Source: Toxonevra muliebris (lineage: Eukaryota > Arthropoda > Insecta > Diptera > Pallopteridae). From it: a DNA stretch of 64,000 nt. Below, piece after piece: positions 1 to 64,000 of the stretch. The position numbers were made by a program, and so were the translations under genes. The notes under the pieces are model-generated. The model saw nothing but the letters and a program-made list of their open reading frames with translations. It was not told the DNA's origin and ran no database searches. How positions within the stretch are numbered: the first letter of the stretch is position 1; every line of letters starts with the position of its first letter. The stretch lies in assembly GCA_963691655.1 (NCBI GenBank), contig OY829326.1:112503388-112567387 (forward strand). Direction: 5' to 3'.

Positions 1-552
1 GAGACTAATAATTTGTTTCATTATGAAGGTGGCGTTGTTGAAATACCTGTGGGATCTTACGAGGTGGATGATATCAAAAATTATATTGTGTCGGAATTGC
101 AACGTGCAAACTTGTCAACTACATTGTCAATTTATGCAAACAACAACACGCTCAAAACAGAAGTCAAGTCCAATAAACGAATCTGGTTCAATAGAGATCG
201 AAGTATCGGTTCGCTATTAGGATTTAGCAAAAGAGAACTAAACGCAAATACTTTACATATATCTGACAATCCTGTTAATATTATTAAAGTTAATAGCATA
301 CGCATTGAATGTAATTTGATAATGGGATCATACATAAATAACGTGCCTGTGCATACGCTTCATGAATTTTCACCAGATGTTAGCCCAGGCTATAAAATAA
401 ACGAAGTTCCGAATAATGTTATATATTTACCAGTGAACGTTCGCGAGATAAGTTCTATATCAGTTAAGCTGGTAGATCAAAACGGTGATCTAATAAATTT
501 CCGCGGAGAAACAATCACTCTTCGTATCCACCTTAAACCTCAAAAAGAATGA
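1..552 (+). CDS. Probable minor capsid (penton-like) protein of a Polinton/adintovirus-like element, 5'-partial
   Basis: The reading frame is open from base 1 to the TGA at 550-552. The codon at 13 is TTG, not ATG, so the true start lies left of the window; about 183 codons are visible. The C-terminal half is rich in alternating hydrophobic residues and ends in beta-strand-like segments (SISVKLVDQNGDLINFRG, then ITLRIHLK), as in a small jelly-roll protein. In Polintons and adintoviruses a short jelly-roll penton protein is encoded close to the major capsid gene, which matches this position. The stop overlaps the start of the next ORF (ATGA at 549-552), and all three + strand ORFs form one compact block. 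The minor-capsid assignment rests on context and general fold impression, not on a catalytic motif. It could be another virion protein. There is no stop or frameshift in the visible part. Confidence 0.5.
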   Translation, partial: ETNNLFHYEGGVVEIPVGSYEVDDIKNYIVSELQRANLSTTLSIYANNNTLKTEVKSNKRIWFNRDRSIGSLLGFSKRELNANTLHISDNPVNIIKVNSIRIECNLIMGSYINNVPVHTLHEFSPDVSPGYKINEVPNNVIYLPVNVREISSISVKLVDQNGDLINFRGETITLRIHLKPQKE

Positions 553-722
553 TTATTTATAATAAAAATTTTATGAAACATGTACCTTTTGTCAGTTCTA
601 TGTCAACTGTTGAACAAAGAAGAGGAGTCATAGATACGAGAGCTCAAAACAAAATATTAACAAAATCAAATACGGAATTTTTGAAAACATTAGGATTCAA
701 AATAAAAACGCATTATGAGTGA
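549..722 (+). CDS. Small 57-residue ORF between the two capsid-module genes
   Basis: ATG at 549-551 overlaps the previous stop as ATGA, and the TGA at 720-722 overlaps the start of the next gene (ATG at 715-717). The predicted 57-residue protein is basic, has no obvious membrane segment, and ends in a hydrophobic/basic stretch, FLKTLGFKIKTH. I do not recognise the family. Its exact fit between two long ORFs, with overlaps of 4 and 8 bases, argues that it is a real gene rather than chance. In related virus-like elements small ORFs beside the capsid genes often encode accessory virion or maturation proteins, but no function can be given here. Its short length and lack of a recognised domain keep the confidence moderate. 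Confidence 0.5.
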   Translation: MIIYNKNFMKHVPFVSSMSTVEQRRGVIDTRAQNKILTKSNTEFLKTLGFKIKTHYE

Positions 723-1908
723 AATAATCAACATTTTACAAAAACCTTTGTATGACGACAGTGTTATCAAAAAAGAGTATCATAGCTACTCATCATACTT
801 ACAATCATTTAATAACAGCGATGAAATCCGTATACCTATTCAACATCAGGATCTCTACATTTTACCTAGCGAAAGTTTTATTTTTATTGATGGTTTAATA
901 ACAGTAGATCCGAAGAAAGTTTCAAATAATATTAAATTCAAAAACAATTGTATAGGATTTTTATTTGATGAAATTCGTTATGAAATAAATGGAATGGAAA
1001 TTGATCGGACACGTAATCTAGGAATCAGTACAACAATGAAAAATTATGTTTCTCTAAGCGGTAATGAAAGCAAAATGCTGCAGAATGCCGGATGGTCAAC
1101 TCATAAAGAATTAGTACCAAAAGAAGGACATTTTAACTTTTGCATCCCTTTAAAAATGTTTTTAGGATTTGCTGAAGACTATCATAAAATAATTTTGAAT
1201 GCGAAACATGAATTAATTCTACGACGTGCTAAATCGGATGAATTTGTTGCTCTTTCTACTGATCCGAATGAAAAGGTTAAAATTCAAATTTCAAATGTTA
1301 TGTGGAAAGTTCCACATATTCAACTATCAGATTCAAATAAGCTAGAGATTTACAAGACAATTAAAAGCAGCCGTCCTATCCAATTAGCATTTCGCAGTTG
1401 GGATTGTCATATAAACCCCACACTTGTTGCAGGTACAAATCATATTTGGAATGTTAAACTTGCTCTTCAAAATGAAAGGCCACGTCAAATAATTATTGGA
1501 TTTCAATCAACTGATGGAAAGAATAAAAATACATTTCAACATTGTAATCTCACTGACTTGAAAGTATATTTAAATTCAGAAACATACCCATATGAAGATC
1601 TAAATGTGAAATTTGATCATGATCGTTATGCTATATTATATGAAATGTATTCAAAATTCCAACAATCCTATTATATGAGAGATCCTCAACCACTTCTAAC
1701 TTCCGAAAAATATAAATCTGATGCACCGTTAATAGTAATAGATGTGACATATCAGAATGAAAGTGTTAAAACTGGACCAATTGATATTAGAATCGAATTT
1801 AAATCTTCAAGTAACATTCCAGCAAATACGTCTGCATATTGTTTATTACTTCACGATCGTCTTATTGAATATACTCCTCTAACAAATGAAATACGAAAAA
1901 TTGTATAA
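715..1908 (+). CDS. Probable major capsid protein (double jelly-roll type) of a Polinton/adintovirus-like element
   Basis: An intact 397-codon ORF with an ATG start and TAA stop. It begins with a short polar N-terminus, then IRIPIQHQDLYILPSESFIF (about residues 39-58), a strand-rich region with FLFDEIRYEINGMEIDR (about 84-100), a central block around RSWDCHINPTL, and a C-terminal half with YLNSETYPYEDLNVKF and a closing HDRLIEYTPL. This strand-rich architecture, and the recurrent appearance of such proteins next to protein-primed polymerases in invertebrate genomes, fit the major capsid protein of adintovirus/Polinton-like elements. At 397 residues it is at or below the short end of typical double jelly-roll capsid proteins. 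It lies directly after a probable minor capsid gene and converges on the polymerase. There is no stop or frameshift, which suggests recent insertion or continuing selection. The assignment is from remembered family resemblance; a structure prediction would test it. Confidence 0.6.
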   Translation: MSEIINILQKPLYDDSVIKKEYHSYSSYLQSFNNSDEIRIPIQHQDLYILPSESFIFIDGLITVDPKKVSNNIKFKNNCIGFLFDEIRYEINGMEIDRTRNLGISTTMKNYVSLSGNESKMLQNAGWSTHKELVPKEGHFNFCIPLKMFLGFAEDYHKIILNAKHELILRRAKSDEFVALSTDPNEKVKIQISNVMWKVPHIQLSDSNKLEIYKTIKSSRPIQLAFRSWDCHINPTLVAGTNHIWNVKLALQNERPRQIIIGFQSTDGKNKNTFQHCNLTDLKVYLNSETYPYEDLNVKFDHDRYAILYEMYSKFQQSYYMRDPQPLLTSEKYKSDAPLIVIDVTYQNESVKTGPIDIRIEFKSSSNIPANTSAYCLLLHDRLIEYTPLTNEIRKIV

Positions 1909-2202
1909 ACACAAAACGGAGAAATATTGGAACCCTCTGAAAATGGAATACTTACTTTGGCATAATCATCGTTGCAAATAAAATAAGAACATATGTAATT
2001 TTTTATTTTTATTAAACATTTTATTAATAATAAAGAATTCATTTTGAAATAAATACAAAGCACAACATTTTTTCATTTATTTACATATTTTTCCTTTTTT
2101 TTTTATAAAAGGGATCAAAACTTATAAAATAAAGAACTATACAATCACAATATTCAAATAAAGTTAAACTTATAAAATAAAGAACTATAAAATAAAGAAC
2201 TC
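1909..2202. other. Convergent intergenic spacer with poly(A) signals
   Basis: This spacer separates the capsid block from the convergent polymerase gene. AATAAA occurs at about 1978-1983, fitting 3' end formation of the + strand transcript, and TTTATT on the + strand (for example near 2074) can serve the - strand transcript. At about 2128-2200 the phrase ACTTATAAAATAAAGAACTA occurs twice and its second half a third time, a small direct repeat just before the polymerase stop. No ORF is seen. Confidence 0.5.
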
Positions 2203-5200
2203 TTACACATCTATTCTATAATGCCCCCAAGCGTATGTATTGATGCCATCAGATCTAATGCACCTTTTGTCATCGTTACAACTCAAAGTTATTTTGTTTA
2301 ATGCGTTTGTATACACAGTATGCATGTTTGATTTAAATGTATACATACATCCACGAAATACTTTTTTGTTGTAAAGACACTCTTTATAGTCAATTAGACC
2401 CATATCTTTAAGAACAGACTTCTTTACCCCTTTAGCCTTTGTTATTTCATTGCAATTTTCCACATCAATGGAATACATTTTTGACCTTAAGCCAATGAAT
2501 TCTTTCATTATTCTCCCTTGATTTTCGTCTTTCATCATTCCCAAAACTTTTTTATTTTTTTGAGGAAATTTGAAACGATTTTCGGGGGGATAATCAGAAG
2601 TGTCAAATTTTGAATCGATATCATTTGCAATATCACAATAAAAGTCTTCAGTTTTTATTGTGTATACAAATGAATCTGTATCCATATAGTTCAAACACAA
2701 ATTTTCATTATATTTAGGTTTCATGTACTCATAATGGAAATCATACATTTTCCACTTTGATATTTCAAGCACACAGAAACCTAAATATATTGGTTTATCA
2801 TAGCATATATGCACTCTATTCATTTGAACCGCAACCATATTTGTAATGAATTCGGTACAGCTATGAAAATTAGGCTTGGCAATTAGAGCTCTCGCCCCTA
2901 AATGTCTCCCTCTATTTTCCCATCCTGTCACTATTTTAACATCTTTTCGCTTTTCTACATTTTCCATTGTTTTTCCATACACGGCATTGTTCAATAGCTT
3001 AAAGAAATTCTTTTCAAACTCATTTCTTGCTAGTGTTCTATGGTGAGTATTTAAATCAATGTAGTCTTTCAACCAACATTTTTGACTAAACCGTAGAACT
3101 CTATGAATTTGTGACAATTTTAAACCATATTTTAGGCATTGCAGTAAATTTTGAGAATGAATAATATATTTGGTTTTATTTCCTAAGTTGGGTATTAACT
3201 TCGCAAATTTGGAGTCCCCAACTGTTTTGATTTCCGCACAAAATGGCAAATCATTGTGGTAATCATGAATAGCACTTGGATATTCTAAATCCACTTCCAA
3301 AATATAACCTACACTCAAATCAGAATTTATTTGAGAGATGTCAAAATCGATTGCATCAATCCACTCAAAATTACCATATGGTAGCGGTTGTGACATAGCC
3401 CAACCGTACAAATTATTTGCATCTAAATACATGAGATATTCAGATGTTTTATCATCATCATAATTACTCAAGTATTTATTGTTTGCTTTCGAATGCCTTT
3501 TAGAACATTGAACAATGCCTCCCCGTATGCCCCTTTGGACAAATGTCTGCATATTAATATCACTGAAAAGTTCAAGTTTTATTTCAGTTATTTTTAACAT
3601 GGCATCCCATGACAGACCAGGTGCTGTATAATAATGACAAGGGTCAAGATTATATATTTTTTTGCAAATTTTTCTAAAATTTTCAAAAATATCTGTAAGC
3701 AGAAGCACGTCAGATGTTAAATATAGTTCCAGATAATCCCACATTGATCTGCACTGGAAGGAATCCCAAACATTTTGAGCATGTTGGAAGTCCTCCTCAA
3801 AGCATTCAATGTTGTTTAATCTACTGAAAAATTTATCGCGAGATGGGAGACAATTTTCATTTAATTTTTCCCAAGAGTCTATGTACTCATAAGGGAATAC
3901 TCCTTTTCTAGTAATTAAATTAAATTCGTTATCACTTTCGAACTTTGACTTAACTGCTTGAAAATCTTCTTTCATGAGATTTTTAGCTAAAGATTCTAAA
4001 CTTGAGGGCATGAATCTAAAGGAGTCTAAAAATCTTAGCTCTATAGTTTGATTATCACTCACAACTATAAGCTTTGAAAGTGATATATATAATTCCTTAT
4101 TTAAAGGAATTAATGTAATGTCACCTGGAATATTTGCTAATTCCTTAACAAATAAATGACAATCATAGCCAGAAAAGTTATGAAAAAAAATTGGGAAAAA
4201 TTTAGGGGAAACATATTTTAAATTGCACTCTGAATGTGCTGGTCCTCTATATTTGCCAGTTAGATGACAATGATTAGAAACTCTATCTGTCTGATTTAAA
4301 AACTTTTTACAAATATGGCAAATGGGGCTATTAATTTGAAAAATTTCTTCTTCTAATGATAAAAGATTCATTGGCTTTATAATTGAGGTGTATTTATAAT
4401 AGATATCTTTGATATCCTTAACTAAGCTATCAATAAATACGCTGGGGGCATCATCCCCTTTATATATTATGTGCTTATTTAATGCGTCATTATATGAACA
4501 TTTGATAAAGTAACTGAATGCACAAGGGACGTGCTTATTCACTATATTACTATAACTAGATGTCGGATTTTGAGTGCATGTATCAACACTTTGAAGAATG
4601 CATTCAAAATCCGCATATATAACGAATGGTACATCTACCATTTTATTATAGTTTTTAAAACTAATTACCGATTTATCCGCATTCGGCATCCTGCTCACAA
4701 TTTTTCTGCACTCCGTCTTGTGGATGGTTAGCTGCTCCTCCCTCAAAAAATGTTGTAAGCATACATTGCATATGTACAACTCCGTAGAGTGGGCAGTCAA
4801 TTGGCTCCTTATTAGTCTAAAATAATAATAAATAAATAAAGTCAGTATGATATATATATATAGTATGATATAAAAAACTGTACTATGAAAAATAAATAAT
4901 ATAAATAAAAATTTGAAATAAAAGTTCATATAAAAATTATTTTTACCTTGAAATATGTTTTATCCACACGTAATGGAAAATGTCATCTTCCTGAAGTAGC
5001 AGCAAATTGATGTGAGTATCTCGTTCACATTTGGTCGTATAGTACGGACCCACTATTTGTTTTGAGTCCGCGTCGTAACCGAAAACGTTTACACTAATCG
5101 GGTTATTATTTTCAAATGTTTTTATCCCGGTAATTTTAAGTGGAAATTCTAATCCACTAAAATTAATATTTTGATCACCGATTTTTATGCTATTAGCATT

Positions 5201-6667
5201 AATGTTTATTATTGCATACGATGCAACTCTCTGCGGATTATTCGCGACATTTTTTAAAGCTGATATCACAGCCCACTTAAAACAAAAATTGTCTTCGTTT
5301 TTTATATTTATGCATGCCCGTTTGTCTTCCAAATATTTTGGAAGCTTAAGGTAAGACGAACCTCTAAGCGCGGCGTATTTATTTATGCTAATATCGAGGT
5401 AGCAGATACTGAAAAGCGACCAACCGCTACCTCGTTCTTCAAAAGCACTTAATTTGTTTTGGATAATATCCTCAACTTTTTCGGTGAAAGATTGAGGTAT
5501 TTCCGCATTGTTTTGAATAACGCGCATTTTCGTTTGAAACGTTTTCAAACTTAGCTCAATGTTCTCACTTTCGAAAGCGTCTTCGCTTTCGTTTTCAATT
5601 GTTTTAATGTACACGCAATACAACTCGATATTGTATTTGCATGCAATATGTCGCAATAAGAAATCACTTAAAAGTTTGTGCGTCTGATTTCTTATTGCGT
5701 TAAAAAAATTCATCGGATCGAGATTATACTCGTCCTTATTTTTTATTCGGTAAGTTACAATACGGTTATTGAAACTTCCGGTTCTTATTTTAAATAGATT
5801 ATCTTCTATTTGAAACAAAGAATTTTTTTTGTGTTCATTGGTCCTAATGTGACCACTCCACTCGTTTATCGCAATGTTCACTTTGCACATTGTGCAATAT
5901 TTCACTTTTTTTGTTATGACCTTATTAACTTCTAAGCTAATAAGGTCTAAAAATGAAGACGCACCCGATTCGGTGTGGTCATGAATTTTTTGTTTTAATT
6001 CTTTACATATTTCATTATATGTCGGATTAATAGCGCTTTGATTGTTAATTGTTTTTGAACCCGTTTCAAAAGTTATTTTTTTGATAATACCAGTGTTGTC
6101 GTACACTGGAATATCTTCACAAATTAGTTTTGCTTTGAAAACTATTTCTTTATGTTCAAACAACAGTTCTTTCACAACTGTTGTTACATCTTTTTTAATG
6201 TTTTGTAGGAAATCGCGGTTCCCATTATTTTTAAAGTTAAACTTTTCATGTTCACCCGTTGGAACATCAATTATTTTTGAAATATTGTCACTGTCTATGG
6301 TGTCATCAACCTGCATCGCGTTATGCGAAGTTGAAGCACCATTATTAATCACTGACTCCACTGTTTCTATGGGTGCCTCAACTTGCATCGCGTTATGCGA
6401 AGTTGAAGCACCATTATTAATCACTGACTCCACTGTTTCTATGGGTGCCTCAACTTGCATCGCGTTATGCGAAGTTGAGGCCCCTTCACTTGCCACTATT
6501 GAGTGGACAGCTCTTTTGTGACGTAATAAACCGTCATTTCTCATGAACGATTTATTACAGAGCTCACAATTAACTTTTTTTTGATCATGGACCGACCTCT
6601 TATGACGCAACAAATTAGTGTTTGTTAAGAACGACGCACCGCACTCTAAACACTCGAAGGTCTTCAT
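2203..6667 (-). CDS. Protein-primed family B DNA polymerase with N-terminal zinc-finger extension (two exons)
   Basis: Exon 1 is 6667-4947 and exon 2 is 4816-2203; together 1445 codons including the stop. The N-terminus has two C2H2 fingers (about residues 5-26 and 34-55), then 24-residue tandem repeats (about 63-135), then a third CxxC..H..H-like motif near residue 260. A conserved pre-polymerase domain spans the exon junction and ends in a C2HC motif. The exonuclease motif YADFECIL carries D643 and E645. An HNH/endonuclease VII-like knuckle (CHIC...HLTGKYRG...CN, about 740-772) is inserted before the second exonuclease motif (FSGYDCHLF). The third exonuclease motif is YLTSDVLLLTDIF. Polymerase motifs are DANNLYGWAM, LLNNAVYGKTMEN and YMDTDS (about 1284), and the C-terminus TYAWGHYRI is complete. 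This is the replicative polymerase of Polinton/adintovirus-type elements. All catalytic motifs look intact. The start at 6667 is the first ATG before the first zinc finger. Confidence 0.88.
4817..4946 (-). other. Spliceosomal intron inside the DNA polymerase gene (inferred)
   Basis: On the - strand, exon 1 reads ...ATTTCAAG followed by GTAAAAATAA at 4946, and the acceptor is ...TTATTATTTTAG ending at 4817, followed by ACTAATAAGG. Removing these 130 bases joins the frames exactly (AG plus A gives Arg) and restores a continuous conserved region between the pre-polymerase domain and its C2HC motif. Without splicing, exon 1 stops at 4943 immediately after the donor. The intron is AT-rich with a pyrimidine-poor acceptor tract. 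Splicing is inferred from sequence only. Confidence 0.75.
6313..6480 (-). repeat. 72-bp in-frame tandem repeats coding 24-residue units
   Basis: The phrase GCATCGCG starts at 6313, 6385 and 6457, giving a 72-bp period with two full and one partial copy. The copies are almost identical at DNA level. They encode GASTSHNAMQVEAPIETVES plus four residues between the zinc fingers and the rest of the polymerase N-terminal extension. The near identity points to recent expansion. The unit is acidic and Ser/Thr-rich, probably a flexible linker. Confidence 0.85.
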
Positions 6668-7009
6668 TTTTTAATTTTTCTTGATAGGAATAAACTCGCG
6701 TTGCGCGTAAATTTTTAAAATCAGTACCGTCTTCTAACACTGATAGATAATATCTGTGACATAAAAGTTTATACAGTTATATATCCCTCAGCATCTACTA
6801 ATATACATACATATTATCAATCTACACAAACTTACATACATACATAATGCAAGAGAGACTCCACTTTTGCCAATACGTATAAACGTACATACAAACATAC
6901 ATACGTATAAACATACAAATAAATACATACTTACAATAAGCGTAAATAAGCATAATGAATACTTAGAGTGATACTGCACTTCTGCCCACACATAAGACCA
7001 CAAGCACAA
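6668..7009. other. Upstream region of the polymerase gene; no gene seen
   Basis: About 340 bases 5' of the polymerase ATG. The first 100 bases carry a small GC-richer patch (CTCGCGTTGCGCGTAAA near 6692-6708), after which the sequence becomes CATA/TACATA-type simple sequence. A promoter for the polymerase must lie here if the gene is expressed, but I cannot point to a certain TATA box. The boundary between the viral element and host DNA was not found. Confidence 0.3.
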
Positions 7010-8220
7010 TAATGTAAACAACGATCGTGGAGAAGTTAATTAATCGACTAACGAAAGTTTATTGTAAACAATTGTGAGATTTTTTTCCCACAATGCAAGA
7101 AAGAATAGTTAAAAATGAGAATGCAGTCCTTTTTCCTGTTCGCTTGGTGCTTTTCAACTTATTGAACATTGAGTGTGTGTATCACATTCAACAAAATGTA
7201 AACAATGATCGTGGAGAAGTGAAATCGATTAATTAAAGGCAATATATACAAATCAGAGTATGTGATAACAAACAAAACTGTTATGCAAGATTTTTTTCCC
7301 ACTGTTATGCAAGAAAGAATAGTTAAAAATGAGAATGCAGTCCTTTTTCCTGTTCGCTTGGTGCTTTTCAACTTATTGAACATGTTTAAACATGAAATTT
7401 TTCATAATGTATGACTGTATCATTTAAAGGCAATATTTACAAATCACAGTATGTGATAATTTGATTTTGCGGCTGATATGCACTTGACTCCTCTCAATTC
7501 ACTGTGCCAAATGTAAACAATGATCGTGAGAAAAAACACTAGGTCTTTTTAATGAGTGTGTATGTATGTATGTATGTAAGGAAAGGGAGGGAAAAATAAA
7601 GCAAAATTGTATTCCATTTATGCTTTCTACTTTTTCTGCTTGCCTGGTGGCGTAAAAAAAGCCATTCCCCATTCCCCATTGTGCCAGAACATACATATCC
7701 CTACTACTGTATATGTATGTTCTGGCACAAATGGGATTAGGGGAATGAGAATACAGTTCTGTTCTGGAAATTCGTTTTGTAGCATATCAGCTATCCTATC
7801 CTATCCTATGTGTATCACAAAACAAACTTCAAATATCAAAAAAAAACACAATGATGTGCGGAGTTGAAATATATTTTTTGTATATTGTTTCTATATGATG
7901 CCAATGGGGAATGAGAATACAGTTCTTTTTCCTGTTCTGATAATTTGTTCTGCAGCTAATATGTATCCTATCCTATGTGTATCACAAAACAAACTTCAAA
8001 TATCAAAACAAAAAAAAAAAAAAAAAAACACAATGATGTGCAGAGTTAAAATATATTTTTTGTTATTTATGCTTTTTCTTTTTTCTGTTTGTCTGGTTCT
8101 TATATGTGTATTACAAAACAAACTTCAGATATAAAAAAAAAACACAATGATGTGCGGGGTTAAAAAATATTTTTTGTTATTTATGCTTTCTCTTTTTTCT
8201 GTTTGCCTGGTTCTTATTCA
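7010..8220. repeat. Nested tandem duplications beside the polymerase gene
   Basis: Several diverged units recur in direct orientation. One begins GTAAACAAYGATCGTGGAGA at about 7013 and 7200, with a variant at 7513. A second, GCAAGAAAGAATAGTTAAAA, occurs at about 7094 and 7309 and runs to CAACTTATTGAACAT in both. A third, GGGGAATGAGAATACAGTTC, at about 7739 and 7904 leads to TCCTATGTGTATCACAAAAC, then an A-run and CACAATGATGTGC (about 7847, 8029 and 8145). These look like repeated duplication of one ancestral block. No gene is seen; the short ORFs are low-complexity. Confidence 0.7.
7679..7730. repeat. Isolated copy of a perfect 20-bp-stem hairpin
   Basis: TTGTGCCAGAACATACATAT (7679-7698), a 12-base loop CCCTACTACTGT, and the exact reverse complement (7711-7730). 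It is preceded by CATTCCC-type repeats and followed by ATGGG, so pairing can extend into CCCATT. The same hairpin recurs in the array at 8311-8759. Confidence 0.9.
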
Positions 8221-8310
8221 AAGGTTTCATATAAATTATTATTGGTTCTTGCAATTCCCGTCTATTATTTTGTGAAAAATATATATATTTACTTATTAAA
8301 AAAACGGTTT

Positions 8311-8759
8311 AACATTCCCCTTGTGCCAGAACATACATATCCCTACTACTGTATATGTATGTTCTGGCACAAGCCCCATTCCCCATTCCCCATTCCTCAT
8401 TCCCCATTCCCCATTCCCCATTCCCCATTCCTCATTCCTCATTCCCCATTCCCCATTCCCCTTGTGCCAGAACATACATATCCCTACTACTGTATATGTA
8501 TGTTCTGGCACAAGCCCCATTCCCCATTCCCCATTCCTCATTCCCCATTCCCCATTCCCCATTCCTCATTCCTCATTCCCCATTCCCCATTCCCCTTGTG
8601 CCAGAACATACATATCCCTACTACTGTATATGTATGTTCTGGCACAAGCCCCATTCCCCATTCCCCATTCCTCATTCCCCATTCCCCATTCCCCATTCCT
8701 CATTCCTCATTCCCCATTCCCCATTCCCCTTGTGCCAGAACATACATATCCCTACTACT
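8311..8759. repeat. Hairpin satellite: three and a half units of about 134-141 bp
   Basis: The 20-bp-stem hairpin TTGTGCCAGAACATACATAT / loop / reverse complement starts at 8321, 8462 and 8596, and its first half only at 8730. Spacings are 141, 134 and 134, differing by exactly one 7-bp step. Hairpins are separated by (CATTCCC/CATTCCT)n heptamer arrays. The array ends mid-loop at 8759. All copies of the stem are identical, which points to very recent homogenisation. The long ORFs through it on both strands are translations of the repeat and are not genes. Confidence 0.92.
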
Positions 8760-10616
8760 CTAATGAACTTAAATTGGAAAAAATTTCCAAAAATACTTAT
8801 ATGTGCTCATATACTTATACTTATATAGTAAATAAAGAAATAAAAAGAAAAGTTTAATGTGTGCAGCATCATTGAAATAATATAATTTTTCTTCTTTTTT
8901 TTTTACACACCAAAGAACACCAAATATTTTGTGCAAAACTATCAAAATAGTAATCGAAGATTCTGCTCTAGCGCTAGCGTCACTACCACACACTTTTCTT
9001 GGGCCAGTACCCTTCAAGCAAGCTACAAAACCAAAAACTAAGTAAGTAGCGCAGCACAAACGACGAGAACGAGAAATTTTGTTTGCAATTGTGCTGCAAA
9101 AGATTAATGCAAAATTATAGTTAAAGTGTAGGGCAGCAGGAAAAGGAAGAAAAGGCGAAGTGGAGGGTAAGAAACGAAGAAAACTTGCAGCGATACTGTT
9201 GGTCGTTATCGTTGTTGCTGCTGTTGTTTTTGTTGTTGTTGCTCTTGGTATTTTAATTCGCAGTTAGTAGCTCGTTTTGATACCTACCTACAGAATTTGC
9301 TAATAGTTTGGCAATTTCAATAACAACAACAACAAAAAAGAAGAATTAAGGTACAACAACAATGCAGAATCAAAATAGATAAACGCGCGCTTTTCGCTAG
9401 TGTTATTGCAAACTGTATTTATGTGCATGTGTTTGTGGTATACTAGTTAATTTCCTCCCAAAATATACACGTATTTACACACAAACACACACACATGAAC
9501 GTCTACAAGCAGAAATAAATTTTCTTTTCAACGACATGTCGGGAAACGTCCTTGCTCTGCTGCTGCGCTGTTAGTGAGATGAGCAGAAGCAAAGAATCGA
9601 AAAAGCCTGCAAACAACGAAGGCCAAAGAACTTTTGCTCAAGTATTGGAAAGTTTTCTGTATCATCGTTTACAAAGTTTTTATCCGGAAAAAACAACAAA
9701 AAAAATCTCTCTCGAATAAATGTGGGCCAATACAACAGGCAATGACGCGATGTTGCCGTTACCGCTTGAAATCGCTATTGCTGCTTTTCTCGCTGTATTT
9801 TCATTAAGAAATACACTTTGCAACCAACTACTAGACACTGCAACTACTGTATATAGAGGACGAGTAGAATATAACTACACATACAACGATGTGTTCATTC
9901 CACAAAGGAGTCTACGAAATTTTCAAAAATTATTTTAGCATGCTATAAATTTTGTTATTTTCACTATTTTATTTCTTTTTTGCACTTACTTACTCGTTTT
10001 GGTTGCTGCTGTTTTGTTTTTTGTTTTTTGTCTTAGCAATAGTGTTTTCTGTTTCTGTATTTTTGCATAACGCGCGCCGAAACAATTACAACAAATTTGC
10101 TAGCGATAATTAAATGGGTTTGTTGTGTTATAAATACTTCTTGCATAAACATACCTACATGCATATGCCTGCCCGCCCACTTAACTCACTTGCTCTCAAA
10201 ACACAGACGCGCAGTTACTTACTACTTTACTATGCAGATGTCGGTATATATAGCTATGTTTAATTGTATGTAAAGGAAGTGCCACTAGCGGCAGGATATG
10301 TTTCTGTTTTTTTTTTTTTTTTTTTTGTTCAAGTGTATTTTAAGAAATGCAAATTTCTTGTTAATTTAAAATAATCGCTAAGATTTTGTTATTGTTTTTG
10401 CTTTTAGTGCACTAACATAAACCCATTTTACGGTAACTTCATTCACTCTTAAGCGGTTCGTTAGCGGTGCTATTAAGCAATAAGATTAACAAGTTTTTAT
10501 TACACATCGAAGCCATTGAGAAAAAAAATTGAATGGGTACCTGTTAATTGTTTTAGAGTATCTTTTAAAATGCTGATAATATTTTGTTTGATCTTTAACT
10601 ATTTTTATGCACTATT
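8760..10616. other. Non-coding stretch, no gene recognised
   Basis: The sequence is less AT-rich than its surroundings, with CAA/GTT trinucleotide runs (GTTGTTGCTGCTGTTGTTTT near 9210-9230; AACAACAACAAC near 9322) and many short purine runs. This composition resembles untranslated or regulatory DNA of fly genes, but no ORF of convincing composition or length was seen. The 72-codon ORF at 9720-9938 has no recognisable domain. T-runs occur near 10305-10326. A host 5' region is possible but not shown. Confidence 0.3.
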
Positions 10617-11000
10617 GTCCGACAAAGGTTAATTTTTTGCCGAAGCCGAAGACGAACTTCGGCCATTCATCTAACCTTCGGCCGAAGCCGAAGACCGAAG
10701 GATTTTTAAAATATAAAAAATAAAAATCTGAAAGTAAATATTTTTTACCTATGTATTTGCAAACATATACTGAAAAATATAAATAGCTGACTAGTAACAT
10801 TAAATATCTGTTCACTGTTGAAGGAGCTTATAAGTATTATTTATTTCAAGAATCATTTAAAAATTTGTTGGCGTCAAAATATACAGTTACATCGACTGTA
10901 GAACGACTGTCGTTCAACGACACCTGTGTCAAAAAAAGTTGATCGATGGCTGCCATGATTCTGCTTATCTAAAATCAAAGACCTGTAGCCGGAACCAGAA

Positions 11001-11500
11001 TTAACCCTCTAGTTCCCAAATTTTTGATTGATTTAAAAAAAAATTGGGATTGATAAATTTTTATGTAAAAAGCATAAATTTGATCTCAAAACCCTAAAAA
11101 AAATTAAAGGGCGTGATTTTATAAAGCCGGAAATGTTGAATGCCCAAAAGTATTTGTTGTTAAATAAACTTTTTACCAATTTTTTTAAATAACTAAAAAT
11201 TTTGTATAAAAACATTAAATTCCTAGCTACTCACAGCTAGTTTTTTTATCTGGCTAGTATGACGGGAAGTATTTTATTTTTTTTTTTATCTCAAATTCAA
11301 ACAAAATAATTAATTTTGCTGTTTTTGACAAACTTTGACTGTCGCTAACATAATAACATATAACTAACGGATTTTTTTAAAAGCTTGGGAAATTCCATAA
11401 ACGAGGTGATAAAATGTAGCTACAAAAAACTATTAAGTTGGTAATTAAATCCGTTTTTATGAAGGCTGTCTAGAGACACGCTTGGGAACTAGAGGGTTAA
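11001..11500. mobile_element. TTAA-flanked MITE (piggyBac-type), 492 bp
   Basis: TTAA at 11001-11004 is followed by CCCTCTAGTTCCCAA (11005-11019). The right end is the exact reverse complement TTGGGAACTAGAGGG (11482-11496) followed by TTAA (11497-11500). A 15-bp perfect terminal inverted repeat starting CCC with a TTAA target duplication is the signature of piggyBac-superfamily elements. The interior has no transposase, so it is non-autonomous. Confidence 0.88.
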
Positions 11501-11559
11501 GAGAAAATTTTGATAATTAAATTTTTGGGATAGTTTTATTGTATCCGTACTACCTCCAC

Positions 11560-12775
11560 AAAAGCTTTTTTCGCAATCCTTCATTGGTTGCAAGCTTCAC
11601 TTCTGGTTAAGAAACACGCTAAGTGCTCTGCTGCCAGACTCAGTGCCCTAACTCGCTGGACCCGGTCAAACCTGGGCCATGCCAAGATTTTAATCCACGA
11701 TACGTCCGTACCAACTAACGTAGACTACATTTGCTCTACCCCTAATTTAAACCACACGTTCTTCACCCATATCCCCAGTAGAGAGGAATGGGTTAATGAC
11801 GAGGTGGTCACTGACAATTCAATTGACATCTATACAGATGGATCCAAATCGGAGGAAAGAGTCGGCTGTGGCATCTTCTCTAGTAAGCTAGATCTCAGAC
11901 TCTCTTTCCGACTTCCTGACCATTGCAGCGTCTTTCAGGCGGAAGTAATGGCTATCTATCAAGCGTCCAAGTGGCTTATTCGCAACGATTCATTCGATAA
12001 GAATATCTGCATCTACACGGACAGCCAAGCAGCAATCAAGTCCCTTGCCGGTGTTTTCACTACATCAAAGCTTGTTCTCGACTGCCGATCTTCACTCAGC
12101 ATTTTGTCGAGTCACTCTCAGGTCCACTTATATTGGGTGCCTGGACATATGAATATTTCAGGTAACTGCAATGCCGACGAGTTAGCAAAACAGGGCTCGC
12201 AGCTTACAGATATATCATCTTCCTGCACCATTGGTGACCCTCTTACGTCTATTAAATTAGCCATTAAGCAAAACTACCTTGAGGAAGCAAAAAGATCCTG
12301 GGTAGCGGAGCATACCTGTGGTTACCAGGCTAACATGGACCACTATGGACAATAGACGAAGTAGACAGCTACTCAACCTAAGCAGAAGCTCCATCAGCAT
12401 TACGACTTCGGTGCTCACGGGACACTGCATAATGGGGAGACATGCTGCACGGCTAGGACTGCCATTCAATGACTTCTGTCGGGGCTGCGGCTCTGAGGAG
12501 GAGGAAGAAACAGTCCTTCATTTCATGTGCGAATGCCCATCCCTGGCCAGGAGGAGACTAAAACTCCTGGGTTCACCTTTCTTCACTAGTCTGTCCGAGC
12601 TATCATCCGTAAATATTAAGGACATAGCCAGATTCATTATGGAATCCTCATGGTTCTCCAATCCGTAAATGGGGGAGTCGCGCCGTACTGTGGTATCACA
12701 ACGAGCCTAAATGTGCTTAAGTGTGCTTTCAAGCAGAAGGCTGCCACTCCAACCTAACCTAACCTTATTGTACTT
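11560..12775 (+). mobile_element. 3' part of a non-LTR retrotransposon (RNase H plus zinc knuckle and 3' tail)
   Basis: This fragment is 5'-truncated, starting shortly before the RNase H coding region. The 3' untranslated part carries TGTGGTATCACAACGAGCC and GCCACTCCAACCTAACC, ending in CTAACCTAACCTT. A related tail occurs reversed at 14560-14650. The tail, the ETVLHF-type C-terminal zinc motif and the RNase H suggest an I/Loa-like lineage; the exact clade is not certain. Confidence 0.75.
11588..12668 (+). pseudogene. LINE ORF2 C-terminus: RNase H and C-terminal Zn motif, frameshifted
   Basis: The first frame (11588-12355) has the RNase H signature: IYTDGSKSEE (first Asp), FQAEVMAI (Glu), IYTDSQAAIKSL (second Asp), YWVPGHMNISGN and NADELAKQGS (last Asp). 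All four acidic positions are present. The second frame (about 12318-12668) carries GHCIMGRHAARLGL, then CRGCGSEEEEETVLHFMCEC, a typical CxxC...H..C cysteine motif of LINE polyproteins. One frameshift near 12320-12355 separates them. There is no reverse transcriptase upstream, so it cannot move by itself. Confidence 0.85.
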
Positions 12776-14559
12776 ATGTTCTTTTAGTCAAGTCATTATA
12801 AGTTTGTATTTTTATCTATCTAGTTTTGAAAATCAATATTAGATTTTTGTCATTTTTTTAACTATTTCAATTTAAATAAAAAACATTGAGAGATATCACA
12901 ATGATCCTGGTTCGGACGGAGTAGAACTACAGATGCACTGAAGATACGATAAAAATTTAAGCGCAATCAGTTCATTAGTTTTGGAGATATCGTGGCAGCC
13001 ATTTCGAAAAATTCTGTTTTGAGAAAAACTAGTTTCAAAGTTCAAATATGCATGACTGCTGTATCAAGGCCTGCAAATAAACATCTGTAACTTTTAATCG
13101 ACTGTGAATTTCAAAGAATCCCGTTACAATCGCCCTTCTAGAGCGATTTAAGCCAAAACAATTTTCAATTTTTCTAACCTCCTTGAAAAGAAAATGTCGG
13201 CTTTTCTAACAATTCACGCTTATTTTCAATACGCTTTTCCTTAAAAAGTAAAAAAGTTTGGCTTGCTTCTGCTGCCTCTAATTACTGTGTGTACGGTTGT
13301 AAATCTGTGGGTTACTTCAAAAGTAAAAATTTAGCAAGCAAACAGAGAAAATATAACACAGAAATTGTTATGTAAATACTTTATATACTTCACTTCACAT
13401 TTATTTATTTGTATAAATTTTTACTGCCAATCTGTAGTAAAAATTATTATAAAATAAAATGATTTTAATCTTCGGCTTCGGCAAAATACTTCGGCAAAAA
13501 TTTCGGCCATTTTTCCCGAAGCCGATGCCGAATTTGCAATTTTAGGCCGAATAGCCGAAAAACCGAAGCCGAAGCCGAAGATTCGGTCGGACACAACTGT
13601 GCACGTTCTTTCACTTGTGTCGCACATCTGATCGAAATGAGCCAAAATTTAAATCGGAACAAAAACGTAAAAATAACTATATTATTCTAAATTTGTTTCA
13701 TGCAATTAGCTTTGTGTAGTAGAAAAGGACTTAAACTAATAAAGAAATTCAAAATACAGTTCAATTAATTTGTTTTTGTTGATTGGGATGGCTTTGAAAT
13801 GCACCGCAAATTTCATGTAACGTTAAAGATTTATTTTTACAAAAAGGTTTTGCTGAAAAATCTAACGAAACAAAAATTGGGAACAAGCTACTTTATTCGA
13901 GAACTTTTGACCTAGTTTCTAGATACAAATGCATTTTTTGCCAATTATTCAATTTCCTCGCTGTATTGGCCATCAAACTTGTGTAACGTTAAAGACCAAT
14001 TGCGCTGAAAAAATTGTACTTTGTGATTCGGCATAAAAACATAATTTACTGTTCTCAGAAACCACTGAGCCATGCATAGAGTAACCAGACGTTCTGATTT
14101 AGTCAGTACATGTACTGATTTTCTTGTATTTTTTTTTTTTTTTGGAAGTACTGATTTTAAAAATCTGAAATCAGTACGCAAACCTAGCTATTTTTGGATT
14201 TTGCATTATTTTAGTACTGAGTTCCTAATAACCTTTTTGGTCTTTTTACCTATTTTGAATTCTTTTAATGAAAACTAGGCAGAAATATAGGTTTTGTAAA
14301 ATTACAAACTGTAGAAAAAAAATAAATTTTTTTTCGATTCCACTGAAAGAACTTTCACTTTGTTGTTCGACTTTTTAGAGAAAGTAAAGAAACAGACTTT
14401 CCTTAACGAGTTTATAAAGTGAGCTTATAATCAAAAGTAAAAATCTATATACATCTGGAAAATGTACTGATTTTTGTACTTAATTCAAGGTTTTTAAATC
14501 TCATCAGTCGATCTGCAAATGGTTGTACGTCAATGATGTGTTTTAGAAAGTTATCTATC

Positions 14560-14650
14560 TTAATGAAGGTTAGGTTGGAGTGGCTGTCGAGAGGCACACT
14601 TAGGCCTGAACGGCTCATTGTGATACCACATAGTTGGACCTACAGTTTAA
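14560..14650 (-). repeat. Reversed copy of the LINE 3' tail
   Basis: GAAGGTTAGGTTGGAGTGGC followed by CTGTCGAGAGGCACACTTAG and TTGTGATACCAC is the reverse complement, with changes, of the tail at 12688-12775. It indicates a second insertion of the same LINE family in the opposite direction, reduced to its tail. A weaker copy (GTGGCTGTCGAGGGATACAC) is near 50840. Confidence 0.65.
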
Positions 14651-14827
14651 CGCCGATTCCGAACGGCGGTGTCGCAACTTTTTTATCGGCTTCGTGGTTT
14701 TGCCATTATCAACCAAGGTGTGTACTTAAACACTATCTTATAATTCTCATATAATTTATATTGATAGTGAATACAAGAAAGTTATGAAAATTAACCTTAA
14801 CCTATAAAAATTAATATCACATATATT

Positions 14828-16114
14828 TAAAGTATGGTCACGAAATAATTTTTACAAAGTCAACGCTACATTATTTCTATATTTCTAAAAATGAAAAAAA
14901 AAACCACTATAAAGATTTTTTTTTTAATTTTATTTATTTTCAGATAGCGTAAAAGATTTTATTCAACCATTGGCGTTTTAGCGAATTCACGCACTTTTTT
15001 TTAAGACCTGCCATTAGGTTTTTGACACAGTTTTTTCCAAAATTATTTGTAGCTTTCTGCCACTTTTTTGAAAAGTCTGATATATTTTTTGAAGGTTTGT
15101 AATATTTTCGCAATTTTTGTTTTATTATAGCGCAGTATTTTGCAATCGGCCGCAGTTCGGGGCAGTTGGGCGGATTGAACTGCCTTGATACGAAGTTGAT
15201 GCTGTTGTTTTTATACCATGCCAACGTTTCTTCAGAATAATGGCAAGTCGCCAAATCAATCCAAAATATAGCTGGAACTGTATGCTTTTTATAAAAAGGC
15301 AACAAGACCCGATTAAAGCACATATCAATATCAATTCTGGAATTTATGGTACCAAATGTTATAAACGATTTTGTCTTAAGGCCACAGGAACATATAGCTT
15401 GCCACACCATAAATTTTTTGGGAAATTTTTCAGTTTTTTGATGCATAAAAATTTTCTTTACACCTCTTTTGGTGTATGCAACATAATATTTTTTTCCGGG
15501 TAATTGTGAAAAATCTGCTTTTACATAAGTTTCGTCATCAATAATGACGCAACCTCTATAGCCGCTTAAGAGTTTGTCACGCAATTTACGTGCTCTTGAT
15601 TTTGCTTTTTCGTTACTTAAATCATTGCAATTCGGCACTTTTTGTACTTTATACGAATGAAGATTTTGTCGGACTTCAATTTTATGTGCGAAAGATTTCG
15701 ATATGTTAAATTTTTTTTGCAATATCCCGTTCTGATTGGTTTGGTCGCTGTTTCCACCACTTCACTACTTTCTTCATTAAATTTGGATCTTGAAATCGAG
15801 TTTTTCTACCACCACCTTTCTTTTGTTTGATAGTCTTATCTTTTAGTAGTCGCTCTAGAGACATGAGCGCAACGTGCAATTTCAGCATGTGAAAGTGCGT
15901 TGTTTTCCGAATAAATATCAATTATTGATTCTCGAGTTTTTTCTTGTTTCGACGCCATACTGTTACCCGCACTCGTCAAGAAACAAATTTGTACTACTGA
16001 CTAGATCTACACACTTCAAACTTTTGACTGTAAGCTTTACTTAATTGTAAATTTGCCGTTAGCTGAAATGCAGCACTTTGCTTTTGTAAAAATTATTTCG
16101 TTACCATGCTTTAA
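14828..16114 (-). mobile_element. Tc1/mariner-superfamily element, DD37E type, decayed
   Basis: Terminal inverted repeats: left TTAAAGTATGGTCACGAAAT... (about 14828-14858), right ending ...ATTTCGTTACCATGCTTTAA (about 16082-16114), matching at about 28 of 32 positions. The length of about 1.29 kb and one internal transposase on the - strand fit IS630-Tc1-mariner elements. Confidence 0.82.
14940..15958 (-). pseudogene. DD37E mariner transposase, frameshifted and with the catalytic Glu replaced
   Basis: Reading on the - strand, an ATG at 15958 starts an N-terminal helix-turn-helix frame, a second frame (to about 15706) holds GGGRKTRFQDPNLMKKVVKW, and the long frame 15722-14940 holds the catalytic core. 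The first Asp is in IIDDETYVKAD, the second in FWIDLATCHYS. The third catalytic position, 37 residues further in NPPNCPELRPIAKYC, is Ala where this family has Glu. At least two frameshifts separate the frames, one at a T-run near 15710. Enzyme activity is therefore not expected. The family is known from mosquitoes and other insects (ITmD37E-type). Confidence 0.82.
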
Positions 16115-17084
16115 TCTAATTTTATGACCTTCTTGGCCGAAAAAACCTTAAAATTATGGAATTTTTCACCCTAGCCACCGTCATTGGTAAAAATAAACTG
16201 CAGATTTAGATTTCTCGTACTCGAAATCCCCCAGAAAGATCTTTTGATGGTCAAAATATTTGCATTTAAATGATACTACTCTGACGCGACCATAGACTAA
16301 AGCAGCAACTTCAAAATGAAAAAAATCGCTTAAAATCGCAAACCTAGGAAAACTGAAAAACTGCTTTTCTATATATAACCCAAGCTTTCAGAAAAACTTA
16401 GTTTCATCAATCAAAAAAAGTAGTGGTATGCAAAATCCACACCGCGCGAGTGACGGCAGAGCACTACAATGTGATATTGCAAGGCTGGTTTTTTTTAAAT
16501 ACCAGTGAAAAATAAACCGAACGATGATATTTTGAATAAATATTTGTTTTTTCACCTTCTAGCAATTTTTAGTTTTTTATTGCATCATATTTTCTTGTTT
16601 CTCAAAATAAAATCGGTAGGTAACGTTATAGACTTTTTCGTGTAACGTTAAAGACCGGAAATTTTGGATCTTAGAAGTGCAGGAGAAATATTTTTTTGGT
16701 ATTACTTTCATTTCAGTAGTTTATTTGATCCCTCATATTCGATATAGTGCCTTAGTTTAGGTTTTTTCATTGCTACTTTCGCTAATTTTTTTCAAAATGT
16801 AGAGCTACCTCGAAACTCACTTCAAAAAAATGTAACGTTAAAGACCACATAAAACTGGTTATATCTTTGAAACGACAAATGACATGAAATGTAGGCCTTA
16901 AGGCCTATTTTCATGTCTATGTAAAAAAAATTGGTTTCATGGCATATTTTTGATATATTTGCAAAAATATGCGTACAACTGTAACGTTCAAGACCAAAAA
17001 ATTGGTCATATATGGAAATCAATACATGTCTATATTATGCACTATATTCTCAGGTTCTTAAGTTTTTGAAACTCTTCCCTCTCT

Positions 17085-17350
17085 TTGAAACTAAACCTCA
17101 AACTAAAATCGAAACAAAATTTAGGCCAAAAATCAGAGAAACACCGGATTAAAAATTAGACAAAATTTAGCCGTAATTCAACCTAAAAATCAGATCAAAT
17201 TCAGACCCAAAATCATTACGATATTCACACAAAAACTTAGATCATAAACAGATCGAAATTCAAAACAAAAATTAAGTCAAATTCAGACCAAAACTCTGAA
17301 CAAAAATCAAACTTAAAATAAACCCAAAGTAGGGACATAAAATAAAACCT
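17085..17350. repeat. Degenerate tandem repeat of about 20 bp
   Basis: Variants of AAATTCAGACCAAAAATCAG follow each other with strong A and C bias on the + strand and no G-rich counterpart. The period is loose and copies are diverged. No ORF is present. Confidence 0.5.
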
Positions 17351-18085
17351 GAACACCAGGCCGAAAACCATACATAAGGTCACCAAAAATAGGTTATATA
17401 TAGAACTGGCAAGCCCTTAAACCAAAAATGTTCCATAGTTTCTATAATATCTTTATTTAAAACTATCATACTCGTTGGACAAGAAACTAAATTTAAGCTA
17501 CTACTCCTATTTACCACAGATATATTGCTCCCAAAAAATGTTTAAAATATAAACAAAATGCAGGTGGGTTCGTTTCAATCATAATTACATATGTTTAATT
17601 GAGATTCTTGGCAGCTCTCAAAATACTATGTTAACATAGAAATAATATAATGGACGTACGAAAGTAAACAGTTTTCATAGCTTAATCTTAACGTATGCAT
17701 AATTCTGAGAAACGCTTTATTTGCAGAAATCAGAAAATATTCGTACGACTATCATTAGCAGTTAATAACATTGAAATCAACAGCAGAATAAGCGGTTACT
17801 AACTAAGAGTAACAATCACATGCTGACATTGTAATCCACAAACTGCCACTATCAAACATAAACACTCTAGCATATGAAAGAGCTAGCTACTTCTGGGTGG
17901 TAAAATATTTCCAACGAACTACAACAAAGAAGACGAAACTAAGTACTTCATGTGATAGAGCGCGATGGCATCACACATGAACGCGCATAATAAATCTTTA
18001 AAGCTTCTCATTGTTGTTGTTCCTATAATGCTATACCTACTGCTGTGCTGTCCAAATATTGTGTAAACATATACTATATGCAAAC

Positions 18086-18118
<33 letters not shown>

Positions 18119-18879
18119 TGTTTGTGCTTGTACTTACATTATAAGTAAGTGATACTGTATTATAATGTTACCATATACGAGCATAAACAAGACGTTGATG
18201 CTACGCCAAGCGTATGCTGCTACATACATACCTACATACATATGTACATAAGCACATATACTATTTATTATTGTTAATCACAGCATTGCGAACCACGTGA
18301 AACGGAAACATTCAAGTCACTTAATTTGCCTGTTTGAAGTTGAAGCAGTAATATTAGCAATGACTTCAATTTTAGGTAAAATTTGTAAAGGAAGTTATTC
18401 CTGGCGGTTTTTTGTTGTTTTTTTTTCAGGGTTTGCAGAGTTGCAAGTATATATCTGATGCTGTGGTCTTACATCTTTGTCATTTAATCTTCCTTATTTT
18501 GATACCTGAATATATGGAAGTCTTTACTGGTATTGCCTTTTCGAATTTTTTAGTGTTTCTTAAATATGTTATTAAGTAAGCCAAGTTTAATCTTGAGAAG
18601 AGTAAACAAACTAATTTGGGTCCGAAATTCATTGGAATTTTGAGAATTTAAAAAAAAAAATAATTTTTGACTTTCTCACTATTAATCATGCCCATCATGA
18701 TAGCGTTTTTTCGTTTTTTAATCCGCTCATAATAAACCTTTAAAGCTTCGGTTAATCGTTGTTGTTGTAGCAGCTGAAAGTGGAAACAAGGGATGCATGC
18801 GGGATAGAGTAGGAAGAACGGAAAGGAGTGGGTATAGTGAGAAAGAAAGAGAAATTATTTATTAATGTTGGTGTTAGAG
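17351..18879. other. Non-coding stretch with TATG microsatellite
   Basis: No gene is recognised. A (TATG)n tract lies at about 18090-18120. A short phrase CATAATAAAYCTTTAAAGCTTC followed by GTTGTTGTT occurs at about 17986 and 18729, with a shorter relative at 19379, suggesting three copies of one repeat end. Long A and T runs are frequent near 18410-18660. Confidence 0.4.
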
Positions 18880-19390
18880 ACCCAAATCTAGCTCTAAAAA
18901 GATTGAAGCCCTAATTAGGTCCGTTCACAGTGCGACTGGTGATAGGTCCGTGGGATTTGCACGACAGCTGAATAGATGCTGTGTGTTGTGCGGTTGATTG
19001 CCGCAGAGTGGGCATTGATCTACCACATTCGGGCTTATCTGTGAGAGATGGGAGTCTAATTTTTTCGAGACTCCTGACCTAAGCTGTTCCAGGGCTATAC
19101 GCGTGCCTCGTGGTAGTGAGCGCTCGGACTCATGAATTTGCGGGGGTCTGCTATCAAGTACGTGATTAATACGTAATTTGCCTATTACTTCTTCCACCTT
19201 GTGCGTATGGATGTCAACTTTTACGAAATTTAAATCTTCTATTGAAGGATCTTCAGGCAGTCTATCTGTAAATTGCTGTATATTTGGTAATTCAGTCCTG
19301 AAGTCGTTCCTAATTGTACGATAAGGTGTTGGTGCATTCAGTAAGTAATGGTTTGGGTGTGAGGGTGCATGGCAGTTTAGAAGCTTCGGT
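18880..19390 (-). pseudogene. C-terminal fragment of a non-LTR retrotransposon ORF2
   Basis: The - strand frame runs from about 19380 to 18929 without a stop. It contains SRPPQIHESERSLPRGTRIA, then LEQLRSG, then CPLCGNQPHNTQHLFSCRA, the cysteine/histidine motif found at the C-terminus of Jockey/I-type LINE polyproteins. At the point where such proteins continue with Trp, a TGA stop is present near 18929, after which the frame still reads sensibly for some residues. No reverse transcriptase is preserved. Its 3' side contains CAACAACAAC. Confidence 0.72.
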
Positions 19391-20481
19391 TAGTTGATGT
19401 TGTTGTTGTTGCTATTGTTCCTGAAATACTATGCCTAGAGCTGTAAACCCCCATTGAAATGATTTTCAAGTACAAATAGAAGTCAAAAATAGGTTTTGTG
19501 GTTTAAAAAGCCCGGATAGTAAAAATTTCACAATATTGATTGGCCTATAAATGGTACTCCAGTACAAGGCAAAATTGATTTGCTCCAGATTTTTCTAACT
19601 TTTTCTCTAGCGCTGTCTTTGAAATACTTCTTAGATCTAGACAAAAGCAAGCAATAAATTCCTTGGCAGGCTCAAGATCCCAAAGTTTGGAATGGGTACA
19701 GGAATATATCGACTGAGAACCGGAGACTCTGAGACTTTAGGATAATCCAAGCAATTTTCACCCGAACATTCTTATGAAAAGGCTCCTTACTAAGATTGGC
19801 GTATCCAAATACTTATGGCAAGCTACAATCGAGAGTATAATAGAGTGTCGTCGCAGAATAATATACTAGTAAAAGCTATCTCACAGATAACAAAAAAAAT
19901 GTGAAAATTATGAGACTAATTCTTATTAGGATTCCGAAAATCTCTAAAAGAGAACTCTGCAGGATTGCATAATTTGCAAAATTGGATTTTCATAACATTG
20001 GCATAGCATATCAAAAAATTTCACGCTTAATGCATTTATTAGTACTTCAGACTTCTCGTTTCAATACTGAAAAAATAGTAAATCCTTTTTTCAAAGTTTC
20101 GATCCCACGTTCCCTATTAACATTCATTAACAAAATTAAGATGTGGTATCAAAATAGCAATTAAACGACTACAGTAGAGAAAACTGCTGATAACTACTTA
20201 CCCACTGGAGGATCCAAAGATTCCCGAAAAGGGCTTTGAATCTTTTTAACACATTTTTATTAACTCGTTTACATGCCTGTCTGTCTGTGTGTTCGGTGTC
20301 AATTTTGAAATCGATTTTAACCTAACTTCCCGATGAGCTAGAGACTTGAAACTTTAAAATGGCTTAGATAACAAACAAGTTTAACTCGCTTTCTTACCAG
20401 TCTGTTTTTAAGGATTCCTATCTCTTTCAGATATGATCAGATGAAGAGAAACTCAAATAAATCTGAAATTTTCCACATATA
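19391..20481. other. Non-coding stretch, nothing recognised
   Basis: Sequence of moderate complexity without coding signal. CTGTCTGTCTGTGTGTTC near 20277-20294 followed by a phrase about an A/T-rich 'ACTTCCCGATGAGC' resembles internal parts of old dispersed repeats. The 60-codon ORF at 19982-20164 has no recognisable features. Confidence 0.3.
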
Positions 20482-22266
20482 TCTTTATATGTATATGTAA
20501 TCGTAGAGTTTTGTGTGTATGTCGTCGTGTAACTTCTGAACGACTGGACCGATTGAAGTTATATTTCCAGAATATATTTTCTTAAGTGGGAGGATGGATC
20601 ATAGCTATTCATAATGGCTTTTAGTAAAGTGGTCGTGGCACCTCCCATACAATCCTAATTGTTTTTTGGGTATATCTCAAGAACCATTTATAGCACAGTA
20701 CAGAAATTTGGTAAGTACAATAACGAGAATTGACAATGCCATGCTATAACAAAAATATAGGTGGAATTGACAAAGGAGGTGTGGCACCTTCCATATAACC
20801 TAAATTTCCATTATGAGATACATATCATAGGAGCCATTTATGGTACGGTACTAAAATTTAGATTCTTTCAGTTTGTTGAATAAGTGGGACCATGCTCCAT
20901 TCTTATTTTCTACTACTATTTCTACTACTAATTCTACTACTATTTCTACTACTATTTTCTATTAATTTTAGCCTTTTTTTCTACAATTTCTTCTTACTTT
21001 CGACTATTTTTTAAACAAATATTTTCTACTACTATTTTACTACTTTTTTCTACTACTTTTTTAATACATTTTTCCTACAATTTTTTTTTTTTTATTTTGT
21101 ACCGCCACTTTCTACTATTGTTACTACTATTTTCTATTAGTTTTAGCCTTGTTTTTTTCTACAATTTTTTATTATTTTCTACTACTCCTTCAACCAATAT
21201 TTTCTACTACTATTTTACTACTTTTTCAATACATTTCTACTTTTTTTACTACTAATTTTTACTACTTTTTTACAAATTTTTCAACTACTATTTTTTATTA
21301 TTATTTCTACCACTCTCTCTACTCCATTTTTTCTATTTTTATTACTTTTTACAACAATTTTTAATATTATTTTCTATTCTTTTTCCTACTATCTTTTTTA
21401 CTACTATTTTCTTTCCATTTTTACTGCTATTTTCTACTACTTTTTCTATTCCTTTTTCTACTATTAAGTCTTCTACTTTATGAAATATCTTAAGACCCTG
21501 CTTCGCTGTCTTAAAATCCGTTAGGTGGCGCTGTATTTTTAATAAATATCAAATTGGTTCAAATTTGTAAATAATTTTTGGGATATAATTTTCAAGAATA
21601 TATGAATTATGAATATGGATCCTTCTGAAATATTGTTTCTATAATTTAACTGAAATCTAATAAAATTGTTCAGCAAAAAAAAAAAAAAAAACACTTAAAA
21701 GTCATTTCTTTTTACTACAGATATGCTGGAATATCTATCTAACTGCTGAATGACCCCTTTAGCATCAACTGGGTTAAGAACTTTGCTCAAATGGTATCAT
21801 CAGCTGAAATGGCTTTGTTTCTGTCGAATCTCGCTCTCTGATGCGAGTAACGGTCTTTAGTTTTTGCAAGTATCCACTATTTTATTTGCTATCAGACTTC
21901 AGTTGTTTTCGTACACGTCGTTGAGTTCCCATCCGTGATAATACAATAAAAAAGTTTAATTTTCTGGTCGTTCAGACGCAATGTAAAATTTCATTTCTAA
22001 ATTTAATTATCACAATATTGATTTGAGATTTTCATTTATAATGATTCTCTGTTTTTTATATACAGTTCTGCAAGTTAAATACTTTTGAAAATGCAATTAT
22101 GTCAACAATGAGACACATTTTTAAATCTAGAATTTTTTTTCGAAATTCAATGGAAGCCTGAATTGTCATTACGAATGTTCAATTTTAAATATCACGTACT
22201 TCATCCTTTTTTAATTTTCGCACTTTGTCGCTGAAAAGGCAGAACAACGTTTGCCGGGTCGTCTAG
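20482..22266 (+). mobile_element. Helitron-like non-autonomous element (probable)
   Basis: A candidate 5' end, A|TCTTTATATGTATATG at 20482, is followed by CTGAACGACTGGACCGATTG, a phrase class common just inside insect Helitron 5' ends. The 3' end has GGCAGAACAACGTTTGCC (about 22238-22255), a short hairpin with one bulge, followed by GGGTCGTCTAG|T. CTAG at 22263-22266 before T fits the CTRR terminus and A/T target of Helitrons. There is no Rep/helicase gene. Half of the interior is a CTA-rich simple repeat. The 5' boundary is less certain than the 3' end. Confidence 0.58.
20905..21475. repeat. Imperfect (TTCTACTAC/TTTT)n simple repeat
   Basis: About 570 bases built from TTCTACTACTATTTT-like units with variable T-runs, lying inside the Helitron-like element. 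ORFs in it are rich in Tyr, Phe and Thr and are repeat translations. Confidence 0.85.
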
Positions 22267-22409
22267 TCTGTTATAATATCAACAAAATGTTTAAAATTTA
22301 TTGAAAAATTTCAGACACATAACACTAAGAAGCAGAAAATAATTATTTAAACCAAAAAAAAAAAGATAATAATAAGGAGTGTAGAGTGTAGTTACAGTTA
22401 TTTAGGTTG

Positions 22410-22922
22410 TTAACTCTTTCATACCCAATGTTGCGTAAATACAACGTTCACTTTTCTGTGCCATAAATAAAGTGTTTAACAAATTTTACTATTAACGCTA
22501 TATGCATTCGGTTCTGTTAGGTATTCTTCATGTTTACTTATTGCCGAACATTTGGAATTTCCTTCTTAAGTAATTTTTTTTTTAATATTTTATCTTTAAA
22601 GCCCAGCAAAAAACCAAAAATTTTTAGTAAAATCTTTTGCATTATTTTTTGAAAAAAATGCATTTAATAATTACTAAGCGGAAATTTTCTTTATCAAATA
22701 TATTTGTAAAAGAAAAAGAGAATACGAAAATCAAAAAATTGGAGGAATCGTATTGTCCAGTGGTTGCCTACAGCTCCGTAGTCATTTTTTTTAACCTTTA
22801 ATAAAAGACAAACAAATCAATATAGAAACATGAAAGTTGGTGTCATTGTGGATTGTGGAGGACCTGAGTAACCATAATTTCAAAACAGAACGTTTATTAT
22901 AATTCTGGTGTCAAAGGGTTAA
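22410..22922. mobile_element. TTAA-flanked MITE, about 505 bp, diverged
   Basis: TTAA at 22410-22413 is followed by CTCTTTCATACC. The right end is GGTGTCAAAGGG followed by TTAA at 22919-22922. The terminal repeats match at 9-10 of 12 positions. Size and target site fit a second piggyBac-type MITE, different from the one at 11 kb. There is no coding capacity. Confidence 0.65.
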
Positions 22923-23213
22923 GGGGGCGCTTGCGGTGTTTCCAAAAACTTCGTTTTTTTCATAAATAGATTTAACCACGGGCTTGTAATATTTACAACA
23001 ACAAACCATTCTATTATTTACTTACGTAGTGTGAGTGGCTTGGTTTAACACCCGATAATTTTTAGCAAGGAATATTTCCTTCAAAGACAGTATAATAGTT
23101 TTCTCAACGGTTTTTTTATCGGCCTATTTTCAAGAGGAAAGATAAGAGATGGAAACAAAGTGATTATACAAAAACTGTTTATCCCTTTGTGTTTAACAAC
23201 TTTTCTTCAGACA

Positions 23214-23950
23214 TCAAATTCGTATCTGTTTAGATAAACATATTTCTTCATATCCCCTGAAGACTCTATTTTTCCGACATGAGGTCCATACTGTTGGAGA
23301 GCTAGAGGTGATGGAGGAAAACTGAGTACGCAGTCGTGATGGTATTTTCAGAAGTATGAATGCAAAATATTGTAGGGTAAATTTGGTATGATCGTAAACG
23401 CTAGGAAAAAATCTTGCTAGCAACTTATTCCATAAAACGAAAGGTACGACATAGAAAAGAACTATCTCGGTAATGCGTACTGCGTTGGAGTATCGTTGCC
23501 ACATATAATACCTGAATTCGGAAAGCAGTTCAAGCAGTCTTAGAAAACACATGAACAGGTGGCATCAATCCGATCAGTTCCGCAAATTATCTTCCATAGA
23601 AATAACGATCAAATAAAGTAACGCAGGCCATGTTTTTACTATACCCCAAAGAATCAATAGAGCTGGAAACCTTGCTGTTTCCTATTAGCTTTATTGCTCG
23701 CTGTTGAATATGGTCCAGAATATGTGAGCGAATATCACATTGGAAGGGCATGCCTAGACATCAAAAGCTGCTGATTCCGCAATGTCAATTTCAACCATAA
23801 TTTTGGAGTTAATTGGGAAGTCTTACGTGCGTTAAATTCTATCTGCGAAACCACATTCGAAGATTGATATGAGATCATGGTTGAGTGAGCCATTCTACAT
23901 ATTCTTTTTCCTCTCAATTTCAATAACAGAAAGTCATTGATGAAATTAAG
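23214..23950 (-). pseudogene. Non-LTR retrotransposon remnant: palm end and C-terminal domain, many lesions
   Basis: On the - strand, across several frames, fragments read NRIEFNARKTQCC-like text near 23810-23860, HILDHIQQRAIKLIG near 23690-23720, then SIDSLGY and VTLFDRYFYG near 23590-23650, and RDSSFLCRTFRF near 23440-23470. This order matches the region from the end of the reverse transcriptase palm to the C-terminus of CR1/RTE-like LINEs. Frameshifts and stops interrupt it repeatedly, so it is an old dead copy. The open frame at 23214-23552 is in a shifted register and is not a separate gene. Confidence 0.68.
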
Positions 23951-24316
23951 GAATTTTACTGAACTTTAAAATTTTCTGCAATATATGTAGTAGTATGAAG
24001 TATTCCAATATTTACATCCATTACATACTTAAAATATTTACACTGTATGCTGTCAATTTGTGGTATGTCATGTGTATTCGTTCTCTCACCGAAACTGTTT
24101 CCAAATATCTCTGGTTTTTCTTCTTTTTTTTTTTTGTTTAAAATATTTATTTATGTGACTATTATTTGCTTCGACATTGTCATACAAATGTTACAAAAAT
24201 GCACTGTCTTTCATCATGAGGAAAGTGCAGCCAACAAAGCTCGTTAGTTTTGAATTTTTGAGAAAAAAAAATAGTATTAAATTTTCGATAAAAGTTTTTT
24301 TTTTATTTTTACTGTA

Positions 24317-25605
24317 CAGGGTGACAATCGTAAAGTGACGCACACATTTCAGCAGTTTTTTTCAAAAGGACGTACTTCCATTAAGTACAATTAAGTGTTA
24401 ACATTGCTGAATATATAAGCATTCATTTGAACCCCACCTCATTCAATATAACCTCCTTTAGCCTGCACAAATGCCTTCAATCGATCCGGAAATCGTAGGA
24501 CTGTTCGCCGCAGGACTTCCTGATCAATTTCAGTCCAGGCTTTCTCTAATGAATTTGTCAGCGACTCCAGACTGTGGTGTTGAGATGCAGAAGCCTTACT
24601 CTCTAAAATACTCCAAATAGTGTAGTCCATTGGATTCAAGTCTGGGGAGTATGGTGGCCATTCTTGAGATGTTATGAATCCAGAAAAATTGTCTTTTATC
24701 CATGTTTGCGTTAATTTTGCCATGTGGGAAGGTGCAGAATCTTGCTGGAAAGTCCAGTTTTCATTTCCAAATGTATCTTGGGCCCAGGGAAGAACATGTT
24801 CATTTAAAATGCTCCGATAAACAACCTGGTCAATTTTAACACCCTCTTCAACGAATATTAGAGGGGTTCTGGCATTAGCGGAAACTCCAGCCCATACCAT
24901 AACGGAAGCTGGCTTTTGAACTCGGCCAACAGTCCTATTTTGTTGCGATGATGATGTTAGCCACATTCGGTCATTTTGCGCATTGAAATGTTGTTCAACC
25001 TTGAAAATTTTTTCATCTGTAAACAAGATATTTTCAACATTTTTTAACACGGAGGAGCGTAGCAACGCCTTGCACCTTTGCAGTCGCAAATCTTTCTTTT
25101 TTTGTGTCAGATCTTGAGCTTTTCGAAGCTTGTACGGCTTAAGATTAAGCTTTGATTTTGCAATGATTCGCACTGTTTCACGGTTTACTCCCACTTCCTT
25201 AGCGATTTTTCTCATTGAGCGCCTTGGATTTCGCTTGATTCGTTTACGAATTTTTTCTGTTAAACCAGTAGTGGCAACTGTTGAAAATTTTCCCCGGTCT
25301 CTATCTCCAAAGCCCCCAGTTTCATTATGTCGAATAATAGCTCGGTCTACCGTACGACTTGACAAATTTAAAGCCTTTGCAATTTGACGGCTACTATAAT
25401 TTGCCAAATAAAATTTCATAATTTCACGACGAATATTTTCCTTGTCCATTTTTATGGAAATTTCAAAATGTAATAACAAAAATTCAAATGAAATTAAAAG
25501 CAAAGCCAATGATGAATGAATTTACTTTTTTAAATTAAAGTAACGGTAAATGGCAAAGCTTGCTGCAGAGTATTAAACTTGCGTCACTTTACAATTGTCA
25601 CCCTG
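24317..25605 (-). mobile_element. Complete Tc1/mariner element, DD37D (maT-type), 1289 bp
   Basis: Terminal inverted repeats of about 26 bp: left CAGGGTGACAATCGTAAAGT..., right ...ACTTTACAATTGTCACCCTG, with one mismatch. The element is flanked by TA dinucleotides at 24315-24316 and 25606-25607, the expected target duplication. It contains a single uninterrupted transposase gene. Confidence 0.95.
24439..25449 (-). CDS. Tc1/mariner transposase, DD37D, intact ORF
   Basis: ATG at 25449, stop at 24439, 336 residues, within the usual 330-350 of the superfamily. The N-terminal part has two helix-turn-helix regions (YSSRQIAKALNLSSRTVDRA and RSMRKIAKEVGVNRETVRII), the paired-like DNA-binding domain. 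The catalytic triad is Asp in LFTDEKIF, Asp in FQQDSAPSH and Asp in PPYSPDLNPMDY, 37 residues after the second, which defines DD37D. It cuts and pastes its own element at TA sites in the nucleus. The longer frame upstream (to 25509) begins with TTG and a hydrophobic stretch and is not taken as the start. No stop or frameshift and only one mismatch between the terminal repeats suggest that the copy is young and could be functional. Confidence 0.93.
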   Translation of the reverse strand: MDKENIRREIMKFYLANYSSRQIAKALNLSSRTVDRAIIRHNETGGFGDRDRGKFSTVATTGLTEKIRKRIKRNPRRSMRKIAKEVGVNRETVRIIAKSKLNLKPYKLRKAQDLTQKKKDLRLQRCKALLRSSVLKNVENILFTDEKIFKVEQHFNAQNDRMWLTSSSQQNRTVGRVQKPASVMVWAGVSANARTPLIFVEEGVKIDQVVYRSILNEHVLPWAQDTFGNENWTFQQDSAPSHMAKLTQTWIKDNFSGFITSQEWPPYSPDLNPMDYTIWSILESKASASQHHSLESLTNSLEKAWTEIDQEVLRRTVLRFPDRLKAFVQAKGGYIE

Positions 25606-25880
25606 TAAAGAATAAATACCATTTACATATATCTAGATATATGCATAAATGTTTTCATATCGATACCTCACTTCTAAAGTGTAACAAAACCGAAATTTGA
25701 TGAATTTGAGATAAGTATGAGAAACTATTCTCGGAACGATTACGCAACAGTTCCAAAGAATAACAAGTCGATAATTCAATATAGTTCAGTTGCTACACCC
25801 TATATTTTATCATAATCGATTAAAACATATAATGATAAAAGTATCACTAGCCATTTAAATTTCTAATCATCTCGTAAGTA

Positions 25881-27162
25881 AAGGGTATTTTTTTAGAAGT
25901 GTGATTTTCAATCTGGCAATCGGAGTTGGTTTTTTTTGACAGGATCAAGTGATTTATGCTCAGTTTGGTTTGCCATTTCATAATGAATAGACTTACTTCT
26001 GAACAACATTTGCAAATCGTGCATATTTATTACCAAAATAAAAGTTCTGTTCGCTCGACGCATCGCGTGCTGCGTCCAATATTCGGTCGACATAATCGCT
26101 CAGCAGAGACGGTAATTCGAGCAACCATAGATCGGTTTCGCACCACGTTTACTCTAGTGAATAATGCGCATCCTAAGAGACGCTGTACACTGCGCACCGA
26201 AGACACTAATGCTGCTGTGGAACAGAGTATCGAAGAAGACCCGAATGAGTCGATCCGCCATCGCGCGCAACAATTAGAGCTTTGCCCATCCACTTTATGG
26301 AAGATTTTGCTGAAGGATCTTGATTTGCGGGCTTACAAAATCCAACTCGTGCAAGAATTGAGGCAGAACGCCCATCAAGCGCGTCGCACGTTCGGCAAAT
26401 GGGCCCAAAACGAGATGGCCACCGATCCCGATTTTCACAAGAAAATTTTGTTCAGCGATGAAGCTCACTTTTGGTTGAATGGGTACGTTAATAAGCAAAA
26501 TTGTCGCATTTGGAGTGATGATAATCCACAAGCCATCGTCGAGACGCCGTTACATCCTCAAGTCAAAGTCACTGCTTGGTGTGCTCTATGGGCAGAGGGA
26601 ATCATTGTTCAATATTTCTTCAAAGATGAAGCCGACCATAATGTTACAGTCAATAGGGAATGCTATAGAGCCATGATTAATGACTTTTTCGTGCCTGAAT
26701 TGGAGGATGTTGATGTGGACGACCTTTGGTTCCAACAAGACAGCGTTACATGCCATACAGCCAACGAAACAATCAATTTATTGAAGAAAACTTTTGGTGA
26801 GCGCATTATCTCGCGTCGTGGGCCTGTAGCGTGGCCTCCAAGATCGTGCGATTTAACACCGCTGGACTAATTTTTGTGGGGTTATGTGAAGTTGTATGTC
26901 TACGCAGATAAGCCCGAGACGATTGACGCCTTGGAAGAGAATATTCGGCGCGTTATTACTGACATACGGCCCCAATTGCTGCAAATAGTGGTCGAAAATC
27001 GGGCCTCTCGGCTGCTAGCCGCGGCAGCCACTTGCCCGAAATCATTTTTAAAACATAATGGCAAACCCTCATCTTTATAATAAAGCTAAATTCTTGGCCA
27101 TAAGATTAAACGCATATAGTTTTATTTCTTCCTGAAAACCACACTTCTAAAAATACACCTTT
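25881..27162 (+). mobile_element. Tc1/mariner element, DD41D (rosa-type), 1282 bp
   Basis: Imperfect terminal inverted repeats: left AAGGGTATTTTTTTAGAAGT... and right ...ACACTTCTAAAAATACACCT, flanked by TA at 25879-25880 and 27163-27164. It has a single transposase gene on the + strand with one nonsense codon. Confidence 0.92.
25983..27080 (+). pseudogene. DD41D rosa-type transposase with one in-frame stop
   Basis: The probable start is the ATG at 25983 (MNRLTSEQHLQIV); an ATG at 25956 is in frame upstream. The DNA-binding region includes STHRVLRPIFGRHNRSAETV. Catalytic residues are Asp in ILFSDEAHFWLNG, Asp in FQQDSVTCHTANET and Asp in PPRSCDLTPLD, 41 residues apart, defining DD41D. A TAA at 26871-26873 directly after this last Asp replaces the aromatic codon that normally follows. 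The frame then continues FLWGYVKLYVYADKPE to a stop at 27080, about 365 codons in all. One base change separates it from a full-length ORF, so the copy is young but broken. Confidence 0.92.
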
Positions 27163-28798
27163 TACTTATTTCTGACTTGTTACACTTTAAAACTGAGGTC
27201 TCGATATCAGGAGCTCCAAATCAAACGCAATAATCACACAATAGTTGATTTTAATTTATTGCGCTTTAATTTGGGTTCCTCATATCATTTAATGTGCAAT
27301 GCGGAATTATTATAAACATTTAATTTATAAAAAATATAGAAACAAAATTATTTGAATTTTGAAGTGTGATGAGAAAGTTATGCAACCTGAATTAAAAATT
27401 AGTGGGTACTTATGCTATGATAATGATGGGAATCGATAGAGTTACTCTCATATTATAATAAGCTATAAATATAAACTACAAATCGGATAGTGCATACATA
27501 TATTAGAGCACTAAACTTACTTTATTGCACACACCTGTCGAAATTATTCATAACCTCCTTCATTCACCGCTACTGCAAATGAGATTTCCAGCATTCATAA
27601 TGAAATCCCAGCAAAGTTAGCGCAAAGAATATTTTCTTAAAATTTTGTAGCCTTTATAAATTATGCAAAATTCTACCTAAAAGATTTAAAAAATATATAT
27701 ATTTTTTTTTTTTGGTGCACCATAAAGTTTGTGTCGCCTCCACTTCAAATTAACGCTAATTTTTCATAAAGAAGCATACTACATAGTGCTTGCGTAAAAA
27801 GTTTCACATCAAAAATGAGTAAGTAGCAGAGTGTCTGAAAAGTTTTTATGCTGTCAATCAGCAATTTGCAATTTTTAAGTCCAAAAGGAATATGGAAAAG
27901 GTTTTAACTTTTTTTCAAATGTACATACATTTCATGTAGGGTACAAAATTTCGATCCAAAAATTCTCTTTTCGTATAACATTTCTCATGAACTCATATAT
28001 ATTTTTTTCATTTAATGATGCTAAAAATATGTATATTCCAAATAATATTAAAATGGAAAAGTTTAACATTGTTGAATGAATTTGCAAAGTGAAGAACGAC
28101 ATCGTCATCATTCGACATCATCTGCTTTAGTGTCATAGCAATCTGCATACATACATAGAGAGCAATCGGAAGTTATAAGCCCGTCACATTTTATTGCAGA
28201 ATTTTTGTTCAACTTTATTTGACAGTAAGAACAAGAATATTTTGGAAGTAGGATATAAAAAAAAAAAAGATTTCACATTTATATTTTTGTACGAAATTCT
28301 TGAATAATATTCAAAAATATTTTTTTACCTTTTTTCAATAATTTTTATTATAGTTTTTTTATATGGTTATGTATGTAAATATAAAGTTCAGATATTAACT
28401 AATGAATTTCATTAATTTATTTGACCTAATTTATACATATTATCAGTAAACATTGACACGCTTGCATCCGTGTTTATTACTCAATGCAAATTTTTTGCAT
28501 CTACAGGTATCTCTCGTATAACATGATAGTTAGCTTAAAAAAACAAATAGTGTAATGCGAATTCGTATTATTCGTGTTATATGTGAATTTTGAATTTGCT
28601 GTTTTATAAACGAAATTTTGCTATACAGAACAATGAAGTAACTAGTACAAAACAAAACAATTTAAAAAATGTAATAAATAAAAGTAAAAAACTCATGGTT
28701 GAAGATGAATAGCTGAGAATAAGATGAGTCCTAGCGTTTCGGAATGAATTTTTCATGTTGAACACGAATCTGGGATCAAAAGCTTTCCATCACGTCAC
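27163..28798. other. AT-rich non-coding stretch, nothing recognised
   Basis: No ORF of note, no repeated block and no terminal repeats were seen. A few T/A runs are present, for example near 27690-27712 and 28258-28269. Confidence 0.35.
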
Positions 28799-29421
28799 GT
28801 TTTGGCCATTTTTGAAAAATTGTGGAGAATAACCTTGACGTGTTACAAACTTCGCTAATATTAGAAATAAAAGCCTACATTATATCCTTTCAAATGAGCC
28901 CTAAGCCAAATTGTTCGCATGTGCCCTAAGAGCAAGGGTTGTGAATATGTCAAGGGGTGCAGGAAAAAAATGTACACTGAACGAATTTTATGTTACTTAC
29001 ACCCACGGCCATACATAATGAGAAGTGCAGTGGTCCGAAATGTTTTAATGGTCATTGGTTGCATATTTGCAGCCAAATTCAAAAATTCAAAATGGCGGAT
29101 CAAATATGGAATTTATCTTATTTATACCTATGGCCAGATATAATGAAAAGTGCAGTGGTCCGAAGTCTTTTAAGGGCCGCTGGTTACAAATCTGAAGTCA
29201 GGTTTCAAAAATTCAAAATGGCGAACAAATTTAGGATGTAAGATAAAATCAGTTCTGCGTACATTTTTTTCGAGCACACCCCTGCTCAAAAACTGCATGC
29301 GAAAAATTTGACGTAGGGCTCATTTGAAAGGGCATGGTTCAGCTAATCTAATTTCAGATATTAGCAAAGTTTGTAGCACGTAAGGGTTCAGCTCCACATT
29401 TTTTCAAAAATGGCCAAAAAC
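28799..29421. mobile_element. Fold-back (long inverted repeat) element with tandem core
   Basis: Left arm 28799-28998 and right arm 29238-29421 are inverted copies with moderate divergence (for example TTTGGCCATTTTTGAAAAA at the left end, its complement at the right end, and CCTTTCAAATGAGCCCTA in both arms). The core holds two direct copies of a 124-bp unit starting GGCCATACATAATG (29008) and GGCCAGATATAATG (29132), each ending in TTCAAAAATTCAAAATGGCG. There is no transposase. The structure fits a fold-back or MITE-like element. Confidence 0.82.
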
Positions 29422-29989
29422 ACTATTTTTAGATATTTCAATTGTGTTGCAAAGAAATCGTGTTTTAGGAAAATTATGCTGCACGAGGGAAACCTGTAGG
29501 TAAATATTTTCTTTTGCGTTTTTTTTTCTTTTTTTTTTTTTGAATGTTATATTAAATTTTTTAATCAAGAAGTAATTAATCTGATTTTGTTGTTCATTGA
29601 AAATTTGTGATTGTAATATGTTTGTTGTTTTATAAAATTTATTATATTTTTATTTTGGTAATATTGATACGCCATAAAGAGTTCAAAAATTAAATAAATA
29701 ATTACATTTTGTGGTTATCATATAGGCATTAAATGAACGAAATTATTATTATTATTTTTAGTGTGAAATATTTGTATAGCTACAATCAATCAAAAAAGTT
29801 TTAAACACATTTAATTTTAAAACGATATTATTTTTTAAGTTTTAGTAAATATTTACATCAAGTGCTTCCCTGAAACATTTGGTTTTATTGTATGATAGAT
29901 GCTTGGTTCAGTTGGATCACTGAATAGTTGATAATCAATTTAGTTAGATCATTTAAGAAAAAAAAAATTAAAGTAAAATCTAGAAAATA
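29422..29989. other. AT-rich stretch, nothing recognised
   Basis: T-rich and A-rich runs (for example 29517-29541) and no coding signal. Confidence 0.35.
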
Positions 29990-30370
29990 AAATTTTCCTT
30001 TCAATAACGAAACCTTTAGATGTGGAATTTCCGATTTACTTTTATGTCTCTTACTTTTTCTCACCGCACCCTCATACCCTTTCCCACAAACCCTCTCCAT
30101 TACCTCCTCCCACATCCACCATCTCATCTTTCTCTCTTCCCTCTCCCTCTTCCCTCTCTCTCTTCCCTCTCTTTCTCTCCCCCTTTCTCTTTCCTCTCTC
30201 CCTCCCTCTATTGCCCCCCTATCTCCCCCTCTTTCTCCCCTTTTCTATACTCCACTCTCTCTCCTCTTTGTTTCTCCTTCTATCTTTCCCTTTCTCTTTT
30301 CTCCATCTGTCTCCTTTTTTTCTCTCATTCCGTCCACTCTTTCTTCCCCCATATCTTTTTCCGAAGAAAA
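29990..30370. repeat. Pyrimidine-rich tract, copy 1
   Basis: After AATTTTCCTTTCAATAACGA and GATTTACTTTTATGTCTCTT the + strand is almost pure C/T for about 300 bases (CTCTCTTCCCTCTCCCTCTTC type). A related start and tract recur at 31655-31895. ORFs here are Ser/Pro/Leu-rich repeat translations. Confidence 0.75.
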
Positions 30371-30377
30371 AACCTTG

Positions 30378-31620
30378 AGATGCACTCAATTCTCACCTAT
30401 GGTGCAGCAACCTGGTTGCAAAGAGTTAAACTAATTACAATGATGAATACCCTCACCAAAATTTAAAGGCTGGCCGGCATCTGTATCACAAGAACAATGC
30501 GAATAAGTCTCACAACATCCAAGGAGGCACTACTTGAACTCGCACTTCTATTTATAGATAAGGCTGCCAAAAGCCTACTTATGGGTATATTAAGAGAAGG
30601 AGCTAGCAAGGGGGAGACCCTTAGCAGTAGAGACTTAGAAAGTATCTCTGCTGGCCTTCCCCTAGTCACCCTGCCTAGAGGTGATATGAACAAGAAATAC
30701 AACTTCGAAAAATACTTCAAAGTTATACTTGGTAGCAAGAGAAAATGGGACACCCAGGCATTCCACATCTCTCATAAAGAACACATATTCAGGTGGTACA
30801 CCGACGGCTTAAGAACAGAGAGGCGAGTGGCTGCAGGGGTATGTGGCACAGAAACCAAACACTCGGAGCCTATGGGAAGAACTCTAAATATTTTCTTAGC
30901 GGAAATTCTTGCCATACGACTCGGTGCACAGTTCAACCTCGAACGTGGCTGTAAAGGCAAAACATAGTTATATACTCAAATAGTCAAGCCACTATCAGAG
31001 CTCAAGATTCCTTTGAGATTTTATCAAAACTAATATGAGAATATCTAGAGCTCCTGAAAACATTAGACAAGAAGAGTAAGGTCACTCAGTTCTGGTTACC
31101 TGAACAATTAGGTATTCATGGTAACGAAATAGCCGACCACGTAGTAAGGAACGTGGTGGTCAAGACCTACATTGGTCTTGAATCCCAGATAGGTATAGAA
31201 ATTCAAGCCTTAAAAGCTCCTTAAAAGAGGTGGAATGGAACAGTAGGTCGTTCTACTGAGCTCACCTTCCTAATCGAAGCTACTTGTTGAGAATTTCTAC
31301 CCCAAAATAGCAACTTTTAGTCTCAAGCTAAGCAAAAATCAAATCAGATTAATCATGGGTTTTCTTTCAAGACACTGCAAACTGGGGAAGAACATGAAGA
31401 ACTAAGCCATAGTTCAGGATAGCACCTGTGTTTTGCCAATGGAAGAAGGAAACACCAGAACATATCCTAATACACTGTGAGGTACTCATTTGCAGGAAAA
31501 AAAGATATCTAGGGCACTACCACTCAGAAAGTAGGGGCATCATAACATTGGAGGCACCAGTAACCAAGTTACTATCGAGGGTATAACAGGCCTTTATGGT
31601 CGCAGTACACAACACACAAA
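30378..31620 (+). pseudogene. Decayed non-LTR retrotransposon 3' region with RNase H
   Basis: The frame at 30497-30967 and its upstream neighbour read SILTYGAATWLQRV, then RLAGICITRTMRI, then a linker, then FRWYTDGLRTERRVAAGVCG (RNase H first motif) and FLAEILAIRLGAQ (second). After a TAG at 30965 the same domain continues in pieces, with IYSNSQATIRAQD-like and VTQFWLPEQLGIHGNEIADH text up to about 31140. A C-terminal motif around ETPEHILIHCEVLIC follows near 31450-31490, with frameshifts. The order fits a LINE with RNase H (R1/Loa/I-like). It is flanked on both sides by the pyrimidine-rich tracts. Confidence 0.72.
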
Positions 31621-31654
31621 TTAATAAATCAATCAACTTGAAACTAATTTGAGA

Positions 31655-31895
31655 AAATACAATTTTCCGTTTAATAATAGATTTACTTTTGTGTCTCTTA
31701 GTTTTTTCTTAACGCGCCTTCTCACTCTTTCCCACATACCCTCTCCAACACGTCATTCCACCCCAATTCTTTCAACTCTCTATCACTCTCCCCTTCTCTT
31801 TTCTCTCTCTCCCTCGCTCTCTTCCTCTCCCCCTTTTTTACACTTTTTCTGTCTTTCTCTTCTATCTTTCTCTTTCCTTTTTTGTACTCCTTTGA
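31655..31895. repeat. Pyrimidine-rich tract, copy 2
   Basis: It starts CAATTTTCCGTTTAATAATA and GATTTACTTTTGTGTCTCTT, matching the beginning of copy 1 at about 29993 and 30033, and continues as a C/T-rich tract. The pair flanks the LINE remnant in direct orientation. Confidence 0.7.
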
Positions 31896-32204
31896 TAAAT
31901 TTCAAAAAGTTGCAAAAAAAAAGTGTCACTGAGAGTAAAAAAAAGTCTCATCCCATTTTTTTTATAATATAAGGAACATTTATTTTATTTCACTGCAGTT
32001 TGTATAAACAAAAAATGTATTAATGTATTGAAAATAAAAACAAAATCCAAAAAAATTAACCTCGGTTTATTTTATGATGATTCCCAAAATATTTCAGCTC
32101 TATATTTCGTTCCATTTAAAAAGAAAAACCTCAAAAAATCGCATTTTCTCGAGTCTGCTAGCAGATTTAAGAAAAACATATAAGCATTTTTCAGGGTCTA
32201 TTAT

Positions 32205-33614
32205 TTGCACACCTCCTCAACGCAGGATAATGCCCCCATTCCAAACATAACTACAAGCGAACTGAAAAGAGAAATAAAACAACTTAAAGACGAGAAAGCG
32301 CCTGGATTTGATTTAATTACAGCGGAAGTGCTAAAACAGTTACCTCATAAAAGTTTAGTACAACTGGCAAAACTTCTTAACTCAACAATTCGCCTCAAAT
32401 ATGTCCCAAGACTGTGCAAAGTTGCTGAAATGATTATGATTGCAAAGCCAGGAAAAGACCCACACATTGTTTCTTCATACCGACCGATCTCCCTTCTTCC
32501 TCAAATTTCAAAATTGTTAGAAAAACTCATTCTCAATCGCATAAAGCCGATCATTGAATCTCGTAATCTGATACCCACTCTGATAAACACTCTACCATAG
32601 AACAGGTGCATAGAATCACAACTGAAATAGAAAAATCGCTAGAAGAGAAAAAAGTTTGCTCAGCAGTATTCCTAGACGTCGCACAAGCATTCGACAAAGT
32701 TTGGAATGAAGGTCTAATCAACAAATTGAACTGCTGTCTCCCACTTCAATACAGTACCCTAATGAAGTCCTATATATCACAACGATATTTTTGGGTAAAA
32801 CAAGAAAATGAGTATTCTGACCTAGAGGAAATTAAAGCTGGAGTGCCGCAAGGAAGTATCCTTGGCCCCATTCTTTATCTATTGTACACAAAAGACATAC
32901 CACTGCCCCCAAACATGCATGATCCCCACTTTTGCTGATGACACAGCCATACTGTCAACAGAAAAAACTGCTGAAGAAGCGACAGATAAACTTCAAATAG
33001 CTATAAACGCAATAGAGCATTGGACGAAAACTTGGCGCATAAAACTAAACAACAGCAAATCAGCCCATGTGAACTTCACCAATCAAAAAACAAGCTATTA
33101 CCCAATAAAGCTACTAGGTGCCCCAATCCCATACGCAAACACTGCGAAGTACCTTGGCATAACTCTTGATGCTAAGTTACGATGGAAAGAACACATAAAA
33201 ATAAAACGAAATGAACTAAACCTGAGGCTAATCAAAATGGACTGGCTCATTGGAAGAAAATCAAATCTTTCCATATACAACAAAATCATGATATACAAAC
33301 AAATGTTAAATCCAGTATGGTCCTACGGTGCACAAATATGGGGTTGCGCCAGCCAAAGCAATATAAATGTAATACAACGACTTCAAAATAAAATCCTTAG
33401 AGGTATTGTCAACGCTCCTTGGTACGTTCGCAATGCTGATATTCATCGTGACCTTAACATCGCTACGGTTGCTGAAGAAATTAAAAAGCAAGCAGAAGCC
33501 CATTCTTTGAGGCTCCAGAGGCACGTAAACGAAGAAGCTAGTAAGCTCTTCAACATGACAGGCCTAGCCCGACGACTTCGACGAAAAAAACCACATGACC
33601 TTATTGGCAACTAA
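32205..33614 (+). pseudogene. Jockey-clade reverse transcriptase, three frames
   Basis: Frame 1 (32205-32600) has LKDEKAPGFDLITAEVLKQL and SSYRPISLLPQISKLLEKLI (early RT motifs). Frame 2 (32606-32938) has [17 protein letters not shown] (first catalytic Asp) and [17 protein letters not shown]. Frame 3 (32862-33614) has FADDTAILS (catalytic Asp pair), KSAHVNFTNQK, KYLGITLDAKLRWKEHI, a tail with LNPVWSYGAQIWGCAS, and a C-terminus RRLRRKKPHDLIGN typical of Jockey-type proteins. A lesion at about 32600 and a frameshift between 32862 and 32938 break it. All core motifs are still recognisable, so decay is recent to moderate. Confidence 0.9.
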
Positions 33615-33774
33615 TAAAAAGGAGGGTTTCTAAAAATTTCTTCACAAAAATTACTAATTGTATTAAAACTAAACTACTCGTTAGTTCCTTCAACTAGTTG
33701 TAGTGTTATCAAACATTGTTACGTATGTATATACTAGTATTTTAATGTTTGTAATAATAAAAAAAAAAAAAATT
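32205..33774 (+). mobile_element. 5'-truncated Jockey-clade LINE with poly(A) tail
   Basis: Coding remnant 32205-33614 is followed by about 150 bases of 3' untranslated sequence and an A-run at about 33758-33774. A 5' truncation with a 3' A tail is the usual product of target-primed reverse transcription. Some text upstream of 32205 may also belong to the element. Confidence 0.82.
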
Positions 33775-34983
33775 ATTTGTGAACTTTTAATTGGCTAAGA
33801 AATTTTCCTTAAGTCAGTGTGGCAAATTTTAATATAGCAATAAGTTTTTAAAAAATCTTATAAAGCGACAGTGTTGCAACTAAAAAGTATGTATGTAATT
33901 AGTGTTGAGAACTTTTAAGTTAAAGGCAATGGATTTTTCATTTAATTTCATGCGAATATCGCACTTTCTTGCAAAAATGTCTCAAAAGTTGCGAGGATTT
34001 AAAAAAAAGCCTCAAATTTTGGGTATTTTCGAAAAGTTGTGTCAAAGTCTCCAAGCAATCAAAAAGATTGCAAATTGCAACTATAGCCTCATAACGGCCA
34101 CGCTGTTCTCCAACACTCTTTCGCTCACTCTTTCCTCTCTCTTACCCCTCGCATGTACCGCTCACTCTTATCTCTCTTCTTCACGACTTCTCACACCTCC
34201 CTTTACCTTTCACCACTCTCTTTCTTTCTCACCCCTCTTTCTCTTACTCTTCTTTTTTCTTATCACTTCCTCTCTACCACTGTAACGGAACCTTACCATT
34301 CTCTGGTGTGAGAGTTGCCTTTCTAGTCTGCATTGGTCCGGCTGTGCTCAGGGCTGGGATGGGTTTTTGGAAAGACACCCTCACTTTTGGGCTTTGTTAA
34401 CAAAGAAAATTTGCAGACTTCTTTGTGAGTTTATTTGTTTTACGGAAATTTTGAAAAAATAAAAAAAAATTATGTCTCCAGTTCGATCCCTAACCTATTG
34501 TTCGAGGTCAGTTCGTTAGTACGTCCGTTTGTATCTAAGTCTATTTACTCATCCCCCTATCCCTATCTTTACGTTTCGTGTAAAGAAACAAATTAATTTA
34601 ATTCATTTTTAAAAAAAATTTAATTCAATATTAAAAGAATTATATTATTGTTACAATATATACAAGAATACATAACAATAGTTTTTCAAACAAAATTAAC
34701 AAAACCAATAAATTAATTTTCAATTTAAAATTCGTTATTATTATTTATTTTTTTTTTTTTTTTCTTTTATATTTTTTTTTAATTATTAATATACATATAT
34801 ATATATAATTACGGTTATGTTATTAACCAAAAAAAAACACTTACTTGATATTATCCATCGAAGAAGACAGCAGGCGCCTGATGACCTTCGTTGATTTTCT
34901 ATTAATTTAATTAAATATATATATTTTTTTAAGAAATTATTTATATATATATATACATATATTTTAGAAATAAAAATAGATAA
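33775..34983. other. Non-coding stretch with C/T-rich tract
   Basis: A pyrimidine-rich tract at about 34110-34280 (CTCACTCTTTCCTCTCTCTT type) is followed by a less AT-rich piece starting TGTAACGGAACCTTACC at 34281. That piece could be an end of an LTR element, but no second copy was found. Long T-runs lie near 34747-34765. Confidence 0.35.
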
Positions 34984-35110
34984 AATTAAATTTTTAAACC
35001 AATTAATTTTAAGTTGAAAATTAAATTAAATTTTTAAACAAATTAATTTTAAGTTGAAAATTAAATTTTTTAAACAAATTAGTTTGAAGTTGTAAATTAA
35101 ATTAAGTTTG
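34984..35110. repeat. AT-rich tandem repeat of about 45 bp
   Basis: Units built around TAAACAAATTAATTTTAAGT followed by TGAAAATTAAATT occur about three times at 34984-35110. A further unit (TAAACAAATTAATTTTAAGT, TGTAAATTAAATT) is found at 36443-36476, on the other side of the TIR element at 35131-36405, so the array appears to have been split by insertion. Confidence 0.72.
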
Positions 35111-35824
35111 GTTGAAAATGAAATTAAATTTTTGATGTGTAAACATTTTAGCTCACGGTATGGGCAAAATTTCAAATGTGTAAAATGTAACAATAACTGT
35201 ATCGTAAGATGTAAGATAACTGTAACGTCCAGTTCCTCTCTCGCTCACACTACTGCGTGGCATGACTGTGCTACTCTAAACAACAAAGAGAAGAAGAGAG
35301 GGAGAAATTAAAATACGAGCGGAGTTTGTTTGTTTATGTTTCGATCAATTTACTCTCACATATATGTGCATACGAAAACAAAATGTGTGTGTACATTTAT
35401 TCGTGGCAGAATTATTTGTTGGTGTTAAACGCGTGGAGATCGACTATACCATACAAGCAGAGAAGTCGCCGTAGCAAACAGGCGTTTAATAGGTTTTGCA
35501 TTCGGTTTGTTAGATTGAATTAAAATTAAATATTTTTTAAAATATAAAAACAAAACAAAATGATAATAATAAAGAATATAGGTTTCAATAAATGTATAAA
35601 CAAAATGTAATAATAATGATAGCAAATCACGGCATTATAAAAATTTTGCTTTGTACATTAAAGGCAACACTTTTTTATCTATGTAAATAGCAAAAATGTT
35701 AAACAGAAAAAATCAAACTTATTTATTATAAAATCACTTATTTACTTCAAAGAAAATACATTGTTTCTTATTTTTATTAAATGCAGTTAAGGCAAATCTC
35801 TTTGCGGTGCTTTTAAAAAGTAGT

Positions 35825-35842
35825 GGGGTGACTGGTCACCCC
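35825..35842. repeat. Short perfect inverted repeat GGGGTGAC-TG-GTCACCCC
   Basis: Eight-base arms and a two-base centre. It is GC-rich in an AT-rich setting, about 40 bases left of a larger hairpin. Confidence 0.8.
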
Positions 35843-35879
35843 TGTTGCTTTTCTAAGGTTAAATGCGGAAAGCACTTAT

Positions 35880-35954
35880 CGTCGCCTGAGAATTGATTTG
35901 GCGTATGTGTGTACAAATTCATATACCTATACGCTAATCAATTCTCAGGCGACG
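35880..35954. repeat. 75-bp hairpin with 19-bp perfect stem
   Basis: CGTCGCCTGAGAATTGATT (35880-35898) and its reverse complement (35936-35954). Pairing continues inward imperfectly with GGCGTAT and ATACGC. It lies within the unclassified TIR element. It could be a small nested MITE or a structured RNA. Confidence 0.85.
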
Positions 35955-36405
35955 TTATGTAAAATTTTCACATCTAATAAAATTTCAAATCGACAGGAAG
36001 AAAAACTTAAAGCGCGAAGAAAGAATGCGATTGCAGCTGCGTATATGCGAGCATATAGATCCCGATGCATTGAGTAAAAGAAAAATAATGCAACTACAAC
36101 ATATCAGCCCTATTCACGATTTGGTGCAATTGCAAAATATTTATGCTATCACAACAACAAATATATGTGATATGGAATTAAAATTTGCATTTGCAATGAT
36201 GTAAGACCATTTGCAATTTATGGTGAATTGGGTTAATATATATATAAAAGATAATGATATCTAATAAGTTTTTAAGTTTATAAAATAATTGTTTTAATTT
36301 GAATTACCTAAGCATATAAATTATACATTAAATCCCTATATATGTCTATACATATGTGAGCTTATGTATATGACATTCAGTTAGCTTAACTGTTTACACA
36401 TCAAA

Positions 36406-39400
36406 TATCTTGCGTGCCTTGCACACATCCATTGTTTTTTTTAAACAAATTAATTTTAAGTTGTAAATTAAATTAAATTTAATTCAGATATTTTATTATA
36501 ATTTAAATTCATTAAAATACTATTTAACGAAAAAAAATTTTAAATTTTATTAATCCAAATTTATAATTTTATTATTTTCTTATATTATTTAAATCCTGAG
36601 AATATTATTATTAATTGTAAGGATTGTGGATTTTTAAAGAAATTCTTCCATAAAACGGCTGTCTGCTCGAACTTCGTGTCGGCGATGAAAATTTTAACAA
36701 AACAAATTCAGGGCTTCTTTTTCATTCTGTTTTATATTTGCTTCGATTTTTGTATTCATATATATATATAGAGGATCTTTACGTTTTTTAGATTTTACAA
36801 TAACCAAGGATATTCCACCAAATAATTATGTATTTTATAAGATTAATACACTTTTCAAGATTATTTTCACCAATTAAGTTTTTAGTTTATAATGTATTAA
36901 GTATTTCTTGATGTTAATATTTTGTAAAGTCTTTCTATTATTTCATTAGGCAGTTCATAAGACCAATATTCATTTATTTAATAATTTATTTATTTAATAA
37001 TAATTTATTATTTCAATCCGACCGACACTATTAAAAATGTTTCATAAAGTCCACTAAAAATTTTCATTTCTTACTACCATAGAAAAAATGATACTCTGAT
37101 TTAAAAAAAAACTAAAACAAAAAATTGCAAAGTAGAAACAAAAAATTTCAATAAGAAAAACTTAAAATACTTTAAAAATACTTTGCCTCAAAAAAAAATT
37201 GATTTATTTTTTTTTTTTCTCCACACAAAAAAATCATATGATTTACATAAAAAAAATAAAAACAATAAAATTGCAAAGTGAAAAAAAATTAAAAATGAAA
37301 ACTTAAAATACTTTACACCACATTTCCTTCTCCTCCTCCTCACGTTCCGCAATTTATTTATCCCCTCATTTCCTTTCCATTCTCCTTCTCTTTATAGTGA
37401 CTAGAAAACTAAGCGGGGAATGAGTTGTTTTTTGGAGACATGGTTAGAGTGAATTTAATAGTTCTGTTTATGAGTTGCGCTCTTCATCGAATAAAATTCT
37501 TATAACAACTAACAAAAATACCTAATAATGAAAAATACTAAAAATATCCACAAAAACCGGCAAAACAAGCATCCAGTTTTGGAAAAATAAGTAGTTTTAA
37601 TACCTTCATCACAATCAGGAGGACCCAAGGGGGGCTTTTAAAAAAACATTCTCTCCCTCATGAATCCGCAAGTGTATGAAGGCACCTCCTGGTAAGGCAA
37701 TCGAAATGATGTCAGCGACAGTGGCCTGATACCTGAGTTTCATACAAAACTTCCAATGCACTAAAAATTAGCAGCACGAAGCAGAATGTATTTGTGCATA
37801 TTCTCACCCTATGATCACATCATTCCTATGCGCCAAACAAAAACAATGTGAACAGAAATGAAAAACAAATCAAAATGTGTTGTTTGCACACCAAAATAAC
37901 GTGTGCGTTCCCGCTGTCTTATTGTACAAGTTTTTTTTATTTTGTTTAGCAGCTGCCCTCTGGTTCCAGTTTGTGGAATGTGCTAGAAACTATTAAAGCG
38001 TGCCGTTTTAATGCACAAATTTAATGGAGTAATTGTATAAGTTATAGAATTTTGTTAGTATGGGCAATGCTTAACTTGACTTTTCAAATTCATTTCGATT
38101 TTATAAAACAATTATGTTTTTTATCTCTCTATATCCCTTTTCCCATTCTCTTCGTTTTTATTATCGATTTTACAAATACGAGTACATGCCATGCCTAAAA
38201 CTATACTACACTTTTTTATGTTTACACATAAATATTACAATAAGACGAATGTTCCTGAAGCAATTTTGTGAACATCACATATAAATTATTTTATATTTTT
38301 TCACATAAAAAGAATTTTTGTCTTTCAATATTATCGACAAACGATAAACTTTAAGATTTTTTTTGATGAAGTAACTTAAAGGAAATCAATTTTTTTGGAC
38401 ATTGTGCTTTTTTCGTATGACTATGAGTTAAAACCTTGGCACAATAAAACTGAATCCACATGCCAATAAGAATTTGCTACATATCAGATGTACATACATG
38501 TACATATATACTTAGTACATACCTATGTTTATGAATCTATGTATGTATGTACCATTGCAATGCAGTTAGCCACAGCATTTACTTTCACATATACCTATAC
38601 ATATGCATTCATTCAAAATTAGATATGTATGCAGTACATCTAGTGAATGAATACTGCATTCATGCTTGAATCTGTATCTGTGTATATGTATGTACATAAC
38701 TGCAGTTGATTCCTAGATGCCGCTCAGCTGTGAATGTGTGAAGAATTTTTTACGCTTGGCACGTATATATTGTACATCTGCACGAACATGTACAAGTACA
38801 TGATATGAGAATATGAGTAGGAGCGATGTATGTACATCTTGGTCATAATTGCATTTTAGAGATTTAACAAATGGACTCTAAATGAATATGAGCAATAAAG
38901 AATTTAGAAAATGTACTACGTGGCCATGAGCCATATACGGATACAACGGCAACATGCATACATAACATACACACATCGTTGCATGTCTGTAGTTGTAGAT
39001 TTAAGTGCATTTTCATACTTACATTTGAAGTGCTTTAAAACCTTAAATTATTTTTCAAGTTACTAGAACAAGAAAATGTGCATTGCGCTGTCAATCCCTT
39101 ATACATACTTACGTACTCTATTTTATTAAAACTAGAAGTATGTATATAAGGGAAAGGAAAATTGGAAAGAGATTTACAAAAAAAAAAGCTCAAAAGGAAA
39201 ATTCAATTCATTCAATATTAAATTTTGTAGATCATTGAACGTTATCAAAACAAAAAGTTTATCAAAAGTTTTCATCGCCTAAATAGTGGTTTGATTGTCT
39301 CAGTAGCTATTTTTGTATGTATGTACAGTATGTAGAAAAAGTAAGTTGTCAAAAATGAAATCATAAACTTTAGCAACAAAATACTTCCCAATAATTGATA

Positions 39401-41744
39401 GGTTTAAATTTGTTTTTACATCACTATAAAGCTATGTGGAATGTGTTGTTAAAATATAACTAATATTATAATATTAGTTATATTTTAAAATATTATGATA
39501 TTATAATATTAGTTTTATTTTAACAACACAATATAGTAAAAATTTTGTTTTTTTTTTAATTTTATTTTTTTAATATAAACGGTGTGAAATGCATGACAAT
39601 TATGGGGATGACGATCATCTTTGCGCTCGTCTAAACAGCCTCAATGAATGCAACTTTCGACTTCTTATACTTTTAGTAATTTTTCGGTACGATTGCATAC
39701 TTTTAGGGTTAAGAAAAATGTTTATTCCAAATTTTCGTCGAAAAATAGTGTTTTGACCTATTTTTAAACTGAATTATTTCGTGAGAGCGGAAGAAATCGT
39801 AGGATGTTTTTGCATATTCCAATAAAGAAAGGTGCCTTCTAAAATTAAAAAAAAAAATTCAGTAATATATTTTCAAATATATTCTCTCCCAAAATTCGTC
39901 AAATTTTAGTTTTCGTTTTCTTCTTTTTTTTTGTAAAAAATACTTAACTTTAGAAACAATGCAGAGTTTTTAGCTTTCCAAACCTTGATTAACAACTAAC
40001 ACTTAAAATTTCCTTATTAAATGGCAAATAAAAAACTGGAGCCTTTGTTAGGATATCATTAAAAACTTACTTTTCAGATTTTCGTTACTCACTGGACTAA
40101 AAAACTAAAATCGAACGATCCCATATTTTTGTAAAAAATTTCTTGATTTTGAGCTGCTCTTGCACCCACACTAATTACACTATGCGACAAAATAAAGATT
40201 AGTTTTTATGAATTTAAGTCTCTCAACGTTTTTCAATAGCATTAGGCCTACTTAATAATACTGCCAAGGCGTTTTGTTACTTTAGGTCAAATAAGCGATT
40301 GATTCAAGGTCAAAGTCTGCAATTGAGGTCATATAGTTTAATTCGCTTAACTCATTAACCACAAGGAATTCCATGTTGGGGTTTCCGGCAAAGCTATTTC
40401 TCTTAAATAGGGCTACAATATGCAGAGCATTGTAGCAGCAAAAAGTGAGGCATTTGAGACTAAACGCATGGCGCAGCAGGTTTTGTATCATTTCTTTTAA
40501 ACCGTGAGGAAATTAGTTTAAGTGAAAACAATGAAAATGTTCCTCTTTTACCTGGCTAAAATTTTGCTGAACATAGTAACCCCGAAAAATTAACCTAAAC
40601 TGGTCAATTTTGCCCCAAGAGTGTAAAATTAAGAAATATTGAGCATAACATAACTACAATGACTCACCAAATTGATCAAGAACCATGCAGGGCCTTTAGA
40701 TATTATTTAATTTCGAAAATTATTTTCTTTTGTCCTCGTCTAAATGAATAAAAACTTTTCGGCTTTGTTACTTTTCGATTTGACCCCATTCTTGTCTATT
40801 TACATATGTGTTCCAAATATGTTCCTTGATGTGATCAATTTTTTGAGTCACTGTAAGTACAGGTGGATGCAAAAGGGGGTTTCAGGGTTAAAAATTTCTT
40901 TAAAATTTATTTGGTTGTGACATTCTGAATTTTTTGAATTTTGTCTATATTTTAATATAAACATATTAATTAAAAAGAAGACAAAACCATTTTTTTTTTT
41001 CTTCATTTTTCAATAACGGCAAAAACAGATTTGTGAAAATCTTTTTAGAGATATACAAATAACAACAAATAAAATAAAGACTTCTGGTGCTAAAGTTTTA
41101 TTTCCATTTTTGACAATTTATTTTTTCAACAAACTGTACATATGTAGGTGACGGATGTTGTTAAAGTTTCTGGTTTTTACTTAAAAATATTTTCAAATTT
41201 TGTACTTTACTTTTTTATATGGAAGAAAGATAAAAAGAGCTACGCGATTGTGATGATGGAAAAAATTTTAAAATCACCGTTAAAATCCACAAATAAATTC
41301 AACCTTGATTAAAGCAAATTCCTTTAAGGCAGCAAAACATGAATTAAAAAATAATCGGCAGAAAACGTCAAAAACAGCTAAAAAGTAAAGCAAAGTTTAA
41401 CAAGAAAAAATTCCTGATTTAGCTGAAAAAAAATTTTAATTAAAAGATTTCAAACTTGGTTTTAACATCATTTTGCGTTGCTCCAAAAAAAAAACGTTGA
41501 AATATCATACATGTACAAATGTAAATACTCACATACATACATACACGTACAGTGATGGTCAATATGTAAACAAGTATCTGAAAAACTGAAGCCAATGGAT
41601 AGAAATTAAACAAACTAAATAACTTATCACGTTAGGTTTCTGAGATATTATTTCTTTAAAAGGCGCAAAATGCCGTTATTGTTATATTTTGATTTGTCAC
41701 ATTCTGACTCCCATTTGCTGTGTTATAGCCAATTTGACTTATTA
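36406..41744. other. Long AT-rich non-coding stretch
   Basis: No gene is recognised in about 5.3 kb. It holds a C/T-rich piece near 37320-37400, TACATA/TATG-type simple sequence near 38480-38960 and many homopolymer runs. Near 41550 the text CAGTGATGGTCAATATGTAA resembles a Tc1-type terminus, with the DD34D mariner inserted about 190 bases further on. The 69-codon ORF at 40282-40491 has no recognisable domain. Confidence 0.35.
39443..39529. repeat. Nested AT palindromes
   Basis: A perfect 40-bp palindrome at 39449-39488 (half-site TTAAAATATAACTAATATTA) is followed by a third, slightly changed arm, so that GTGTTGTTAAAATATAAC at 39443 can also pair with GTTTTATTTTAACAACAC ending at 39529. Two alternative hairpins are therefore possible. 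Confidence 0.88.
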
Positions 41745-43030
41745 TTGGGAGTATGAATGTATAAACTCGTATTTTTTCCGTAATTTCGACATTTATTGTG
41801 AAAAAGTGATTATAAATTTATTCTTTAAAGTATTGTCCATCGTTAGCCACAACCTTTTCCCAGCTTTCTGGTAGCATACGGATTCCGCGTCGAAAGAACT
41901 CCTCATCATTTGAGGCTATCCACGAATCGACCCATTTTTTGAGTTCTTCGAAAGAACGGAAGTGCTGTTCAGCCAGGCCATGTGTCATCGATCGGAACAA
42001 GTGGTAATCAGAAGGAGCAATGTCTGGAGAATACGGCGGATGGGGTAGCACTTCCCATTTTAGCGTTTCCAATTATGTTTTTACTTGCCTTGCAACATGC
42101 GGCCGAGCATTGTCGTGCTGAAGAATAACTTAGTCGTGTCTATTCTCATATTCTGGCCTCTTATCCTTTAATTCTCGGCTCAAACGCATCAATTGTAGTC
42201 GGTAGCGGTCGCCAGTGATTGTTTCATTCGGTTTCAACAGCTCATAATACACGACTCCTTTCATATCCCACCAAATACACAGGATGAGCTTGGATCCATG
42301 GATGTTCGGCTTTGCCGTTGATGTTGATGCATGTCCGGGCGGTCCCCATGATTTTTTACGCTTTGGGTTATCGTAACGTATCCACTTTTCATCGCCAGTC
42401 ACATTAAGATGCAGAAAACCCTTTCTTTTCTGTCGTTCAATCAGCAGTTCACATGTGTAAAATCGTCGTTCGACGTCTCTCGGCTTCAATTCATACGGCA
42501 CCTAATTTCCTTGCTTTTGAATCATGTCCAATGCTTTTAATCGTTTAGAAATGGTTGATTGATCTACTCCTAAAGATTGTGCAAGTTCTTGTTGCGTTTG
42601 ACATGAATATTCTTCGAGTAATGCCTTCAATTCTTCATCTTCGAACTTTTTCGGGCCGCCTGAACGTTCCCTGTCTTCAACATCAAAATCACCACTTTTG
42701 AAACGGGCATACCACACCTGATACATTCTAACGTTTATAGCACAGTCAGGATAAGCTTCAGTGAGTAAACGATGTGCTTCAGTTGCGTTTTTCTTTAAAT
42801 GGAAGAAGCAAATTAAAACTTCCCGCAAATGTTGTTTTGTTGGCACGAAATTCGACATTTTCAGCTATAGTAAAACACTTTTGTAAAATCATGAAAATTA
42901 TTTGACAGATCAATTCTTATAGTATTTTTGGCGCTCTTCGAGATAGAATAGCTGTCAATGTCAAAAAAATGGCGCGTATGATAGATATGAAGTTAGTCAC
43001 AATTACGATTTTATACATTCATACTCCCAA
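41745..43030 (-). mobile_element. mariner element, DD34D, 1286 bp
   Basis: Terminal inverted repeats: left TTGGGAGTATGAATGTATAA, right its complement ending at 43030 (TTATACATTCATACTCCCAA), flanked by TA at 41743-41744 and 43031-43032. The transposase is on the - strand. Confidence 0.93.
41818..42858 (-). pseudogene. mariner transposase, DD34D, with three nonsense codons
   Basis: ATG at 42858 opens a frame with PTKQHLREVLICFFHLKKNA (helix-turn-helix), a second HTH, and ends at a TAG at 42502-42504 where a Trp codon is expected (QGN, stop, then PYELKPRDVERRF). The frame continues with VTGDEKWIRYDNPKRKKSW (first Asp) to a TAA just after RHD at about 42130. It then has VILQHDNARPH (second Asp), another TAA before LETLKWEVLP, and PPYSPDIAPSDYHLF (third Asp, 34 residues after the second). 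The three stops are all in one continuous frame with no frameshift, about 346 codons in length. The signatures fit the mauritiana/cecropia group of mariners. Confidence 0.92.
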
Positions 43031-45362
43031 TACAAAAATAAATTTTTATTTTTTAGCTTATTAAAAATTGCATGGGAAATGAAAGTTTTTGGACGTTTAG
43101 GTAAAAAAAAACTTCCAGCATCTAGTGTGATGTGTTAATTAAAAAGATTGAGTTAAACTCAGCGACCTCAAGTTGTCTAAAAATTATTACACTTGATGGC
43201 TACAGGGCTATTTGGGGTTAAACATATCCCGCCTCCCCCATAAACATATCCCGCCTCCCTCCTTAAATTTTATACATTTTTGTCGTTGGCCATGAATCAA
43301 ACAACTTTTTAAAGGATAAAAACAATGCTTTTAAATTTCTTCCGAATTTGGCAGTTCGCATTTCCGATTAATTATTGAAATTAATTGTTCATTCAAAGCC
43401 TATTAATTTTTTCTCACTAAATATTAACACTATTTAATGAGATGATACCCAGTTGAGATTATTTAGTAACTTTGTAGTTAAAAAAAATATAAAGATACGT
43501 TCTTTTTGGACCTCTCTCCCCTTTAACTGGAAAAACCTATCATATTAACGTCGCCGCTGCATCTTTTTCCTAATGCAGATTATGAAAGGAAATAGTCTTT
43601 GTGAACCAAAATTGAATATCATGAATATGGCATAGCCTGCACAGCTAACCTTACTTAGAATCTACCAGCAAAAGCCAATTATTGGAAAACAGGTCGCCTA
43701 GATAGCTTCAATAGGAAAATAACTAAAAAACATATTCATGATTAACTATTAGAAAACCACCGAGCATCAATTCATTTTTTTTTCTTATCAGAAACCAACC
43801 AGCCAAAAACTTGATTCCAAAAACATAATTATCCGAAAAAAAAAATTAGCTGACTTGTTGGAATTGAAAAAACTGATAACTAGGAAGCTCTCGAATTCCT
43901 TCGAATACGTTGAGGAAGAATGAAATCAAATGCAATTTATAACATTAGTTTTATAGTCAGAAGGTTTGTTGATCCCTAAACAAATTTAACTCTCGACCTA
44001 GATAGAACCTTAAACAATTAAAATCACAATACATAAGTACAAAAATAGACTGCAAAGCAAAAACAAAAGTTATAATTTTCGCTTTTATAAATTTTAAACT
44101 TAATATTTCACATGGAATAAAACATAAATTAAATTCATTTACGGATCAAGACTGCCTTACTTAGGGCTTAAAATATATAAAAAAAAATTGTGTACTGTTA
44201 GGCTGTCCACTTCTGTATAATCTAAGGTAATCGCCTTTGTTTATTGTACTCCACTAAACAGAAACTATTGCCGCAAGTTTCAATAAAAATGCAAATAATT
44301 CGCATAGCAAATATTTTTCTTAGAACATTTAACGTTAAATAAATTTACGTAAATATAAACCAAATCAACGACAGAAAGAAAAAAAAAACCTAAAGCAACA
44401 ACAACTGTAACAAAAACAATTACAGCTGTTTGGCATGTAGAGTATGCATTCCTTGTTGTTGTTTCGCAACATTGAAATGGAATCTAAAATATTTGAATAT
44501 CTTCTCTTAGCTCATTAGCATAACTTTGCTTTAATTCAAGGCCAATGTTGTTATTTTCCGACTGTGACCATTTGCCACTAGTATTTACTTGAGTGGAATT
44601 TACCCAGCAGGTAAAGTAGAGAGCGTTCAAAAAGAAAGGGATATTTTATGCATTCCTTTGTTCATTATGATGAGAAGTTGATTGCAAGTAGGAACCTAAT
44701 TAATGTTACTTAGTTTTATATGAGATTTGCAAAAAATATAAACAAATTTTAAGTTGTTTCAGCATTACCTTTGATATTACTCTTCATACGAAAAATGGGC
44801 GGGGTTATTTTCCATTTTAGTTACTTTCAGCAAATTGATTAGTTCTATATATATCATTCTAAAAAAAAGTTGTAATTGAATGAAGTGAAGGCATGATTCC
44901 TCTTTACAATAATAAATATTTTTACCAACTTTGGTGGAGAACGTAAAACTTTTTTTCGATCATGGATACAGAAAGAAGACTAGGTGAATGTGGGAAAATT
45001 TGTTTTGTACCTCCACGCCTTTTTACCTAGGCAAGCACGAGAAAAGCTTTGAAATGGAAAGAATTTTTCCTAAAAGGGTCATTTCAGTTTAAAATTTGAG
45101 AAACATTTTTTTTTTTAGTTTTTGAGTTCCTTGTAGTTTCAAGAATGCTCTCTTAAAATATTAGTGAAAAAGTCGAAGCAAAAGGAAAGTAAAGCCTAAA
45201 TTACAATAGTGCGTCGGCAGTGGCAGACCTAACGTTCAAAAACTATTTTTCGAGAAAATAGTTTCCAAATCGCAAGAGTTTTCAGTGTCGTAAAATAGTG
45301 GAAGAATTTTTAAAAATTGATCGAATTCGTTTAAAACTCATTAATCAAGGGTTTCTGGCGAC
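43031..45362. other. AT-rich non-coding stretch
   Basis: No gene is recognised. AAACATATCCCGCCTCCC occurs twice at 43219 and 43243, a small direct repeat. Scattered homopolymers occur. CAACAACAACTGTAACAA near 44397-44414 is typical fly simple sequence. Confidence 0.35.
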
Positions 45363-45742
45363 GCTGATTACAAATCTGACATCGGATTTTTAAAACCCGA
45401 AATGGCGCATCCAATGTGACCGATTATTTTTAAAGTTCATCGGATTCGCTTGAAGTGCGTTACTCGGTGATTTTTAGGATTGCTAATGACAAATTTGGCA
45501 TTAGATTTGTAATCAGTGACCCCAAAAATCCCCTAGTAACGAGTTTCAAATGAATCCGATCAATTTTTGAAAATCCTTCCGCCATATTGGATCCAGCTAT
45601 TTGCATTTTCATAATCTGATAACAAGTTCGTAATCAGCAACTCAAAACCGCCGAGTAATCGGATCAATTTCTAAAAAGTCTTTCGTCATATTGGATCCGG
45701 CATTTTGAATTTTGAAAAACTGACATCCGATTCGTAATCAGC
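45363..45742. repeat. Alternating inverted repeat cluster of about 380 bp
   Basis: It is bounded by GCTGATTAC (45363) and GTAATCAGC (ending 45742). Inside, a block with ATCGGATTCGCTTGAAGTGC and GTTACTCGGTGATTTTTAGG is followed by its inverted relative (CCCCTAGTAACGAGTTTCAA, ATGAATCCGATCAATTTTTG, GCCATATTGGATCC) and then by a third, partly inverted piece. It resembles a decayed fold-back or satellite-derived element, loosely similar in style to the one at 28.8 kb (AAATGGCG motif). Confidence 0.6.
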
Positions 45743-47375
45743 ATACTTAGTTCTATCAGAATCGCCAAAGAAAATAAGTTTTCGGACGTTGAAACCCGAC
45801 AAAACTCGCATAGCTTAAGCCAAAGGAAGAAGTGGAGGGCAGCTAAAGAAGTTGAGAGAACTTGAAGACCTTTAATATGCACCAGGGATGGCTGACTAAA
45901 AGAAATTTGAGCAAAAAAATCATTTCCTAAATTTTGACACGTAAAAACTTATTTAAAAAAAAAACTTTAAAAGCGCTTTTTTCAAAATTGTGATTTTTGA
46001 ACTGTTAGGACTAATCTAAAGTCATGACTTTGAAAATTAACCTCTAGACTTAATTTTCATAGTCTACTAAAAAAACTATCATCTCATGAGTTTTACTGAA
46101 CTGATTTTGAAAAACCAAAATACGTTTGATTTTTTAACATTATGGCTATAAGTGGAACCTCAAAAACGTTCACTCCCACTTTTTTCATAAAAGAAATTCC
46201 AAGCAAAAATATGTTGTTTTTTTCGTTTTTTTTTTTTGGGAAAAAAGAGCCTAAAAAAACGGAGAAGATAAAGTTTTACTTATTTGTGGTTCCACTTATA
46301 GAGAAAAGTCTAGGGAACAGAATCTTTATTAGCTTATAATTTTGTAATAATATATCATAGTTTCTTGAAAAAAAATTCCCCAAAAAGTCAATATTTTTCC
46401 AAAAATTAAAATTTGTCATTTCGATATTTTGGTAGTACTGCTTCAGCTAAAGAGGGTGATTTTGAATCATGGAGAAGGCTTAGTATACCGATTGCCTAAT
46501 TGTCTGCTGATGATTTTTAGGCGATTAATTCGATTAAGTGTCATGGTTCAGGCTCTCAACTCAACAAAAGTGTTCCTAAATGCTAACGCCCATAATGGGT
46601 TATGAAGAATAATGATGTCAATGAAAGCTTAAAATATTTTCATTAGCGAGAATGAGAATCGACATCACTGGCATAGGGAATAAAAATATATTCAGTTCTG
46701 TAAAATATGCGCACTTGAAGTGCTTCCAAAACTAATATTATCTCACTGGGTATTTTTTTTTTGTGTTAACTGAACTTGATTTGTTTTTTTTTCTTTTCCT
46801 TTTCTTAGTTGTTCTTATTTTATGCGTATTGATTGTAATCTAAGTGCAGACCGAAATATACACCTAATGCAAAAGCTTACAATTTCTTGAGTGATTTTTT
46901 AGAGAAGTAAAATCTAGTTATAGTCATTTTGATATACAGTAGTGGCTACTTATTAGGATGGCATACTTTCCCATACCTCTAAAGTTCTGACTTGTTAAAA
47001 TTTTATACCATAAATTAAAAAGTGTTTTTTTTAAAAGATAAAACGTCGAAGGTTAAAAATCGAGGAACATTTGTTGCGCTGCTAATTATCTACACAAATT
47101 TATGACTTATGGCAACATAATAACAATAAAATTTCGTTTTACTAAATACTTAATCACCTACATAAATAAATTTCTGTGTATTAATTCCGATCTCTTCTAT
47201 GATTTCCAATGCTGTTTATTTATTTGCATAATGTACGAAAACAATTCTCTGTATGTCAAGTGTACAACAAATACTTACTTCATATACATACTGACCTTAC
47301 ATTCAATGAATACCTCTGCAGATAAATTGGCATTTTAATTGAAGTTTAAAATTAAGAATGGCACATTCATTTTGG
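45743..47375. other. AT-rich non-coding stretch
   Basis: No gene is recognised. Frames of 60-80 codons here are AT-driven. Long T-runs lie near 46216-46238 and 46749-46760. Confidence 0.35.
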
Positions 47376-49114
47376 CTTCATTTTAAATTCATTTATATCT
47401 ACATGTATGTATGTACATTAGAGTGGGTCAAATTTTTGGTCGATATTTGGTACCCCCTAGTTGTGTTCTATGGATCATTTTAAGCAACTTTTCCAATGAA
47501 AGTACAGTTCTATTTTGAATTCCGAGCACCCCAATTTTTGAAAATAGGTACTTTTTCAACATTTTCAATATTCGACTTGGACACAGCATTAAAAAAAATA
47601 GAAACAGCATTACAATATTTTGCTATGGCGGTTTTTTGGTACGAAAAAACCGAATCTGACATTGATTTGCCGATAAAATTATGTTTTGATACTCGATTTG
47701 AACAAAAAAAAGGCTTAAAATATACAAAAATGTCAAAAATCGGTATGGGAAGTACCCTTATTTTTAATCTTAATGACTTGAAATTTCGCACAAATTTAAA
47801 AAAAAAAAAAAAAAAAAGATTCTGAAAGTTACAGTGCAATATAATAAAAAATAAGTGTACCTCCCATATAAAATTTTCGATTTTTGGCCTTTTTTTGGCC
47901 AAAAACTTCAAATTTTGTTTGGAAAATATGTTTATTTTCCATCGTAATGACTTCAAACTTGCTGAGATAATCCAATGCAACTGAGAGCTTATAAGAAACC
48001 TATCGTGAACTTCAATTGCACAGATTATACGAATATATATACGAATGATAATTCACTCATATTCGAACCACCATTTACTCTAAGCTTTCCTTATGAACAT
48101 CTGAACATATTGTATCTAGCAAATCATGATCGACCGCTACCTGATCCGAAAATTCCGATACACATACAAGCAACGGAAAGACATGTTCAATTGCTAGCTA
48201 GCGTGTCCAAACGAGTTTTAGAACAGAACCGAGAAGAAGTTATGGCAATGACATTTGAAAGCCGTAAAAAATTTCCTAAACTTGACAGCAAGAAAGACTT
48301 GCAAAAATAACTCCTTCTCGCTTCTTACAATATTCAATTGAATTTTTTTTCATTTATATAGTATGTTTTATCTTTAATGTTGAAATTGTAAAGAATAATA
48401 AAATTGAAATGGAAAAATATGCTTTGTTCATTTAGAGAGTAGATAGAGAAATATCTAAATATCCGTTTTCTATCTGAAATCTGCAATATCATGACGAGAA
48501 CTTGTGAATTTTAATTTTTGACTTAACTTTGCAATCTCAGTAAGTTTGAAGTCATTACGATGGAAAATAAACATATTGTCGATACATAATACAAAAAAAA
48601 GGCCAAAAATCGAAAATTTTGTATGGGAGGTACCATTATTTTTTATTATATTGCACTGTAACTTCCAGAATCTTTTAAAAAAAAAAAAAAAACTTGTGCG
48701 ATATTTCAAATCATTGCGATATGGGTACTTCCCATACAAATAATCCGATTTTTTTTTGCCATTTTTGTACATTTTAACCCTTTTTTGTTCAAATAGAGTA
48801 TCAAAACATAATTTTATCGGCAAATCAATGTCAGATTCGGTTTTCTCGTACCAAAAAACCCCCATAGCAAAATATTGTAATGCTGTTTCTATTTTTTTTA
48901 ATGCTGTGTCCAAGTCGAATATTGAAAATGTTGAAAAAATACCCAGTTTCAAAAATTGGAGGGCTCGGAATTCAAAATAGAACTATACTTTCATTGGGAA
49001 AGTTGTTTAAAATGATCCATTGAACACAACTAGGGGGTACCAAATATCGACCAAAAATTTGACCCACTCTAATGTACATACATACATGTAGATATAAATG
49101 AATTTAAAATGAAG
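47376..49114. repeat. Giant inverted repeat (arms about 590 bp) around a 565-bp loop
   Basis: The left arm 47376-47968 and right arm 48534-49114 are inverted copies with only moderate divergence. Both contain AGAGTGGGTCAAATTTTTGG, GTACCCCCTAGTTGTGTTC and CATCGTAATGACTTCAAACT on the appropriate strand. The arms extend outward through CTTCATTTTAAATTCATTTA and TACATGTATGTATGTACATT. No transposase and no clear target duplication were found. The ORFs of 100-160 codons within the arms are AT-driven and are not counted as genes. The loop holds one ORF of different composition. Confidence 0.9.
47975..48310 (+). CDS. Unrecognised 111-residue protein in the loop of the inverted repeat
   Basis: The ATG at 47975 lies six bases inside the loop; an in-frame TGA precedes it at 47963. 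The stop is TAA at 48308-48310. The composition is far from the AT-driven text around it: FEPPFTLSFPYEHLNILYL, RPLPDPKIPIHIQATERHVQ, then a charged helical C-terminus (KRVLEQNREEVMAMTFES, RKKFPKLDSKKD). It looks like part of a normal soluble protein with a C-terminal helix, not a transposase. An AATAAA at about 48396 follows within 90 bases. I do not recognise the family. It may be a retrocopied or captured piece of a host gene, or a complete small gene. Expression is unknown. Confidence 0.5.
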   Translation: MQLRAYKKPIVNFNCTDYTNIYTNDNSLIFEPPFTLSFPYEHLNILYLANHDRPLPDPKIPIHIQATERHVQLLASVSKRVLEQNREEVMAMTFESRKKFPKLDSKKDLQK

Positions 49115-49208
49115 ACTTTCATTGGAAAAATGATCCATAGAACACAACTAGGGGGTAACAAACATCAACTTTTTTTGACCCATACAATTTGACCCACCCT
49201 AATGTACA
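49115..49208. repeat. Diverged end fragment of the inverted-repeat family
   Basis: GACTTTCATTGGAAAAATGA, ACACAACTAGGGGGTAACAA and TTTGACCCACCCTAATGTAC repeat the outer 95 bases of the right arm, in the same orientation and directly next to it. This is a third partial copy. Confidence 0.8.
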
Positions 49209-52200
49209 TGCTTGTACTTTTTATATGAAGGTGGTATATATTATTTTTTGTTTATATTTCCGATAACATTTACAAAATTTTCAATTGAAATATATGAAAT
49301 TATACCCAAATGAATATAAAAATAATATGAACAGCGCATAAATATTTTGTGGAATAACTTTGTTGCTTATAAATATGTAAAATACTCCCATATTTCAATT
49401 TATTTTCATTATTTAATTTTATTTTTTTTTTTCTTTAGTCTTTTGGGCTGTTATTAAGCTTTTGAAAAATTCAGTATCATTTTTCAGGATTGCGTGATTT
49501 TTGTCTTTTTTTTGTTTGTTTTATGTTAGTAGCTATTATGTTTTAAAATATTTCATATTTATTTAGTCAATTTAAATTTTAGTAGCATCGATATTTTACA
49601 CAACGGTAAATAAAATAGATTAATTTTTATTAATGTTTATAACTTTTTTTGTATAAAATTTAATTTCAAAACTTAAAACAATTTACGATCGATATTAATT
49701 AGCCGGATTTCCTTAGACTTAGCTATAATAGTTAAGAGAATTTGATAGACAAAAATATTCTTGCTGCCGTAAATTACATAAATCCCTCGATATAAACATA
49801 TGCTCTCGAAAAAAATTTGTTCAGAGGGACAAAAATTTATTCTGCTGAAAATGCTGAAACTAGTTAAATCTACCGACAAATTATAGTATAAATGCCTTTG
49901 TCATCTTTGAGCGTCCATATATGCAGGCTTCTTTCTAAGAATGACCTTTACTTCATGTTTTTATGAAGGCCACGTGGAGTTTAGATTTTTTCGATCTTAC
50001 TCCTTACTAAAAGACTAAAAATTAAGATAAGTATTTGATTGGGCAAAAAAAAAGTTGCTAGTATAACCATGGCTTATGAACTTAATAGGCTTTCATATAA
50101 ATTTCAAATTTTTTAAATCTGTTGGATATTACGAGCTATTTAACCTCCAATCTGAAATTTTCCCATAGTGATTCAGCGTCGTATAGACAAAGACTAAGAA
50201 ATATGTTGAACCGAAAACCAAAAAATTTTAATGAAATTTGCATATGATTTTTACGTCTTTGGTGACACCTAATAAAATTTTCTGGGAAATATTTTTGTGG
50301 AATATTTTAATCCTTAAATGTCTCTTTTGAAAGGAATTTTTAGGTTTTCATCAAAAACGGGGTCAAATTGATCCATAAAAAGAGGAACTAAAGGTTTAAC
50401 ATATACTACAGAAATGATCCTCGTAAAATTCTACTATAAAATTTCCTCGATGAGATTTTTCTCAGACATCCATTTATAACACTTTTCGCACTTAGTATTC
50501 AGCTCCCTTCGACCAAAAAATTAAAACTTTGACCCATCGTAAAAAAAAAAAACTGAGACATGCTGGACTATAAAGTTGTTTTACAAAAATGGTCTATACA
50601 AAATGCTCTTTCAGGATTATGGGGTCGCTAATCTGTTACAGCCAAAAAGTCATAATTTGTCGGACTGTGTAATCAGTTGTTTAGACTTTTAGATATTTTT
50701 GAAAATAAGAAAACTAGAAATTATAAAATTTCGATAGAGAAAAAGCCGAAAATGGGGTGAAACTATGTGCTAAGTTTTTCTCTTAGAATTATATTACGTA
50801 CTTCTGTCTGTCTGAAATTTCCAACTTTTTTTTTTTAAGTGGCTGTCGAGGGATACACTGGGACCACAATGGTCTATTGATCAGTCTTTTAAAAATTGAT
50901 CTAACCACGATTTTCTTACACTTTTTTTGATGAAAATCATTTCATTTGATCCTTAAAGTACGTAGAACCCAGACTCGAATCTTTTCAGCAATTTGATAAT
51001 ATATTTAAAAGCAAAACCGCTTACCTGCTACCCTGAGCCCTCTCTGGTTTTGGCATCTATGGATCCTAGTAGAAACTGATTTAAAAATTATTTCCACCAA
51101 AAACGTTTCAAATTTGTAGTATTTAATGCAAAACAGTAAAAAATAATTCAAGGATATTGAATAAAGCTTGGCAAAAATGAGCCATTGTTTTATATTTTAA
51201 TTGAAGTTTACCGTTAAATAATATTAGCTCAATTCTTATGTTGAATTTCTGACCAATTCTTAATTTAAATTTTTATGTTTTTTTAGTCTTTCTGGCCAAA
51301 TATTCGTGATGCAAATAAAATGTTAAATTTTATTTAATTTTTTGCCCAAAGTTTCGTTTTAAAATCCACAATACGTTTTTGATTTCTTCAATAATTATTA
51401 TTATTTTTTTTTCAATTAATATTTATCCGATTTCCATACACAATTAACTCACTTATGCCATCCCGAGACATCTGACCATAGATATTCGTGCAATCAAACT
51501 CCAGCGGCTTTGCAGCAAAGCAGCCAAAAAGCCCACTAACAACAAAACTAAGGAGAGAGAAACCCCAAAGATCTATCCATCGCGAATTGGAAGTAGTGGT
51601 AGTAACTGATTGTTAACGCTGATATCTTTCATAACGAATTGGTGTTAATGGAGCCTTTGCTGGTTAGTTGGCTTGAGGTGATGGCTAGATTCACGAATCT
51701 AAATAGCGTTCAGTTTGTTTCATGAATTGGGTTGCTTCGTTTGGTTCAGGAATTTCAGTAGATTACAGATGTTGGTTTTGGATAGTACTCCGAGATTAAT
51801 GGTTTGCCAATGGTGATCAGCTTAACTATAGCCTACGTAGACAGTACCACGAGCAAAGTCGAAGAAAAGAAAGGAATTGTTTCAGTTGGTTAGAATCAAG
51901 TTAACTGGAACTAGGTAATTCGAACCTAGAAATTCATTTATCCCTGAAACTAGATTTTGATTGTTATAGTGTTTTGATATGAAATCATAATTTGATTGTT
52001 TAAATGCATTTTACCTGCGTGGTATTCTCGCTCCTTTTTGTATCTAACTATACCAGAAGCAAAGCAACTGAGTCTGAATTATAATTTCAACAACTATCAT
52101 AACTTAAACAGTAACTACAAAGTATTTCGTTCCAATCAAGAAATTCCAAAGCGAATATTAATAATAAAAACAAAAGCAGAGATTAGATAAAATAAATTTC

Positions 52201-53169
52201 ATTTCGAGTAGAAATTTCATCGTACTTATTTCAATGATTTTGCATTACTGCGGTGCTGCACTCACATAAATGTTTAAAAAGTTTCTGATTTGCTTGTTGT
52301 TTTTTTTTTTTGCGTTTTTATATTTATTTAGTTTTTTTTTTTTGTATTATATTTTAAATTTGTACTATGTACTTTCCTCTCAACTGCATCAGTGCGGAAT
52401 TGCGATAAGTCAAAACTGTTAAAAGAAATTTTCATTTTTCCAGTGCAGATGCTGCTGCTGTTGCTGCTTCGCATTCAATGAAATGCAACATTCAACTATA
52501 AAAAAAAATGAAAACTTTTCGAAAAGTAAAAGAAAAAGAAGAAAAGCTTAAGCTAAAGAAGAAGAAGAAGAAACAGAAGAAATATTTGCCGCAGTTTGTT
52601 TTTATACGATATATCATATTTTGTTTCCGTTTCCGTTCTGGTTGTATTGCGTTGATTCTTGAATGTTGCAAGAGTAAAAGAGTAACATATTTTTATTGCT
52701 ATTGCTGCACCAAAGTATTCAAAATTAAAATGCAATATCTGTAAAGTGAAAATATGTATTCTCATTTCACTAAGAATCTCTGTCATATTTTATTAACAAG
52801 CTTATGTTATTGACATACATACATATATTGTCAATTAAATGTCAAATAAATATTGAGCTTGTACTAATGGCAAGCATGGCCTTAGATTTTCAATAATCAA
52901 TATAAATATAATTAAGCCCATGCAAATATATTCATCTACATACTCCTCGATCATACTTAGTACAAGGATTGAGTTATGGACGATTCTGTAAAATGATATT
53001 GTCGATTTTGGAGATTTGGCTCGCTCTGGCAACTCCGGTGAAAACTGCACCGAATTTTTTTTGCATACATTTTTGTTGGGTTTGATCTAAAATAAAACCA
53101 TGGACAAAGTTTAAAGCAAATCTGAAAGGATGAGGTCGATCGCTAGTTACGTTTAATCTGGAATGGCTG
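49209..53169. other. Long AT-rich non-coding stretch
   Basis: No gene is recognised in nearly 4 kb. A fragment near 50836-50875 (GTGGCTGTCGAGGGATACAC) resembles the LINE tail seen at 12.7 and 14.6 kb. The block 51470-51850 is less AT-rich and of normal complexity but has no ORF. The 64-, 77- and 78-codon frames near 52.0-52.8 kb are Lys/Leu-rich and AT-driven. Confidence 0.35.
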
Positions 53170-53795
53170 AAAAGTGAAATAATTTAGAGTGTCAGTGCAA
53201 GAATGGCATAAGTATTACGATTTAGAGTGAAAATGAAACGCCTTAAGAGTAAGAGCAAAAATGGTATAACAATTCTTTCAGAGCAAGAACAGCATAGTTT
53301 TTTATTCCGTTTTCGCTCTGAATATATTTCGTTTCACTTTTGCTCTGAACATATTTCGTTTTGCTTTTGCTCTTAAGTAAAATTATTCCATTTTTTTCTG
53401 AACGTAGAAGTTATACCACTTTCCCTCTCAGACTCTCAAATGAGGACGATTCGGTTTTATATCACTTTCGAATGATAAATGACAGGCTGAGAGGAAAAGC
53501 GGGCTAAAATTTATATAAGAGCAAAAGTGAAATAATTTAGAGTGTCAGTGCAAGAATGGCATAAGTAATACGGTTTAGAGTGAAAATGAAAAGCCATAAA
53601 AGTAAGAACAAAAATGGTATAACAATTCTTTCAGAGCAAGCACAGCATAGTTTTTTATTCCGTTTTCGCTCTGAACATATTTCGTTTCACTTTTGCTCTG
53701 AACATATTTCGTTTTGCTTTTGCTCTTAAGTAAAATTATTCCATTTTTTCTGAACGTAGAAGTTAAACCACTTTTCCTCTCAGCCTCTCAAATGC
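53170..53795. repeat. Two direct copies of a 272-bp unit, 353 bp apart
   Basis: AAAAGTGAAATAATTTAGAG begins at 53170 and 53523. Both copies run through CAGTGCAAGAATGGCATAAG, GGTATAACAATTCTTTCAGA, TTTTATTCCGTTTTCGCTCT and CTGAACGTAGAAGTT to CTCTCAAATG with few differences. Each copy is internally self-complementary (GAGCAAAAGTGAAAT against TTTCACTTTTGCTC), so it can fold. An 80-base spacer separates the copies. Confidence 0.88.
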
Positions 53796-54608
53796 GAGTA
53801 AAATAATAGGCAGTGGGGCAATGTGATGCAGTTTTAAGGAGGCGATGTGAGACAATTTAATTGAAGTAATATGAAGACGCTGAAGTTACTTTAATGTTCG
53901 ATTGAAAAATCTGTGCATATTAAGTATTTTATTGAATTGTGTCGTAAGTTTTAGCCATCATAATACTAAATAAAATAAAATAAAATAAAAGGGCCTAACA
54001 CTAGTCGAATACTAGAAATTGTGGAATGGTGAAAAATTATAGTAAGACGGAAACACCAGAAAATAGCAGACAAAAGCATATCTCGTTAGAAAGTACCGAT
54101 AAGTAAGCATCGTCCCTTCAAATCGACTTCTTCATCATCATTCAAAGAAGACAACGATTTTTATCTGATTTCTTCTAATTTTTTTTTTTTTTTTTTAAGT
54201 GAAACTTCTTTTCTCTTGTCCTAGAGTAAAACCAACCGGATGTGACGTCGCGCGTAAGTTTGTAATACGACATAATTTTGTAGAGCAATGTGCTAAATAA
54301 CAATATTCCGTAACTGAATTCACGAGCAAACTATATATTAAACGATTCATAAATAGTTTTAATTCAATATAACATATTAACTACACACACACACACACAC
54401 GCCTATGGCAGAAAGAACAATGTGTAGCGCCGCCATCTTAAAGCTTATGACAGTTATACATTTCACATACAGATGGCGCAAATGTCCAAGGAATTACATG
54501 AAGATGTCGCACACAAAAAGAGTTCGCTACAATTGTCATCGAAGTTACAGGTACAGAGTTGCAATTTTTGTTCTAGCATTAATCCTAAAAAAAAAAATTG
54601 GTTGTGTA
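53796..54608. other. Non-coding stretch with microsatellites
   Basis: (TAAAA)n at about 53967-53990 and (AC)n at about 54383-54400. The text after the AC tract (GTGTAGCGCCGCCATCTTAA) is of higher complexity but no gene is recognised. Confidence 0.4.
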
Positions 54609-54778
54609 TTAACGAATACAAGGCAGAAGTGAAATATCTTGTAAACTAAACGAAACACAAGCAAATGAAATTAAAAAACACAAGCCAATGAAGTAAAAAA
54701 TTTAGCGATTGAAAAATTTTATTTGCTTGTGTTTCGTTTAGTTCACAAGAAGTTTCACTTCTGCTTTGTGTTCGTTAA
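54609..54778. mobile_element. Small fold-back MITE-like hairpin, 170 bp
   Basis: Arms TTAACGAATACAAGGCAGAA... (54609-54670) and the inverted copy ending ...TTCTGCTTTGTGTTCGTTAA (54719-54778). Both contain AACTAAACGAAACACAAGCA. The loop is about 48 bases. There is no coding capacity. Confidence 0.8.
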
Positions 54779-54989
54779 TTTGTGTAATCCAAACTAAAAA
54801 CACAAAATAATTTTTTTTAAACATCATTTATTACAAATGCTTAGTACAATCATAACTGTTTTAGTTTATTACTGTTATTAAAATGTTCTTAATTCAATTA
54901 AGTAAGACGGGCTTACTGGACCAATGTGCAGCTCCCAACGCAAAGAGTTTAGAATTCAATAAAATAAAATTCAACAAACTAATCATTTT

Positions 54990-55665
54990 AAGTTAGCTCA
55001 GGTGGTTTTGTTCTTTTCAATCTTCTCAATTCATTCTCAAGTAATATCCAGAAGTTGGATGGCTTCCACATTGCTGTGGTTGATTAGTCGTTTTTCGTGT
55101 TTGACAGCGTATTCTTTTTTAAATCTTAATGTAATTCCTGATTTGTTACGTAGCGGTATGCGTTAGTAATCGTGCGCAGTAATTTATTTTGTCTTCGCTG
55201 TATTATATCTCGATTTGATTGCTTCGTACAGCCCCAAAGCTGTTTACCGTACATCCGAATTAATTCGATGATAGACTGAGAAATCAGTCTTTTACCACAA
55301 AGGTTAAGTTGCGAATGATGCCCAATTAATCAGTACATTTGACGATATTTGAGCTTGATCTGTTTAGCTTTTTGTTTGCCATGATGCTTCCAGTTGAGCC
55401 TATTATCGAGGTGTAAACCCAGGTATTTTTCTGAAACTGCTTGCGGAACTTGAATCCCATTAATATATGTGCGCAGATTTCTGTTTGTTCGCCGTAATAT
55501 ATATGTAACATGAGTGGATTTCGACTCACTAAGTTTAAGCTTCCAATCGGTGGTCCAACGGTTAATATTGTTGAGTGCTATTTGTAGTTTGTCGATGGCT
55601 TCTTCCTGCGTGTCTAAATTGTTACCAAAAAATTTGAATAGCAATAATTCAATTAAATACAACAA
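54990..55665 (-). pseudogene. Jockey-clade LINE, C-terminal part of reverse transcriptase ORF
   Basis: On the - strand, 55665-55330 reads DKLQIALNNINRWTTDWKLK, SESKSTHVTYILRRTNRNL and EKYLGLHLDNRLNWKHH, the region just after the catalytic FADD motif of Jockey-type enzymes. A stop at 55330 interrupts a frame that continues through GKQLWGCTKQSN-like text near 55220-55250 to a C-terminus with RRLKRTKPPEL near 55000-55020. The catalytic core itself is absent; on its 5' side the sequence passes into a different LINE. Confidence 0.8.
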
Positions 55666-55689
55666 GCTTCTCCTTTAGCATAACCTCTA

Positions 55690-56204
55690 GAGGTCATCTA
55701 ATAGAGCTCTGGAAAAATCCCGGAAACAACACTTAGGTTAAAAAGGTATTTTAGGATATCAACAATGTTCAGTGCAATGCGCTTTAGAGTTGGATCAGTG
55801 ATGCCATCATGACCATATGAGTTCGATTTATTTAGGGATTTTATTATTCGAATAAGCTTTAGTCCTGAAATTGGTTCGAAAAAGAAACTTTTATTATTAA
55901 TGGTATTTTCTTTAGTTCCATAATCAGTGTCACAGTTACGATTTTTCGAGTGAGGACAAGGTAAAGATAATTGCCCAATTGAAACAAAGTAATTATTAAA
56001 CTCATAAGCTACTTCTATCGAATGAATGATGTCAAGATCGCCATTGTTTAGTACAATCGAGTCATCATGAATTGTTGCCTTCCGATTAATGAATCTTTTT
56101 ATCACTTCCCAACTTTTTTTTGTGTCGCCATTCGTAGCCTTCATTTTGTTATAACAATAATTTTCACGACACAATCGTACCTTTTTATTTATTTGCTTGC
56201 ACAT
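55690..56204 (-). pseudogene. N-terminal part of a different LINE reverse transcriptase
   Basis: The - strand frame 56204-55698 reads NKMKATNGDTKKSWEVIKRF, then a linker, then FFFEPISGLKLIRIIKSLNK, SNSYGHDGITDPTLKRIA and LFNLSVVSGIFPELY before a stop. This is the region between endonuclease and RT core in CR1/RTE-like LINEs. The following RT motifs are missing, and 25 bases further the sequence is Jockey-type. Some text upstream to about 56330 may be the same element in another frame. Confidence 0.75.
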
Positions 56205-59200
56205 TTGCTTGAATCGATTTTTTTAACCTGGAATTCAGTGGATGCTTGTAACATTTTTTCCGTAGCTATAAGTTTTGAGCTATTTACAAAAGGCTTGTAC
56301 CGCAAAATTTGCCAAACATTTAAAAACAGTTACAATTGGGTTAATATCCAGTTATAATGGACGTACCGTAAATTAAATGTCATCGAAACTGATCGGAATG
56401 TTATGAAACGTAATAGCAATTATAGTAGATGGTACAAAAAGTGAAAAAATTATTGTTTATTATACAGAATTGCACATCCTTGCAAAAGTTTGATAAGCAT
56501 TTCGTCATCCATAGTGATTCAAAATAAAAAAATTCTCCTAAATTAGAAGTTCATTTGCTTATTTTAAACTCAAACTAAAATTTTAAACTTAAACAGATGT
56601 AAGCAGTTTTTCCCAAATTATTGTAATAGCAAGGTATTTTAAACAACGAACAGAAACGCCAACATACTTAATGTTCTTAAAAAATTAATCATGAGAATAA
56701 ATATAAAAAAACATAAGTCACATAACGTTTTCTTTTCCTTTTATTTTTTTATACTATTCAAAACACATGTAAGTAATCTCTTTTGTAATTTGTATATTCC
56801 GGGAAAACTCTACTTAAACAAGTAATAAATTTGTTGTGCCATATTAATTTTACTACGTGATCAATTTCTTCATTGTCGTTTTCAATATTACGAAAACGTT
56901 TTGGTTTCTCTGCGTTTGTATTTGCTATTATTGTTTTTCTTTTTCGCTGTCCACATTCAAATGTGCAGCACTTCCACTTCCGATCCATACCCACAACTTC
57001 TTTCAATTGACCCCACCACTATACATCCACACCACATACTCATCATTATTTCGCTTATACTACACAAGCATATTTATTGGCATACACGAAATGATTCATG
57101 CTGGCAAATATTTGACTTTTACGAGTATTCACAAAACGCACGGTTACACTCTTGAGTTAGTGGTGGCCATGATAGTGATAGTGTCACCCTCTTCGTTTTA
57201 CTCTCGGAACATCCGCCAGTATGTGAGTATTCCACACACACACACACACACACACACCAACACTCACTCACACACACACTATCATATTATTTATTTGAAT
57301 TGTATGTCCCACTGTGCATACATAACTATCGCTTTGCTTTCGATTTTTTATTTTTGGTGGTATGGTACAATGGGCGAAAGTGAAAATGTTTGCTATGAAA
57401 TGAATGAAATAAATTACTTTAGTGTACGTGGCTTTTTGCTTCATAGTTTATACCAATAATAATTCATTTGGGAGAAGCCATAAACAATATGTTAGAAAAA
57501 AAAGATTTAGGTGCTAATTTGGTATTTTATTTTTAAACAGGTATACAAATGTGAATCTCAACAATGATTTTGCTAGGATATTGAATAGATTTTTGATTAT
57601 TAAATAAGTTTTAGTTTAAACTACAAAATACATTCAACAAATAGTTATTTTTTTGGACCATAGAGTTGAGTCTCAAGTTGCTCAAAAAGAGAGAGAAAAA
57701 TAGTTTATTCAGCCTTTGCAAAAAACTTTTCCAAATTTTAAATTAATTTAGTTTTCATCCTTCACTGCCTTCTGGTCGTAAACCTCGCTCATCCCGATCA
57801 GATCGCAGAAATGTCCTACTTTAATGCGCATGTTAATTGCCAAAAGTTTCTAGCGTTGCTACTAGGAATATCATTCAGGATCGACTTTTCGAAATTCAGA
57901 ATTTTCGGGATGCAAATTTCAATCCCAGGAACCCAGGATTGATAAGTTTAGCAAATATAAAATAATATTTCAGGAAATTATTGGTAAAATTCAAGGTAGA
58001 ACATAAATTAATGTTTATTTCAATGTGTACCACACACTTTTGCAATCATAGTATGGAAATCAAAACGCATTTCATGTTTTGTTATTTTCAAAACGAGAGA
58101 AAATATTTCAGAAATTCTTCATTGTTTGATCCCTAAAAGCCGACTAAGTGTGTGACAGTATATTTTATGATAACTTTTTTGTCTTAGTTCTACGAGCACT
58201 TTTGGCAAGAACATCTAAAAATTCAAATATATATAGGATTCTTTATAAGTATATATTAGATTGCCCATCTGTACAAAGTTCGATTTTTTCCTGCTCCTAG
58301 TGGATTTTTTGAAAGATTATATGAGTAAAATAAGATTTAAAAAAAAATATAGAGGTCTCTAGTGGAAAATAGCCAGTCGGTTTTGAATCAAAGACTCAAA
58401 AACGGGCTTTGAAAGGTAAATTGCTTTAATCGTTGATAACTTCTAAAATATTGAATTACTGTTACTGTTTCAAACACACTTTTTTTTAAGGATACCTAGG
58501 GCAATATTTCATTCTTAGAATGTTTTGATCTACGAGTGAAATTTAAACATGTAAACATACAAAATTTCCATGGGAAAAATTCTTTAAACGAATTTTTTGG
58601 TTTTTTAACCCAACTAATCATAGGAAAAATCTGAAAAAATTCACAGTGATTCTTTGGTTCTGGACATATCTTTGAAATTTTTTCGTGAATTTTTACATGC
58701 GATTTTTTTATATTAAAGTAGGTTTGCTACTCTGATTTTTCTTACGTACACTTGTGGTCACATAATTAAGTCACTAGAACAATATTTTATGCTGAGTGTG
58801 AAAAATTTTTTGTATTATTAGTCCAAGAACTTTTTATAATGTCATTTAGCGGTACCATTAGTAGCCTTAAAAAATATTAAAAGTGAAAGAGCGAGTGAAT
58901 TCCTTAAACATCGCTTGCGTTTGCCTCTGCAGAATATCAAAATTTACTAATATTCTTAAGCTGAGTTCAAAAGAAACATCAATTTTTGAGTGTAACTCGG
59001 AAAAGTATTTGATGGTACATTAAACTTTGCTATGAGTGATTGGCTGTACATAGTATAGAGAAAAGTTTTGAAGAGAAATTTAAGAATTTTGAGCTTGAGG
59101 TGGCCATCGCCAGTAAAGATTACCAACGATATTCATTCCATAGACGACGCGTTCGTTCGTTTTCTTGTGATAGCAAAAACTAAAATTGCAAAGAATTCGG

Positions 59201-60413
59201 TGCAGTGAATCACGCTATAAAAATGAGTTGTACTCATTTGCTCAATTGTTACTAAGTAAGTCTGTACATGCATATTCAAGATATATAATTCATTCATATT
59301 ATTACAACTGCTTTTATTCACACTAACTAAAACCAACTCAAAAATTCAACAATTAACTACAAAGGGAAATAAAATTACGTAAAGAAAACTACCGAAAAAA
59401 GAATAGCAAATGAAAGAAAGAAAGCAAGAAATAAATAAAAAAGGAAGGAAATAAGAAGAGAAAGGAAAAATTATTTTGCCTTCAAGTGAAATATTCATTT
59501 ATTCACTTATTTTCGCATTAATTTCCTGAGAGCATGTAAAAATAAGTTTCGGTCGGACGGACACTCATTCATTCACAGTAGTGACCAAAGTTTTCCTTTT
59601 GACTGTTGTTGTGCATTCTTACAACGCATTCTCTGCATGCACTCGCCGCTCTCTCATCTCACGCTCATCTTTCCTTTCCATTTTTTTTTTTTTTTTTTTT
59701 GCACTTGTAAAAAAGTTTTTTTTTGAAAAAGTTCAGATTTTTTTTTTGGATTTTTTTACTGTTGTTGTTTTGCGCTGTTAAAAAGAAAGAAGAATTTCCA
59801 GTAAATATTACAAGAAATGAAACTTTTAATTGAAAATTTTTTCGATAGTACTCGTACTACATTTTCATGGATTTTATTTTTTACATTTTTTCCTCTTCCT
59901 CTTCCTTTTCCGCTTTTCAAGTATTTAAGTCTGTTTCTGTGTGTTGTGTGTGTTATGTATATATATAATCTTCAAATTTGTTATAAGTTATAGAACTCGC
60001 TCTATGTTGAATGCAATTTTTCATTATATATTTTAAATGGTTCAGTTTTAGTGAATCGTGTGCATAAGTGTTAGCAAGTAAAAGTGAAAGAAAACCAAAA
60101 GAAATTGTATAATTTAAGTTTTTTAGTTTCTATATTTTTAATTTTTTTTTTTTTTACAAAAGTTTAGTGAAAGTTTTTATTGAAAAGGAAAACACCTTAT
60201 TGTATTTTTTCTTTGTCGAGCTGGCTAATAAAATGTTAAAGTTAGTAAAATGTTGGTTGAAAAACTATTATTATTAATATTATTATTGAAGCACTACTTT
60301 TACCGTAAGAACTTTGAATTGTACTAAGTTAGGTTAGGTACACGAAAGAAGAGCAGTTGAATCCTGTAATAGTTTTTTTACATACAATATGTGCTAAAAA
60401 ACAATAAAACAAA
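56205..60413. other. Long non-coding stretch
   Basis: No gene is recognised in about 4.2 kb. (CA)n at about 57233-57257. The - strand frame 57006-56758 (82 codons, with KWKCCTFECGQRKRKT) has a less biased composition than its neighbours and could be an exon of an unknown gene, but nothing confirms this. The region 59560-59780 contains CTCTCTCATCTCACGCTC-type text and T-runs, which may be upstream DNA of a host gene. Confidence 0.35.
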
Positions 60414-61541
60414 CAGAGCTGTAAAAGACTGCAGTCATTTCGAACTGCATTCATTGAAGTCACTGCAAATGAATTACATTTTCTGATTACAGTCTTTAAT
60501 TTCATTTGAGACTTTAAAAAATTAAGTCACCAGTCTTTTTGAAGTCAATGACTGCTCATTGATTATAGCAATCAATTTGAGACTTCAATACAAATAAGTC
60601 ACAATCACTCACATGACTTCACATTATACTTGAAGTCGCAGTCATGACTTCAAATTGGTTGGAAATCACAGTCATGACTTCAAATTGGTTTGAAGTCACA
60701 GTCATAACTTCAAATTGGTTTGAAGTCTTGCAGTCACTTGAGACTTCACTTTCACTGAGTGAAGTCTGTTATTGAATGATAAAAAATATACAATATTTAT
60801 AAGTAGTATAATTTTTTAATTAAACAAAAAAGCTCTTCATGATTATAACGACAATAAGACAGTTGTGAAAAAACATATAATACATATTAGCTTAGACATA
60901 CATACATATAAGTACCTAATAATAATACATATCAGCTTAGACATACATACATACATACACATAAGTAACTACATACACAACTAGAACATCGAATAACCAA
61001 GTTTTTATATTAGATACAAATATAATTACAAATTTTTTTAAATAAATAAAAAAATTGAATTTATTATAATTTATTCTGGTATTTCTAGTAAATTTGCAAC
61101 AAGAAAAATAATTCGTAATAAGTGTGAACATGAAAATGTGTAAAATTATGAAAAAATGACTTAAATGACTTTCATGTTATTTCAATGAATTTAACTTATT
61201 TCGGTGAAGTCAATTGACTTCATTGAAATAAATTGAAGTCAATTTACTTCAAATGACTGCAATTGACTTCAAGTGACTTAAATTCACTTTAAATGACTTC
61301 AAAATGAATGACTTCAAGTCAATTAATACTTTGTTGAGATTAGGACTGCAAATAAGAGGCTGACCACTCATGATTTCAAAAAAATTATTTCAAAAATGAA
61401 TGATAAGTCATTGACTTCAATATGACTTGTGACTTCAAAGTCTTAATTCCGCATTCACAAAAAGACTGGATTACTGCAATCATTTTTTTTAGAAGTCAGT
61501 TGAATTCAAACTGAAAAAGACTGCAATCTTTTACAGCTCTG
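60414..61541. mobile_element. hAT-like non-autonomous element built of GAAGTCA/TGACTTC motifs, 1128 bp
   Basis: Terminal inverted repeats CAGAGCTGTAAAAGACTGCA (60414) and its complement ending TCTTTTACAGCTCTG (61541). Flanks AAAACAAA and AAAACAAG form an 8-bp target duplication with one difference, which is the hAT signature. Both subterminal regions are packed with GAAGTCA and TGACTTC (more than 30 occurrences in total), while the centre (about 60780-61130) is plain AT-rich sequence. No transposase is present. Confidence 0.85.
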
Positions 61542-62125
61542 AAAACAAGATATTGAAGAGTTACTAGGAAAGGTCGTATTGAGCTATGTATACAGGAAAT
61601 CAAACAAACATGGAACATCAAAGATGTTTAAAGTTCAATTAGAAGGCTGAATGCGTGGCTCACAGTTCAGGTCCCAATAATCAAACTACAACTGCTGTGA
61701 CCTGAAGAAGTGGGTCGAAAGCATTAGGGCTATGATAAAATTATTGAATTATTGAATATGGGGAGCCCGAAGTGGCAAGTCTCTTGAGAACTCCTGCAAA
61801 ACTGATGAGCTATGTTACTTAGACAGGAAATCTTTATAACTATGAGGCATCAGTTAGCTAATGTATAAGTTTCAAGACCGTTATGCGTTATTGTTTAATG
61901 GCCAAGCGGAGCCCACCAAACACTTTAGTTTATTATCTAACTTTTACCAGATACGGAACTATTTATTACCATATATTAGACCGTGGGGCACATCCGTGAC
62001 CCCACGGGTCGGTAACCAGTCCTGACTGCGTTGCATTAAACGAACAAGATGGGATAAAGCGCGATTGAGATCGTCAAAAACAGCTACAGATTTAGCTTAT
62101 CAACAGCTGCATTAAAAATATATTA
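61542..62125. other. Non-coding stretch, nothing recognised
   Basis: Moderate complexity, no ORF. A GC-rich hairpin CCGTGGGG / CCCCACGG lies at 61981-62007. Confidence 0.35.
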
Positions 62126-63980
62126 CTAATTTAAGTGAGATAGAACAGATTTTTTAATAATATAAAAAGGAGTACAAAAATCTATTAACATATAGAGGTT
62201 ATTAAAATCATTGCATATACACCAAACAGAATCAAAAAGTGCATAATTTGTTTTGCATATGCTTAACTTGATAGGTATGAAGTTTCTGGAAACGCGATTA
62301 GGAAAATTTATGCTTATTTCATTTAATAGAAATGGAGAAACGTTCAATCCATTTAATAATTTGAAAGTAAAACAAACGTTCAACATGACTCTTCTACTTT
62401 CAAGTGAAGGCAAATCAATTAATTTTAAGCGATCTTTGTAAGGAGGAAGATTTGTCAAGGGGTCCCAGTTCAAACTAGGTAAAGCAAACAAAAGAAACTG
62501 TTTTTGAACAGACTCTAACTTACCTATGTAACATTTGTATTGTGGGCACCAAATATTTGAAGCATATTCCAAGATAGGTCGAACTAGTGAAATAAACAAA
62601 GTTTTAGTTATAAAAGAAGCATTGAATTCCTTAGACCACCTCTTTATACAAGTATTTATTGTATATACAAATTAAAACGAAGTTTTGGGTCCATAGTTAC
62701 TTCAAGATCAATACAAATAAACACTCTAGCTAGAGACTTAGTACCAATACTGTAGTTTGGCGTCAATGGTTCCCTTCGCGAAAAAACCATAAACTTACAT
62801 TTGTCAAGGTTTAAGGTCATCAGGTTTACAGAACACCAGATATAAAGAGAAGTTAAGTCGTACTGTATTAAATCTTGAATTGCCGTTGAACAAACATCAA
62901 AATCTTAGAATATCGTATAGTAGATGGCAGGTCATTTATTAAGAGTAAAAAGAGAATAGGTCACAGAAGGCTACCTTGGGGAACTCCAGAGGTAACTTCA
63001 ATATTCTGAGAAATTGCGTCCCTGAAAATAAGCGTTTGTCTTCGGTTGCATAAATAGGATTTGATCCAGTCAATAAGGACTTTTGGAAAGCCAGTTCGGA
63101 CAAGTTTATTAATTAAAAATTTCATGATTTACTTTGTCAAAAGCTTTACTAAAATCGGTGTAAATTACGTCCGTTTGAAGCCCCTCAGAAAAACCCTTTA
63201 TCACAGAAGTTGGAAATTCTAGGAGGTTTGTTACAGTAGATTTAACCTGCAAAAAACCATGCTGATTTAAAGAAATAGCCGATTTAACAGAGAAAGCTAG
63301 TTGGTCGGTAATTATAGCTTCAAAAGGTTTAGGTATAGCACTTAATTTAACTATACCCCTATAATTTGACACTTTAGCTTTCGAACCACATTTGTGAAGT
63401 GGAATTAAATAGGAATTAAATTAAATTTCCAACAAGCTGGAAAGTAGCCAAGTTTTAGTGATGTATTAAAAATCTTAGCAAAAGGCTTGTAGAGATAGTC
63501 AGCTGGAAATATGTATTATCTGGTCCAGGTAAAAAAGATGTTTTTAAAGAATTTAAATGGTATAATACGTTCTCCGGATCAATAGATGGCATGTTGATAG
63601 GGTTTAATGATGTAACAGGGTAAGGGTAAGCCGTGCTGGATGATTCGTATGATTCACTGGAATAAGTGGTCATAAAAAATTCAGCAAAAAATTTGAAATT
63701 GAAGAGTTATCGTTAGACACATAGACGAAGGAAATTCAGTATTTTTACGTTTAATATTCACAAAATCATAAAAAGTCTTAGAATTACTATGAATTTCTAT
63801 TTTAAGTATATTTATATAATCATTATAACATTTACGGTTTAAATTGTGATATTTATTTCTAAGAAAGGAATATTTAACGTAGTCTACTGAATTTCCTGAT
63901 TTCTTAAAAACTTTGAAAGAGCGGCTTTTCAGATTTTCCACTCTCTGTAACTCTTTAGTAGACCACAACGGACCGCCCAC
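62126..63980 (-). pseudogene. Decayed LINE reverse transcriptase ORF, CR1/RTE-like, running towards the window end
   Basis: Reading on the - strand from 63980: WSTKELQRVENLKSRSFKVF and RNKYHNLNRKCYNDYI (region after the endonuclease), then DPENVLYHLNSLKTSFLPGP, then SNYRGIVKLSAIPKPFEAII (RT start), YTDFSKAFDKVNHEI (first catalytic Asp) and SGVPQGSLL-like text near 62960-62990. The FADD motif region near 62900 is damaged. The C-terminal part (62599-62126) has SLVRPILEYASNIWCPQYKC and LPSLESRRVMLNVCFTFKLL. At least four frameshifts or stops occur. The 5' endonuclease part would lie beyond the right edge. Confidence 0.85.
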
Positions 63981-64000
63981 CTTAGGGAGATTTTTTAATT

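What the first reader, a model, noticed from the sequence alone, without database searches (positions are those of the whole stretch)
1..6667. Half of a Polinton/adintovirus-like endogenous virus with all visible genes open
Three + strand capsid-module ORFs and a convergent protein-primed DNA polymerase with every recognised motif present are free of stops and frameshifts in their exons, whereas almost every other mobile element in this window is broken. This suggests a recent integration, continuing selection, or an active virus-like element in a fly. Gene content is from the sequence; family naming is established knowledge; activity is inference.
Basis: partly seen in the sequence, partly recalled or inferred. 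Interest (0 to 1): 0.88.

Follow-up and report, generated by a model that had tools for sequence, protein, structure and literature searches.

The report
Recently multiplied virus-like transposon in fly
The window cuts through a Maverick (Polinton), a virus-like jumping element of about 15,000 bases with its own capsid, DNA polymerase and integrase genes; the same genome, probably a fly's, carries 28 nearly identical copies, so it spread recently, and its ends carry unusual, fast-changing repeat arrays.

Summary
The element runs from 6,524 bases left of the window to window position 8759 (about 15.3 kb), between copies of the 6-bp duplication CTAATG. To the left lie an integrase, an A32-type ATPase, a parvovirus-type phospholipase-A2 protein and a C5-like protease ORF (sub-threshold in Pfam). 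The 397-residue protein models as a double jelly-roll (best PDB match PBCV-1 Vp54, E 1.6e-15). The polymerase is two exons around a 130-bp intron. Gene set and sizes resemble the published Spodoptera Mavericks: an insect (group II) Maverick.

New here: the assembly holds 28 near-identical copies. 27 have exact 6-bp target duplications, all different; capsid and integrase frames are open in 28 of 28, polymerase exon 2 in 25 of 28. Eight copies compared differ by 0.36% on average. So this is a recent burst; activity today is inference.

Least expected: ends start AGTAGTAGGG, and the 30-base terminal motif recurs 1-15 times per end, in tandem units with 21-bp hairpin arms and a 7-bp minisatellite. 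Copies end at different motif copies, and the two ends of one copy resemble each other more than chance.

The parts
1..552 (+). Minor capsid protein candidate (penton position), 3' 183 codons; the ORF begins left of the window (L002 643-1338, stop to stop)
549..722 (+). Short ORF of 57 codons between the two capsid genes, function unknown
   Evidence: 4 variable columns among 8 copies, none synonymous, so conservation is not shown
715..1908 (+). Major capsid protein, 397 codons, double jelly-roll
   Evidence: PF21738 451 bits; 1917 homologues; AF2 pLDDT 82.9, pTM 0.86; PDB best match PBCV-1 Vp54 E 1.6e-15, TM 0.64, also mavirus, Sputnik, Faustovirus, PRD1
2203..4816 (-). Protein-primed DNA polymerase, exon 2 (exonuclease and polymerase region with an Endonuclease_7-like domain)
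   Evidence: motifs recognised by eye and recall; PF03175 not matched in the window's own exon
4817..4946 (-). 130-bp GT-AG intron (predicted)
   Evidence: sequence; collinear Musca homologue without the gap; no transcript data
4947..6667 (-). Polymerase exon 1: two C2H2 zinc fingers, a linker with tandem repeats, then the region that aligns to the N-terminal part of relatives' polymerases (terminal-protein/vOTU region by comparison with PMC11071308; that fold not tested)
6689..7708 (-). Inner part of the right terminal inverted repeat, paired with L009 3477-4482
   Evidence: 95.3% over 1028 columns, 18 mismatches, 3 gap openings
7709..8350 (.). 642-bp block between the innermost terminal motif and the array at the right end; absent from the left end of this copy
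8313..8759 (.). Terminal array: units of 134-141 bp with the terminal motif, 21-bp hairpin arms and a 7-bp minisatellite; motif copies end at 7708, 8350, 8491, 8625, 8759
8760..8765 (.). Right copy of the 6-bp target-site duplication CTAATG (left copy directly before C1:112496864)

Best explanation
One full-length integrated copy (about 15.3 kb) of an insect group II Maverick/Polinton, a virus-like self-synthesising DNA element that multiplied recently in this genome. Shown here: gene content, double jelly-roll capsid fold by prediction, terminal inverted repeats starting 5'-AGTAGTAGGG, 6-bp target duplications, 28 near-identical copies. Inferred: its linear DNA is copied from both ends by the protein-primed polymerase (the doubled AGT would suit slide-back initiation), packaged by the ATPase into a capsid of major and minor capsid proteins matured by the protease, with the phospholipase protein helping entry, and joined to new sites by the integrase, which makes the 6-bp duplication. 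Also inferred: the ends are modular; any copy of the terminal motif can serve as the joined end, and the two ends exchange or template sequence from each other between integrations while array length changes fast.
For: Integrase, ATPase and PLA2 domains above Pfam cut-offs; MCP fold; terminal repeats; exact 6-bp duplications in 27 of 28 copies (26, one more), the first 26 tallied as all different and the 27th different from them; capsid frame open in 28 of 28, integrase in 28 of 28, polymerase exon 2 in 25 of 28, exon 1 uninterrupted in 25 of 28; eight interiors differ by 0.36% on average, 0.65% at most, one pair by 0 of 4190; 11 of 19 variable coding positions synonymous, P 0.004 at an assumed expected fraction of 0.27. 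For the ends: copies end at different motif copies with intact duplications; same-copy left and right arrays share unit lengths, Jaccard 0.33 against 0.08 permuted, p 5e-5, 23 copies; inner repeats 1.25% against 1.51% different, p 5e-5, 25 copies.
Against: The protease is below the Pfam cut-off and has a private five-codon deletion in the window copy; PF03175 did not match the window's polymerase exons; the minor capsid fold was not compared with solved structures. mCP (2 of 4) and polymerase (3 of 7) alone show no significant synonymous excess, and the short ORF has 0 of 4. One copy (C1:24.4) has both ends but no matching duplication. The own right end is strictly the closest right end to the left in only 3 of 25 copies, and array unit numbers at the two ends are not correlated (rho -0.08), so exchange between ends, if real, is not complete at each round. 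ATPase, PLA2, minor capsid and protease were not counted genome-wide.
Confidence: 0.92

Rival explanations
1. In practice a transposon only: it spreads inside the genome by replication and integration, and the capsid genes look intact only because the burst is young; no particle is made.
For: 28 copies in one genome; no viral contigs relatives of the capsid protein; no particle or transcript data.
Against: Capsid frame open in 28 of 28 with 6 of 8 variable codon positions synonymous, P 0.004, and a capsid family of 1917 homologues in the protein search, with 52-65% identity among the 120 listed, argue for selection on the capsid over longer times.
Confidence: 0.3
2. The copies are not active insertions but segmental duplications or assembly duplicates of one old provirus.
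For: Near-identical long repeats are a known assembly hazard; one copy lacks matching duplications.
Against: 27 of 28 copies have their own exact 6-bp duplication, all different, on contigs C1-C5.
Confidence: 0.03
3. The host keeps the element for its own use (capsid or antisense product as defence).
For: Synonymous excess in the capsid gene; decayed same-strand fragments cluster at C1:22.44-22.46 Mb, which could be a small-RNA locus.
Against: All 28 copies are dispersed full-length insertions with their own target duplications or ends, which looks like spread by the element itself rather than retention of one copy.
Confidence: 0.05
4. The terminal arrays are only minisatellites that grow after integration, like any tandem repeat, with no role in the element's life.
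For: 7-bp minisatellite core; lengths vary freely; the assembler may also distort arrays.
Against: Each unit carries the full terminal motif; integrated ends with exact duplications lie at inner as well as outer motif copies; left and right arrays of one copy resemble each other, which independent growth after integration does not predict.
Confidence: 0.4

Closest known systems
Spodoptera frugiperda Mavericks 1 and 2 (PMC5803895; section 11 part 1 and passages seen)
   Same: Same kinds of genes with similar sizes: ATP 228, ORF2 305, INT 310 with chromodomain, PLA2-type CAP 258, PRO 133, an unassigned ORF7 of 404 residues, polymerase with an Endonuclease VII region.
   Different: Here the polymerase has an intron and zinc fingers and about 1,444 codons by exon lengths (theirs 1,162). 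Those authors noted no PY capsid; the 397-residue double jelly-roll protein here suggests that their ORF7 is the capsid, which I did not test by alignment.
Drosophila-associated adintoviruses 1-3 (PMC8363768; passages seen)
   Same: 13.3-14.6 kb with polymerase B, and for adintovirus 1 integrase, capsid, protease and FtsK-type ATPase; two are suspected by the authors to be perhaps integrated.
   Different: Assembled from pooled reads without insertion sites; their sequences were not compared here.
Vertebrate (group I) Mavericks (PMC8097293; passages seen)
   Same: 6-bp target duplications, (AGT)2 ends as the commonest motif, terminal repeats of 46-1,447 bp, up to 38 intact copies in one fish genome.
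   Different: Vertebrate intact elements are described as intronless; insects belong to group II without the VSR insertion (PMC10328495, passage). Terminal-motif arrays are not mentioned in the passages seen.
PBCV-1 Vp54, mavirus and Sputnik major capsid proteins
   Same: Double jelly-roll fold.
   Different: About 10% sequence identity; unrelated hosts.

Membership tests
[quoted passage not shown]
   7492 homologues, several named DNA-directed DNA polymerase, two listed with PF03175; PF03175 itself not matched in the window's exons
Maverick/Polinton | Retroviral-like (rve) integrase | tested here: met
   PF00665 50.6 bits, cut-off 32.6; 28 of 28 copies open
Maverick/Polinton | A32/FtsK-type packaging ATPase | tested here: met
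   Pox_A32 42.1 bits, cut-off 22.8
Maverick/Polinton | Adenovirus-type cysteine protease | tested here: inconclusive
   Peptidase_C5 12.8 bits, below cut-off 21.3, on the ATG-started 85 codons; His-Asp-Cys pattern seen by eye
Maverick/Polinton | Double jelly-roll major capsid protein | tested here: met
Maverick/Polinton | Single jelly-roll minor capsid (penton) protein | tested here: inconclusive
   all-beta model of medium confidence upstream of the major capsid gene; fold search not available
[quoted passage not shown]
   27 of 28 copies
Group II (insect) Maverick | No VSR-type endonuclease insertion in the polymerase | tested here: met
   Pfam scan of both exons at E 1 or less lists Endonuclease_7 and no VSR family; criterion from a passage of PMC10328495
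Adintovirus | Virions that pass between hosts | not testable with these tools
   no reads or particles
Polinton polymerase with terminal-protein and vOTU domains (PMC11071308, abstract and passages) | TP and vOTU folds in the N-terminal part | not tested
   only sequence collinearity with a Musca relative

The most novel reading that the evidence does not exclude
The ends are a multi-exit, telomere-like system: a terminal motif carrying the integration end and presumably the replication origin is repeated in hairpin-bounded minisatellite units, integrations start from any motif copy, units are gained and lost between rounds, and the two ends are rebuilt from each other, so that a linear, protein-capped genome can lose its outermost end and still keep a working one.
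Probability: 0.3. Interest if true: 0.75.

Novelty: new member of a known kind. Interest (0 to 1): 0.55.

Why it matters
Mavericks look like viruses, but their particles have not been observed (abstract of PMC8097293). A genome with 28 near-identical, mapped and mostly open copies is a natural system in which to look for transcripts, nuclease-protected DNA, particles and polymorphic insertions. The terminal arrays are a readable record of what happens to the ends of a protein-primed linear genome between integrations. The capsid assignment also suggests where the major capsid gene lies in insect Mavericks described as lacking the usual one.

Tried and rejected
Viral contigs gave no relatives of the capsid protein, with one sequence or an alignment. 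PDB sequence searches gave nothing convincing for capsid, polymerase or ATPase; only the fold comparison did. Reading the 908-codon ORF as one protein was rejected, its first part being intron. Using divergence between the two terminal repeats of a copy as a clock was rejected: it runs from 0 to 2.8% (25 copies) although the eight interiors compared differ by at most 0.65%, and left repeats resemble other lefts more than their own rights. I first took copy C5:19.9 to lack its left end; that was my fetch being too short, since its integrase lies about 4.6 kb further out than usual, and a further piece showed the end and a matching duplication. An empty-site query was prepared but not searched. 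Starrett et al. on adintoviruses is not held, so adintovirus statements are second-hand or recalled. Literature searches listing no paper evidently about such terminal arrays: (listings only; licensed PMC papers only). No held paper mentions PF21738.

Full report
What was claimed. Capsid-like ORFs and a convergent protein-primed polymerase at the left edge of the window, all open, read as half of a recent or active Polinton/adintovirus-like element in a fly.

Check. The ORFs are there. The 397-codon ORF at 715-1908 matches Pfam PF21738 with 451 bits. The polymerase is a two-exon gene: the ORFs 6667-4943 and 4929-2203 meet at a 130-bp GT-AG intron, 4946-4817. A 1430-residue Musca protein aligns to the first ORF up to its residue 420 and to the second from its residue 420 on. 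The exons were searched apart only. That the host is a fly rests on the nearest named relatives (Lucilia, Calliphora, Stomoxys, Musca, Hermetia); the assembly is unnamed.

The missing half. The window is C1:112503388-112567387 of a 491-Mb assembly in 96 contigs. The 10 kb to the left (L009) hold, outwards from the centre: the start of the minor capsid ORF; a protease-like ORF (L009 9434-9817 + stop to stop, ATG-started part 9560-9817); a 274-codon PLA2 protein (8655-9479 +, PF08398 54.4 bits); the A32 ATPase (8597-7911 -); ORFs of 296 and 149 codons (7725-6835 -, 6815-6366 -) without Pfam support; the integrase (6361-5444 -; PF00665 50.6 bits, chromodomain below cut-off); ORFs of 110 codons (5202-4870 -) and 96 codons (4502-4792 +). 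The left terminal repeat, L009 3477-4482, pairs with window 6689-7708 at 95.3%.

Ends. Comparing copies gave a sharp terminus, 5'-AGTAGTAGGGATATGTATGTTCTGGCACAA, on both sides. The window copy runs from C1:112496864 to window 8759, next to CTAATG on each side: 6,524 + 8,759 = 15,283 bp.

Copies. The capsid protein found 37 matches: 28 full-length, open, 99-100% identical; one full-length open relative at 68%; and eight rows that are pieces of decayed or partial copies on C9, C23, C4 and C1. Twenty-six of the 28 showed an exact 6-bp target duplication and one more after a further fetch: 27 of 28, all different (26 tallied, the 27th differs from them). The exception, C1:24.4, has both ends but no match. 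The integrase is open at 99-100% in 28 of 28. Polymerase exon 2 is open in 25 of 28. Exon 1 is found in all 28 and is uninterrupted in 25: 19 full length and six whose shorter open frame I read as loss of a 24-residue linker repeat. The tool warns that counts of repeats are lower bounds. ATPase, PLA2, minor capsid and protease were not counted genome-wide; protease and minor capsid were seen in eight copies.

Age. Eight copies (the loci returned; 8 of 28) were compared over 4.2 kb: mean difference 0.36%, maximum 0.65%, minimum 0 of 4190, mostly in two groups of four. With 2.8e-9 mutations per site per generation (recalled), the mean corresponds to about 0.64 million generations, the maximum to 1.15 million, and the identical pair to less than about 0.13 million. 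Of 19 variable coding positions 11 are synonymous (P 0.004, assumed expected fraction 0.27); the major capsid alone 6 of 8 (P 0.004); the minor capsid 2 of 4 and the polymerase part 3 of 7 are not significant alone; the short ORF 0 of 4.

Capsid. The capsid protein aligned with 25 of the 120 listed homologues (1917 found) gave a model with pLDDT 82.9 and pTM 0.86. Foldseek puts PBCV-1 Vp54 first (E 1.6e-15, TM 0.64); mavirus, Sputnik, Faustovirus and PRD1 capsid proteins are among the first 50. The minor capsid model, from 26 of 120 listed homologues, is all-beta with lower confidence (pTM 0.56) and could not be compared.

Terminal arrays. The motif (up to 4 substitutions allowed) occurs 284 times over 55 ends and six times at the end found later: 290 over 56 ends, 1-15 per left end and 1-9 per right end. 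Units under 400 bp measure 78-304 bp; 167 of 179 lengths are 1 modulo 7, reflecting a heptamer minisatellite. At the window's unit junctions 21-bp perfect arms surround 12 nt; one junction folds with z -6.1 against shuffles as single-stranded DNA. Left ends at the innermost motif occur in three copies (the window copy, C3:12.2, C4:76.6), and C3:12.2 has its right end there too, all with target duplications, while others end up to 14 motifs further out. Hence any motif copy seems able to be an end. Left and right arrays of one copy share unit lengths more than permuted pairs (0.33 against 0.08; 23 copies; p 5e-5, the floor of 20,000 permutations), and inner repeats are closer within copies (1.25% against 1.51%; 25 copies, one end under 700 bp dropped; same p). 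Against strong coupling: unit numbers at the two ends are uncorrelated (rho -0.08, copy C5:19.9 entered with no left units), and the own right end is strictly the closest in only 3 of 25. I read this as occasional exchange or templating between ends before integration, with fast gain and loss of units. Assembly errors in arrays are possible but would not by themselves make left and right alike.

Relatives. In a tree of 28 polymerases (26 chosen from the 120 listed, the window, and the sibling), the window groups with Hermetia and a beetle, Molorchus minor (86/89), inside a 16-row clade otherwise of flies (99/97): a hint of transfer between orders, or of a contaminated beetle assembly. A second, single element of the same kind lies 0.8 Mb away (C1:111.68 Mb; capsid 68%, integrase 78%, polymerase exon 2 63%, frames open), with terminal repeats of at least 1440 bp differing at one base and a different terminal minisatellite.

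What is known. Gene set and sizes resemble the Spodoptera Mavericks (PMC5803895). (AGT)2 ends, 6-bp duplications and multi-copy intact families are known from vertebrate Mavericks (PMC8097293, passages). Insect elements are group II, and 12 intact ones have been reported (PMC10328495, passage). Penton genes next to the capsid gene are described for Polintons (PMC4028283, passages). The element is therefore a new member of a known kind. I found no paper evidently on terminal-motif arrays.

Verdict. Observation confirmed, interpretation supported, extent corrected to -6523..8759 in window coordinates, present activity unproven.

Noticed in passing
G000 C1:111.677-111.692 Mb (L068, L069): A second, single, open element of the same kind 0.8 Mb from the window (capsid 68%), with terminal repeats of at least 1440 bp differing at one base and its own different terminal minisatellite.
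   Followed up: partly
G000 C1:22.444-22.462 Mb: A cluster of decayed, partly tandem fragments of the polymerase gene (59-95% identity), all rows on the same strand; could be a satellite or a small-RNA locus.
   Followed up: no
left end of the copy at C1:99.0 Mb: The 640-bp block between motif copies appears twice together with its units, as if the end had been added twice.
   Followed up: no
copy at C1:24.4 Mb: Both ends are present but the 6-bp flanks do not match; rearrangement after insertion or an assembly join.
   Followed up: no
copy at C5:19.9 Mb: The integrase lies about 4.6 kb further from the capsid gene than in the window copy, so something of that size sits inside this copy.
   Followed up: partly
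P0144, Molorchus minor (beetle): Its polymerase nests in the fly clade next to the window's: transfer between insect orders or contamination.
   Followed up: no
L002 220-603 (protease ORF): The window copy has a private in-frame five-codon deletion, and no ATG precedes the apparent N-terminus in any of eight copies; the start is unresolved.
   Followed up: partly
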